Source: Heliocybe sulcata
Taxonomy: Eukaryota > Basidiomycota > Agaricomycetes > Gloeophyllales > Gloeophyllaceae
DNA length: 64,000 bases
NCBI GenBank assembly: GCA_004369045.1
Contig: ML213525.1
Span: 189,789-253,788, forward strand
Direction: 5' to 3'
Part shown: piece after piece, positions 1 to 64,000 of the stretch
Layout: each line of letters begins with the position of its first letter
Position numbering within the stretch: position 1 is the first letter of the stretch
Made by a program: the position numbers and the translations under genes
Notes under the pieces: generated by a model
Databases searched by the model: none
Seen by the model: the letters and a program-made list of their open reading frames with translations, nothing else
What the model was told of the DNA's origin: nothing

Positions 1-2403
1 GGTCCACCATGACAGTGAGCGTGTTCCTCCTTGTCTTCTTAGCGGAGCTATCTGACGAATCAGATTTGGCAACGGGCAGCAGCTTCTCGTTGTCAGGAGG
101 AGCGAGCGTTGCTTGGAGGGTTGAAGGGCGCCTATTGGGCGTCGAGCCAGGCAAAGATTTCGTAGTCCCATTTTCGGAAGCATAGCTTGCCCCATACTGC
201 GACATGTCTGATGGGACGCGCGAAGAAGCACCGTTCGTACCGGCACCGTCTGAGGCACCGAAGATCTTGCTGAGGCCCAGTTTGTCCACGGACATCCCCC
301 TCTTGTGCCCACTGACTCTTGAGGATCCTGATGACTGCGACCCATGATGAGCGTGCTGGGAAGGCAAAGACTTCTCCTCTGAAGCAGATGCAGGCGGAAC
401 GTGAGGACTTGTGAACGGAAGCGAGACAGCGGAGGTATCGGATACGGACGGAGGAACCTTCCGCTGGGAAGGCTCCCTGCGAGCAGAGGCGGAGCCACCA
501 GTCGGCGGCACAGCAGGAAGAGGTTTGTGGGCACTGTCCGTCGAAGCCTTTCTGGCATGCCTACTTCGCTCGGGACTGGACTGACCATTCTGGTAGGGTT
601 GCTCTTCGATCCTCATCTCCACATCCACCGGCTCCTTCCTCGACACCGATGAGGCAGGCTGCTGACTCTGCTCCTGGCCATTCTGTCCGTACTCAACCTG
701 GATAGTATGGCGCATACCGCCACCTCTCTTCTTGCTGTCCGTGCCATGGCCATTCTTCGATGGCGCCGCGTCAGCCCCTTCCTCACGTCTCCTATTCGGC
801 TGCAATGGTGCGTTAGAGATGACATCTTCCATGGGCGAACCAACGGCAGGCGAGATCTGAACACTCGGCGTATCACGGGACGGGATCTGTGCGAACGGAT
901 CGTCGTCGAGCACCAGCTGGGAGGCTGTGGGCACCACCATAGCCGAGTTATAGCCTCTCCTCGAAGCCGACTGGGCAGAGGAATAGACCGCTTGATCAAC
1001 CGAAGTCTCATACAGGTATTCTGGTTGAGTCTGACTCTGCTGCATTGATCCGTTGCCGTGCCCGTCCCTGTGGGACCTGCTCCTGGACGACTGCGGCGGT
1101 TGTGCAGCGGCATCTCCCCTCTCGCTCTGGCTCCTAGAGATAGCGCGAGACTCGACCTGACCTGCCTGAGCAACCTGCCGCATCTGCCGCTGGTACGCCA
1201 GAAGCTTGAGTTGATGCTGTTCCATGGCAGCACGCTCCAAGTCCTCCACAGTCTTCGTGAACAGGTGCTGATAGGGCGCGAGCCACTCGTGCCGCATGAT
1301 GGTCGGCAGATCCGCACGACGCGCTGGATCAGCAACCAGCATCAGTGACAGCAGATCGCGAGCTTCCGGAGATATATGCGGTGGGAAGGTGAGAGTGGTG
1401 GTGACGATGTACTTGTAGAGCAGATTGATGTTATCGCCATCGGGGTTGTCCGGGTCGTCATCGAATGGCAGGTATCCTGCCAGCATGGCGTACAGGATGA
1501 CACCGCAAGACCAGATGTCGACGGCTGACCCAACATAGAGACCCTCTGATATGACCAGCTCAGGCGCTGCGTAACACGGCGACCCGCAACTCGTCTGCAT
1601 CAAGTCGTCTGCCCGGTGTTCAAAGCGGTTGGCGAACCCGAAATCCGTGATGATGACATTGCGATTGCGGTCCAGAAGTAGATTTTCGAGTTTAAGGTCT
1701 CGGTGGACGATTTTCTTCTGATGAATGTACCAGACTCCAGAGATCAACTGAGAAAATAGTTTGCACGCGTCCTTCTCCTTCAAATAGCGATGGGCAAGGA
1801 TGTGATCGAACAGCTCGCCGCCCGAGGCGTATTCTAGAATGATACCGATATATTTATCGGTTTCGATCACGTCATACAGACGGACGATATTGGGGTGTTT
1901 AAGGCTCTGCACCGGCAAGGTAAGACTGGACGAAACAACGAGCGATCGGATGGACGACGTACCCGTAAGACCTCAATTTCTCTCTCTATCTTGGACATCC
2001 TAACGCTCGAATCGATGTTGCCTCGTCTAATGAGCTTCACTGCTACCTCCTCTCCCCATTGTGTATGCAGACCCAGTTTGACCTTGCCGAACTCTCCCTC
2101 ACCCAAAGTTTGCAAAAGGAGGAACGGACCGAACTTGGGTATTGTTCGACGCGGATGGGCAGCAGCATAGGCTGCAGCTGCCGGATGCGAGTATACATCG
2201 CGATACGCTGGCTGATCATTCTGCGCGTTCTCCTGTTGCTGTTGGGACGAGGAGATGACATTGTGAGAGGCACGATGTCGTCCAGCAGACTGCTGTGGTG
2301 GAGACGGATTGACCGTCACGGAGACAGGTCTGGTGTAGCCGGCCTGCCTGGACGAGCCAGGGACTTGCGATTGGGGTATTTGTAAGCTAGTAGAGGCGTC
2401 CAT
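1..2403 (-). CDS. Kin4-type serine/threonine protein kinase (3' part outside window)
   Basis: The protein starts at 2403 and runs off the left edge; about 780 residues are visible. A low-complexity N-terminus of about 90 residues is followed by a protein kinase domain: glycine loop GEGEFG at residues 101-106, the VAVK lysine at 123, HRDLKLEN from about residue 215 and DFGFANRF from about 235, then a CGSPCYAAPE activation segment. One 56-bp GT-AG intron (1907-1962) interrupts the domain after EIEVLR. The phrase LQTLGEGEFGKVKLG and the flanking residues fit the Kin4/CAMK-like branch found across fungi, whose members act in the spindle-position checkpoint and stress signalling. Downstream of the kinase domain the protein is long, polar and Ser/Pro/Gln-rich, as is usual for this family. 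Assignment to kinase is certain; Kin4 rather than another Snf1-related branch is inferred from motif resemblance. Confidence 0.88.
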
Positions 2404-3674
2404 AGCGACCGACCAGGGCGCCGCGACTATGCCAGGTGGAAGTAAGAGTTGAAGTCGCGAGCCCGGGAGAAATATACAAAAGAAGTATCAGTCGAACCCG
2501 AGCCGCTCTGGCGGGTTTCTGATGCCACTCTAGCGAGAAGGGAGACGCGGGTCACGGCTGTCCAAACCGGAAAGAGAGTACTTCAAATGCGCTATAAGTG
2601 CGACAACTGTCACAGCCTAAGAACAAAGCCCGGAGAGAGAGCGTCGTGCGCTGGTGGTCGTGGCGGTCGACGAGGAGAGTAACCAAGAAAAGGCTGCGAA
2701 GGATCGACTCTGACAGATCGCGAACAAGGGCAACGTGGATTGATGGGGTGATCAATGACTCTTGAGCTGGCACCCAAGTCTCCGGGCTCGCCAGGTCGTA
2801 TATGCGCAAGCAACAGCTCTACCTTGTTTCTCGAATATTACTGAGCAGCAAGAAGGTGTAGACGGTGTTGAAGCTGTGGGGGCAGCGCAACTGGCCCAAT
2901 TAGGTCAGGCGGCAAGACGGTATGCCGAGCTTATGTAACGCCTCGTGTATACGGGCGCTTAACGTTTAACAACCTTTTTCTCGCATGGCACTGCAGTGAA
3001 CAAAGACAGATAACAGTGGTCAGAGTTGCTCGAGCATCGTCTGTTGTTAACTTGGACTGACCCAGCCTAGTCGTCTTCGGAGTTGTAAGTTGAACGTTTA
3101 AACAGTCGTCTACGGTAGGAAATCTCAGAAAAGTTGGCAGGGTCCACAGGCCTGTTTCAAAAGATGCAAGTAAAATGAGAAGAGATGCAAGACTGTCTGA
3201 TCAGAAGCCATTCCATTGAAATCCGAGTACTGTGACTTGATTCTGGCAGGTAGGACGCCATGCCAGTCCAATAGAGTTGGCGTGTCGCGCTTCAATCACC
3301 AATCGAGGACACAGTTCATAGAGACACAACGCTGTAAGTCCTTCATAATTTACAGGTACAGGTACTACTACATAAATACAATAATAGCGCTACAACTAAG
3401 GTCCGTCCCGGTCCCGGGTGGTAATGTACGGTATGTGAGTCATAAATAGTGGTCCAACTATTATTAAATGTCCAAGTCTCTGGAACTATTAGTGTTCTTG
3501 AAGGATCAAAATAAGGAAGAGTGTTCACAAAGAAGGGTATACAAAGAACATTCGAACTGAAGGCCTGCGATTGGTCCGCCCCTCCCCTCCTCCCTCCTCT
3601 CCATCATTAACGTCGGGCGAACGGTTCCCCGTGCCGGTTGGTAACAGCTCAGGGTCTAACTCTGTATTCCCTCT
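2404..3674. other. intergenic stretch, no gene seen
   Basis: This is the upstream region of the kinase gene and the downstream region of the H2C2-finger gene. Short open frames on both strands do not resemble proteins and have no consistent splice sites. A pyrimidine-rich tract lies just beyond the 3' end of the H2C2 gene, around 3575-3605. Confidence 0.6.
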
Positions 3675-4874
3675 TCAGCGACGATTCGCCGCGCAGCCAG
3701 CCTGGCCGTCCTCCCTAGACGGTCTGTGGGTTCTTATGAAGCTGAGATCCAAGGGGCGAGGAATATTCATCGGATGACCGGAGCTAATCGACACTTGCGG
3801 ATGCTCTTCGCCAGACAGCACCCCGACTCCGGAGCTCCAAGGATAACGATGGTCATCGTAGCGGGACCTCCTTGGTCCATAAGTCGGCGAGTCAACTGGA
3901 CTCAGTTGCAGGTCCTTCGTCAACTCGCCGAAACTCGGTAGAGTGGTCAAGGCAGCGTCGGATGCACCAGCATGCACTTGACCTGCCGGCAGCACCAACG
4001 CAGGCACCGCTGGATTTCTCGGCCTCGATGCTGAGCTACCTATTTCCAAGCGGTGGGTCGCACTGCGAGCTCGGTTTAGCGGTGGAAGCGCCCCTTCATG
4101 GTGCATTCGGGGAACGACGCTGCTCGCCATAGCATAGGGGTCCGTCTTTACTCGTCGAAGAGCTCCCGATCTTCGGCCAGATTCATGCAAGCTATTCCCC
4201 GGGCCTGTGATCATTATTAGATCTCCAACTTGCACAGCATTATCCCTGATGCTGGTGCTCCTCTGCGAAGGTCCTGCTTCGTCAACCTCCATTGCATCAT
4301 CGTCTCCGCCACGATCAGCAGAAGCTGTGCGCCCGGGATCACCATCTGTTGAATTCGTGTCCTGCCCGTTCCTCTTGCCCGCACAGGTTGAGCACTGTCT
4401 GACAAAGGCAGCGATGATCTGTCGCGGCACGTACGAGTACCGCTGCCTAACTTCACGACACGTGCGGTCCCGCCCACCGTGCCTGCAGAGATCGTGGCAC
4501 TGCACGAGGATATCGTACAGTTCCTCTTTGATTGCGACGGGGCGCTGCGAGTGCATCAGGACCCGCCCCTCTATGTCCAGCGCGAACATCCTGCGCGCCC
4601 AGAAGCGGAACTGCGGGTCCTTGATGGTGTGGTCGTCTGGGTGGCGCAGGGTGTACACGATAGTCTTGTACAAGTCCCTGCTGATGAGCGCCTTGGGCTG
4701 CTTGCGTCGCGTTAAACTCTGGAAGTACTCGGAAATGATCTGCCGGAACTGAGCTCGGGTGGGGAAACCGGGTCGATCATCGGGATGGGAAGTCGTCCGA
4801 GTCCTTGTCGAAGGAGGAGACGGTGGGTAATCTTGGCTGTTCCTCACGTAGTTGACATCTGGCATAGCAGGCAT
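3675..4874 (-). CDS. H2C2 (integrase-type) zinc-finger protein, paralogue A
   Basis: This intronless frame encodes 399 residues. Residues 36-98 (from GFPTRAQF through FWARRMFAL) and 111-164 match its neighbour at 6995-8707. The second block is an H2C2 zinc finger with ligands H127-x4-H132 and C161-x2-C164 around HGGRDRT. This finger is known from retroviral and Ginger-type integrases, the vertebrate KRBA2/GIN1 proteins, and yeast Spt10, where it binds histone promoters. No DDE catalytic core follows: the remaining 235 residues are polar and low-complexity, which argues for a host DNA-binding protein rather than a transposase. A PLDLS motif lies at residues 374-378. The start at 4874 is the first ATG of the frame. 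The gene is divergent from its paralogue with 2.1 kb between them. The function is not established; a transcriptional role is inferred. Confidence 0.8.
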   Translation of the reverse strand: MPAMPDVNYVRNSQDYPPSPPSTRTRTTSHPDDRPGFPTRAQFRQIISEYFQSLTRRKQPKALISRDLYKTIVYTLRHPDDHTIKDPQFRFWARRMFALDIEGRVLMHSQRPVAIKEELYDILVQCHDLCRHGGRDRTCREVRQRYSYVPRQIIAAFVRQCSTCAGKRNGQDTNSTDGDPGRTASADRGGDDDAMEVDEAGPSQRSTSIRDNAVQVGDLIMITGPGNSLHESGRRSGALRRVKTDPYAMASSVVPRMHHEGALPPLNRARSATHRLEIGSSASRPRNPAVPALVLPAGQVHAGASDAALTTLPSFGELTKDLQLSPVDSPTYGPRRSRYDDHRYPWSSGVGVLSGEEHPQVSISSGHPMNIPRPLDLSFIRTHRPSREDGQAGCAANRR

Positions 4875-6994
4875 AACAAGTCGACGAGACAGAAGGCAAT
4901 AATGCTGTGGATAAAGGCAAGTTGTCCAATTTGTACTTGGGACGCATTGAAGATCACGACAGTATAATGACTGTGTTGCTAGCCGGCTAGATCAGGTTGT
5001 CGACTGTACTGGGCGCCAGTGCACCTTTGTGTTGGACACGTCAAGCACATCAATACTGCTTGTATTCCCTTAAGGAAAGCAGTGCGCATCTGTTAGCCAT
5101 GCTGCGTGCTGTGATCCGTGATGAGATGGAGCTGGAATGAGGGAGGGCTATTGCTAACGAGGCCATATAGAAATATGGACAGGTTTCCTATCAATCGTTG
5201 GCCGAGGTATGTTCTAGTCCACTTCGTCTTGCAAAGAGACTGATTCTGCAACCTTAAGAGCCATGTAGAGTGACCCGCCTGCCTGCTCATCGATGGATAG
5301 GGCGTAGAGACCTTTCACGATATCGGCAGGACCAGCTCCTCAAGTAATACAGGAATGGATATCCCGTGCTTTCACGGCACAGCAGCATCAGAGCTCTCTT
5401 TTGCTATGCCAGTCTCTTGGCGATCGTCAAATCACCTCGCGTGGATGTCGATATGATCCGTCCGAAGTGGCGCGACGAAGGAGGTCACTTGGCAAGTCGA
5501 ATCGCTCTGTGTTCATAGCCCATGTTTGTCGTAGCCTCAATGTTAGCAATCAGTACTCGTCTCAGCCTAGAGACTGAGCATCACCATGTTACGCTAACCC
5601 TCTGATCTTTGATTTATCCGTGCCTTACTTCGTTTAGCGTATATCGCACTCTCCATCGGGTTTACGGGCTGTTTCACGTCCGCGAGGCTGGCAAAAGGTT
5701 GCAAGACCTGAGGTCTGGCTCTGACAAGTAGAAGAATGTTGTGGTACATCTTCGAGTTGTGGACTATTAACACACGAAATACCATTCGCTGTTTAGTCAT
5801 CCGGAAAAAGAAGCGCAGGTCACAACTCAGCCTTGGTCCTTGAGTCGACATGGTGGTGCTTTCCTCCTTTGCAAGGCAAAGAATTCTGAGCGGGAGCACC
5901 TACATAGTAGTCGGAACAGGTCATGGACCTTGTCGACGGTACACTTCTCCCTTAGTATGCTCTCTCCAAGGGCTGAATCCCCACGGATAACAGCCTAAAG
6001 GAGTTGCCATATGACCTATTTAAAGAGTGAGTGACGCTACGAAGGTCCTGCGGTACTACCCACCGCATATGGACAGGCCATCATAGACCTTGGACCGCCG
6101 ACAGAAAACAGAGGTCAGCGATGCAGACCCCAAGTGTGGGGAAGCATGTTCTTACTCAGGTCTTACAGGTAAATTGTCGCTGCGGAAACTAGTCTCAAAC
6201 ACGCTGGACAACCTTGTAATTGCACTGCTTACCTGCAGGCTGCAAGCCTAGCCTATGAGGAGATAATCAGGCACATACAGTTGAGACATGCATGACGCCA
6301 ACCTGGGACTATCCCTAGACCTCTCCTCATGTTCGAGCTTGCAATGGGGCGCGAACCAACTTGGTGATAAATTACAGAGTCCCATAGAGGCATCTCCCCA
6401 TGTCTACATAGTACCGCATATCATAAGTACGTGTCTCGGGTCCACAGAGCGTCATACAACTTCGAGCGAGCGTCGCGCCATACATTGTCTATTTTTTTTG
6501 AACTTAGCTCTGTCCTGGGCTTGTCCACGCGGAAGTACTTGGTTTGGCTCGAAAATAACTGGGCCGTGTCAACTCTGCAGATATAGCGCGGAGAAATCAT
6601 GATAGATACCACGTTGTGAGCGTACGTGCATAGGCACCGCTACATCGGAACAGATGGTATGATTCAGTCTCGATCCAAAAGCTGTCGACCGTCAGTTCAG
6701 CGTCAGACTGTATCGCGACACTCGCCGCGGGCTGTTCCTACTCGCCCCGAAGAGGAAGGAGGCTGCGAAAGAAGGTCGTGCACGTGCACTTTGACGCGCA
6801 CAAGCGCCGGTTGCAGCCGTTCCCATCTCCCTTCAGCGGACGACCATCATCGCAACGTATACCCACAACCACAATCAGTAAGCCCCGAATATTGCTGTGG
6901 CCTACTCATCTGATGCTGATGCTGCCCATAGTATATGAATTAGTAACGACTATACGAACCATTCCTTTGTTCTTCATTTGTACTATATTTCGAC
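4875..6994. promoter_or_regulatory. 2.1-kb divergent intergenic region between the two H2C2-finger genes
   Basis: Both paralogues are transcribed away from this region, so it must hold both promoters. No convincing coding sequence was found; the open frames at 5093-5290, 5594-5899 and 6288-6602 show no domains. No clear TATA element pairs with either start codon. The length is unusual next to the 150-180 bp divergent promoters elsewhere in the window. Confidence 0.5.
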
Positions 6995-8707
6995 ATGACA
7001 ACCCGAGCGAAGCGCCAGGTGCGCTCTACGAGGACAAGACCTTACGAGAAGAAAACACAGGCATCTTTACCTGCGCTTGCCGAGGGAGCAGGCACATCTA
7101 TCGCTCCGTCTCCTACGTCTCCCACGCCGAACCTTGTATCTCCATTCGCCGACCAGCATGGCTTCCCGACGCAGGCACAGTTCTCCGAAACGCTAAAGCG
7201 TTACATTGCTTCTCTACATCCGAGAAAATCCGTAAAGGCGCTCATTGATCGGGAGATGTACGACAAGATCCACGGCAGCCTGAACGATCCTTCCGATCAT
7301 AGGATCGGAAACGCTCAATTCCGGTTCTGGGTGCGGAAGATGTTCGCTCTTGAGCACATTCCAGGGTATGGTGGCCCCTTGGGAGACAACGCGAATTCCT
7401 CATTACCACCGCTCGCAGTCGTACACGAAAATCGTCCGGTGGCGATCAAGGAGGAGTTGTATTCTGTCCTTTGCCACTGTCACCGGTTGGCAGAGCATGG
7501 TGGGCGGGATCGTACCTGCGCTGTTGTCCGCAGTCTGTATTCGTACGTTCCTAAAGTGCTGATAGCGGCATTCGTCTCCGAATGCCCGACATGCCAGTAT
7601 CGCAGGACCGGGGATCCAGTTTATCTGCCATTCAAGGCGGACGAGTCAGGAGGGCATGGAGCGCAGGATGCTGCCTTGATCGAGCACCCCACGGAGGAAC
7701 AAGAGGAGGACCCTGAGCCAGCTTATTTTGGACCCGGTCCGGAGTATCCCTTGCAAGAGGGCGCGCTACCAGAGCAACTGCTGTCCTTACCTCCGTGGCT
7801 ACACCATCCCATTCCTCCTCTACCACCTTTACGCCCTACGCACCGGGGCTCTACGTCTAGCATTGATACTCACGCGACCTTAGTGACACCTGATAACGAT
7901 GACATCCGCGCTCTGCCAGCTTTTCACCTCCCGCATGTCGTCACGACCTCTCCCACTCTAGACCCGCTGCTTCACTGGGATCCGAGCCGCACGACACCTT
8001 GGCTGGCAGGCTGGAACGGCCAGTCTTGCTTCCCTCCCTTCTCCGCTCCGGCGACTCACCCCGCGAGCCCCAGCAAGCACAGGCTGCCCAGCGTCTCACA
8101 ATTACTGCGGATGGAGGGCGTCGATGGGGAGAGTTACGCAAACGGGCATGGTGACGAGGAGGATGTCAAGCTTCCCCGGCTCATGGACGCCCTGCCGGAC
8201 GAGCGTCGGCTTGTGGACGTTCCCATCGACCCGTCCTTGCTTGCTGAGCACGCGCAGCATGAGTCCCCGATGTTCTCCCCTTTCCCATCGGCTTATCCCC
8301 GCCCGCCTGCTCTCATGCATGGGACGCCGAGCCGGGCCCCGCGCATCGTGGTCACTGCCTCTGCTCATACACACGCGCGTCCACCGCCGCTCGATCTGAG
8401 TAGGATATCCGCGCTGCACGTCGCGCCTCCTGTCTTCTCCCCGCTATCACCGAGTCCGCTCAGCTCCGACCGCTCGAACCTACCCACTGGGTCCTCCATG
8501 TCGTTCGATACCTCTATGCCAGAGAAACCCACGCAGGTCGGTCTGAGCAGGAAGACGAGCTCTGTCAGGAGCGGGGCTAAGAAAACTAGAAAGGCGAAGG
8601 GGAAGAGGCGAGCAGATCCTGAAGACGACCAGAATGCGGATTGTCAGACGCTTGTTGCGGCCGGATCGTCGACTCGGAGACCCCGCTCGGCGAGAACGAA
8701 GACTTAA
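6995..8707 (+). CDS. H2C2 (integrase-type) zinc-finger protein, paralogue B
   Basis: This intronless frame encodes 570 residues. Residues 56-119 (GFPTQAQF to FWVRKMFAL) and 147-200 (RPVAIKEELY onward) are clearly homologous to paralogue A. Finger ligands are H163-x4-H168 and C197-x2-C200, with the same 28-residue spacing between the second His and the first Cys as in paralogue A. A 20-residue insert around residue 130 is absent from paralogue A. The long tail is proline/serine-rich. It carries a PPLDLS motif (PLDLS at 465-469), a region resembling LPSFGEL of paralogue A (LPSVSQLL), and a basic run KKTRKAKGKRR at 529-539 that looks like a nuclear localisation signal. No integrase core is present. 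A sequence-specific nuclear DNA-binding role is inferred, not shown. Confidence 0.8.
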   Translation: MTTRAKRQVRSTRTRPYEKKTQASLPALAEGAGTSIAPSPTSPTPNLVSPFADQHGFPTQAQFSETLKRYIASLHPRKSVKALIDREMYDKIHGSLNDPSDHRIGNAQFRFWVRKMFALEHIPGYGGPLGDNANSSLPPLAVVHENRPVAIKEELYSVLCHCHRLAEHGGRDRTCAVVRSLYSYVPKVLIAAFVSECPTCQYRRTGDPVYLPFKADESGGHGAQDAALIEHPTEEQEEDPEPAYFGPGPEYPLQEGALPEQLLSLPPWLHHPIPPLPPLRPTHRGSTSSIDTHATLVTPDNDDIRALPAFHLPHVVTTSPTLDPLLHWDPSRTTPWLAGWNGQSCFPPFSAPATHPASPSKHRLPSVSQLLRMEGVDGESYANGHGDEEDVKLPRLMDALPDERRLVDVPIDPSLLAEHAQHESPMFSPFPSAYPRPPALMHGTPSRAPRIVVTASAHTHARPPPLDLSRISALHVAPPVFSPLSPSPLSSDRSNLPTGSSMSFDTSMPEKPTQVGLSRKTSSVRSGAKKTRKAKGKRRADPEDDQNADCQTLVAAGSSTRRPRSARTKT

Positions 8708-9020
8708 AGATTAAGATATGATCTCCAAGAATCATGGCTGGACCAAAGTATATGCCCCTTCCCTCTTTGTCTCAAACATATGTATCCCACTATCATTGCA
8801 TCGGACCTCAGGACACATTCATAGACACAGCGCATAGACACTGTATTTCTATTCACAGGGATTTTGTAACTCGTAGCGACTTCCATTTCGTTCATTTCGT
8901 TTTGTCGCATTGGTAAATGCATGTACATATATACGCCGGTGGCACATTTGTTTCCACAGGTAGCACAGTACGATTCGGGACATTATGCTGATCTTGTTGT
9001 ATCATGTCTGTTGCTGCTCG
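8708..9020. other. 3' flank between convergent genes
   Basis: This 313-bp stretch lies between the ends of the H2C2 paralogue B gene and the arylesterase-like gene. It probably holds only the two 3' untranslated regions; no other element was seen. Confidence 0.6.
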
Positions 9021-10517
9021 TTAGACGACGCCCTTGTCGAGCTCGCACACCGCGAAGCCGCCGTATTGTATGACGCCGCCGTTGATAAGGACGTTGTTGT
9101 ACGGATCAATGGCAGCGACCGTCTGGTAGCTGATGACAGAGCCGTCGTCGTAGTATATGAGCTCTGGCTTGAAGCCCTCTGAGCGGTCAAGGCGGACGGT
9201 GGCAGCGGGTACCTTGTAGCTCTTCCCGAGTTCGCGGAAGTTCGCTTGATATTCGTGGCTGCGTTCGACGTCGGGGAAGACTGATTCGAAGTGTGAGTGT
9301 GAGGCTTGCGGTCGGAAGTAAGAGCGTACCCGAGATGACTAGGTCCCGGGTGGTGGGGATGATGTTGATGTTGTCGGCAGCGCCACCCAGATGCTGGGGC
9401 GGCACAGGTAGATCAGGAAATGGTGTGCAAGGGGAAAGGCGCGGAGTATCCTCACGATTGTGGCGATGTTGATGAGGCTTCGGTCGGGTTGGATTTCGAA
9501 TATTCGAGCGTCTCCCGACCGAGCATCACCCACGTAGAGCTCATCGCCTGAGATGAGGATGCCGTTAGCACCGGGGAAGGTATCTGAAACTTGACGACAA
9601 GCAGTGATCTGTGAAGCGTCTTGTATTTTAGCGGATGAATCAGTTTCCTGTAGTGATGGCAGATTACTGGGCCGGTCGCATCGCAATATTGTACGTTTGT
9701 TGCCCACGTCCAGGGCCCATACTTCTCTTCCAATAGTCGAAGAATGCCACCTTTGGAGGTGTAGTGGTGGTCGTTGGTAATGTAAAAGTCCCTGCATCAT
9801 AAAGAAGACGAAGTACAGTAAGGCAACACAGTGGATCATCAGCCCGGAGTCTAAGGCAATCACTGCAATGCCTACGTACAAAGGTCCCCTTGCTGCAACG
9901 CCATTGGCGTTGTATATTCCTGGATGCCTTACGTTCTTTACAAGCTCCACGCTATCCGATCCTAGAGCATGAGAAAAGATAACGATCGTATCTCCGCCCC
10001 GGCCGTGATTTACCGCGAAGATGTGGACCTACAAAATTCGAGGTTGCTTCGGAAGGCCAATTTACAGACATGCCGAGCTTACCTTGCTAGGATCATCAGG
10101 AAAAGAATAGATGTCTATGCCGTGCGTGATAAAGTCGCCCTCGAGGCCGAGGACCCTGAGCTTCGTGGTCCGCTTGCTCTTGATATCATACTTGAACAGA
10201 TGTTCTTTGAATGAGTTTTCTCTCCGACCCCTGGCGTTGTGCCGTCCGGAACACGGGTACCATTGCATTCTCTGCTCGGGGTCGCCGCAGGAAACAAAGG
10301 CAGTGCTCGAGGGGAAATGGATCTTTACATCCTCGCAGGCGTCTGCTTCGCGGTGAACCACACATCGCTGGTTGTTTAGCGCGCTGCTATTGGCCCAGCG
10401 GGTTATAGAAGCCGGGTCGATCTTCGCCTTCCCGATAGCTCTGTAGAAAGGCCGGGGCTCGTAGACTGCAACTGCTGCCACCAGGACCGCCAACACGAGA
10501 GAAAAGATCGATGACAT
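9021..10517 (-). CDS. Paraoxonase/arylesterase-like (SMP-30 fold) hydrolase
   Basis: The gene has at least six exons. Exon 1 (10517-10083) begins with a hydrophobic signal or anchor of about 18 residues (SIFSLVLAVLVAAVAV). Later exons give ITHGIDIYSF, FAVNHGRGGD, HPGIYNANGV, FYITNDHHYT, ANGILISGDELYVGDA and, at the end, ISYQTVAAIDPYNNVLINGG. These are the blade motifs and calcium-site Asn/Asp residues of the serum paraoxonase/arylesterase six-bladed propeller family, whose members hydrolyse lactones and aryl esters with bound calcium. The stop is at 9021-9023. The hydrophobic start suggests secretion or membrane attachment. Family assignment is firm; the substrate is unknown. Exon borders in the 9250-9650 region are approximate. 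Confidence 0.83.
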
Positions 10518-10826
10518 CTTCAGGCTTGGAGATGATGGTCGTATGTATGTTTCTACGGAGGAAGGGTGCGTACAAACACTCCCAGTATGGCAGGAATATT
10601 CCTTCGCGGGGCGCCGGAGCAGATCTGGTGACCATTGCACTAATTTTGGCCAACACAGGCTCGACACAGATGAAGCCGCTAACAAGTCATGAAGCCGTTG
10701 ATAAGTCTCCAGTGCAGGTTTATCGAGGCGACAGTGTTTGTGAATGAGAGTTAGAAACAAAACCGATGGTTGCTAGATGGCTGCTAAGACCATCGACAGA
10801 CGTTATCGAAACAGAAATTATTATTA

Positions 10827-10857
<31 letters not shown>

Positions 10858-10964
10858 ATCTGACTTACATGTCGGAGATCTGAGTGGCAGTGAGCTTTCA
10901 CGGGCCTGATGTATATTTACCTTCATCGCACCTTCTCCCAATTCCTCCAACTTACACAACAGCC
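10518..10964. other. divergent intergenic region with AT microsatellite
   Basis: This 447-bp interval separates the arylesterase-like and Aim3/Bbc1-like start codons, so it should hold both promoters. The only distinct element is the AT dinucleotide run listed separately. Confidence 0.6.
10831..10855. repeat. (AT)12 microsatellite
   Basis: This is an uninterrupted AT dinucleotide run of 25 bases, preceded by a short TTA repeat. It lies in the divergent upstream region between two genes. Confidence 0.95.
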
Positions 10965-12920
10965 ATGCCTTTGGCAGGTGAGTATAGGCTCATAGTCATT
11001 CTATTGCAAAGTCAGCAGCAGGCGTACTGTCGTGATTGCTGGAAAGTGATCGATTCGTACGGATAGCAACGTACGAGTAGATTCCTCAAGCAAACATGAC
11101 TGTTCTCCCGCAGTTCCACTCTATGATTGGCATCCAGCAGCATCGAGAAGATAGACTAAGCTCGTTCCCTTCAGATCTCAAAACCAAAGCTCTCAAAGCC
11201 AAAGATGCAACCGTCTCGAAAGTCGTAAACACGAAAGACCGCATGCAGAGTACCCCGTCAGCTAAGACGAACTGGGACTACAGCAACCCGCCCGTGCGCC
11301 GCCCGCCTCCGGTGCCTATGAAGTCGCGGGATTCTGAGCTTTACGGGCCGCCTCCAGTCCGCCAGAACTCAAAGCCCGAATCGTCAGAGTCTATGGAGAA
11401 TGTCCACGCGCGCCCTTCTCCGGTGCTTACAAGCAGACCGTCTGTCACTCCGAGGGCGAGTAAGCCTGCGATACCGACACGTACGGTGCCTGAGGAGGAC
11501 CTGGCATATGAGCCGCCGCGACCTCCGCCGATGCCAACGCGTAGGAGCGCCGCGTCTGCCCCAATTCAAGAAAGTCACACGGAGGAAGTAATTGATAGGA
11601 TTGATTGGGTTAACCTCTCGCAAGAGGACAAAGACGTTCTCTTCAGCTGGCTAGACGAGTTTTTCACGCACCTGCTTGGTCAACCCATCGGGCCCAGCGA
11701 CAAGCCCACCGTTTCAAGGAACGCTGTGTCATGGCCAGCGCCAAAGCCAACATTACCCAGTCGCCAACCTTCCGCTGTTCCTGTGGAACATGCATCTCCG
11801 CCCTTCGAGGCGACGGCGCCTGCTTCTCCTCCGCCCGTTGCTCCGGCTCGTAAGCTTCCACCTGCTCTGCCTCCTTCCAGTGGACCCGTGAGTCGAATGT
11901 CTGCCTTTTCTATAAGTCGTCTGACTACCCCCTCCGTACAAACAGCCCCCGATCGCCCTTTGGTCCAAGCCTAAGCTCTCATCCTCACCGAGTCCCGTAG
12001 GTGCGCTCCCTTCGTTGTTCATGCACGACTTATCCAGACCTATCTGTCTAGCAGTGAACACACCATCGCAAGACACACCCTGCTCCGCTCTCGACCTCGC
12101 ACACTACTTCTCCCCATCCACGCCCTGGCTACACGCATGGTACAAGTCCGACGGCATCCCTCCCCCCCTCGCCGGGCGCGCCGACATGACCCTGCGTGGT
12201 CAGCGTACGAGGCTTGGGGATAGCGAGACGTACTCTTGCGGCGTCCTTTTTTCTGATCTTAGCTACTGCTGGTTCTCGATCTCCTACTCCACCACTACCA
12301 ACGACCCAAACCAAACAACCCGCACCGCCCAGTATCTCCCTCCCCCTCAGCCACTTGACACCGCAAGCCTGGTAGCAGCACACGAAACGTACGGCGAGAC
12401 GATCGCTGCCTACGCCGAGAGCATCGCCGACTCAGGTGAACACTTCCCTGGGCACCTCGTCGTCGCCGCGCTCAAGTACTTCGACCAGTTTGACTACATC
12501 GACAAACCCACCCCGTCTATCCACCGCACACACGGCCATCTCACGTTCTACGGTTCCGCCGAGTCGGGGCTGGGGCATTGGATCGGTGGTGATCCCGTGA
12601 TTAGGCGGGGAGATGTGATTGAGTGGCACGCTTCGATGTTTCACGAGGGCTGGAAGAGGGTTACGGGGGATCACACGAGTATTGTAGTGAAGAACCGTCA
12701 GATTCCGTACAGGGAGGGGGAGTTTAGTCTTGGAAGGCTGGGGATCTTGGAGGTAGTGGAAATGGTTGCTGGGAACAGGGTGGAGAGGAAGGAGTTTGAT
12801 ATGGATGGTTTCCTGCAGGGGGAGATGTATGTCTGTAGGCCAGTATCGGCAAGGGTGTATTTGGGTTTTGAGGCGAGTGAGTTGCAGGTGTGTCCGGCAA
12901 ATGCGATCAGTGTCTACTGA
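10965..12920 (+). CDS. Aim3/Bbc1-type actin-patch protein
   Basis: Three exons (10965-10977, 11175-11887, 11946-12920) join in frame to 566 residues. The 13-nt first exon plus a 197-bp intron gives an N-terminus MPLADLKTK, chosen because other joins give stops. The middle is proline-rich, with many SH3-ligand-like stretches such as RRPPPVPMK and PPPMPTRR, and contains the conserved block IDWVNLSQEDKDVLFSWLDEFF. The C-terminal 250 residues (YFSPSTPWL, GHLTFYGSAESGLGHWIGGD, VIRRGDVIEWHASMFHEGW) match the C-terminal domain shared by yeast Bbc1 and Aim3, which act at cortical actin patches with SH3 proteins and type I myosin. There is no SH3 domain here, as in Aim3. Exact orthology to one or the other is uncertain. 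Confidence 0.75.
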
Positions 12921-13073
12921 TGGATGACTGCTGTTCTACTTTCTTGGTCTTCGCGGCGAAGGGACTCTTCAATTTAGGTTCTTTAGGTACACTCATGGGG
13001 ACTCTTATGGAGTATAGTCTGGTGTATTTCTAGGGCAATGATACACTGCCATTGCCTAATGCACGTACATGCG

Positions 13074-14080
13074 TCATTCAGAGCCAGATTCGAGCGAGAC
13101 GAGGGCACATGCCAGATCGTCCGGCGTGGGTTTCGCTGCTGTGACATGGACAGCGATTTTCAGCTCCTCCCGGAGATGTCTCGTCGTCGTGGGTCCAATA
13201 GACGCTATTCTAGTTACCCTCCCGTCTGATTCTGCAGGCGCTTCCTCATCGATCTGCGGGATATGGAAGTGCTCGCGCAGGATCGGTGTGGCAAAGTCAG
13301 CCACTGAAGGTGCAAAGTAGACTATCCACCAGGCGGATCGTCCTGTCCTAACCATCTCGTCACCACACATTGACGAGTGTAAGATAATGCTGACCCGTTG
13401 AATATGGCTCGATAGCCCTCCTCATATCCCTCTCAAACGTCCTCGAGCCCTGAGTCCCGTACACCTGCAGAGTCTCCAGCTCCACACCGCCTTCTTGCAG
13501 GATTGTAGGCAGCGTATCCCGGTTCTTGTCCCCAGTTAGATACAGCATCTTTGCAGCATTACCCTTCAAGTCATTCAGGATGAACCGCGCGAGCTTCTCT
13601 GACGTGCCTGACTCCTCGGCGCCGCGAACGTCCTTGGGCGCGTACAGGCTATCGCGGGCCTGGATGATGTCCAGGAGGAGCGTGGCGGTTGTGCGGCCAA
13701 CGGCGTAGAATGGTGTGCTTGCCCAGGTAGCTAAGCCGACCCTGTGTTGAATGAAGTCTGGAGGTTTCTCAGAAGGCAGTAGGACGGAACCGACCTTCAC
13801 CGGAGTTACATTCAGAATCGAATCCGTGTGAGAGCTCTTCCACGACGGCTTTCCAAGCCTCGCAGGACCGGCCGCTGGTTATGATCACACCGCTGAAGTT
13901 CTGTGCGCCGGGACCGGCACGGACGAGGCGCTTTAGTTGGTCAAGGTTGACGTGCGCCGTCTCGAGAGCCGGGACTGTCAGCGCGGTGAATCCCTTAGAA
14001 TTCAGAGCAGTTTCATAAGGGTCCGATGCGTCTGTAGAGGGAGAGCGGAGGAGAATAACATTTGAACCAGGTTTCGCCAT
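13074..14080 (-). CDS. HEM4: Uroporphyrinogen-III synthase
   Basis: Three exons (14080-13801, 13730-13395, 13342-13074) join to 294 residues with consistent phases. The protein starts MAKPGSNVILLRSP. It then shows FSGVIITSGRSCEAW, FYAVGRTTA, MLYLTGDKNRDTLP, WWIVYFAPSVADF and ASIGPTTTRHLRE, the characteristic sparse motifs of uroporphyrinogen-III synthase. The enzyme closes and inverts ring D of hydroxymethylbilane, the fourth step of heme synthesis, in the cytosol. The length is typical of fungal homologues. It shares a 153-bp divergent promoter with the citrate carrier gene. The upstream in-frame ATG at 14263 was rejected because the family starts at the MAKPG position. Confidence 0.9.
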
Positions 14081-14233
14081 AGACTGGGACTTCAAGCTTA
14101 AGCTCAAGCTAGGGTGCAGTGGGTGTAGTCTATAGAGTTGTAATCGTGGGAATATTGACATCTTACCTTCGGTAATCTCTGAATCTGCGGCAAGGGGAAG
14201 TTGCATCCTGTCCGAAGGCTTCGACCATCCGCC
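14081..14233. promoter_or_regulatory. divergent promoter HEM4 / citrate carrier
   Basis: Only 153 bp separate the two start codons, so both 5' untranslated regions and core promoters must fit or overlap here. No TATA element was seen. Confidence 0.7.
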
Positions 14234-15650
14234 ATGTCGAACAAGCGAGAGAAACCCCTGCATTCCCTCATAGCAGGCGCGACCGCTGGCGCTATTGAAG
14301 CGTAAGTACTCTCTATCTGAGTGTTATTAGTGGTGTGCTCTGATGGACTCTAGGCAATAGCTTCGTGACCTACCCCACTGAGTTCGTGAAGACAAGCTCC
14401 CAGTTCGAGGGCAAGGTGCGTGTACTCCCTTACCCTCCGGCAGCTCAAGTAAATCGTATTCTGACTATACTGTGCTCTGACAGAAGGAAGGCCCGATCGC
14501 GATTATTAGGGATACATTGAAAACCAAAGGAGTCAAGGGATTATACTCGGGATGCACGGCCCTTATGGCAGGCAACTCGCTCAAAGCGGGGGTGCGCTTC
14601 GTGAGCTACGACCATTTCAAACATATGCTTGCAGATAAGCAGGTGAGTTTTCCTGGTGCTCTTGTTCGTTGCCGTGCAAGGAGAACGAGTGCTTACTGAG
14701 ATCTTGGTGGTGAGGGTAAAGTCAGCGCACCGCGAAGTTTACTAGGCAAGTCCAGTCCACTCAGGAGTGAAAAAGGACCAGCTAATCTGACGGGCGTGTT
14801 TGTGTAGCGGGACTTGGTGCAGGCATGATGGAAGCCATCTTCGCAGTCACGCCTTCGGAGACGATTAAGTGTGTGCTTTCATCCATCCACCTATCACTCA
14901 CTCATTCCCACCAATAGAACCAAACTCATCCACGACGCCAAAAGCCCGAACCCGCAGTACCACGGGCTCATCCACGGCACGGCCCAAATCGTCAAGCAAG
15001 AAGGGCTCTCGGGCATCTACCGTGGTCTCTTCCCTGTCGTACGTCCCTTTCCTTCCCTCCCGTTCCCACCATCCTCTCCCCCTTTCTCTTTCACCTCCCC
15101 TCCTCGCCGCCTCCCCGCAGCTCATAGTGTGCAAATGCCCTTTTAGATGATGCGGCAAGGCGCCAACTCTGCAGTCCGCTTCACAACATACACCACCCTC
15201 CGCCAATTCGTTGCTACTCGCATGCCGCCCGGACAGAGTGTACCCAGCAGCTTCACCTTCGGTATCGGCGCTGTCGCGGGGCTCGTCACGGTCTACACCA
15301 CTATGCCGCTCGAGTACGTATCTCGTTCTTTCTGCTATCACTCCAATCTCAGATCGACGTTCTGTGCCGCAGTGTTATTAAAACGCGTATGCAATCCCTC
15401 ACGGCACGGCAACACTATCGTAACTCGTTCCACTGCGCATACCGGATCTTTACGGAGGAAGGGTTAACAAGATTTTGGACGGGCACGACGCCGCGGTTGG
15501 TACGGTTGATGGTGAGTTTCCCTTGCCTCTCTTTTCTCCTGTTGGTATCGCAAGCGGGTGCTGATGTTGACACAGTTGAGCGGCGGGATTGTGTTCACTG
15601 TATATGAGAACGTGATCAAGCTTATCGCGGGGAGAGAGTTGGCCGGGTAG
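14234..15650 (+). CDS. CTP1: Mitochondrial citrate/tricarboxylate carrier
   Basis: Nine exons join in frame to 291 residues: 14234-14301, 14361-14415, 14484-14642, 14715-14745, 14808-14868, 14918-15038, 15147-15313, 15373-15511, 15576-15650. The three repeats each carry the mitochondrial carrier signature: YPTEFVK, TPSETIK and MPLDVIK. SAPRSLLAGLGAGMMEAIFA and RFTTYTTLRQF match the tricarboxylate carrier subfamily, which exchanges citrate for malate or other citrate across the inner membrane. The intron at 14746-14807 uses a GC donor (GCAAGT), confirmed by reading frame on both sides. The carrier supplies cytosolic citrate for acetyl-CoA and lipid synthesis. The family is certain and the substrate very likely. 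Confidence 0.92.
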
Positions 15651-15961
15651 GGTCATATTTAGCGAGAAATCGCTTCCATGTGCTGGAGTTCGCGAGTACT
15701 GCCTCATGTATGCTCTGAGTTGATTAATACTCACCGAGTGTACTTATCGAGGCTCGTCCTTGATGTATGCCGAACTGAATGCGTAGTCATGATGTTCTTT
15801 TACCTCGCCGAGAGTATTCACGGGCGTCGGACAGGAAATGTTCATTGCTACATTAAACTGCGACAGGAAAATACTATCGCAATGCATTTAGCCTCTATAT
15901 GCACGACTATCTTAGACATGCGGCTTACATTAATGAGGCATGCACGAGTCATAATGTTCGT
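15651..15961. other. 3' flank between convergent genes
   Basis: This 311-bp stretch lies between the ends of the citrate carrier and ATPase inhibitor genes. Nothing beyond probable 3' untranslated sequence was seen. Confidence 0.6.
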
Positions 15962-16383
15962 TTACTGCTGCTTGGAGATCTCGCTATGCTCCTGCTCGAG
16001 CTGCTCGAGCTCTTGCTTCTTCTTCTCAATCTAATAAGCAACGTCAGGGCAAAGAACAGCTTTCGGACTTGAGTTGCCCACCTGCTCCCGAAGCTTCTTC
16101 AACTGCTCGGCTTCGTGCTGCCTCGCGTACTGGTCTGTAGAGATACTGAGACATCGTACTCTATGATATCAGAAAGTGTCGGACCTTCATGTGCTCTCTC
16201 CTTCTTGCTAGAATCATATGCACTGATCAGCCTTGAAATACCGGGTGAGGAGTACGAGAGAGCGTACCTGAACTCCTTCGAGGACGCGGTGCTGCCCTCG
16301 ACGCGGCCAGTGCTGTACGCGGCCCGAAGAGCGGTGGACGAGAGGGCGGGCAACCGGCGGGCGACGGTGATTCTGGCAAGCAT
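15962..16383 (-). CDS. INH1: Mitochondrial F1-ATPase inhibitor (IF1 family)
   Basis: Four exons (16383-16268, 16207-16185, 16134-16082, 16030-15962) join to 86 residues. The N-terminus MLARITVARRLPALS is a typical mitochondrial presequence ending near AAYSTG. The mature part is charged and helical: KKERAHEDQYARQHEAEQLK, then LREQIEKKKQELEQLEQEH, a coiled coil typical of IF1. IF1 binds F1 when the membrane potential falls and blocks ATP hydrolysis. The second exon is only 23 nt. The ATG at 16383 was chosen over upstream in-frame ATGs because it starts the presequence. It is divergent from ATP synthase subunit h. Confidence 0.92.
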
Positions 16384-16565
16384 AGTAGCGCGTATATGCG
16401 GGATTTTTTGTTGTCTGAGTGTGGTCAGAGTAAAGCTAGTGAAGCGGGGTAGGTAGTTATATCCTGGAGGGATCCTGGGGCACCCGAACGCCTCGGCAAG
16501 GCCAGGCAATCGAGGCCGACTGTGACGCACGAGAACGTCACGTCACCTCTTCATTTCTTGCAACG
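16384..16565. promoter_or_regulatory. divergent promoter of two F1Fo-ATP synthase genes
   Basis: The 182 bp between the start codons of the F1 inhibitor and ATP synthase subunit h must serve both genes. It contains a GTCACGTCAC motif near the subunit h side and no clear TATA box. Confidence 0.7.
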
Positions 16566-17121
16566 ATGAGCGCCGTCCTCAGGCAGGCTGCCTCTGCAGT
16601 ACGCCTTCTGTTCTGAGTATCGGGCCACATATTGACGGGGAGATGCTGCTCTAGGCTCGTAGTACTCTCCGCAACACCCGCGCAATCTCGACGTCGCCGG
16701 TATCGCACAGAGGTCAGTGGTCCTGCTCGTCGGAAGCAACCTAGCGTAACCGACTCCGGGTTCGCTATGCAGACCTCGTGCAGGAGATCTACGTCAGGGA
16801 AATCAAATCCTACAAAACACCTGCACCCGTAAGTCCCCTGGCCTCTCCTCTCGCTTCTTTCAATTACCAGCTCGCCCGAACCAGCCCAAAGACGCCCATG
16901 TCGGCCACGTGAAGCCCTTCAGTGCGCCCAGCGCGCCCAAAGCCCCCGCCCTCCCTGCCGACCTCGCTTCCGAGCTCTCCGCATACGACGCCCAGGAGCC
17001 CATCAAGGAGCCTGCCGCCAGCGTCGCGCAGGCAGCGCACTCGACGGAAGAAGCCGGGGCTGGTGCAGAGGCCTACCTTGCGTTCCTCGAGGCAGATGTC
17101 CCTGAGGAGGTGCACCACTAG
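16566..17121 (+). CDS. ATP14: Mitochondrial ATP synthase subunit h
   Basis: Four exons (16566-16598, 16655-16712, 16773-16828, 16885-17121) join to 127 residues. A mitochondrial presequence (MSAVLRQAASA, then STLRNTRAISTSP) is followed by DLVQEIYVREIKSYKTPAP and KDAHVGHVKPFSAPSAPKAP, which match subunit h (Atp14) of the fungal ATP synthase peripheral stalk. The C-terminus is acidic and alanine-rich, ending EEVHH. The last acceptor (16884) was chosen because the nearer AG at 16869-16870 does not keep the family frame. Its product and that of its head-to-head neighbour act on the same enzyme. Confidence 0.88.
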
Positions 17122-17449
17122 ACGGGCAGGTGAATCGGGTATCTTGTCTTGATAACGTTGGGTGTCCTGCAATAAAATACCTCGGTCTGCTTTCCAGCTC
17201 TGGTGTGTTTTCTGGAAGTCAACCGCAATCCAGAACTTAAATTCAACCTCAGAAAGCACCCGGTGAATGAGTAGTGCGATCTAATCATTGCATTATCCCT
17301 GCAGAGGTCTATGCGACGTCTGCGAATAATACTACAATATAAAGCAATGCAATGATACCCGTAGATAATATGTGGAATGTGCCAGGATAATGCTACAATG
17401 AGTCGAGAGGGCGAAAGCGTGAACTGGAGACGATGTGACAGCAGAACAT
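17122..17449. other. 3' flank between convergent ATP14 and RPO41
   Basis: This 328-bp stretch holds the ATP14 poly(A) signal and the 3' flank of RPO41. No other element was seen. Confidence 0.6.
17171..17176 (+). terminator. poly(A) signal AATAAA of ATP14
   Basis: A canonical AATAAA hexamer lies 50 bp after the ATP14 stop codon. Confidence 0.6.
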
Positions 17450-20400
17450 CTACGAGAAGAAATAGAGCGACTGCTTAGTGGTGTTGACATCAAAATCGCC
17501 CTTCTTGGGGACGGGCGGGATGAGGTCCGTGACGTTAATGTGTATTTTGTGGGGAGACACCCCCCCATAACGGCTGCGTTTCTGCTTGGTCTCACCGCTT
17601 AACTCGAACGCGTCCTCGAGCGCCTGTGCGCCCTCCTCAGACTGTAAGTAGGCGTCCAAGTCGTCAGCCTCGTTCATGCGTTCAGAGAATTCGTCATCGA
17701 GGGCATCGACGTTAGGCTCAGCAGCCTCGATCGCCTCGTCTTCGCTCTCCTCCTTTGCGGCAGTCCCCTCAATCTGCTCCAAAAGGCCCACAATAGCAGG
17801 TGGTTTAACGCCCATGGCCTTGAGCTTCTCGATGATATTCGAGGAGCGGACGGTACTCAGAGGGACCTTGTAGTCCTTGTATCGGTACATGAACTAAACG
17901 CAGTCATTAGCATACGTGTAGCGCTCAGACAGAATGAAAACACACCTCATCATGTAACCTCTGCAGGATTTCTCCGTTGTGCAGCTCGACGAAAGTGTCT
18001 CGGATGATGGCAGACATGCGGTCGATATCGCATGCGTGCGTCCAGTACGAGTCATGCACGGATGCGAACGTGATATCCTCATCCCTGCACCGAAGCGCAG
18101 TCTTCATCATATGTGACGCATCAAGACTGTGAATAAAGTTTGGCGGGAATGCAGACGCCTGCTTCATCGAGTTGACCTCGGCGGGGGAGTTCGGGTCAGA
18201 GATGAACACCGACTGGATGGCCGTCATGATCTGTTTTCTCTTTACCTTCCTGTACGGCTGTACGATGGGTAGGTTCATCGGCGACGTCCAGATCATGCTC
18301 GTCATCTGCTCCTTCTTCGTCCTAGAAGTCGCCTTCTTGTTCCCCTTCCTGTCCACGTATTCCTTCGACGCCTCCTCGACCCGCGCCGGCGGAATCGACC
18401 TGGTTACGAGCCGCGCGCACATGTTCAGCCACGTCTGGATATCTGTTGCTCCCGAGAACAAGTCGCCGATGGCGGCGAGGACCTTCTTCGCGAGGTAGGC
18501 CGACGCGCCCCATGCTTCTTCTTCTGGGACGACACTCCTGTCCCTCAGCTGCTTCTCGATCTGCTCGCGCGCACCGATGAACGTGACACCATACACAGTC
18601 GTCATGACAGTCTGCTTGACGATCTTACGGGCAATCTTGCCGACGAGCATGGCAGCGTATTTATCGGTATCCTTCTCCTTCTCTAAAAGTTCCTCCACCA
18701 TGTTCGCAACGTAGGTGTACACATCCGACGGCCGGTCCGTGACGTCCAAGTTCACCTGTCGGGCGCCCTTCTCATCACCTCCAAGCGCAGCATAGTGCTG
18801 CAACCCGTTGCACGTTCCGTCCTGGTGGACGGGCAACGAACACTCGTACGTCAAAGGATCGGGGGACTTCAGGGCATTATTGAGTTCCATGCACGTCGCG
18901 AGACACTGCCACGGATCATCCGCCTTTGTCCACCAGCCTTCGCCCTCAAGCGGCTTCTCAGCCGAGTCGACAATGTTGGCTAAATTCTCCTCAGTCCAGA
19001 CCACTCGCCCGTCGAAGTCAGCCTTGTCATAACCATACAAGTTTGCCAAGTGAATCTTGAGCCACCGCAGCCCGCGAGCGCCCAAGGGCTTTGCGTCCGC
19101 GAACTTCATCAGGCCACGACTCAGATCGTCGCCGATGTGACTCAAGTGCGGAGGAATAGGGTATGCGCGACCACGGAAATCGATGTTGTGCGGCAGATAG
19201 AATACGTCACTAATGAATGTGCGAGCAATCTCCATCTTGTAGTTGACGCTGCATCGGTCCGAGTGGTTATTGCCCCTCGCATGGTGGTACGCCTTGACAC
19301 GTATCATGTGGACATTCCGTGACTTCGGGTTAGACGCCCAGTCCAATGGCTTCTCTGGCTCGGGCATCTCGAACACGGCCGGCGGGATTTTGGCAAAACG
19401 CTTGCCCGAGTTCCAGACCTTCAAGACGACGTCGAACACCGCCCTGTTCACGACCCAAGGCGTCGATCCGAGAACGTCAAGGGCAGCAAAGACCAGCTCA
19501 ATCTTGCCCTGTCTGGCAGCTTCCCGAATATGGACCTCTTGCTCTTGCGACTCCTTAAACCGCATGACCTTCGCTGCGAGATAACATCAGGATCAACAAT
19601 TGGGCGCGAGCAAACTGACCACTCACTCTTGATATTGAGGTAGGCACCATTATCGTAGTCAAGCCACGGCTTGGGCCTAACCAGCATAGGCAAGCTGCGG
19701 GGAGTCACCGTGTCGCGGACATCATCAGTCGCAAGACGCTCAGCGACCGCCGAGTTCAGCTTGATAACGCCGAGCTTATGACCGTGAACGTATTCATAGG
19801 TGTGGAAGAAGGCAGGCTGCACCTCCTCACTGCGAAAAGATAGGATTTAGACGTGTCTCTACATTCATAGCAATGAAGTACTCACACTAGCTGTTTAGTC
19901 TCTTTATCAATACCGCTCCGCGTAACAGTCGCGACATCAATCAAGCTATCGACGATGAAGCTGGCTATCCGCACTTTAAGCGTCTGCGACCAGTCCGCCG
20001 ACCAAGCCTCATTGTCCTCCATATACTTTCTTGCCGCAATACGCCGCGCATACAGGTCCTCGTACCCTTGGCCGGAGTAATGCGCAAGCTGGCCCGGCTG
20101 TAGCGGATGCATCGGCACCGAGATATTATTTTTCTTCCTCATTCGCGCGTGATACTCCATCTCTATAGCAGTGCCCACTGACAGCAACGCCCTCGCCATC
20201 TTCATGCCGTCGCTGACACCGCCGCTCCCAGACAAACGCATGAGCTCCAAGATCGTGATTAGCGACATCGTCTCGGGCTCGAGCAGCTGCAAGAACGGGC
20301 CGAGAAACTGCTGCTCCCTGGTAGAAGGACCACGCTTCTCCTTGATGGCCTGCTCCTCTATAAGCAGGGCGTTAACCTCAGCCTCCAACCGCTCCTGCAG

Positions 20401-21634
20401 TTTTGTATGCCACTCCCACATCCAAAGCTGCAAGCCATGTCTCCTGAGTGCCGGGTCCTTGATACCGAGCTCCTCAAGCATTTTCACTTGCTGTACCATC
20501 CTCTCGCGTGCCACGTCGATGGCGGAGTCCTCGAGTACTTTTTGTCGGACGGCCACGTCGTCTGGAAGGACTTGACGCGCCATCTTCACCCGCGCCAGGT
20601 GTCGTCGGAGCAGGTCCAGGCTGAAGGGCACCTCCATAGCGTCGTCCGTGGTCGGCGAGACCTCGCCTACGGCGACTTGCGGTTCCTTCCGACGCAGGAC
20701 GGGCATGGCCTCAGGGACGTCCGCGAAGGGATCGGAGTATTTCGCGATCGCTTGTGCCTCGCGCAGTTCAGCGATAAGACGCTCTCGGTTCTGCGCCACC
20801 GCTGGGGTGAGAATGGCGTCCGTGATCCTGGCGGCCTCTCCGGGCGATTGGATGGATGGGTCGGTGATGATGTCCACCGCGGAGATGCCTTGCTCGTCCA
20901 AGAGGCCGACGAGCTTCTCCGGTTCAGGCAAGTGCAGCCGAGGCGCGTCAACCGGCCGCAAGGAGAGCCTTTCGTGAAATCTGCACACCATAAGAAAGAC
21001 GCGGCACTGGGAAGCTCAGCCTAACTCACCGTGTCCACGCTGAAAACAGGATCGCATAAGACCCCGCCGTGGGTCGTATGGCCTCGACAGCCGATTGCAT
21101 CGTATTGAAGACATCGACAGCGTCCTGGACCCACCCCTCCCAGTTCTCCACGTCCTTCTCCGCCATATCGAAATACCCGCGCATCATAGCGTTGTACAGT
21201 CGAGGTTCCAGGAGGGGGTCGCCGGCTCGCTTCACCCGCAAGTCGTCGAACATCCTCTTTGCGCGCGGGACATCGAGGAGCTCATTCAAGCAAACCTCAA
21301 TCACGGCCAACTGGTCCTGCGTCGGCGAGTCCGGGTACAAGAAGTCGTTCGCGGCGGACCCCCGTGCGTCCTCGGGGAGAGGCGTGGGGAGGATGGTATA
21401 CCTTGGGGCCTGCTTCATAAGGCCCTCCATGTCGGCGAACGGCCCTGGCTGGCTGTCGTCTGCGCGCGGCGGCATGAACGCCGGGTAGCTGGGGTCGACG
21501 GCATGCGCGGTCGCGAGCGCTGGTGCGTGGGCTCTTTTGGAGGGCGTCGAGTACAGCCGCGCAGGACGGGGCAGGCATTGGCGAGAGTACGGCAGCAAAG
21601 CCGTCTCTAGTCTGCGCGCAGTCCTGGAGAGCAT
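17450..21634 (-). CDS. RPO41: Mitochondrial DNA-directed RNA polymerase
   Basis: Five exons (21634-21030, 20980-19886, 19829-19627, 19573-17946, 17893-17450) join with matching phases to 1324 residues. The start carries an Arg-rich mitochondrial presequence (MLSRTARRLETALL). The N-terminal extension is followed by a single-subunit T7-type polymerase core: FYLPHNIDFRGRAYP, DGTCNGLQHYAALGGD (motif A region), RKIVKQTVMTTVYGVT (O-helix, motif B) and VHDSYWTHA with catalytic Asp (motif C). It transcribes the mitochondrial genome and, in fungi, needs the factor Mtf1. The last exon ends with an acidic segment and SLYFFS, matching the conserved aromatic C-terminus of this family. Nothing looks broken. 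Confidence 0.95.
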
Positions 21635-22479
21635 CGTGGTGGTCGTACAGGACCTGGTTAGAAATGCCGGCAGACTATTTTCCTATATACCATATCGGGA
21701 TATCGTTCCAGCGCTAAGTCTGAGTAAGTCGGGATATGCCGGCATAACAATGACCGCTAAGGTCGTAGTTCCCACGACTACAGTTGACGCCTTGTTCCTA
21801 CTGGCGGTTCACGGTGATGTATTAAGGTTTTCAGAGGGCTAAGTGAAGCGTACCATAGCTCGTGCGGAGGGGTCAGATGAGGAGCAACAGATTGAAGCTT
21901 CGCAGAGTAGGGCTACGTGCAGGGTCACTGGCTATATGCGCCAAAACCTTAGGTATATGGGCATCGGAAGTCAGCCTATAACCCTATCAATATGCGCTCA
22001 AAAGCACTCACCTGTCTCCGGCATAACAGTATCCATTCCAGGGCAGTGGAGCTGGTTTCGTGATTTTGGAGGGTTTGGATTTGATTCAAAAGGGTGTCGA
22101 GCAATTTGTCGCCTGCTATATTTCTGCAAGCCCCAGAGAGCAGCATACAGGCTGGGCACGACTCGAGCTCTCATTATGTTTCACTCTGAGCTGGAGAGAC
22201 TGAAGCACTGACCTTTTGTGTATTGGGTAGAAGCACTTACAGAGTCTTCAAAATTTATCTCGGTACGGCCTTTGTCTATGACCTTGCATATAACGTGAGA
22301 TCTACGGGAGATACTAGAAGAAAGACGAAGAGGCTGAAAGACACAAAGAAATCACCACTCACTAACAGCCAAGCCTTAGGAACTTCTATCTTGTAACCGA
22401 GGTCTTACTGAATACAAGAATAAATGGCAACCTATAATTGCACAGGGAGCTGGTGTGAGAGGAAAGAAAAGAGGGACCT

Positions 22480-22538
22480 CGTGTGACATATGACGGGGAC
22501 GCGCATATCGCGTTATGCACGTGAGGCGCTGTCACACG
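22480..22538. repeat. 9-bp inverted repeat, CGTGTGACA / TGTCACACG
   Basis: The left arm is at 22480-22488 and the right arm at 22530-22538, with 41 bp between. Arms are perfect. The function is unknown. Confidence 0.6.
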
Positions 22539-23369
22539 TCACATCAGAATGTTGCCACAGGAGAAAATTGAGAACGTCTGGTCGACTGGGGCACACCTAC
22601 GCCAGTAATCCAGATGCCATACTTCGGTGGAACAGCCCCACGGTCTTCTACAACTGTAAGCTAACTTGAATTAATATTCTCGAAATTAAGGAAAGAGTAA
22701 CTGACATTATGATGTAAATTACTACAGTTGATATACTCAACAGATAGCTTTGAAATAACATGGATAAACGTAGCCAAGTAGAACAAGACCCGACAAGAGA
22801 CATATGAGAGCAAACAAGATGAAGTCGAGCCAGAATAAATGAAATAGTTACAAATGTTAAGATAGTCACAGGAAAAGAAATACAGAACTCACATTCTCCA
22901 ACATGCTGTGGCACACACGTGGACTTGAGAAAGGTCAAGGTGAATTTGACGGTGTAGAGTGATGAGAGAAGCAACAGTCAGGTCGACGAAGCGAAGCGAG
23001 ATGTCAGGCAGCATGGCCTGCCTGTGCGAACGCAAATGCACGTGCAGGAGGAAGGTCACGTGTTAGCCGGCTGGCGCCGGCGTTCGCGGTCGCGGTTCGC
23101 AAACGCGTTCGGCGGAAGTTACTCCTAGTCGATCCGACTTTCTGAGAAAATTGGCGTCGTGGCTATTAAGTGGTAGAAATAGAGGTCGGGAACTCCCTCG
23201 GCCCAAGTCTTGACTTCTATCGAACTATCGAGTTTTGGTAGAGCTCCGTCACACTTTCTTGCCGTCTGCACCGCCTGTGCCACAGCCACCCGGGCGCCAT
23301 GAACTCGCACCAAACGATATCGCACCCCTCGCTCGAATAGCTAGGGCCTGGCTTACCTCGGAGAGGGGG

Positions 23370-23388
23370 ACGGGGGGGCACCCCCCGT
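23370..23388. repeat. perfect hairpin, 8-bp stem with 3-base loop
   Basis: ACGGGGGG at 23370-23377 faces CCCCCCGT at 23381-23388 across the loop GCA. The G/C run is exceptional for this window. Confidence 0.85.
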
Positions 23389-23529
23389 GTTTGTTAGGGT
23401 TGCTGTGTTACAGTCGGAGATATTGTAGGTGGTCAGGATGAGATTTACAGACTATCTTCACGGTTTTAAGGTCCGGGTTGGTCCGCTAAGGGTATGCGAC
23501 TGACCGAGAATTGCGCGGCTCAATTTGTC

Positions 23530-23573
23530 CTGGTAGAAGTCGGAGTCTTCCAAGTGAGTTCTACTTCTACCAG
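23530..23573. repeat. 11-bp inverted repeat, CTGGTAGAAGT / ACTTCTACCAG
   Basis: The arms at 23530-23540 and 23563-23573 are perfect complements with 22 bp between them. A related GGTAGAAATAGAGGTCGG occurs near 23170. Confidence 0.85.
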
Positions 23574-23854
23574 TTTACTGTATACTCAAGTTGGTGTCAT
23601 ATGCTCAGCGCCCAGCACGCGATCGTCGAGCAAATTATTTCCTGATGTGTGTCGACCTTAGCTTCATCCAACGAGCCGACTACCTCAACATGCAGAGTCA
23701 ATGCACGGTCCCAGTTTAAATACAAGATCTAGAGTGCACCAATCTTGTCAATGAGATGCAGGTTCCCCCTACTTCGGGCGTAAGGCGGCGTCCCCGACAA
23801 CAGAACACTTCACTTGTGGATCCTAGACCGTAAGTTGCTTGCAGAGCTCCGCGA

Positions 23855-23895
23855 CTCCTTTTCATAACTGCAGAGGTCCTCGGCTCCTTTTCATA
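23855..23895. repeat. imperfect tandem duplication, CTCCTTTTCATA unit
   Basis: The 12-mer occurs at 23855-23866 and 23884-23895 with a 29-bp period; flanking bases are partly alike. It lies about 180 bp upstream of the membrane protein start. Confidence 0.7.
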
Positions 23896-24072
23896 GCTCG
23901 GCGCTCAACACACACGGGATTTGCCGCGGACGGGTGAAGTGCACAGCCACGACGATCAGAAGTTTCCAAACTTAGTCCTCACTCCAGCCGCACAGTGGGA
24001 TTGTTCCTGGGAGGTGACGATGTTTCCTACCCGTCCGTGTGGCTTTCTTCTCGTGTTCTGGTTGACTGCACC

Positions 24073-25549
24073 ATGCTGAAGAATAATATGTCTAAAAGTG
24101 CTGACTTTCCTCATGAAGTTCATCCTGCTGTGAGGCTGGTTTCAGGTTCGGAAAGGAGTGCACTTCCCCTCGTGAAAGCAACGCACGCAAAGCTCGTCGA
24201 CACCCGCAAGTCCGGACAGGATACCTTTCATTATGAATGGCGCGCAAGGGACAATCGCAAGGCTAGACATCAAGTATACCCTCCAAACAGCACGAAGCCT
24301 ACACGAAGAAAGACGGGTTGGTCGAAACTAGGCAGGATGCTAGTCCTCGAGTACTGGAATATCAGCTGGTAAGTAGGACTGATATCTCAGACCTGAATTG
24401 TTAGAACTAACTTGATACAAGGTGGATTGCAGTCGTACGTGACTATATATAACGTGATCTCTGCCCTTGGGCTAAAATGCAGAGGACACTAGCTATTCAC
24501 CCTCGGGAGTGTCGTGTGGTGTATCAACGGTTTCGTCGTATTTCTACCATATGTATACAGCAATGTTTCAAACAACAGTGTTGCTGGAGGATGGACTGGC
24601 TGGATTGGCGCCACTATCTTCGCCTTCGCCTCCGTGCTGTTGATCTGGGAAGCCTGGAATAGGTAAGCAATGATTTACAATTGTTTGTTTATAATCTCTC
24701 GGGATTTATTGGCTGAACGACGGCCCACAGGAGTAATACAGTCTACTTCGGATGGGGTCTCGACCAAGTCCTCCACCGCCACCCGCTCGACCTCGAGCGT
24801 ACCGGGACGTACCGGGACTGGGCAGAAATCGACCACAGTAATAATTCTCCAGGATCAATCACCGCTACTCCCCCGGGTTCAAGGAAGTGGATCTGGTGGA
24901 CGACGGACACGAAATACTGGCACGAGCTCGGATTCCTGGCTGGCTTCGCGCAGTTGTGTGCTGCCACTATATTTTGGATTAGCGGGTAAATTTCCATGCG
25001 CTCATGGTCTTCGAAGACTTTATATCTGATAGACCAGATTTACTGCACTTCCGGAGATTCAGGACGCCATCGAAGATAATATTCCGCTTTTGAATGGTGT
25101 CTTCTGGTCACCACAGGTTGTGGGTGGGAGCGGATTCATTATCAGCTCGTGAGTGATAGCCCCTAATACACCGCCGCTTACTGACCCAGGACCTGTAGTG
25201 CACTCTATATGTTGGAAACGCAGACGAAATGGTATTGTCCTGCTGTCACTGACCTCGGCTGGCAAATCGGCTGTGCGTAACGTCGCTCCGTCAGCTTACC
25301 GACCCAATACTGACCTTTTGGACATGCTTGTCTTTGCACGTAGTTTGGAACTTCATCGGTGCCATCGGGTTCACGCTTTGCGGCGCTTTCGGATACTCCA
25401 GTAGGCATTGGGCACAGTACCAGAGTGCACTATCAACATTCTGGGGTAGCTGGGCGTTTCTGATAGGGTCTGTTATGCAGTGGTATGAGGCTGTGAATGC
25501 TGTAGAGCCTACCGTTCCCTCTCAGGGTGAGGACGAGAAGATGGCATGA
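24073..25549 (+). CDS. Multi-pass integral membrane protein, fungal family of unknown function
   Basis: A polar N-terminus (about 90 residues, ending KLGRMLVLEYWNISW) is followed by several hydrophobic segments: FTLGSVVWCINGFVVFLPYV, WIGATIFAFASVLLIWEAW, LGFLAGFAQLCAATIFWISG, GSGFIISSALYM, FIGAIGFTLCGAFGYSS and TFWGSWAFLIGSVMQWYEAV. Six or seven membrane spans are likely. Seven exons are inferred, including a 13-nt exon at 24422-24434 needed to keep the frame between two introns. The ATG at 24073 or 24088 is the likely start; the longer frame from 23995 has no support. The protein ends in an acidic tail. It resembles a family of unnamed fungal membrane proteins; I cannot name a substrate or function. 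Confidence 0.8.
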
Positions 25550-25640
25550 CTGTTGTTTGAGCTTGTACTTTACAATGACTCGTATCACGGCTTTAATATG
25601 TATTCGGCATTTTTGGGCATTTTTGCATCTCCATGGATTT

Positions 25641-25680
25641 ATGCTTGATGCTTGATGCGGCTTGTAGATGCGGCTTGTAG
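25641..25680. repeat. nested tandem duplications (ATGCTTG x2, then 13-mer x2)
   Basis: ATGCTTG occurs twice at 25641-25654, followed directly by ATGCGGCTTGTAG twice at 25655-25680. Copies are perfect, which suggests recent slippage. Confidence 0.9.
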
Positions 25681-26177
25681 AACCACGCCGTGACGGAAGG
25701 TGTGACATGTCGCGTCTCTCATACGTGGTCGTGGCCCAGAAGTACTGAAGGCGTAGAGTGCGTCCTGCTGCTTCTTGAGCGGAGAGGTGGATGACCAGCA
25801 ACGCTAGCGGAACCCTTATGCTTCTCACTGGCTTGCTATTCTGCGGTGGTCCTTATCTGGATATGGATCGAGCTTGCTCTCAAGAGTTCTGACCTGTAAC
25901 CTTAGGCACCCAGGTGGAGGTATTTCAGTGGCTACTATACGACATATATTGCTCCAAGACGTGCTCTATTTAGGCCTGTTGAGCTCCTATCAACCCCCGC
26001 ACTACTGATTCATCAAAAACATCAGTCATCCGCATTGGATTACTAAGTATGGTCTGAATACCGTGGACTGGACTCTGATCGCAAAGCACCTGCTTAGACT
26101 CGTCACTGTGATTACCAGATTGTTCTAAGGCTTACTAATGTCTGTTAAGGGTTTGAACCATGGTGATACGACGTGGG

Positions 26178-26183
26178 TATAAA
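26178..26183 (+). promoter_or_regulatory. TATA box of SDR gene 1
   Basis: TATAAA lies 67 bp before the chosen ATG at 26250, a normal distance for a fungal core promoter. Confidence 0.55.
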
Positions 26184-26249
26184 GGCAACGACTGGAACGC
26201 CGAGTCATCCACCCCGTCTGACAAGCTCCTACATACTAACAACTCGGCC

Positions 26250-27063
26250 ATGTCTTACCCTAGGGTTCTTCTCGTTCTCGGCGCAGGTCCCCGCGTCGGC
26301 CTGAAAGTGGCCCGGAAGTTCGCTGGTCACGGATACAAAGTCGCGCTGGCGGCTCGCAACCCAAGCGAGGAGGCCTCTAAAACTGGGGATCTACTCATAA
26401 GGGCCGATTTTTCTGACCCCAGCGCCGTCTCAGCTATTTTTGACAAAGTGAAGACTTCGCTGGGCATTCCGAGCGTCGTCGTCTACAACGGTACGAAGCC
26501 TAACCTGTCTGCCGGTCTCCAGCAGGACATTCACGAAAACTATCCCCTCCAGCGTCCTCTTGCCATAACTCCCCTTCGGATGAGCCTCTCTCCGTCCCTG
26601 TGTCCGACTTTATTACGGACCTTACTGTGAATACGATCAGCGCATTCATAGCGGCCCAGGAAACCATCAAGGGATTCGACCAGCTGCCTTCCGACGTGCC
26701 AAAGACGTTCATTTACACAGGAAACATACTGAATGTGGCGCATGGCATTATGCCTGCCATCACAAACGCGGGTGTCGGCAAGTCTGCAACAGCGCATTTC
26801 ATCGCCAGTGCCGCAATCGCTTATCCTGGCAAAGGCTACTCGTAGGTTTCCGGTCACGTATGTTGTTGACATATTTGACGTCGATCGCTAGGTTCTACTA
26901 CGCAGATGAGCGGAAGGCGGACGGACAGCCTGTCGTCAATGCAATCGACGGAGATGCTCATGGAGATTTCTATTACGAGCTTGCGCAGGATGCGAAGCAA
27001 AGGCCTTGGCTCGCGACATTCGTGAAAGGGAAAGGATATGTGCATTTTCCCGTACATGACTAA
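26250..27063 (+). CDS. Atypical short-chain dehydrogenase/reductase, paralogue 1
   Basis: Three exons (26250-26490, 26553-26841, 26892-27063) join to 233 residues. A Rossmann fold start LLVLGAGPRVGLKVA and KVALAARNP indicate NAD(P) binding, and SVVVYNG stands where the classical NNAG motif lies. The usual catalytic YxxxK is not seen: the lysine sits in NAGVGKSATAH, with alanine four residues before it. The C-terminus reads KQRPWLATFVKGKGYVHF. The protein is homologous along its whole length to the SDR at 34022-34844, with the same length, intron positions and phases. The fold is clear; enzymatic activity and substrate are unknown. Confidence 0.85.
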
Positions 27064-27373
27064 GTATGAACGAGTAGGGAGGTAGCTCCCCGTCTCCGAA
27101 GCCAAGTCTATGAAGGGGCGTAAATGAATGTTAGCCATGCGGATTAATTGGTGAAAGAGCACTACATAAGAAATAGTACCGGCCACATATCATTAATGCT
27201 CGCGAAGAACTCGACAGAGGAAGGACCGTGACACCTCTGTCACACTCAGTCATCACTTCCCTTCGATGCGACGAAGGCTCAGTAGTGTTTCGACTGCTGC
27301 AGTCCTCATCGACATCCTTGACTGCAGCCTACATCGAAAGTGGTATATGGGGAATAACCTCAGATTCATTTGG

Positions 27374-27848
27374 AGGACTACCACATCCTTGACACGAAAT
27401 GCTTGATCTATGCGCTATCGGACTCGGAGGAAGTCTCGGGCGCTGAGCGCTGAGTTCCCCCGGTCGGCGTCGGCAGCAAGAACACTCAAACATTGCTCAA
27501 ACATCAAGGATTCTGGCTCGCGTATGTGACGCGCCAGCTTGCTCGGAAAAGCTTGTATCCGCGTCAAGACGAGTCGTATGGGCAGTGCACTGCCACTGAT
27601 ATCAAGTAGCCTGCGCCCGGGTCGCACTTATCATCGGGGCGGCCATCGTGGCGATCCTGGATACCCATCTCCGGGATCTCTAGGAGAATCAACCGGACGC
27701 GCGTACGGCGATACTCGCCAGGTGGATCCCATTCTCTGCCCACGAGGGTATGGAGAGGGCTCTCTCGCTAACGTGTGTTGCGCAGGATATCAACGCCGCG
27801 GACGCCGGCTGGGCCGTCATAGCGCGACATATAACCAGGGCAGGATAA
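27374..27848 (+). pseudogene. possible host gene relic, family not recognised
   Basis: Protein-like sequence continues across this interval in one strand but is broken. A segment after an acceptor-like CTCAG at about 27373 reads EDYHILDTKCLIYALSDSEE, then meets a stop at 27451-27453. The same frame resumes with TLLKHQGFWLAYVTRQLARK up to a stop at 27607. A shifted frame gives VALIIGAAIVAILDTHLRDL, a stop at 27681-27683, then ARWIPFSAHEGMERALSL and a final stop at 27846-27848. No start codon or full set of splice sites was found. It may be the decayed end of one of the large agaricomycete membrane-protein families; that is a guess. Confidence 0.3.
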
Positions 27849-27873
27849 CCGATGAGTTCCAAAGATATCGACC

Positions 27874-29518
27874 ATGCTGGCCCGCTGTAGCCTCTCTCTC
27901 TTCCTGCTTGCATTGGTTACTTCCCTTGCTCCGCTATGCTCTGCTGCCGATATCGACCAGGAGGGCTTACCAGATACTGGATTAAATACTTCGACCTGGA
28001 TCACGGGTCAGCTACCTTCTCTGGACGACATATGGGATCTGAACGACATACAAATTGCCGCCAAGAACGTGCTGCGTCCCCGCTACTACGGTATGTATCC
28101 CACTCGACAGATGAATAGTCGGGTATCCAGCTGACTCCCCTACGTAGCATCTTATAGAACGGCAGCTCTGGATGAAATCAGTACGGTTCTGATTGGACAC
28201 TGGCATGTTCTGTGCTAATACCGGTCACCAGCGTACCAGGCCAATCTGAACATATGGTCGCAGATCAGACTAAACGGGTACAGTTTCCGAAATGTTAGTG
28301 ACATCAATACAAGGTCCGTGCCTCTAGCAAGATTCTGGAAATAAATCATTCATTTTCATCGGCCAATTGCAGGACAGAAATATTAGGGTATAATTTTACT
28401 ATGCCATTCTTCATAGCGCCAGCTGCTCAAGCCGGACATGCAAACCGCTCCGCGGAGTTATCGCTTGCGAGCGCAGCTGGCAAGGCGGGTATTCTATACG
28501 TCGTAAGTCCTCGGCCTCTCAACACCCGTGCATGTCCAGGATGATTAAATTACTGCTATCCAAAAGCCGAGTATATCCTCCACCAAGTCCATCGAAGAAA
28601 TCGCAGCCGCTGGACTGTCTAACCAGACTATGTTCCACCAGGAATACATCTGGAGTAACCAGAGCCGAGTGTCGGACGAACTACAACGGATGGAGCAGGC
28701 TGGATTTAAGGCGATATTCCTGACCGTCGACAATACTGGCGTAAATGGTATCCGGACGAGGTCATTGAGATATACCGGGGCTCAGGATGAGTGAGTCCCT
28801 AGCAGATCCTACTTGCTCAATGGTCGTGCTTAAGTCGCAACCAGAACGGGCCACGACGCGTCCTTCGATGTGCGTCTTTGGCCTCTAATCTCCGTATCTG
28901 CTTTGTACTGACACGGTGCGCTCTGTCACAGCTCAACAGCTTAGCAGGCTTCCGAAATCTCACGACGCTGCCCATCGTCCCGAAGGGGATCAAGACCTGG
29001 CAAGACGCAAAGACCTGCCTGGACCTCGGCTTCCCGGCCATCTACGTGAGCAACCACGGTGGCCGGGTCCTGGATACTGCGCCCACCGCTGTTGAGGTGC
29101 TGCTCGACATCAGAAAAAACGCCCCAGAAGTGTTCGACAAGATGGAGGTGTATGCTGATGGTGGCGTCAGAAGGGGCACAGACGTGATCAAGCTGCTCGC
29201 CCTAGGTGCAAGGGCTGTTGGACTTGGACGGACGTAAGCGTGCAGCCCGTTTTATTTGATTTCCTGCATTACGAACATCTTTCATACCAGGCCCATGTTC
29301 GCGAATATCTGGGGCGAGGAAGGCGTCACACACATGATCCAATTACTATCGACCGAACTGCAAACAAGTATGCAGCTCATGGGCGCAAACGACGTCTCTC
29401 AGATTAACAGTACCTACGTAAGTCTCAAGCACTTGCAATGAACCGGGACGGCGCATCGGTTCTTATACTTCTTTCGCAGATCAATACGAAGCTCGTCGAG
29501 AGTATGTGGCTTCAGTAA
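27874..29518 (+). CDS. Secreted FMN-dependent alpha-hydroxy acid dehydrogenase (lactate dehydrogenase/oxidase family)
   Basis: The gene is split into many short exons and encodes roughly 400 residues. It starts with a clear signal peptide ([20 protein letters not shown]). The FMN_dh barrel follows: [100 protein letters not shown] (active-site His), [13 protein letters not shown] and GARAVGLGR. This family oxidises L-lactate and similar 2-hydroxy acids using FMN. No cytochrome b5 domain precedes it, unlike yeast cytochrome b2, and the signal peptide predicts secretion. The exon near 28856 was placed to give TGHDASFD, which matches the family. Confidence 0.87.
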
Positions 29519-29948
29519 GCCACAGCGATAGATCTTCTGGCTGCCAACCGTGTCTACGTCACCAATCCCATAATTTATCACTTTATAGAACGGACCATCT
29601 ACATACCCCCCGTAAGGACAGTCAATTGTCTGCTGTCTGAAATGTGCAGTTAGAATGTACAACAAGTAACCTAGATACTTGCTCGAAATGTGATTGGATA
29701 CAGGCATGATGGAGATGGGATGCAACACTGCACGATTGAAACAAAACAACAATACCAATCCAATGCCCTCCGAGATAATTCCAAGCAATACACACCGTCA
29801 GTTAGCCACTAGAGCGAAATGTATCCTCAGCATTATGAGAACTGATTAATAGCATACTTGTGAAATGATAGGCTTGATAGGGGCGTAAGGGTCATCCAGC
29901 CGTGGTTCCAGATATCACGAAATACGGTCATCGTCGTGGATGCGGTGC
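29519..29948. other. 3' flank between convergent genes
   Basis: This 430-bp interval separates the dehydrogenase and kelch gene ends. Only probable 3' untranslated sequence was seen. Confidence 0.6.
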
Positions 29949-31535
29949 TTATGGAAACTCGACCTTGAAGGCAGCGACTTGGGGCAGGTACGCGGCGCCG
30001 GCGAGGTCGAGCATGTGCACGTCGTCGTATACATCGTGCCCGTTAAAGCCGCCGAATATGAATAGTCGGCAATCGGCCTGGATGGAAACGTGGTAGCCTC
30101 GGGGTGAGGGAGCTTTGCCGAGCGTTTTACGGGGTTCGTATTGGAAGGAGACTATATGCACATGATCAGAATTAACCCCCAGAAGTACTGGAAACAAACT
30201 CACCGAGATCGAAGAGGAGTAGGTCGGAGGTGTATTTGTTGCCGTCGTGCCCACCTGTGATGAAGAGGAACGATCCGATCTGGGTCGAACTATGTGATAA
30301 CCTGCGATAGGGCGTGTCTGGTTTTATCTGCGTCCATTTGAGCGAGACTGAAAGGAGATAGGAGATGAGTATCGAAACAGACAGAAGACAGAACCAGCCG
30401 CACTCAGGTTTAAGCACCAGATATCCGAAAAGCAGTCCCGTCCATCGCTACCGCCTACAACGATCATCACCTCGCCCACCAAGTTAGCGGTGTGATACCC
30501 CCGCGGATTCGGTTTCTTGCCAGACGTCTCGACCGACTCCCACCGCATACGTTCTGTCGATCCACTGACATCGAGCGTCCACAGGTCGTTAAGTGCCTGC
30601 ATGCCGTTGCCGCCACCGAATACCCAGAGCTTTCCTTTCCACAGGACAGCGGTATGCGCTCGCCGGGGGGCGGGGCCTTCAGCTTCGGGGGGGAATATAG
30701 GTTGTGTCCATCGCCGCGTCACGGTGTCGAGGACGTATACGCTGTTGTAGTACACAGGGCCCTGGCCACCACCGAAAATTACGAGCCGCTTGTCTACAAG
30801 AGTGGCCGTATGTGCGCGGCATGGTGGAGGGATGTCGCCGACCATCTCAGGGTGTGACCATTGTAGTGTTTCTAGCAAATACAGGTCGTCTAGCGCATCG
30901 CATTGAAGAGAGGCTTGGGTCGAGCACATACCTGTATCGAAGCAGTACACATCTTGCCAGCACCCCTTGTCATCGCACCCGCCAAACAGCCATGCGATAT
31001 TGTCCACCAATGTAACGCTGTGTGCTCGCATCCCCCGCATGGGTAATGCACCGTAGACTGGTGCGCGACTCCAGTACATGACAGCAGCAGGGGCGGGTTC
31101 AGCATTAGGATCGTATACCAGGTGGGGATTCGTCCGTATCCGCTGCTGGGGAGCAGAACTCGAGCTCTTGCTCTTCGTATTACTCTTACTAGCCTCCTTC
31201 CCCTCTTGTCTTGCAGCGGGTGAGCTTGCTCGGCCATTTGTAGCAGCAGGAGACTTCCTAGACGACGAAGGCTCACTCCTGCTTGACCCTTCGCGTTCCC
31301 GTTCTCGCTCCTTGTCCCTCTCTCTATCTTTCCTTAGCGATCTTGAGCTCGACGTCGTTCCATTTCGTAGCGTTTGCGGTGGTGGTCGGAACGGTGATCC
31401 TGGTTGAGGTGTGAGGTCCCGAGTAGGCAAAGTGCTGCTCGACGCAGTGGCTGGCCCAGGCATGTAGTAAGGGGAGGGAATAGGCTGCCTCAAGCGAAGC
31501 TCGTCGTCGCGCACGACATCCGAAGCGGGTGCCAT
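29949..31535 (-). CDS. Kelch-repeat (galactose-oxidase-like propeller) protein
   Basis: The protein starts at 31535 with about 150 disordered residues. They include a run of alternating Arg/Glu/Lys residues (DRERDKEREREREG) and many serines. Six kelch repeats follow, each with the double glycine: LFGGCDD, IFGGGQG, VFGGGNG, VVGGSDG, ITGGHDG and IFGGFNG. This is enough for a closed six-bladed propeller. Three or four introns are inferred; the one within FDTETLQWSHPE is clear. Fungal kelch proteins of this kind (for example Tea1 and Ral2 relatives) serve as scaffolds in polarity and Ras signalling, but there is no specific match here. No enzyme residues are recognisable. Confidence 0.85.
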
Positions 31536-32577
31536 TGCAATTAGTATCGCAATCTGACCTCTAGCCGAGGCGGACTTGGAGCATTTAGCAGAACCTATTG
31601 AAACAATTCTGGTCTAAATCAGGTCCTGCGCAGGACCCACATGGACCTTCCCCTGGACCCTTGAAATCTGCAATCGTATGCACAATTGGACTCAATGCAG
31701 CAATTTCTCATGTATCTATCCACGTATGGCGCACCTCTGATACTCTGGAATGTATTGGTATGCAGTGGGTTACCGATGGCCTCTGGAACTTCTGTTAGAA
31801 GAGCTTTCACTGGGATTCAAACGCCGGATTAGGTGAAACTCTGAATCAGAGGTCCTTGGGACCTACACTTACAGAAACTGCAGCCTTGCCGCCGGCTTGA
31901 ACAAAATCCTGCTACCTCGTGGAATGGTTCATACTTAGCGAAGCCTTCGCAGGCACCCTTCAAGGTGTGCAGAATGACTTTTCTTATAATCCGCAGCAGT
32001 CCCAATGGAAGATCTTTACCAGTCGGATCGTGATTGGCAAGATCTCCTAAATACATATATAAGAGGCTGGACAGGAATGCAACATCTGTGGTTGGAAATA
32101 GACCATTTACGACACTCGGGGTCGATAGCGGCTCCGCACCCGTGTCCCATAAACCCCGAAGGATACGCCAACCAGTACAGATACTGCTATCTCCAGGAGG
32201 TGTCTTAAAGGCGGATTACAGAGTTGACATCACGTTGCTGCATTATTGCTCACCTCTAAGAGACGGTGGAGCGCCACATCCGGGCCCGTCGACATCCAGC
32301 GCCAGCGAGCTCGGCCAGCTGCAAGCACGAGCACAGAGGACCTGGACGCCGTCACATGCACCACTGGCGACGACATTTACCCACCAATGCAGCGTTGCAA
32401 ATATGTGCTTCTTGGGCGAAGTATCGGACATGTCCCATGAACGTGCGACGTTGGCCGTATGGTGCCGTGGCGCACGACGTCAAGAAATACTGCCGCGTGT
32501 GTCAGCTAGCATAGTATAAATTTCTTACTTGTGGGAGGGGCTCTTAGGACCGCACAACCTGGCATCTTGAAGTCGCA
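31536..32577. other. divergent intergenic region, kelch / SurE
   Basis: This 1-kb interval lies upstream of both flanking genes. Apart from the TATA box before the SurE gene, no element or coding region was recognised; frames at 32034-32519 overlap on both strands and look like chance. Confidence 0.55.
32515..32521 (+). promoter_or_regulatory. TATA box of the SurE-type gene
   Basis: TATAAAT lies 57 bp before the ATG at 32578. Confidence 0.6.
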
Positions 32578-33797
32578 ATGCATTCACTCCGGTGGCAGTC
32601 ACTCTACCGATCCCTTGCGGTCGCCGTTCTGGTCTCAGGCTCCTTCGCCAAGAACATCTTGCTCACCAACGACGATGGGTGGGCAGTAGCTATGATTCGG
32701 GCTCAGGATGAAGCTCTCAAGGAAGCTGGATATAACGTACGAACCGTCCCGGTTTCATCATGCGCATTAGCATTTACACCGGTGCTTATGGTGCAGGTTG
32801 TCTTATCCTGTCCGTCTGAGAACAAGTCGGGCACTGGCTCGTCGACGACGACGCCTACCACTATGACTGAGCCATGCGAGTACAACACCTGCTCGACGGG
32901 CTCGCCTGCTGAGGGCTACAATGCCACCGATCGTAAGCAGACATGCCATGTGAAGTCGTGGAAGTTCACTGAGGAAGCATCTGTCCAAAGCTACGTTGAA
33001 CTACGTCAATGGCTATCCGTGAGTAAAGCACTGCATTGCACCAGAAATTTGGAATTGATATTGAACTTACACAGAGTAGACTCCGCGAGATACGGGATTC
33101 AGACTTTGGCGCCCCAATTCTTTGATGGGGCGAAGCCTGATTTCGTCGTGAGTGGGCCTAATGTCGGAAGTAAGTATCCCTGAAGATCTGTCCAGGGTAT
33201 TAGACTGACCCACCAGCACCACAGATAACTTAGGTTCGACGGTCCAGATCTCGGGAACAGTGTAAGTTGAGCAATAGTGAATGCACTGAAATCAAGACGA
33301 CCACTCAACTCCTTCTCCGTAGCGGTGCCGCATGCGAAGCTGCCAAGGAAGGGGTCCCCTCCATCTCTTTCTCGGGATCAGGCTCCTCCCTGTCCCAAAT
33401 TTCGTACACGACCCTCACCTCGTCGCCCACATCCACCGACACTCTCGCGGCTTACCTCTACTCCGCCGCCACCGTCGACCTCGTCAACGCCCTTCTCGCA
33501 TCCTCGCCTCCCTACCTGCCCACTGGCATCGTCATGAACGTCAATTACCCGTCCCTGGCTGACTGCGCCTCCGCGTCAGACTATAAGTGGGTGTTGACTA
33601 GGATCCTAAGTGACAGCGAGGCAACGGACGTCGAGACGTGCGGGACGGATCATCTTCCGGCGGAGAGCGACGTCGTTGGAGGGTGCTATGCTAGTGTGAG
33701 CGTCTATAATGCGAGCACAAAGGCAGATGTGGATGCGGCGACGCAAGGGTTCGTACTGAATCGGCTGGGAAGCTTCCTGACTTGTTACGGTTCCTAG
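32578..33797 (+). CDS. Secreted SurE-type acid phosphatase/nucleotidase
   Basis: Six exons (32578-32736, 32797-32932, 32991-33018, 33075-33169, 33225-33261, 33323-33797) join to 309 residues. A signal peptide (SLAVAVLVSGSFA) precedes ILLTNDDGW, the SurE metal-binding motif with two Asp. FVVSGPNVG with the conserved Asn, GAACEAAKEGVPSISFSG and PTGIVMNVNYP follow. SurE proteins are metal-dependent phosphatases acting on nucleoside monophosphates and other phosphoesters. This secreted group with several cysteines is common in fungi and would act outside the cell. The third exon is 28 nt. The family is firm, the substrate unknown. Confidence 0.88.
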
Positions 33798-34021
33798 ACT
33801 GTCAACAAATGCGAATTGTATACTGACATGGAGAGATGTCATGGGAAAGTATTGATCTTGAAAGCTTGATAGTCATGAGGGGATTGTCCTTCAACGCAAT
33901 CAACTGGTGATGCTCTGCCACGAGCAGACTGAATCGAGTCTGGGACGCCGCACATGCATTACAGGCAGCATGAAGCTTTCTGCTGGCAGGATCGATCGAG
34001 CCGAGCATGCATCTATCTTGC

Positions 34022-34844
34022 CTATACTCGATCCTTCGCAGAGAAGTCCACATAGCCTTTTCCCTTCACAAATGTCGCTAGCCACGGACCCTGCTTAGAG
34101 TTTCTTGCCAACTCGTAATAAAACTCTCCGTGAGCCTCCCCGCTGATACCACGCATGACGGGTTCGCCGTCGGGAGTACGCTCGTCGGCGTAGTAAAACC
34201 TGCGGAGAGGGTGTAAACACTAGAGTCCCTGAAGGATGCAGATGTCAAGCATACTTATAGCCGTTGCTGGGGTTGGTGGATGCGGCGTTTGCTATGATAT
34301 GCGCTGTGGCCGACTTGCCTGCGCCCAGACTGGTGCCGGGTAGGATGAGCCGGCCGGGGATGTTGAATATGTTTCCTGTATAGATGAACGTTTTTGATGC
34401 GTCTGCAGGGAGCTGCGCAAAACTCTTCATTGCCTCTTGAGCCGCAGCGAAGGCGCTTGTTGTGTTCACTACCATATCTGTATTGAAGTCGGAGACAGAG
34501 ATTGAGAAGGGGTGGTCTGGAGATGGGTGCCAGGAATACGCTGGACACAGACAGTGCTCATCTTGTGAGCATCTAGGCTATACGAATGTACAGTGGATGT
34601 GCTCACCATTATATACGACCACGCTAGGAATACCGAGCGTCTCCTTGACTTTGGCAAATGTGGACACAACGGCGTCGGGAACGGAGAAGTCTGCCTCGAC
34701 AACCAGATCGGCTGCCTTCGAGACGTCGGGGTTCGGATTGCGAGCAGCTAGGGCGACTTTGTATCCGTGTTTCGCAAAATTGCGAGCTAGAGCCAGCCCC
34801 ACGTTAGGCCCAGCACCGAAGGCGAGAAGAACCGGCGACGACAT
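34022..34844 (-). CDS. Atypical short-chain dehydrogenase/reductase, paralogue 2
   Basis: Three exons (34844-34607, 34540-34255, 34199-34022) join to 233 residues, exactly the length of paralogue 1. Both introns fall at the same places with the same phases (1 and 2). Shared blocks include GYKVALAARNP, LGIPSVVVYN, KTFIYTGNI, GKSATAH, FYYADER and WLATFVKGKGYV. The nucleotide-binding start is LLAFGAGPNVGLALA. As in paralogue 1, no Tyr stands four residues before the lysine (LGAGK). The two genes lie 7 kb apart in opposite orientation. The substrate is unknown. Confidence 0.86.
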
Positions 34845-36042
34845 GGCGTGGACTGTTAGCTGACCGTCGGCGACCAAAATGAGGAGCTGGTCTTATAATG
34901 GCCCTTTCTATCAGGTCACGTCAGATTGCTCTAAGTGGCGAAAGATTGGATGAATTGAAGGCATCTGTTGATTTTCCATGACACCGGCTACCCTGTTTCC
35001 CACCGTGACTCGTAATAGTGCGCTAGCGTTCCCAGGTGTTGAACAGGCCACCAGACACTTGCAGCGAGGAACGTCCGTACCTTCAGTCAGAGCAACCTAT
35101 CCTTGGACCTTGGATCACGGCTTCAATAATGCGAGTCTGCAGCGCCTAGGAAACTAGACACTGCCATTATGCACGGGCTTCTTCGAATGCTTTCGAACGA
35201 TGCAACTTTCATGACCGAGACCACGACGGCTTGAGTCGTTGTATTCCTATTTTCTTGAACGTGTGCCGTAGGTGCCTAAGTGAAGAGGACCCTGTCCCCA
35301 AACTGGCGAATGTTCTTCATAGGGGTTCTCACAGTTCGTGTTCCACAACGTCAATCAGCCAGAAGGAACCAGATCTGTTCGTTGCTCGATAGGCTACTTA
35401 GTTCCGCATTGACTCGACCCTGCAGGGCAATGATTTGACTTCCTACCAAGAACGGGTTTATTCAAGGGCATTAGGGGCCTACAGTTCTAACTGCAGATTC
35501 TGCTTTCTGTCGCTTTCTGAGATGCTGCTATTGTGAGCTTCAGGTACCCAAACTGCGATGCTGCAGCTCACCCAATTTTCAGCGCTGTATGTATTCCTGA
35601 AGCATCTCACCGATGCGTCTCCCATTTTTCACTATCTGTTCTATGCCTCGCGTAATTCGTATATCTGCATCACTCCCCTAATTGATGGTCGAACGTCATT
35701 CCAAGCTTTATTTCACCAATAGGGATTAGCACTAAGTCGAGATTGGCGCGTCCGTCATATACTTAGAGCTCTCCTGGAAACCGAAGAACGACGGCGAAGA
35801 GAAGGCAAATGCAAGGTTAATGCCGAGCGCGAGCACCGGCGACTCAAAGTCAAACGAGCGGGACACGTTCTCCCACGGTTTTTGGACGCCGTCGTCGACG
35901 TCGACGACCTTCGAGCCTCCTTGCCCTTGTCCTGGCCGCCTCCCAGTATCAAAATCGCGGCCCTCCAAGGTGAGCAGTATTGCGCAGAAGCAGGCGCAGC
36001 GAGGCTGACGTATGGTAGACTTCTATTTAGACCAGACACGCT
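34845..36042. other. divergent intergenic region, SDR 2 / Msb1
   Basis: This 1.2-kb interval has a TATAAG element on the minus strand (34892-34897) 48 bp upstream of SDR 2. Open frames at 35732-36039 on the minus strand have no resemblance to known proteins. No repeat was recognised. Confidence 0.55.
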
Positions 36043-39000
36043 ATGCCTTCGTTTCTGAACAAGGTCTTTGGACGTAATAAGGACGACAAGGAGTCCCCCA
36101 AGCAGGCTAAGCGGGACTCGGTTCAGTCCTCGCTGTTAGAGGGCAAGTTCGAGGCGGTATCGCCGTCTGTGTCGCCGTCAGCAGCCGAGTTTGCTGAGGG
36201 GGCACAAGAGAAGGCTAAATCGAAGCAGAAGGAGAGGGAGAAGGAAGGTGGCTTCCCCGCGATCTTCAGGACCAAGTCGCGGCAGACGTCCCCTACCCGC
36301 GAGTCACCCAATCATGTGGACAATGCTCCCCATTTGTCGCTGAACCTTCCCGGCTTTGGGGATGAAAGGAGTTCGCGCCCTCTGGGATCTGTCTTCAACG
36401 CTGACCCGGCCAGTCGGACTACTCTGAGCGAGGCTGTTATTGGGGAGAAGAGGCTGAGCCCATCGGAGACGCTACTGCTCGTACGGACGTGTTCGCGGGC
36501 TATCGTCGATCGAGGTGCGTGGCACATATATCATTCATTGGATGACACTAATATGATGCAGGTCTCGAGACCCTCGGGGTAATGCACCCCCACTGGTATT
36601 CTGCTTCACCCGAGACGCAGCGGCGACTTATATCATTGTTTATCCATTCCTTGAAGACTCCCGACAATTCCTCCGACTTCGAGTCTGAGGTCCAGTACAT
36701 CCGTTCACCACATGACATCGCTGCCGTTCTCCGCTGGGGTCTGCGACATCTGAAGCTCGAGGGCAGCTCTTTTGGCAAGGACCCGTCCTGGTACTCTACG
36801 TTCTCCGAGGCAGAGAAGGGAGCATCCTACCCCGCTGATGCTTACTCGACAAAGCTTGTACCGCTGCTCCCTTCGCCTCACGCTGACTTACTTTCCGCCA
36901 CTCTCGACATTGTCTCTTCCCTTGCCGCACATGGCGAGGCAAATGGTGTCTCTGGCAGCAAACTGGCCAAGCTCCTCGGATTGTGGCTGCTGACCGCCAA
37001 GCGCGCTGAAGAAATGGACGACTGGAAACAGTTCTATGCGCGTTGGGAATGGGCTGGTAGGGCCCTGGAGCATCTGTTTCTCGCGAAGATCCGGTAAGCG
37101 AATCCTTTGACTCACATGCGCACTTGTTCAACGATTCGTGGTAGGGATGAGACCCTGAAACAGCGCATGCCTAAGCGCCTCACAGAGCTCGTAACCCACT
37201 ACCCGTATGACAAGTCCGCGGACGGAATGCTCGCACGTCCTCGCTTCTCGACACGCAAATCCGATGCCCTGTTCGTCCGCATCGAGGTGGAAGTTCCGCG
37301 CAACGGGACTCCGAAGGTGAGGCAGCACCCGCTCCGTATTGTCAACGACGCTCTGCATTCGGAATCTGGGCATACCACTGCCGATGAGGATGATGCCGTT
37401 TGGACGGCTATCAGGAGCCGGGCGCAGGCTGGGGAGGCAGAGCGGCTCTTGTCGAATGTGTTTGCGGATGATACTGTCAGGCTGTTGTCCCTTGTTCCGG
37501 ATGATATGGAGGATAAGCCTACCTCGGATTCGTCTTCGACTCTGTTGACCCCGCCTCCAGTTATCAGGGTAAACGAACCGGGGTCTCGAGCTCGCGCGGC
37601 TTCCGCTGGGGATCAGACGAATGGACACGCGAAAAGTACTTCCGGCTCGACTTCGAGAGCGCACCAGGTGTATGGTGGCAGTGGTGCGACGGACTGGGCA
37701 CAGTTCTCGACGAGTGGGTTTGGGGAGTCTAGTGGCGCGCCCCGCCTGGCGCTGACTCTACTGGATAAGGATCTGGAGGTTACCCATCCGAATCCACCAA
37801 AGAGGAAGGCTTCGAGCAAAAGGAAGTCGTCTCCTCCAGGGACTGCGGCTGCGCTGCCTTCACCGTCGACTCCCGCTGCCACTAGTCCCGCCAAGCCACC
37901 CAGATCGACGCTCGTGAGCGCGGTGCAGCTCGATGAGGCGTTCGTCGACTTCTGGAGCGACGCACTGACGGACCCCATCTCTGGGGAGTGGCCGAATTTC
38001 GTGGTGTGCCAGCTGAAGAGCAACATATCGGATTTCAAGACCGTTCAATGGTTGATTATTGAAGAGGCGCTCGTCCACCCGCCTGAGCCCGTACCAGCCC
38101 CGCAGCCGAGGCCGTCGTCGCCTAGGCCGAGTACGCAATCGAGGAAGAGTGCGGCGTTTTCGATTGGGAAGGGAAAAAAGAAGTTCAGCTTGTTCGGGAA
38201 TAGGGAGAGTGAGCAGGGGGTGTCTGGGACGAAGCGGGGCAAGGCGGGCAAGGGCACTGGTGGGAGGGTGGGAGAAATGGGGGAAGTGCTGAGTGAGGAG
38301 GCTGAGCGGGGCGATGGGCGCAGTGCTGGAGTCGCCGCCGCGGCCGCAGGGGCTACCCCCGCCGTGGCTGCAGCTGCAGCTGCAGCTGGTACCAAGGATG
38401 AGGAGAAAGAGGTCGCTTCCCCGGTCTCCGAACCTGAGGAGATGAAGACCCCGGGTGTCGAGGAAGAAGACGCCACTCCAGTAACGACGGCTACAGATGT
38501 CCCGCAGAGTCCGCTTTCTGTCGAAGCACAGAGTAGCCCACTCTCAGGTGAGAGTGTGGATAAGGTACACACGTCCCCAGCGGTGCTTGTCCCAGTTGAC
38601 TCTACTGGTAAAGCATTGCCGCCTGCCCCAGAACCAGTCGTTACCTCCGGAGCGACCCCCGGCCCCCAGTTAGCATTAGCTACAAGCGAACCGGTTGCCG
38701 CTGCTACAGTTTCGGATGAAGTGGAGGTGCAGCCGACGTATGTCGAAATATCTCCTGCGAGCGAGGAGGTAAGTAGTCCAAAGGTGGAAGAGGTAGGTAC
38801 TCGAGCTGTGGACAAGGGAGGTATGCTGACTACGTCGCTCTTTGTAGGCCTCCACTCCGCAGACTGTTCCGGAACCTCGGGACATCCTTCCTGAGCCTCC
38901 TGCTACCGTTGAGGAACCTGTGACTGCTGAAGATCCTACCACTGCCCAAGGACATGTGGCCGTGCGAGAGGGTGCACCCGTTGTAGATGTGACGAAGACA

Positions 39001-39518
39001 GTGTCTGACGATGCTGAGCCGGGACATCTACGTGATCATACTCGGGATGTTTCTGAGCCTAGTGTTCCTCCTGCCCGAGCAAGAGAACACCCGGCTCCGC
39101 AAGCAAAGGAAGAGCCTGCCACTACCGCCTCGGACGAGAAGGCAGATGATGTTCCCGAGGCACCAGGAGCCCCTGCAGCGTCAGAGCAGGCGCCATTCTC
39201 TGCAATTCCAACGACTGTCGTTCCGGGCACTACTGAGCCGTATGAGACCGTCTCCGACCAAGGTGAGGAGGAGTCGGAGGCGATTGCAAAAGCCCCCAGT
39301 ACCGAAGATATTATCGGACGCCAACCGAGTCCGGAAGGTACGCATCTTAGACAACAGCAACGTTCACCTTACTGATTCATCCTGTAGATTCAAATGATAT
39401 GCCCACCCTCCCCAAGCATGTCGTGCCTGAGGCCCGTGGGACCGAGGTTATCCCTTCGACATTTGACAATGAGATCCTCGAGCGTGGTAGTCGTGCTTCC
39501 TCCATTGCACGCGAATAA
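36043..39518 (+). CDS. Msb1/Mug8-domain polarity protein
   Basis: Five exons (36043-36514, 36562-37093, 37145-38768, 38848-39337, 39388-39518) join to 1082 residues. The N-terminal half has a RhoGAP-like helical region: LSPSETLLLVRTCSRAIVDRG, LGVMHPHWYSAS, ISLFIHSLK, FGKDPSWYSTFSEAEKG, LSGSKLAKLLGLWL-like VSGSKLAKLLGLWLL, WEWAGRALEHLFLAKIR. It is followed by LPSIVKN-type spacing and FVDFWSDALTD. This fits the Msb1/Mug8 family, which in yeasts links Cdc42/Rho1 GTPase signalling to polarised growth and septation. The C-terminal 500 residues are disordered, rich in Ala, Pro, Glu and Val, with a 13-residue alanine-rich tract near 38330-38400. Membership is likely; the in vivo partner is unknown. 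Confidence 0.8.
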
Positions 39519-39996
39519 CCGGGTATGCCATCTGTACGCTGGCTCAGAATCCGGTGCCTCCACTTTCACGTTTGGAGCGCGAGTCCTAGTGATATGCACC
39601 GATAGACCGTTCGATGTGAGATCTGTTTGCTGCTCGTTTATACCCTCCTATGGTGTTGTTCCGCCTCCTTCCTGATACCCTTGTCTATCATGCTCATATT
39701 CACGACATGTATGCGAATAATCTATGCTACTCTTCGCGCGATGATCTTGGCTGTTCTTACCCGCCTACATTCATTCCTTTCCCCTGTGCTGCTCACCTGT
39801 CTCGCTCATTCTAATAGTATGCTCACGGACTTGCGGACTCGTAATAAGGCTGCTGATGATCCTTGTTCAGTATCGTTCGTTCTCTGCTCTATTCTTGCAT
39901 TGCTCTTGCTAGTTTTACAACGTACACACATTGCGCTGATACAGTTTTGGTAAACACTTCGAGATACAGCGACATTTTGCGGCGAGGTCCCCTCTA
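39519..39996. other. 3' flank between convergent genes
   Basis: This 478-bp interval lies between the Msb1 and glycogen phosphorylase gene ends. It is pyrimidine-rich on the plus strand; no gene was seen. Confidence 0.6.
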
Positions 39997-42900
39997 TCAT
40001 GCCCCATTGACATCTCCGAGCTTCACGCTCTCGATGTTCCAGTACTCCTGAGCGTAGTCTTGAATGGCACGGTCGGAGCTGAACTTGCCCATCTAACGTC
40101 TCGTCAAGCACGGTTCAGCTGAGAATTGAGAAAGATAAATACCTTAGCCGCTGTTCTGATGCTCTTCTTGATCCACTCGGTGCGATCTTGGTAAGCCTCG
40201 TCGACCATGCTCAGGGCCCGGATGTCTGGATGATTTTCAAAGTCAGAGAGAGACCGACAGGATGCAAGAAATACGAACAAGACTCGAAGTCATCCGTTAA
40301 GAGATAGTAGTCATGCTGCCGCACGGTGTTGAGGAATCTGGATTTTCATATATCCCTTAGCGACGAAAATTCCCGGACATAGCGCGGAGGACTGACGGCT
40401 CGTAAACCCCAGGGTCGCCGAAGCGACCTGCGGAGACCTCCTTCAAAACGGTAGCCAGCGCAGGAGACTTCTGCTCGACAGGGACTGGGTGGTAGCTGTG
40501 CTGGTACCGCAAGCCCTCTACCGCCGGAGTAAGGTGTCCGAAGAAAACTGCAGGACGTCGTCAGTAACAGGCACGACCCAGCAAAGAAGGATGACTTACA
40601 GACGTTGTTCTCGCCGACTTCCTCTGCGATCTCGATGTTTGCACCGTCTAGTTTCCAAAGTTCATACATGCCGGAAAATTAGAACACCAAACAACAATAG
40701 GACGTACCGACAGTCCCGACGAGCAGGCCGCCGTTAAGGCAGAATTTCATGTTCGACGTCCCAGACGCCTCAGTACCCGCTGTGGAAATGTGCTGGCTGA
40801 TATCAGATGCCGGAATAAGGACCTCCGCCAGCGAAACTGAGTAGTCGGGCAGGAAGAACATTGTGAGGTACTCCTTGGTATCGGGGTCCTCATTGATAAC
40901 ACGGGCGACGTTGACGATGAGACGGATGATCTGGGAAGGAAACTGTTAGTTCAGTTCAGGGATGGGGCCCGCCTTGCTTACGAGCTTCGCGATGTAGTCT
41001 GCAAATACGACGGTCAGTCCATAACCTATGTTGGTAGGGGAAATCACCACGTACATCCTGGGGCGGCCTTTCCAGCAAAGAAGACAACCTTGGGGTTCAC
41101 CTTCTTGCGCTCTTCCGCGCTCATGGCCTTCAATGTCAGGTATCGCTGAGAAGAGGACGTTAATGGCGCAATAAACGAATATCCGAATATACCTACGTGG
41201 ATGACGCCGAGGATGTTCAAGCTTTGGCGCTGTCAACATGCCCTTCAACTACAGAACCGTGCATATAGTCCTGTCTATATACCTTGTACTCGTGCAGCCG
41301 CTAAGGGAAATATGAGCACCTTGGCATGTAGTAATGCAACGCAGAGAAACGCACCTTGACTTGGACGTCGAACATCGCGTTCGTGTTCACCTTGTGACCC
41401 AAGGTAGTCTCGACATAGTGAGCAAGGCGTTGCTTGTTACTCTGCTTGACGGCAGCCCACTTCCTTTGGAACGCAGGGTCCTCTGCGTACTCCAATAACC
41501 CCTCTAGTTTGTAAAGGTCTTTCAACCACGTATTCCTGGGTATCTTGAGGCTCTCGGTGATCAATTGACTCAAGCCGGGGTTGCACTAAAAGCCGCATAG
41601 AAAGCATCAGCGCGGTGTGATCATAGAAGTGGTCGCGGCATACCTGGTCCAGCCAGCGACGGGGAGTGACTAAGAAAGAAGGACGGCTAAGCTTCAGATG
41701 CAATGCCTCAGGGCTTGGAGATGTACTCACTTCCGTTCGTGACGTTCGCAAATTTGCTCACGCCATACAGCTCGACGAAGTCCTTCATGATGGTAGTCCT
41801 GACGAGCTCACTGTGCAACTATTGCATGACGGTCAGCACAACTTGGAAACAAAGCTCAGGAGAAACCAACCTCGGCTACACCGTTGACCTTGCGACTACC
41901 TGTAGCTCAGCCGTGAGGAGAGTGACCAGGGAGGATTGCAGAGTCACTAACCAATGCACGCCAAGTTGGCCATGCGGACTTGCTTGGGGAAGCCCTCTGG
42001 ATGGAAATCGGTTAACTAAGGAATAGATGATGGAGGCCATGGTCACGAACCTTCGATGATGGACATGCGGTTGAGTTTGTCCAGGTCACCCGGGAACTTC
42101 TTGTCCACAGCTGGATACGAAAGATGAACAACAGACAGTAGCGGGGCTAGAACATAACATACCTTGCAGGAAAGCGAAGTTCTATCGGAGAAGAGGCTAT
42201 GTTAGCACCATGCCATTGCCAAGAACACTTAGAGAACCGCATACAATGTCATAGACGATCTGCATATGCCTGTATGCTGTCTCAATATCCTATGCATAGC
42301 ACGGTACAGCTCCGCCACTCACCTGGGCAGCAACTGCTCCATCAAGGGAACTGGCCATTTCTGCATTCATACCGTCAGTTGCGGATGAGCTTACTCTTCA
42401 ACAGCAATGCGAACCTCCAAAGCTTCCTAGAAGACAGAGCGGATACGTGAGTATATGCCGAACTTCCGGCACAGAACACTTACGGGCAGGACGGTGTGGT
42501 TGGTGAAGAAGAACGTATTCGTCGTGATGTTCCACGCCAAGTCCCATGGAACGTCCTCCTCGTCGACAAGAATGCGCATTAGCTCAGGGATCGCGAGAGT
42601 GGGATGAGTCTAGCGAGCAAAGCGAAGTCAGTGTCGGCATGTTCGACTATATGCTCCGCGCATACATCATTGAGCTGTATCGCAACATCTAGCAGAGATA
42701 TATCAAGACGGGAATCTTACGTCTGTACAAGATTCACTCACAATCGGGGAATTCTGTGATCGGCTTGTCCAGGTTCTTGAACCGGCGCATGATATCGGCC
42801 AGGGAAGCCGCCGTCCAGAAATACTGCTGCTTGAGACGAAGCTCCTTGCCGACTACAGATGATAGTGCATGAGATTATATCTTTTACGCGGAAGACAGAT

Positions 42901-44102
42901 GACTTACACGTGGTGTGATCGTTAGGGTATAGGACGGATGTAATGGCAGCTGCACTGTTGCTGGACTCCACAGCCCGTTCATAGTCGCCGGCTGAGAGTC
43001 GAAATGTTCATCAACCGTGCTAAGAAGTGAACCACGATAGAACGCACCGTTGAAGCTGTTCAAGTCGAAACCTCTCTTGGGCTTACTCTCCCACAGCCGC
43101 AAGTTGTTCGTGTTCCTGGTCTCATACCCAGGAATCATAACATCATACGCGACAGCCAACACTTCCTGTCCACCGCTCCATACAGCCTTGCCGCCCTCCA
43201 AGCGCTCCGAGTGGCCATAGAACCGGATTTCGTAATTAACGTCGAGTCGGGGCAGCTCCCACGGGTTCTGGTTCTGCAGCCATGGGTCGGGTGCTTCGAG
43301 CTGTTGCCCGTCGGGCGCGATCAACTGCTGGAAGATACCGTACTGATATCGCAGACCGTAGCCCCATACAGGGAGCTCCTGCGACGCGGAGGAGTCGAGG
43401 TAGCAAGCAGCCAGCCGGCCGAGACCACCGTTACCCAAAGCAGCGTCGCGCTCCTGGTCCAAGAGATCCTCGAGGTTGAAGCCGAGCTTGTTGATGGTGT
43501 CGGAGTACTTGTTCTTCAAGCCTAGGTTCAGGAGGGCGTTATCCAGGGTGCGGCCCATCAAGAACTCCAGTGACAGATAGTAGGCCCGCTTAGGTGCCTT
43601 TCTCGTCATGTGGAGCTGGGTCTCGTTCCAATTCACCTGGGACATCATCGTTAACGAGTGCCTACGATATGACCTGATTGGACTCACGATCAAATTGTCA
43701 CGCACGGACAAGGCTGCAGCCTGATATGCGCCGAGCTCATCCAGATTGTGGGGCTGGCGGGCAAGAGACGTTTGTACATGGTTCACGATGGCCTTCGTAA
43801 TGGCTGGTTCGTCTGCAGAGTGTCCAATGTTCGACGCTGCAATGAGGATACCACATTTAAAAATACTCACCGGTGGCGACTCCCCGCAGAGCTTCCTTCC
43901 ACGTCTTCTCATCACCTCGCGGCCATTTTGCCTTGCCAGTCGCATCCGTCTCGGGCAAGAAACCTGTTAAATACCTCCATCAGTCCCATCTACCTCCGAA
44001 GACGCGTCGTTGAAGTCGCTCACCGGTCAGAGTCCTGACATGGCGGCGGATCCTGTCCGGCTTGGGCTTGCCAATGCTGGCGGGGTCGATGGTGGAGGTC
44101 AT
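39997..44102 (-). CDS. GPH1: Glycogen phosphorylase
   Basis: The gene is cut by many introns (a dozen or more), the densest splitting in the window. It begins [20 protein letters not shown]. It contains [76 protein letters not shown] and, near the end, [20 protein letters not shown], which includes the pyridoxal-phosphate lysine. It closes with [20 protein letters not shown] and a stop at 39997-39999. The enzyme releases glucose-1-phosphate from glycogen in the cytosol. The upstream region has a TATAAG element and a CACGTG palindrome. All blocks typical of the family are present in order, so the gene looks intact. Internal exon borders were not all resolved. Confidence 0.95.
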
Positions 44103-44160
44103 GGTCGTCCGCAGGAGACGAGGCCAAGGGGATAGCTGCAGAAATACGAAGGATCGCGTC

Positions 44161-44166
44161 CTTATA
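44161..44166 (-). promoter_or_regulatory. TATA-like element of glycogen phosphorylase
   Basis: TATAAG on the minus strand lies 59 bp before the start codon at 44102. Confidence 0.5.
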
Positions 44167-44204
44167 CAGATGCGAGATGCTGCCGGCCTGATCTGGACGT
44201 CACG

Positions 44205-44214
44205 GTCACGTGAC
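44205..44214. promoter_or_regulatory. CACGTG palindrome (E-box) upstream of glycogen phosphorylase
   Basis: GTCACGTGAC is a perfect 10-bp palindrome with the CACGTG core recognised by basic helix-loop-helix factors. It lies about 103 bp upstream of the ATG. Confidence 0.5.
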
Positions 44215-46723
44215 GCCTAGAACGCTGTCAGCTGGACCGGCTTGTGATGGCCATCCCTCGATATGGCTCGCTCGGCCAGAATATCTTTACTGAGTCCAGA
44301 ACGAGTGTAGCAGATCAATGGAGAACCCTCATAATTGCACGCCTTTACATACACCTCGGCCATCCACTTGACAAGAATGCTCCACCAGACGACGGTCATG
44401 TGTGGTATTCCAGTGTCGAGACAGAGTGGTCACGCAGCGAAATCTTGTCTAGAAGGACAGACGAGAAGGATCTGAGAACAGTGCCAGGAAACGGAACATC
44501 GGTGCGACTTACTGAAAATGACGATCCACCTGTCTGGATATGTTGAAGAGCACCAAACACGGACGATTTACTAACGAGCTGAGATCTGCACTGAACTCCG
44601 TCGACAGCAAATCATCTCCGTGGGTACCCTCCATCTATGCGGTCCTCCACGGTGGCTCGGCTGAGTCGACGTTCTGCAACTTATGGTTAATAGAAGAGAG
44701 ACCACCGGGTCGGTTCGGATTCAATTGCGAAGATCAACCAAGTACGTACACAAGGTGCACGTCCTGGGAATGCACTTCACTCCAATGCGGGGATGCGGGT
44801 TTAGAATCTTCGGTAGTCAAGGAACTGGGAAAATCAAGCGCATCAGAGGGTGAGGATGCCGGAGCTTCTTCAAAATGCGATTGTACGGGTATCGGACCTG
44901 TCACTAGACACCTGATGGCGCTGCTGGTATATTCCCAGTCACAAGAGCAAGTGGCGTTCCTTCGATGTCTGCGCAGCACAATAACATTACTGGGGTGCCC
45001 CGCCTCTGCATCACGTTCGATGGAGCAGTGACTATACGGAGGATCCGACAGGTTTATTTCGTGCCGGGTGACCGAGGACCATCTCCGAATGAGCCAGTCT
45101 TCCGCTCTCGCCTTCGAGCATGAATCTTCAAGGCAGATCACGCCGATCCACCTCTCGAGGTTGATCCGAGCACTCATGACGCCCAGGCCGCCCCTCGGAG
45201 GAGTTCTCCGCCGTATCAGACAGGATTTTCATCCACCGATTCCACGAAAGGTGGTCGAGATGAAATCCCGTCCTCCGGCACACCTTGCGCGTTGATCCGA
45301 ACTTGGGCCCAGCCGTTGTCTTTCGTAAATCGCACATGTGCAGAGTTAATCCTATGCTCGTCAGGATAAGACAATGTAATGCACGCTTGCTCAGTCGGTA
45401 GTGAGCGTCGAGCCACAGATCCCTGAAACTGTCGCCAAGTGCCCAAGAGAAGAGAGTTGTCAAAGAGGCGTGACCGTAACAACTATCACGTGCTTAATGT
45501 GTCCGTGGGATTCGGTAAATGCCGAGGTGGCAAAACGTCGGAGACATCGAGCCTCAACGTTCAACGTTCAACCTTCACTGTGCAATACGGTGTGCTTGCT
45601 TTTGCTCAGTGTAGCATGCTGCATAGAGATGCTATTATCCCCCTAGGCCGGGGTTATGCTAGGTCTGCCACCTATGCACAGTCCTGAGTCCTTGGCTCCC
45701 CTGATCTACCTAATGACGGCCTGAGTCGTGATAGATTCCGCGATTTATGTGGTTCGCACCTTCTGTAGGTGCTCAGATGGCTCCATCTGCCTTTGGCTTG
45801 CTTAGGCTGCAAGGTAGCACTGGTAAAGCTTATTGCGAGCATTTCCGACCCTCCTCGGCTCTGTTCCTGATGGTGTCGATGTCATCCGCTGTCGGGAGTT
45901 CGCGCAGCCTCTGATCCTTGTTCTTCGTCCACCGACTTGCTGCACTCCGACATCATCAGAAGGAATAGCTTGTCGGATCTGGTGCTCCTCACGAAGAGAA
46001 GTCTGCATGGAAGCGACCGCCCCTCGTCCGAATGGATGGAAACTTTAGCTAACAGCCATGCCCTGCACAAGACGACATTTCCCATGCCCTCGGCCATACG
46101 TCGCATATTGGACACTGGACTTCATGTTGAGATGTTAAACTGTTGTCATACTGATCGTTCTTCCAGTATCCCAAGATCGCCACGTGTAAAGGTAAGTACA
46201 ATCCTCGACTTGTTCCGATCCGCTCAGCCTGACGGTACATCTCTAAGTCGTCTAGCGACCTGGATCAGAATTCAATACCGTATGGTTTCCCTTGCGCATC
46301 GCCGCAACGTTGCACCCATCAGCCTTGCCACAAGAGCGCCAATCCATGTCCATGCTATCGCTTGTCCAGCCCGCTTACGTTGGGCCATCACTGATCGAAG
46401 TCCCATTGGTGTATAGCGAAGTACTCTTTCGGTCGGGCAAACGCAGTGCTTTGACGGTATCCCGAACTCGCAAGATAAGAACCAATCATGTCCTGACACT
46501 CTACGGGCGCTTCCTGTCAGCACCTGGGAGACGACGGTTGTGATGTGATGATACACTGCGATGATGTTCCTTGTTCTATTCTTGCCCACCCAATACCTGA
46601 TGTCCCCGCTGATGCGGACACAATGCGCGGAAAGACACAAGGCCTGACGTTGACAGGTGAAATGGTGTTCCCGCCCCCAGACTCACTCACGATTTTACCT
46701 GTCTTCTCACTTCTCAGTTCTTC
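44215..46723. other. 2.5-kb gene-poor tract
   Basis: No gene could be built here. On the minus strand between 45482 and 44734 two overlapping frames are partly protein-like (for example AHVRFTKDNGWAQVRINAQ and LERWIGVICLEDSC), but no splice sites connect them and no family is recognised. The last part holds the promoter of the cupredoxin gene. Confidence 0.45.
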
Positions 46724-48174
46724 ATGGTCTCGTCGCTGGTTTCCATCTGCCTCACTGCGCTCTTTCTCTGGCCTGGACTTGCCAGGAGCCAGACCACGCA
46801 CCTGGTAAGCCCTTCGCCCCGTATTGGATAACCCGAACCTTCAGCCTGAATAGCAACTTAGGTGACCGTAGGAACCTCTGGTAGTTTCTATGACCCTCCT
46901 ACCGTTTCCGCCCAGAAGGGCGATATTGTCAGATTTCTATTTACGTCGAGGTCAGTGTAATACGCCGCAGGAGAAGTCGACTGGCCTCACATTGGACTCA
47001 GTGACCATACTGTGACCCAGTCCACCTATGAGAACCCATGCATCCCTCTCCCTGGCGGTTTCAACAGCGGTCTCATTGGACCTGCGATCAACGCCTCCGC
47101 TAACACGCTGTCGTGGGATCTTGTGGTTGCAGACGATACCCAACGTATGTACCACTGCAGAGTGTGCTGGTGCTATTTCTGATCGGAACGCAGCGATATG
47201 GTATTTCTGCGAAGGCACCTCGCCGGTTTCGCATTGCGCGGCTGGAATGGCTGGGTGAGTGGCTTTTAGCGTCGACCCGCGCTCTTTCACTGACAATCTG
47301 CAGTGTCATCAACCCGCCTTCAATCACGGAATGGGATAATTTCATATCTGCAGCGAAAGCTGTTAGCGGCACGCCGTCTGTGAGTTATATGGCTCTCGTC
47401 ATTAGCATTGGCTGATTTCTCTTATAGCCTACACCCGCTCTGTTCTTGACAGGGGTCGGCGCTTATGCCACCCAAGCCCCGATACCTGTGTTGTCTCTAT
47501 CTGCTACTCCCTCTTCCGATGTCTCTGCCATATCGTCCCTCTCAATCATGTTCGCTACATCTACCTCATCGTCATCCCCGACCTCAGCACCTAGCCCCGC
47601 ATCGAGAACGCCAATTGGGCCGATTGTCGGAGGCGTTGTCGGTGGAGTGGCTGCTGTATCTATTATCACTGTCCTTACCATCTTGCTGTGCCGAGCCAAA
47701 CGGTCAGCGCGCCGCCACACGCCGGACGGGGATGACGGCGGACAGATGGGACAGAAGGAATCTCAGGCTGCCAGTTACGCTCCGCCTTTGGTGCCGAATA
47801 GGCCGCAGCCGGAATACTTGCAGCATGGCTCCCCCGTTCAGGCCTATGGCCCACAGTGGGCGCCTTTGCCCAACGCTCAGTTCAACGCGGGATCGCCACA
47901 GCTGGGGACGAGGCAATTGCCCAGGCCGCCTACGGACTACGGACACTTGGCTGCACAACCAAGCATTCATGACATTGCGCATGAAGTGGTTGCCTTGCTG
48001 AAGAACGAAGGGTCGGGGTTCACCGCGGCGACTCGAGGGCCTGAACCTGCTCCACCCACGAGCACTCCGGCCCCTGGAAATGCAAGACCCAGTATGGACT
48101 ATGCGGATAGTCCTGGAAATCGGCGTGTCGCTTCTCCCTTGTCCGCGACTTATCCTCCGCAGTACGAGGCTTGA
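46724..48174 (+). CDS. Membrane-anchored cupredoxin-domain protein
   Basis: The gene has about six exons. A signal peptide (SSLVSICLTALFLWPGLA) leads into VTVGTSGSFYDPPTVSAQKG and DIVRFLFTS. The copper-site candidates are the His of DHTVTQSTYENPC, the Cys of IWYFCEG, and the His and Met of SHCAAGMAG, in the order of a plastocyanin-type type 1 site. A Ser/Thr/Pro linker and one membrane span (IVGGVVGGVAAVSIITVLTI) follow, then a basic stop-transfer and a 150-residue cytoplasmic tail ending TYPPQYEA. Such surface cupredoxins are abundant in agaricomycetes; their role is unknown, with redox or copper binding at the cell surface inferred. The frame from 47446 alone gives only the last part of the protein. 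Confidence 0.82.
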
Positions 48175-48661
48175 TGAATATAGTTTGGGGTTTCTTGTGT
48201 ATTATGGCTATGAGGACCTTTAGTTACGTACTTGCTAAACTCTTTGCTTCTCGTCTTCTATCAGAGTTCCGTCTAAACTCATGTTACTTGCCTTCATCAT
48301 GCGACGAGCTCATATATACGGTATAAGATTTCAGTGGGCCACAAAGCAGACGCTGCGCACTGAGAACTCTGAATATACGACTGCTTGCTGCTTCGTGGCA
48401 TACTGCGGCTGAGAGAGTTTCTTCCTTCCGTCTTGGACCACACTGGCAGTGTTGAAGGGATGATAAATCCCAGAAGATAGCTTGTCCTGTGCTGCCACTC
48501 TGAGTTCTGCCATATACTATGAATCCAGGTACTATCAGCGTATCCACAACGCCATTCGACGACTTGCGCGACGTACGGCTCAGAAGAGTACTGTCTCCTC
48601 TCCTGGACTCTAGAGTCAAATTCGATAGAGCCGGCGCAGCTACAGCTTTATAGAGCGCATC
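48175..48661. other. intergenic stretch, cupredoxin / VPS36
   Basis: This 487-bp interval holds the 3' flank of the cupredoxin gene and the promoter of VPS36. No other feature was seen. Confidence 0.6.
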
Positions 48662-50677
48662 ATGGCACTTGCACGCTTTACCAAACCGGTGGACGGAACG
48701 ATCCCGGTGCCTGCTCTGCTGTATGACGATGAGGACGTAGTAACGAATCAAGACGGTGTGGGCATCTATGATGGGTACGTTTCAAGCTGCTACCACATTA
48801 CCTTGGCGTTCATGAATGTGGTCGTATCTCGCCTTTGAATGATATGTACGCCTCACTTTCTTGCACTACTTATTGGCCGTGGCTAAGATCATACCATAAC
48901 ACAGTCGTCTCGCAGATCCGTCAAATCACCTCTTCACCAGACGGGAGTCCTGACTTTGACATCTCACCGTCTCTTCTTCATCTCCGTCCCGACACCATCC
49001 GATTCATTCTCGCTCGACTTGTCCCACATCGTCCAGACGGACTACTACGCCGGGCTTCTGCGTTCCTCTGCTAAGATCACTCTGCGTCTGAATGCGTCTA
49101 CCGATGGCAAGACCGATGCCGTCTCTGGCGATAGCAGCGAGGACGGCGAGTGGGCAACGTGGGAGTGCGAAGTCTGCGGCAATCGCAATGGACCTGGGCT
49201 GAGCCCGGCCAAGGCGGCGGTCTGCTCATTATGCGGAGTTCCTCGGGCCATATCTTCCTCGGGTTCGACCACGCCGAGAGCATTGCCCTCTCAAGCGAAG
49301 ACATCTCTGACCAGTACCTCTCTTCCTGCGCTAACCACTGGGGGAGCGGGATCCCCAGGTTCTTCTCCAGACGGAAGTTCCGACATCATAGCTTGCCCTG
49401 CTTGCACCTTTCATAACCACCCTTCGCTCCGGGTCTGCGAGATTTGTGCCACGCCGCTGCCGCGTCCGCCTTCATCGAACCTGGCAATGCGATCGTTGAC
49501 AGCGAGCCCTGCGCCTTCCGCAGCACTTGCGTCTGGGGACGCTTCGTCAATGAGACTGAGTTTCAGGAAGGGGGGTGATAAAGCTTTTTATGCAGCACTG
49601 AAGCGCGCCTTACATGGAAAGAGGTGGCAGGTATGTTTCATTTCTTATCCTAAACTCAAAAAGAAATAGCCATTTTAATTTGACCTTCTTCCTAGGTCAC
49701 GAAAACGACAAATACGAGGCCATACAATACACAAGATACGGTTGCGGGAGGAGTATCTGGCATCATGACCTCTGTCCAGAACAACGCACAGCAGCGTAAT
49801 ACTTCCATCTCCACTGCACTCTCTGATTTAGAGGCTCTCATGTCTCAAGCACAGCATATGGTGGCTCTCGCATCCGAACTCACCGAACAGATTCGAGTTG
49901 CCGAGGCCAAAGCGAAAGCCGAAGGTCGGGGCAGCCTCAGCGACGGCACAGAGGAAGGGGAGGCGGCAAACTTCATTCAGACATCCTTGGCGCAGCTGGG
50001 ATTGAGTATGACCAATGCGCCCGTGACGCAGGACATGATGAAGGACGAGCGGAAGTGGATGGAGGAGCTGGCGCGCGAGTTATCCGGTCTAACTCAACAA
50101 GGTGACGAAGGGCCAACAAATGATTGGGAAGGTGATGTTGGCCTGGATGCGGGCTTTGTATTGGCAGAAAGGAAAAAGACGTCGGGTATCATGAGGGGAC
50201 GGGGTATTGTTGCGTTGGATGAAGTATGGGGAGGATGGAACCGAGCACGGGGCGTAGGTAGGTAACCGCTTTATTCCGATCACCTCATACTGACCTCCTG
50301 TACCAGCGCTAATTCCTCCAAGTACATTCCTCCAAGTTCTGGCTCTGCTGCCAAGCTACACATCCCCCCCTCTCCTAATGCGAACGTTCCCAAGCGGACT
50401 ATCCGTTCTCCACACGCCACGATACACCCATGTCGCCTTCACATCTCGTCTCTCTTCCCTGATCGCATTGTCCGGTCCACGTACCACGCTGGAAGTGGCT
50501 CGCGAAGAGCGTGTTACGGTGCCGCTAGCAGGAGAGATGATTGCTGAGGTTGAGCGGGATGGGGAGATATGCAGAGATGAAGTGCAGATCGAAGGCCCGT
50601 TCGGCGGAGGTAGGGATGTAAGATGGTGGATCAACGTCTTCGAAGACTACGTCTGGGATGGTCAGCAGGATACGTGA
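48662..50677 (+). CDS. VPS36: ESCRT-II subunit Vps36
   Basis: Four exons (48662-48774, 48916-49630, 49696-50257, 50307-50677) join to 586 residues. The N-terminus is a GLUE domain (YDGSVKSPLHQTGVLTLTSH, RLFFISVP). It is interrupted by two NZF-type zinc fingers, WECEVCGNRN with CSLCGVPR, and ACPACTFHNH with CEICATPLP, as in yeast Vps36. After a helical linker comes the EAP30 winged-helix pair, including GIVALDEVWGGWNRARGV and SGLSVLHTPRY. ESCRT-II binds ubiquitinated cargo and PI3P on endosomes for sorting into multivesicular bodies. The acceptor at 48915 was chosen because it alone keeps the GLUE frame. Confidence 0.93.
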
Positions 50678-51236
50678 AGGGGCATGCAATCGAAGAAGTG
50701 TAGAGTTAGAATTGTAATTAACGTGCGCCGCTTATGTGTCCGGTGAGTTGTCCACGTTCGTTACCCACTCATCGCTAATCGCAGATAACTATGTATCGCC
50801 GCTGCACGGCTGGTTGCCCGTGGTTTAGGAGAACATGCATAAAGTCAAATTTTTGATTATGAAACCGTCGTCTTGACTCTCGAGCCTCTACAGACTCGCC
50901 CGAGAGGTTGCCGTTCGGTAATACACCGATCCGCCACATGATTGGCTCAAGCTTGGCCTATAGAGTCAAGGATACGCGGCCGCAGACACTCCGATGAATT
51001 TTCTCTCATAGGTGATCCCAAAGCCAATAGAATTGCATAGCATATTCGCGCGAGTACGCAGGTGACGAAGCTTCCATGGGAACTTAGAAGCTTTCGAGTT
51101 AACTTCCGCCACTTTACTGAAGACCGGCTTCTGGTAGTTCGAGATGCCTTCTGTAGACGACAGCGATGGCCCGATGGAATGATAGTACGCCTGTGACTAT
51201 TCAGGCAGTAGGTTTGTCGATTTCTGCGAAGGAGGT
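50678..51236. other. intergenic stretch, no gene seen
   Basis: This 559-bp interval lies between VPS36 and a single-pass membrane protein. No element was recognised. Confidence 0.55.
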
Positions 51237-52224
51237 ATGAAAGATCCGAGACGGTCAGACCTTGAGCCAGAGTGTCCAGTGCCACGGTGTCTGTGCTTCA
51301 TTCCACCGTTGCTTCTTCGGATGGAGCTGAAGAGAATTATCCGAGGTCCCGAGTACGAGGAGGCAACGAGGCGTCCTTTGCTTCTCGAGCTTCCGATTTC
51401 TTCGCTCTACTTGCAGCTGCAGGAGCCTCGACCAGCTGGATAGATCTATCCTGCCATACCATGTAAGTTTTGTATGACATATCTGAACCGTACGGAGGCG
51501 TTGATTTTTCAACTCCAGGCATCGCCATCTGCATTCTGCAGGGCGTTACTTCTTGGTGTTGTGCCTTCTCGCAGCGCTTCCCAGAGAGCTGGTCTCCCTT
51601 GCCATTGCCCGAGCCGCGCCGCTCAATAATGCGCTTGAAAGCCAGCTTGGACAGCCACAGAGTCCGACCATTGGAGTCGATTGCCTTCCAAGTCTTGGGA
51701 CAAGCGACATGGTCTCACCTGATGCAGATACCCCGTAAGCACGCTGGAAATTTTGCCGAGTACCATCGCTTAACGTGGCTTGCAGGGCGATGGAGGGACC
51801 CTCTGGGCGCAAAGTCGCGACGTTCGCCGGAGCGTTAGGCGGCACGTTTGCAATGCTATCTCTAGCATCTTTCGTGGTATCCGCGCTGGTGTACATGCGG
51901 AAGAGACGAGATAGGAGGAAGGCCGAGGGCACTGGACGTAATGGACATCCCAGGCCAGAGGATGCGGAGGACGATGACATAGATGGCATGTCCACCAGAC
52001 CAGTCCCCACGGCGGAAGTCACTCTTCGCACCTTCCACCCCTTCGATACGAGGCTCCCATCATTAGAGCCGGTACCGGCACGACCTCCGCCATATACTCC
52101 CGCAGTAACTATCGGGCATACCAATGGTATCGCGCAAGAGTCCCCGCCAACATTCGCGGAGGCTATCTCGTCTCCAATACCTCCTCTGCTAGCGAATCTG
52201 CGCCGATCCGCTGCGCGTATCTAG
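51237..52224 (+). CDS. Single-pass membrane protein with PPxY tail, family unknown
   Basis: The C-terminal half is secure: an extracytoplasmic stretch (NNALESQLGQPQSPTIG, then SDMVSPDADTP) crosses a clear intron (51730-51785 region). It enters a membrane span, FAMLSLASFVVSALVYM, followed by MRKRRDRRK and a polar tail with PPPYTP. The N-terminus is uncertain. An upstream intron before about 51520 gives a hydrophobic YFLVLCLLAALP that could be a signal peptide. The 51237 ATG frame could supply exon 1 but is not proven. The layout (lumenal domain, one span, basic stop, proline-rich tail) resembles Mid2/Axl2-like surface sensors, without sequence proof. Confidence 0.5.
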
Positions 52225-53264
52225 ACTGATCTGATATTGGTTGTCCTATGGTGGCATATGGAAAGCCAGCGCTTCCGAGTATTGGACGCTCCGCCCGCAG
52301 CTTGATTATATGCCCTCCGTTTGGCACAAGTTCACGATTGGGAATCACTATACCCCTTCAACGACTTGGAACCAATGTCATGTAACGAAGCACACGGCCA
52401 TACACGATCGGGCTGATCGCGGGACAGGAAGAGCGTGCCGCAGGGACATATGCCCGACCGCGTCTTAAAGCCATGATGCATGGTTTGCTACCCGAGCTCG
52501 AGGTAGTGCTTTACTGTGGCTTATATCATTTGCAAAGGTATCATGCACTTAAACTGGCGGCTGCGTGGCCCAGGAAGAGATTCTGTCTTGAGACATGAGA
52601 ACAGGACGTGAGCGTGAATGAGGGAAACGCGATATCGATACGAGTCAGGGAAAACGGTGGACATCCGGCCCTGTACATGCCACGGTTCGCAGCAGCTAGG
52701 TAGTCGGGATTCGACTCGACCCAAGGTAAACGGCGGAAGACGAATCACCATTTAACGGCACAACTAACACAGCCATTATCAACTTCATGTACACAAATTT
52801 TGCCTACAACGTGCATTTGGATTCCTAGTGCAGCTACAGTATGAGCCGTACGTGCACGACTCAAAACGATGAATTATGGAAACAAGTGTAATGCGTGAGG
52901 GTGGGGAGTTATTAGTGAGGAGCACGAGTAATGGTAGATGGGAAATGTGGCAGACAATAAAAGATGTATGTGCGATAGTAGCTTCCGGGAGTGATTATAA
53001 GAATATGTACCTGCGAAAAATAGTTGCGAAATCGCCGAATAGATAATAAGATAAATGACAGGACTAGGTGGAACCATAGGTCGGCCGGCCGCGGATGGAA
53101 CAAGAAGAGCCACTGGCTAGTGCGAAGCTGAGATGGTGGAGAACAGCAGGATACAAGTATTGCCTGTAGCAAGGCAGGCAAGCAGATTAGACGGCGATTA
53201 TAATAGTGCAATATTAGCTCCTTGCTGGCGTATGTTAGTTCTTCCGGGCTATAGCGTAACGCAT
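52225..53264. other. 3' flanks between convergent genes
   Basis: This 1-kb interval separates the membrane protein and the Ste12-type gene ends. The half nearest Ste12 (about 52860-53260) is AT-rich and probably a long 3' untranslated region. No gene was seen. Confidence 0.55.
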
Positions 53265-56200
53265 TCACATCACAATTTGTGGCTCGACCTGCCCCATAGA
53301 GCTGTAGTAGCTTGACGGTTGGCTACCATACTGACTTCCTTGAGAACCGTTCATTTGATACGATGGACCGTACGCCGGTGGACTGTTCCTGGGGCTAGCA
53401 TAAGATCCCGAAGCCGACGTCGACGCAGTGTTGTACTGCATAGGGGAGTCGTGCGTGTACACCTCACCATAACCCATCGCGCTGGGCCCAACGTACGAGG
53501 AAGGGTCGCTCTCGAGCTGGTCCATGTGGATCATCTGCGACATCTGCTCCTGGAATTGGCCATTAGAGCTCTGGCGAGAATGCGATCCTTGGATAGCCAT
53601 GGCGACAGGCGCCTGAGGATCCTGCACGTAATCCAAAGGTACAGGGCGACTTGCTGGGCTTGAATGCGCCGACTGGGAATAGTGACTGTTCATCGCTACA
53701 GCGTAAGGATGGTAGCCTCGGGCAGCAGCATAACTCGTTGCAGAAGACGGTCGACGAATTGCATCATTCGCTCTGATCATTGATGGGGTGGCACTGCGAT
53801 ATCGCCTAGCCGGTCCGGATACCGAAGGGACAGCAAAGTCCATTGATGGCGGATACAATGAGCCCTGATCAAAGACTAGCTTATGCGAAGGCGCCGACAT
53901 CGAAGTGGCGTGCTCGTAACCAGCGAACGCCAGTGATGGTGGCTGCGACGAGTGGAAGGAGTTAGCACGGGCCGACGATAGGTGCGATGGCGGAGATGGG
54001 GCGCTGGTTGACGTAAAAGCAGGGCTTGGCTGGTTTCTCATGTCTCCGTATTGAATGTAAGGGCTATGGTCAGGAGAGCCCGTCATGTAGGCGAACTGCG
54101 GCGTGCTAGACGAGCTGGCAGCGTCAGGAACATAGTAGATATCCTGACCGCCGTCCACGTATGGGGCAGTGCCTTGTTCAATGATCATGTTACCCTGATT
54201 ATCCACCGCGGGTGCGCCGATGGCCATGCCGCTGACATAGCCCATCTGAGGATCAACGTACGGCATGGATCCGTCATCTCCCTCCAACTCGTCGATGTCC
54301 TCGCTCTCCACGTCCGCATAGCCCTCGTCAGCACCCATCGTCGCTCCATCAGCATCAGCTCGAGCATGAATCCGCATGTGTTGAGCAAGATTGTCGGACC
54401 GAGAGAAGCGCTTCTGACAACGAGCGCACTGGAAAGGCCTCTCCATCGTATGAGTCCGTAGATGGCGCTTGAGATGCTCCATGCGCTTGAACAACCTTCC
54501 GCAGGAGAAGAGCGGGCATACGAATGTCTTTGGCGCAGTGGACATGTTCAGTCCACTGTTGGCATCCAGGGGATGAACGGCGCCTTCCTGAGGCATAGTC
54601 GCGGCACGACTCACAGCTGAGGACTGATGGTAGTCTGCGTAGCTGTTAGTTGGTAGCACAGGATGTGTGAACCCACGTTCGATGCGAGGCCGTTCGTCAG
54701 ATGCACCGCCGAAAGCAGGACGACCACTGTGGTCAGCTACGGAAGATGGCGACTGGGATGCCTCATAAGACGAGGGCGGGAGGGGAGGAATGACGGCGAC
54801 CATGGCTTCCTTCTTCGCGACTGTCTCTTGGGCAATCTTTATCCTTCGCTCCTGTTCCTTCTCGATGGGATTCGCAGGACTCATTTCTCCACGCGCCTGG
54901 GCGAAGAACATGTCGGCAGCGCTCATGTCGCTGTCATTAGGGCCATAGCCAACAGTGACATCGGCTGGGCGTATTCCCATATCACTATCGCGAAGTGGTG
55001 TCTTTCGTGCCGTCTTCGGAGCCTTCTTTCGTCGCTGCTTGTAGGTAGGAGAGCCCTCGAATAGAGAGAATGCCGAGAAGAAAGGATTGTTGGGTCCACT
55101 GAGGGCAGAAGCAAAGGGCTGCCCACTTCTAGACGCCTGCTCATCATTAGAAGAATGACCATCGACAGCAGCGCCCTCAGTAGGGTCGCCGTCTGAACTC
55201 GTCTTCCGATCGCCCGACTTCAGGGCGTCTGCCCGACGGACGGCTGCTTCCAGCTCGCACTCGCCCTCGACACCACCCTGTGCCTTGCTGAACTGTTCGT
55301 ACAGAGATCGCGTGTGATCATACGTGAACGATGCAGCAGGCTCGCCAACGACAACCGTGGTAGGCTCCATTCCCATCTTTTCACGTTTCAAGTCACGTTC
55401 CAGAGCATCAAGAAAGAGACGATCATGTGGGACGGAGAACCTGATTTAGAAACAATATATCAGTATTCATAGACGATCGACAAAGATTCGCGATGACAGG
55501 CATACCAGTAGAACACCTTCTGCTTCTTCTGCGTACGTATACACTGGTACTTGAATAGAAGGTCGAGGAAGGGCGACTGACAGATGCATCAGATAAATCA
55601 GCCCACCATCAAGGCCAACGAATTAACATGTTTGCCGCCGGAAGCGACATACCTTCGGCTCCTCCAAGCATGCATCAACGCCAGGCTTAAGGTTACGTAG
55701 ATCACTGAACACTCCCTCCTCGAACTTCTTCATGTTCCTAACCGGGCGGCCGAAGGCCTCGAAACGGAACACCAATGCTCGCACAATGTCCGTTCCCGTG
55801 ATGTGATACAGACCACTCCACAGGACGCAAGACACGTATTCGTGATTCGGGAGGAGGAACCTATTGAGGGCCGGATGGTTCGACTGGGGGTGACCGACGG
55901 GAAACGACGTGCCACTGTTGTCATTGTCGGAGGCGGATACCTCAGCTTCGCTCCATCTGGACGGCGCGGTAGCCAAGAAGAATTTGAGCTCGTCCAAGCG
56001 CGCAAGATTGGCTTGCTCTTGTTGCGTCAACGAACGTCGGACGCCCGCTGGAATTTGCGATGCAGGCATGGGCGCCAACGCCTGGGATTCTTGCATTAAC
56101 GACCCTGTATTGGGCCGCGGCGGCGACTGGGGATTCGATTGCTCGGAGATGTAGTCCTCGCTCTCGTGAGGAGCCGGTGCCGCGGAAGTAACTTGTAACA

Positions 56201-56396
56201 TTAGAGATGGCGAGTAGCTATTGTTCTGCGGAAGTTGCGAGTGACTGTTGTACTGGCCAGACGTGGACGGCTGGTTTTGCTGATAAAAAGACATTGGTGA
56301 CGTTGGTGCTGAAGCTGAAGAGGAAGTGGGATGCGATGCATTATTGGGGCCCATGAAGAAATGGTGTTGGGCTGGGTGACATATTTGTGTGTCCAT
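53265..56396 (-). CDS. STE12: Ste12-type transcription factor with homeodomain and two C2H2 fingers
   Basis: Three exons (56396-55653, 55576-55506, 55440-53265) join to 996 residues. After about 130 disordered residues comes the Ste12 homeodomain: [85 protein letters not shown] and [20 protein letters not shown]. Further on are two C2H2 zinc fingers ([19 protein letters not shown] and [21 protein letters not shown]), as in most fungal Ste12 proteins except budding yeast. The rest is Ser/Gln/Pro-rich with an acidic patch ([15 protein letters not shown]). Ste12 acts downstream of the pheromone/filamentation MAP kinase and controls mating and invasive growth. All domains look intact. Confidence 0.95.
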
Positions 56397-56508
56397 TAGG
56401 ATGACTATATTGAATGAATATAGGGAGTGTTCTTAGTTGAAACGGTCGGACAGTGAGCTGGCTGAAGGAACAAGAGTAACGGGATGAGCTGCTACGGTAC
56501 AGCAGATA
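56397..56508. promoter_or_regulatory. upstream region of the Ste12-type gene
   Basis: These 112 bp lie between the Ste12 start and the ATG of a possible divergent small gene. If that gene is not real, the Ste12 promoter continues to the right. Confidence 0.4.
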
Positions 56509-56915
56509 ATGGCGCGGCAACAGACCTGCGCGACCTCGACAACCACCGCAACGGCACCGACGACGTCCTCGGCTAGGGACTACAGCGCTCTGGAGTAAGG
56601 ACCGAGAGAGCGATTACAAGTAAGTGTAGTACAAGAAAAGAGAAACGGTCGGGAGCGTATAATCCAGGCGGAGAGACGCGGTGGACGGATGAGGAGGCGC
56701 ACAGCAAAGCAGTTATAGGGGACCAGATCTCAAGTACGTCCGCGCCTCCGGCGTCCCGGGCGGCCTCCGGCACAACGCCGCCCACCACTGGTAGCTCCGG
56801 CAAATCCCCTTCTGCCGAAGGCAGCACCGGTCCGACGCCGAAGTCCCCGGCGCCTACTCACTGGCACTTGCTGCTCTCCTTTCATCGCCGAGAAATGCAA
56901 ACGATGCGTACGTAA
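56509..56915 (+). CDS. possible small two-exon protein, divergent from STE12 (doubtful)
   Basis: A 29-codon frame from ATG 56509 is Thr/Ala-rich (MARQQTCATSTTTATAP). A second open frame of about 95 codons, from about 56630 to the stop at 56913-56915, reads GAYNPGGETRWTDEEAHSKA and then a Ser/Pro/Gly-rich tail ending HWHLLLSFHRREMQTMRT. The two join in frame through GTAAGG...TGTAG, but that intron would be only 35 bp, shorter than any other here. The opposite strand is also open, so this may be chance in GC-rich 5' untranslated sequence of STE12. No family was recognised. Confidence 0.25.
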
Positions 56916-59900
56916 CTCCCCCTCTGAACATCTTCTGTCAAGATAGCCTGCTCTAGATATTTGCTTTCGCGCTCAATCCGCTGACTCTAGTGATTACAGC
57001 GTTACTCGGACACGCTCGGCGACCGCAATCTCTGTGGCTTGATGCTGCAGCAACTCATGGACATAACGCACAGCCCCGTGAGCCTTCACAGAGTCCGCCA
57101 TGTACGGTAGAATTACACCCGACCCTCCAGACTAGGCCAACAACGAATCCGGTATCACCTCCAGGATTGGAACCACTGAGTCACCTGCCTCCGGTCAAGG
57201 ACTTCCTGGACTCACGCAACGATCGTGTTCCATAGCCATACCTGGCACGAGGCATGCTATTCCAGTACGCCCCGTATCTATTCGCCTTAGGAACGTAAGT
57301 CGGCCCATAAATTCCCAAGACACTTCACGCGTATCTTTATGTGCGCCCCAATTGGAACCAAGGTATGGGCGAGATAGCCTGGTTCTCCTGGCAGGGCTGC
57401 CATGCCACGGCGGTCTTTCTCAATGTCACAAACGGCATAAAGATGCACAACAAGGTTGTCCCTCACTCTGCGTACGTGCCTGGTGATCTCGGGACCGACA
57501 CTGACCGACGACGCCAACAATCCAGCCTGCGTTTTACTGAACGTAATTCCTCCGTTGTCACCTAATACCCTTCGAAAGGTAGGGAATATGGCCAGGGGCC
57601 ACCGATACGTCACCTCGCCAACGTTTCATTCTGTGCAAATCAAGAGTTACGTCGACAAGCACCTGTGCAAGTCATTAGTATGCTGTGCCCCATCCCCGAT
57701 AGACCGTGCTCTCAGGATGGCCGACACCAGGATTCAATGGAATAAGGCACGCAGCACGCGCATGGTCCAGGTAACGGGCGTAACGCACCCCCGTCACTTT
57801 CCAAATTCTCCCAAAGCCACGATTGTGTTGAGAGGCGCCCGGAGATTTCAGAAATACATGAGGCGAATGATTGGCCACTGCCTCTCTTGGACTTGATAGG
57901 ATCATCACGTAGGGACAGTTTTGTCTTCACTAAATGAAATCAGCCGCATTTCTGAGTCGCGCAATAGCCACTCTCAGGGCCGTCGCCGCAGTCTCGCTGT
58001 CCTGAGCGAGCACAAGTTCCCGAGGATTCTAAACATAAGCTTGAAATTGTCATGGATGATAGGTATAGCACCGGTTATGAAAACTGCCTCAGCTCAGTGA
58101 GTATTCTGCGAACAAGAATGATATATCAGAGCAGTCCCTGGGATGACGAGTCTCATGATGGATCGTCAGCGCAGTCACCCATCGTGATTCAGTACAAAAG
58201 TTACAAGGCTGTCCCCGTCGGCGAGTACGTGCGCCCCCAAAGCTCGCATACACGGTCTTCCTCTGCCTGCTTTCCTCCCTCCCACCATCCGTCGTATGTA
58301 CACGGCCTGGAAGAATCTTGGCTCGTCATTGACAATTGCACCCCCGATGATCTCGCAAAGTTCCGGAGATGCAGGATCAAAGCCGGCCAGATCCCCAAAC
58401 CTTCGCGAATCCTTTGCGCCGCTTCGGAGTCCGGATTCTGGCCACGCGGGAAGACTCAGAATGGCAGGACTCGCTGAGCGCGGTTGGTGGCTGCGCTGGT
58501 CTTTGTTCTAGTAGGAGCTAACAGACTTCTCGGTAGCTCTCATCACAATCATCAGGAGCATCGCGAATCAGAATGCAAATGAGAGGACGGCCACTCCTTC
58601 CGCGGGAGCGCTCGGCCTGTGAGCTATAATCACGCACTGATCCTTCACTTTCGCCTTGCCTATTTTTACGAGACACATTTTGCGGCGATTTAACGGAGGT
58701 CAAGTACAACCTTTGTGAGCAGAGATAAGGAACGTACTGTAAAAACAAAGGACGAGCCTTCGGGCAGGAAGGGTAACTTCCAGCAACCTTTCCTGTACTT
58801 CGACGCGATGTCTTTGTAAGTGTAAGTATCGCGAAGAACAGTATTGAAACAAGGCACAGGCAGCACGAACCGCCATGAACGAGGCGTCATACTTGGAGCT
58901 GCCTCTAGGAACAACCAGGAACAGAAGCGGCCTTGTAACGCACCCGCAAGACCTTTCCCAAAGAGCCTGTGGATAGTGCTAAGAGCAGAGACCACGTCCT
59001 AGCGACCTCAACGTTCCTCGGCAACCGTCTCCAACTCCGGCAGGGATCGGAAGTCCCGTCACTGTCGATCATTGAGGTATTATCCTTGTGGCATAGCAAG
59101 GTTGCTAGCGGAGAAGCCACCATATGAGCAGAGCAGAGAAGATGCACCTCGCTGTCGTCTTTCTAAGTGGCGCACGCGAAGCTCAGTCCTAATATCTCAT
59201 TAGATATCGACCGGTTTTCGGCAGGGCATTGTGGAGGAGGAGAAACAGATGGCGCATCGTGATCGCCGGCCGTGAGGATAATCGATCGGTCGAGTAGGAG
59301 AGGCCATCGGGGGCGACGGTCCAAGGGCCACAAGATACACAACATCTTCCTGTTCTTTGATGAGCACCTAGCAGTGATCATCAGTGGACGGTACAAGAGC
59401 CGGCTTCTTCAGTCATATTGGAGAATATACTGTTCAAAGGCTCGGTAGTTTACCCCCAGAGGTAGAATGGCTACGTTGTAGACACACTGCAACCATATTT
59501 TCCATGCACTAGCAGGCTTTTGCGCTACTAGGCTAAGAATACCGGTCCAGTGCGAAGTATGATTGGGGATCCTCCTACGCCCACAAGCATCCTCACTCGG
59601 TTAGTCTTCCAGAGTGCGACACCCACAAAGACGGCCAGGTCGGTTGGTCGGCCTCTCCGGTGTCATAAAACACGACGACCGATTGCATGAGCACATTGAC
59701 CACGTTCGTTATGTACAACGACTCGTGGAAGACGCATTAAACGCTCAGGACCGGCATTCCCGAGATCAGCGCTAGTGGCTTGTGCGTATAGCTCGGAAAT
59801 TCAGCCTAGGCAGTCATCCGGTCGGGTCGGACGGAGCATCCATTAATTCCGATGAAGGCTGCCTTGCACTGGGCAAGGTGCGCGGCGTACCGTTATTCGG

Positions 59901-61534
59901 AATTCGGAGTATATGTGATTGCGTCGGGGGATACGACGTCGAATAAGAGCCACTAACGTCCTGCATGCCGCTCGATGTTAACAATAAGATGTGCCGTAGC
60001 ACGGTGGACGCCATGATTCAGTGGCGTCACCGTAAGCAGGGTCGTCCCTAGGTAATAGGCACAGCATGGCGCTTGTTGGACCGCTGTGGCACACCGAAGT
60101 CCACGGCGTGCTGTCGTGTCGCCTGAAGAATCCGGGCGACGTCTGGAAGATTCTACAGCGCGTGATATGGAGTTTATGGTGTGAGGTCGACAGCAATCGC
60201 GACATCGAGTATCTCTGCCTAGCGACTTGAGACAGCGTAGCGTGTTACCGAACCGACCGGACGACCACCGGAGACATGGAAATTTCAATCCTGACCGGTG
60301 ACCGGTGAACGAAGACAACACTTGTGAGAGTGACAAAATTATCATTGCTCGGCTCACAGGGAAATTATGGCGTGTTGCGCCATGAGATCGCGTCCCCTCG
60401 TCTCTCCTCACGGATGACCAGTCTTGCGACAACACAATGGCGGACTGTTTCGAGCTTCCTGTCCGGAAATGCTTTGATAGCCGATGATGTTGCGCAGTCA
60501 TATCCCGGTCGCGGAGTTGTCAAGCTTAGAAAGACTTCGGCCTTGAATGACAATCGCCGTACGAAGGCAGCAGCGGCAACTGTCTGTCTGGAGAAGCAAG
60601 CCAGCTTGAGACGCCGGGACAGCCGAGTAGAAATGCCGACGTGAAGAACACCTTCCAGAGCCCAGACCTGTTCATATGTAACGCATCGTTTGAATTGCTC
60701 CAGTCCGCGTCTTCGATGTCCTTCGCTTGAGGTCATGCACGTCCAGTTACTTCGGCTCCGCAAGCAGCGAATCGGAAGTCGCACCTCGTTGCATATATCC
60801 GGGGGCGAAAGCCTGGCGCGGCTCTATCAAGAACAGAGTCGGTCTGAAAAGCCCATAAGGTGATGATGGCGATCGGGAGAAGATTGACTGGGCAGGATGT
60901 CCCAGCAACGAACACGCAATCTTCCAGGGGCCAACACGGAACCACAGCCTCATGTCCAGAGAGAATTAGATCCGAGGAATGAAGACGAAGAAGCGCCGGC
61001 CATCATACACTAGCCCATCCATCGACTCCACAGGCCGTAGCGTGTCTGCGAAAGGGAAGTGAAGGTCGAATAGCCTCCCGGCGGGCTTCGTCTTTGATAA
61101 GCGCAACGTTGACACCGGAAACTATACTATACTTCGATGATACCGGCGGAACGCAGGCGGTGCTGAAAAGTCATAGGTAACGCTCGTCACAGTTCGATCG
61201 GAGGCTCGCAGACCGCCCGGAACACCTCTGTTAGCCTGAATAGACCTCCCTTCCCCGTGCCTAGGCAAGTTGAGCGAAGCCGGCGGGGTCGGATCATGAT
61301 AGTGCATGGGCGTCAATTGAGTCTGTGCAATACCGGGCGAGAGTTCCGCGAGAGTACCGCCTAGCCATTATAGAGACCACGCGTGGAAGTAGGGATATTG
61401 GATGCCTGAAATTCTGCTACAGTTTGGCTGAGGTAAGTTACATATACAAGGCGGGCGCAGTATCAGCGTGCGCGCAATCGCATTACGCGTCAGGATCGCA
61501 CAGGACCAAATGGATAGCGGGAAGGCTTCTTCAC
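56916..61534. other. 4.6-kb gene-poor tract
   Basis: Many open frames of 60-180 codons occur on both strands (for example 57456-57896, 58052-58477, 59953-60501, 60324-60644), but none shows a domain, a convincing splice pattern or strand preference. No terminal repeats or transposase were found. The frame at 58052-58477 (141 codons, with QSSPWDDESHDGSSAQSP) is the most protein-like, but it remains unsupported. Confidence 0.5.
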
Positions 61535-62140
61535 TCACGAGAACCACCCTTTTGATTTACTTTCCTCTCCCTCCTTCACGTCCCCATCCCTCTTCATCCT
61601 CAGCTCCTCCAGAATACCCTTCACACCTTCGACGTCTCCGATACTGGCCTTCCCGCTGTACCAATCGACTACGATAGGCCACTTGAGGGCAGAAGGGTTT
61701 GAAGACGCCAATTTGGTGACCGCATCGACTGTTTTGGGTTCTTCGACTCCGGAAGGCGCCGAAGGGTGGGATGAGAGGAATGTCGAAAGAGGGGCAGGGG
61801 AAGCAGACGCAGAAGGGAGGTATGTGAGGATTGATCGGAGTTGGTCAGCGGTGGGAGGGGCTGATTCGACAATGTCGAGATTGAACTCCAAGGGCGGCGC
61901 GTCGGGCTTGGAAGGAGGATATGGACCAGTAATGGCTGCTCTCAGGAGATTCAGTGCTTTCACTGACGGAGGGGAGGACGGGTGATGGCTGTGACTTAGG
62001 TGAGCTGGAGTAATACCGCTGTCATTTGTTATACGTACAAGATGGATATCTGGGGCTGGAGAGTTACGAGCACATCAGTATGTGTTACACCTGTTAATTG
62101 CTGGTTCACGCACGATCGAGCGGGTAAAAGCGCTGAACAT
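61535..62140 (-). CDS. FMP46: Fmp46-type mitochondrial redox protein (DUF1687)
   Basis: Three exons (62140-62114, 62055-62039, 61994-61535) join to 167 residues. The start MFSAFTRSI leads through a 17-nt exon (PQISIF) into HSHHPSSPPSVKALNLL, YPPSKPDAPPLEFNLDIVES, PPTADQLRSILTYLPSAS and, near the end, ALKWPIVVDWYSGKASIGD. These match the DUF1687/Fmp46 family, predicted thioredoxin-fold proteins found in fungal mitochondria, at the usual length. The splice reading was preferred to the long unspliced frame from 62229 because it restores the family N-terminus. The biochemical role is unknown. Confidence 0.8.
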
Positions 62141-64000
62141 TTCGAAGTACCAACTGAACACGTCGCGTTAAGAATGAAACCCTTGTCGAGGTTAAGAACG
62201 AAAGAACTGGCGTTCAGGGTACGAAGCAAGTCCTGCTCTGCTGAACGCTGGGGAACTCCTGGTTTAAAACTCCGACGCGCCGGGCCACGTGAGCCTCCGC
62301 CATGCAGATTTGAACCAGAATGTCATTCAAATATAAATGACGGCTCCATCTTCATAGCGTCTCGCTGATCCTTCAAACCTGCAGCTGACATCTACGCCTT
62401 AGGGCTTTATAGTTCACATTGTTTCATCGATGCAGCCGGAAAATCATCTAATGGCTGAAAAAGAGAGTGCCGTACATACTAGCTGTAAGATGACAACGAA
62501 CTACCATGCATCCGAGAGCCCCCAGCTGGCAACCCGGTGGATGGCGGAGTGAGCCAGGCTAGAGTGGAGACGAACGAACTACTTTATAGAGTCTCTATGG
62601 GTTTGACGACTGTACAAGCCATTCTTTGCTTCGAATCCACGCTGCGTAACCTCATGATTCAGTACTCCTCCCGTCAACATCATTTGTACAGGAGGCTCCG
62701 AGCACGGCAGCGACACATTAATGACATCCAAGCGTGACTACGTGGCGCAGACCTGCCGTGACCATCACGTGCAATTATCTCGTGAATGTGGCGTACGTTG
62801 CGGCGGCTACGCCACTTTCTATGTACAGGTAATGTCCCCACCATGTTTTGTCCGAAAGAAATATCCGATATGGAGGAATGCCTGAGGAGAACAGTCCGCT
62901 CTGTTAAAATCCACTGTCATGTTGACATTTTCTGACTGTACGACCACCGGTGGTGTCCGACTACGGATCGCGCGCGCCCAAAATTTGCGAGGGAAACTTC
63001 GACTTCAAGAAAGATAGTCCGCTAACAGCTGTAAATTCCTAAGTTACACACAACGATGGCATGTATAATCAGTAGCATCCGAATAAAAACACGGTCACCC
63101 GTCACTCTTCCTACGATAGAGACGACGGGCTATGAAAGACGACTTACCACCTTCTCTGTTCTCTATACATCCGCACACTAGGGGTCTCTGGCGGCACTAA
63201 TTCCCCACCAGGGGAGTCCTGGCTCTGTAGGAAGTTCGCCTGAGTGCTCGCGTCGATAACAGCTCACCGGCTTCTCCTGGGATCGCACCGACCTCCATCC
63301 CATTAAACGCGCGGGACATCCAGAGGAGTACGGAGACCCAGATACTCCAACACCAGCCTCAACCCCCACAGTGGGGATGATAGGCCACTCTGAAGTTTCA
63401 TATCAATAGGTAAGCTGACATCGTGAGAGCAAGAGTGTGATGAACTTATGAATTGTGGGCTTGATATGTTTAACGGGTGCGATACAAGTATTGAGAAGTG
63501 CTTGTATTGAGGAGTGATAGATACCCATTTTTGGATTGAGCCGAGGAGATGCGCTATCCGGCTGATCAGCACTCCTTTGAAGCATTACTGGGGCTGCCCA
63601 AAGTATGCCTTAAATTTGATGCTTAGGATCAAATCCGTGACCACAGCAGTACTGATGATAGCACACGTACATGGTAAGGGTATATAAGGAACCCGACGTA
63701 CGAGAAACAGGGCGCGCTAGAGGCACCGATGTTTACAGTCATGGTCATCCAGCATCATTATATATCACCTGGAGTCACATGAGTATCAGATGTGTTTGCA
63801 TCCATAGTAAGTTTTGGCAAATGCCATACTTCGGAATACTATGCTGGAAAGGAAACCGTGTACCCTACGAAAGTGCTGAATTAAGTGGGTGGATACTGAG
63901 GAGTGAATCGGTAATATTAATCGTACGTACTTGCCATAATAATACTTGCTAAGCGCCAACCTTTATTGGAGCCATTGAATGCAGCCTTTGTGCACAACTG
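62141..64000. other. 1.9-kb right-end stretch, no gene seen
   Basis: The region upstream of the Fmp46-type gene runs to the window edge. A 12-bp palindrome, ACCACCGGTGGT, lies at 62943-62954, and a TATATAAG element at about 63680-63687 has no recognised gene after it. Open frames at 63178-63585 and 63671-63952 have no recognisable features. Confidence 0.5.

What the first reader, a model, noticed from the sequence alone, without database searches (positions are those of the whole stretch)
3675..8707. Head-to-head pair of integrase-type H2C2 zinc-finger proteins without a catalytic core
Both intronless genes share a conserved N-terminal block (GFPT.AQF to QFRFW..R.MFAL) and an H2C2 finger with identical spacing (H-x4-H, 28 residues, C-x2-C). 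The finger resembles that of Ginger-type integrases and their vertebrate descendants. No DDE core follows, and the tails are disordered, one with a nuclear localisation-like run. This looks like an integrase finger recruited as a DNA-binding regulator and then duplicated as a divergent pair.
Basis: partly seen in the sequence, partly recalled or inferred. Interest (0 to 1): 0.7.

Follow-up and report, generated by a model that had tools for sequence, protein, structure and literature searches.

The report
Fungal twin genes with NOL4-like finger
Two neighbouring fungal genes carry a zinc finger of the kind found in transposon integrases, joined to a second conserved block, and the same two-part unit seems to be present in the animal brain and testis protein NOL4, so they probably encode nuclear gene regulators with an ancient mobile-element origin.

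Summary
Gene A (3675-4874, -, 399 aa) and gene B (6995-8707, +, 570 aa) are single-frame, head-to-head paralogues sharing an N-terminal block plus a finger H-x4-H-x28-C-x2-C. Pfam Integrase_H2C2 matches both. Neither protein has an integrase core; the nearest rve match found is over 150 kb away; the DNA is single copy. 'Integrase finger turned regulator' is plausible but incomplete. Recalled NOL4 ranks A and B first and second of 2301 open frames; for the N-block alone the support is weaker. NOL4 itself matches Integrase_H2C2 just below cut-off. Best reading: old, constrained nuclear regulators on a NOL4-type module, duplicated in this fungus. Function is inferred, and published NOL4 short forms that lack the N-terminal region still act on transcription, so the module's own role is open. 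Ginger descent could not be tested. Both tails carry PLDLS, but no CtBP orthologue was recognised.

The parts
3675..4874 (-). Gene A, 399 aa, single open frame
   Evidence: Integrase_H2C2
4575..4778 (-). Gene A N-terminal block (GFPTRAQF to QFRFWARRMFALD, residues 33-100)
   Evidence: conserved with B; with recalled NOL4 (weak on its own)
4380..4520 (-). Gene A H2C2 finger, residues 119-165
   Evidence: PF17921
3741..3755 (-). PLDLS motif in the gene A tail (residues 374-378)
   Evidence: CtBP-type motif by recall
4875..6994 (.). 2.1 kb shared upstream region between the two start codons; longest open frame 120 codons, GC 0.50
6995..8707 (+). Gene B, 570 aa, single open frame
   Evidence: Integrase_H2C2
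7151..7351 (+). Gene B N-terminal block (residues 53-119)
7463..7606 (+). Gene B H2C2 finger, residues 157-204
   Evidence: PF17921
8387..8401 (+). PLDLS motif in the gene B tail (residues 465-469)
   Evidence: CtBP-type motif by recall
8579..8623 (+). Basic, NLS-like run KKTRKAKGKRRADPE (residues 529-543)

Best explanation
A and B are host genes, not an element. Each encodes an N-terminal module, a helical block (F..W...F.L) before a zinc-binding HHCC finger of the integrase N-terminal-domain type, followed by a long, probably disordered tail. The module is homologous to the N-terminal part of animal NOL4. Most likely mechanism (inferred): the proteins enter the nucleus (basic run in B), the module holds chromatin DNA or a partner protein and may pair A with B, and the tail recruits cofactors, so that they act as transcriptional (co)regulators. 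Shown here: finger, missing core, paralogy, constraint, homology of the module to a recalled NOL4. Inferred: nuclear site, binding, regulation.
Confidence: 0.5

Rival explanations
1. Parallel domestication: NOL4 in animals and A/B in fungi were taken separately from related Ginger2/KRBA2-type transposases that already carried both block and finger, so the likeness reflects the transposon and not a shared host gene.
For: Ginger2 elements occur in protists, animals and, as a vestige, in the fungus Malassezia globosa, and carry the H2C2 finger without YPYY (PMC2836005, passages). KRBA2 and SCAND3 stand under 'rve' in a table of domesticated genes (PMC3257199, passages). The finger motif HGGRDR resembles KRBA2-type fingers by recall only.
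Against: Not tested: no Ginger2 or KRBA2 sequence was available; a DNA pattern for GHGGRD-M in viral contigs gave 4 loci, unrelated by eye.
Confidence: 0.35
2. The module is a protein-protein adaptor: the finger serves dimerisation or cofactor docking, with no DNA contact, and the PLDLS motif in the tails recruits a corepressor.
For: PLDLS in both tails (both carry P-x-D-L-S in 6 of 20,000 tail shuffles, motif chosen after the fact). NOL4 works through Mlr1/Mlr2. HHCC aids multimerisation of integrase (passages).
Against: 10 PF02826 stretches in the genome, 2 of them compared with PDB chains: best matches are glyoxylate reductase and phosphoglycerate dehydrogenase, with CtBP lower in both lists. 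Some shared 5-mer between shuffled tails occurs in 2581 of 20,000.
Confidence: 0.35
3. Remnant of a transposon or retroelement in decay.
For: The finger is of element type; 36 other H2C2 matches exist in the genome, 18 of them within 1 kb of an rve match (counted by hand; the tool calls such counts lower bounds). A 16-nt imperfect inverted pair (632-647 / 12779-12794) and a 16-nt direct pair (763-778 / 11547-11562) lie on either side of both genes.
Against: Long open frames, protein constraint, single-copy DNA, no rve match within 150 kb, no inverted repeat over 23 nt in 1-13000, fingers of A and B nearer NOL4 than any of 34 scored local elements.
Confidence: 0.04

Closest known systems
NOL4 / NOL4L (animal nucleolar protein 4)
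   Same: Same order: F..W block, R-V-A, then H...H-x28-C-x2-C (recalled sequence). By Pfam the typed stretch holds no integrase core.
   Different: NOL4 has more residues between the two His (12 against 4 in the alignment), and a C-terminal helical domain PF23079 not found in A and B.
Spt10 (Saccharomyces)
   Same: Fungal activator whose DNA-binding domain includes an integrase-like zinc finger (title of Mendiratta 2006 in reference lists; paper not seen).
   Different: Spt10 is called a putative acetyltransferase (abstract in listing) and is placed in Ascomycota (table); A and B match no such domain.
ZBTB11 HHCC finger
   Same: Integrase-like HHCC finger in a cellular repressor (passages).
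   Different: HX6H(X29)CX2C spacing, with BTB and further zinc fingers.
GIN1, NYNRIN, KRBA2, SCAND3, Imagin
   Same: Host genes from integrases (passages).
   Different: Imagin of decapods keeps a core without its catalytic residues, and amphipod Imagin has lost the core; the others keep core parts by recall. A and B have none.

Membership tests
Integrase_H2C2 finger (PF17921) | Score over curated cut-off | tested here: met
   A 30.2 (whole) and 31.5 bits (module); B 24.8 whole, just under, and 26.6 module; cut-off 25.5; six-frame search 33.7 and 27.6
Integrase_H2C2 finger (PF17921) | Two His and two Cys in HHCC order | tested here: met
DDE integrase / Ginger transposase | DDE core (rve) after the finger | tested here: not met
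   none in either protein; no match in the window, nearest on the contig over 150 kb away
DDE integrase / Ginger transposase | Terminal inverted repeats (tens of bp) and multiple copies | tested here: not met
   one copy; in 1-13000 no inverted repeat over 23 nt, one imperfect 16-nt pair flanks the genes; gapped repeats could be missed
Ginger descent | Clusters with Ginger sequences in a tree | not testable with these tools
   no Ginger sequence held
NOL4 family | N-terminal block plus finger | tested here: met
   against a recalled NOL4; block alone weaker
NOL4 family | C-terminal helical domain PF23079 | tested here: not met
   hmmscan of both proteins; genome search also empty, but its controls did not ring
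zf-H2C2 (PF09337; family of the Spt10 finger by recall) | Match to PF09337 | tested here: not met
   18 stretches in the genome at E <= 1, 4 over the cut-off, neither A nor B among them; none
CtBP-recruiting repressor | P-x-D-L-S motif | tested here: met
   motif meaning recalled
CtBP-recruiting repressor | CtBP orthologue in the genome | tested here: inconclusive
   2 of 10 PF02826 stretches compared with PDB chains, neither nearest to CtBP
Integrase N-terminal fold | Structural match to integrase NTD | tested here: inconclusive

The most novel reading that the evidence does not exclude
NOL4 of animals and this fungal pair descend from one integrase-derived regulator already domesticated before animals and fungi split. 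That would be a very old integrase domestication and would give NOL4, for which no PDB chain matched the A+B+NOL4 profile, an integrase-type zinc finger.
Probability: 0.35. Interest if true: 0.75.

Novelty: new variant of a known kind. Interest (0 to 1): 0.55.

Why it matters
Integrase fingers turned regulators are known one by one (Spt10, ZBTB11). A module shared by a fungal gene pair and NOL4 would link a neural and testis cofactor of unclear biochemistry to a mobile-element domain, name four residues to mutate, and offer a simple fungal system in which to ask what the module binds.

Tried and rejected
Searches that found no relatives: phages by tblastn; viral contigs with A1, A2 and A4; genome contigs with A1 and A2; PDB by sequence. 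These collections are viral, phage, prokaryotic or structural, so absence there says nothing about fungi. The GHGGRD-M pattern gave 4 loci, unrelated by eye. NCBIfam none. The N-block of B alone gave a sub-cut-off match to DUF4381, E 0.062, 14 of 27.2 bits, not pursued. PF23079 in the own genome: none, and the tool warned that nothing rang in its controls. Active element rejected. CtBP partner not found. NG86 gave dN 0.45 and no finite dS, YN00 failed. Absent from the VIA list is no evidence for any family.

Literature: 0 papers hold NOL4 with integrase and zinc; 2, of which 1 listed, hold NOL4, zinc finger, transposon, not read; 29 hold NOL4L and zinc, 15 listed, none on this by title; 24 hold nucleolar protein 4, domain, homolog, NOL4, 20 listed, one read in passages; 1 holds NOL4, domesticat, transposa, on flipons by title; 0 hold integrase zinc, Basidiomycota, transcription factor. 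Six papers were seen in passages only. The library lacks most subscription journals.

Full report
What is there. The window holds two long single open frames pointing away from each other: gene A at 3675-4874 on the minus strand (399 aa) and gene B at 6995-8707 on the plus strand (570 aa), with 2.1 kb between their start codons. They align at 49% over 169 residues (E 5e-47), and the tails do not align beyond short motifs. The shared part, residues 33-170 of A and 53-206 of B, contains the block GFPT.AQF to QFRFW..R.MFAL, then RPVAIKEELY, then the finger. The finger spacing H-x4-H-x28-C-x2-C is identical in both and arose in 2 of 20,000 shuffles of each protein.

Is it more than chance? Pfam Integrase_H2C2 (PF17921) is the only family found at E <= 1 in each whole protein: A 30.2 bits, over the 25.5 cut-off; B 24.8 bits, just under it. 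For the modules alone the scores are 31.5 and 26.6. In the six-frame search of the 31.6 Mb genome both pass (33.7 and 27.6 bits) among 38 matches. The frames are far longer than in shuffled DNA (586 codons against a maximum of 307 in 300 shuffles). Of 138 aligned codons 75 encode the same residue, but only 9 of 31 comparable fourfold sites share the third base: silent sites have turned over while the protein was kept. NG86 gave dN 0.45 and no finite dS, and YN00 failed, so no ratio is quoted. The duplication is therefore probably old, with purifying selection since.

Is it an element? The genome has 36 other H2C2 matches; 18 of these lie within 1 kb of an rve core match (hand count, lower bounds). 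Neither A nor B has a core, and the nearest rve matches on the contig are over 150 kb away on either side. The 5.6 kb stretch is single copy. In 1-13000 no inverted repeat is longer than 23 nt; one imperfect 16-nt inverted pair and one 16-nt direct pair lie on either side of both genes and look like chance. The neighbours look like ordinary genes, such as a protein kinase at 1867-2403 and a mitochondrial-type RNA polymerase near 17925-21634 (named by eye). A search with each protein found no third copy of the module in the genome; B's tail gave one match at E 0.9 elsewhere.

The NOL4 link. The block and finger reminded me of the animal protein NOL4. This does not vouch for every letter of the N-block. 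Gene A aligns with it from within the N-block through the last Cys, E 6e-12. In NOL4 the second His is followed by the same 28 residues before C-x2-C, but the two His lie further apart. Smith-Waterman scores exceed every shuffle for the module and, less strongly, for the N-block alone (A 48 against a maximum of 41 of 2000; B 61 against 40). NOL4's finger scores 103 against A and 87 against B; the best of 34 fingers from the genome's elements scores 63 against A and 74 against B (2 of 36 dropped for N runs). As a phmmer query NOL4 ranks A and B first and second of 2301 open frames of at least 60 residues from the window and the loci held (six loci that repeat A or B left out); the next is an element finger, L033, at E 0.021. 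With the finger alone L033 (E 0.0043) comes close to B (E 0.00095). With the N-block alone B has E 0.027 and A E 0.98; the reversed block's best match is 0.71, so A is not above that control. The A+B N-block profile does better: NOL4 at E 0.0014, best of 5000 shuffles 0.46. The reversed whole gave nothing below E 1.7.

How it may work. Published cases show what such fingers can do. [quoted passage not shown] Spt10 of yeast binds histone-gene promoters (PMC1794435, passages), and the title of Mendiratta 2006 says that its DNA-binding domain includes a finger homologous to foamy virus integrase. NOL4 binds Mlr1 and Mlr2 and changes their transactivation; the long splice form has an N-terminal region that the short forms lack (PMC5343783, passages). 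That region should hold the module (inference), and NOL4-S without it still suppresses Mlr1 and Mlr2, so the module may do something else, such as placing the long form on chromatin. I think A and B are nuclear (co)regulators whose module grips chromatin or a partner and whose tails recruit others. The basic run in B (residues 529-543) fits nuclear import; A shows none by the same test. Both tails carry PLDLS (A 374, B 465), which I know by recall as a CtBP-type docking motif; both tails had P-x-D-L-S in 6 of 20,000 shuffles, but the motif was picked after seeing it. Against it, no CtBP orthologue was recognised: two of ten PF02826 stretches were compared with PDB chains and both were nearer to metabolic dehydrogenases.

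What is not settled. Whether the module came from Ginger2/KRBA2-type transposases, and once or more than once, needs sequences not held here. Bao et al. report Ginger2 in protists, animals and as a vestige in Malassezia globosa, without the YPYY motif (PMC2836005, passages), which leaves parallel domestication open.

Verdict.

Noticed in passing
1867-2403 and downstream, minus strand: N-terminal part of a protein kinase gene (LGEGEFGKVKLG, VAVKLI) next to gene A; named by eye.
   Followed up: no
17925-21634, minus strand: Frames that read like a mitochondrial (phage-type) RNA polymerase, named by eye.
   Followed up: no
A residue 260 (4083-4097, minus), B residue 255 (7757-7771, plus): A second short motif, EGALP, is shared by the two otherwise unalignable tails.
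   Followed up: no
   Followed up: partly
L033 (G000:C18, finger at 634852-635028): An element-type finger with ATHGG that is the next-best match of recalled NOL4 after A and B, E 0.021.
   Followed up: no
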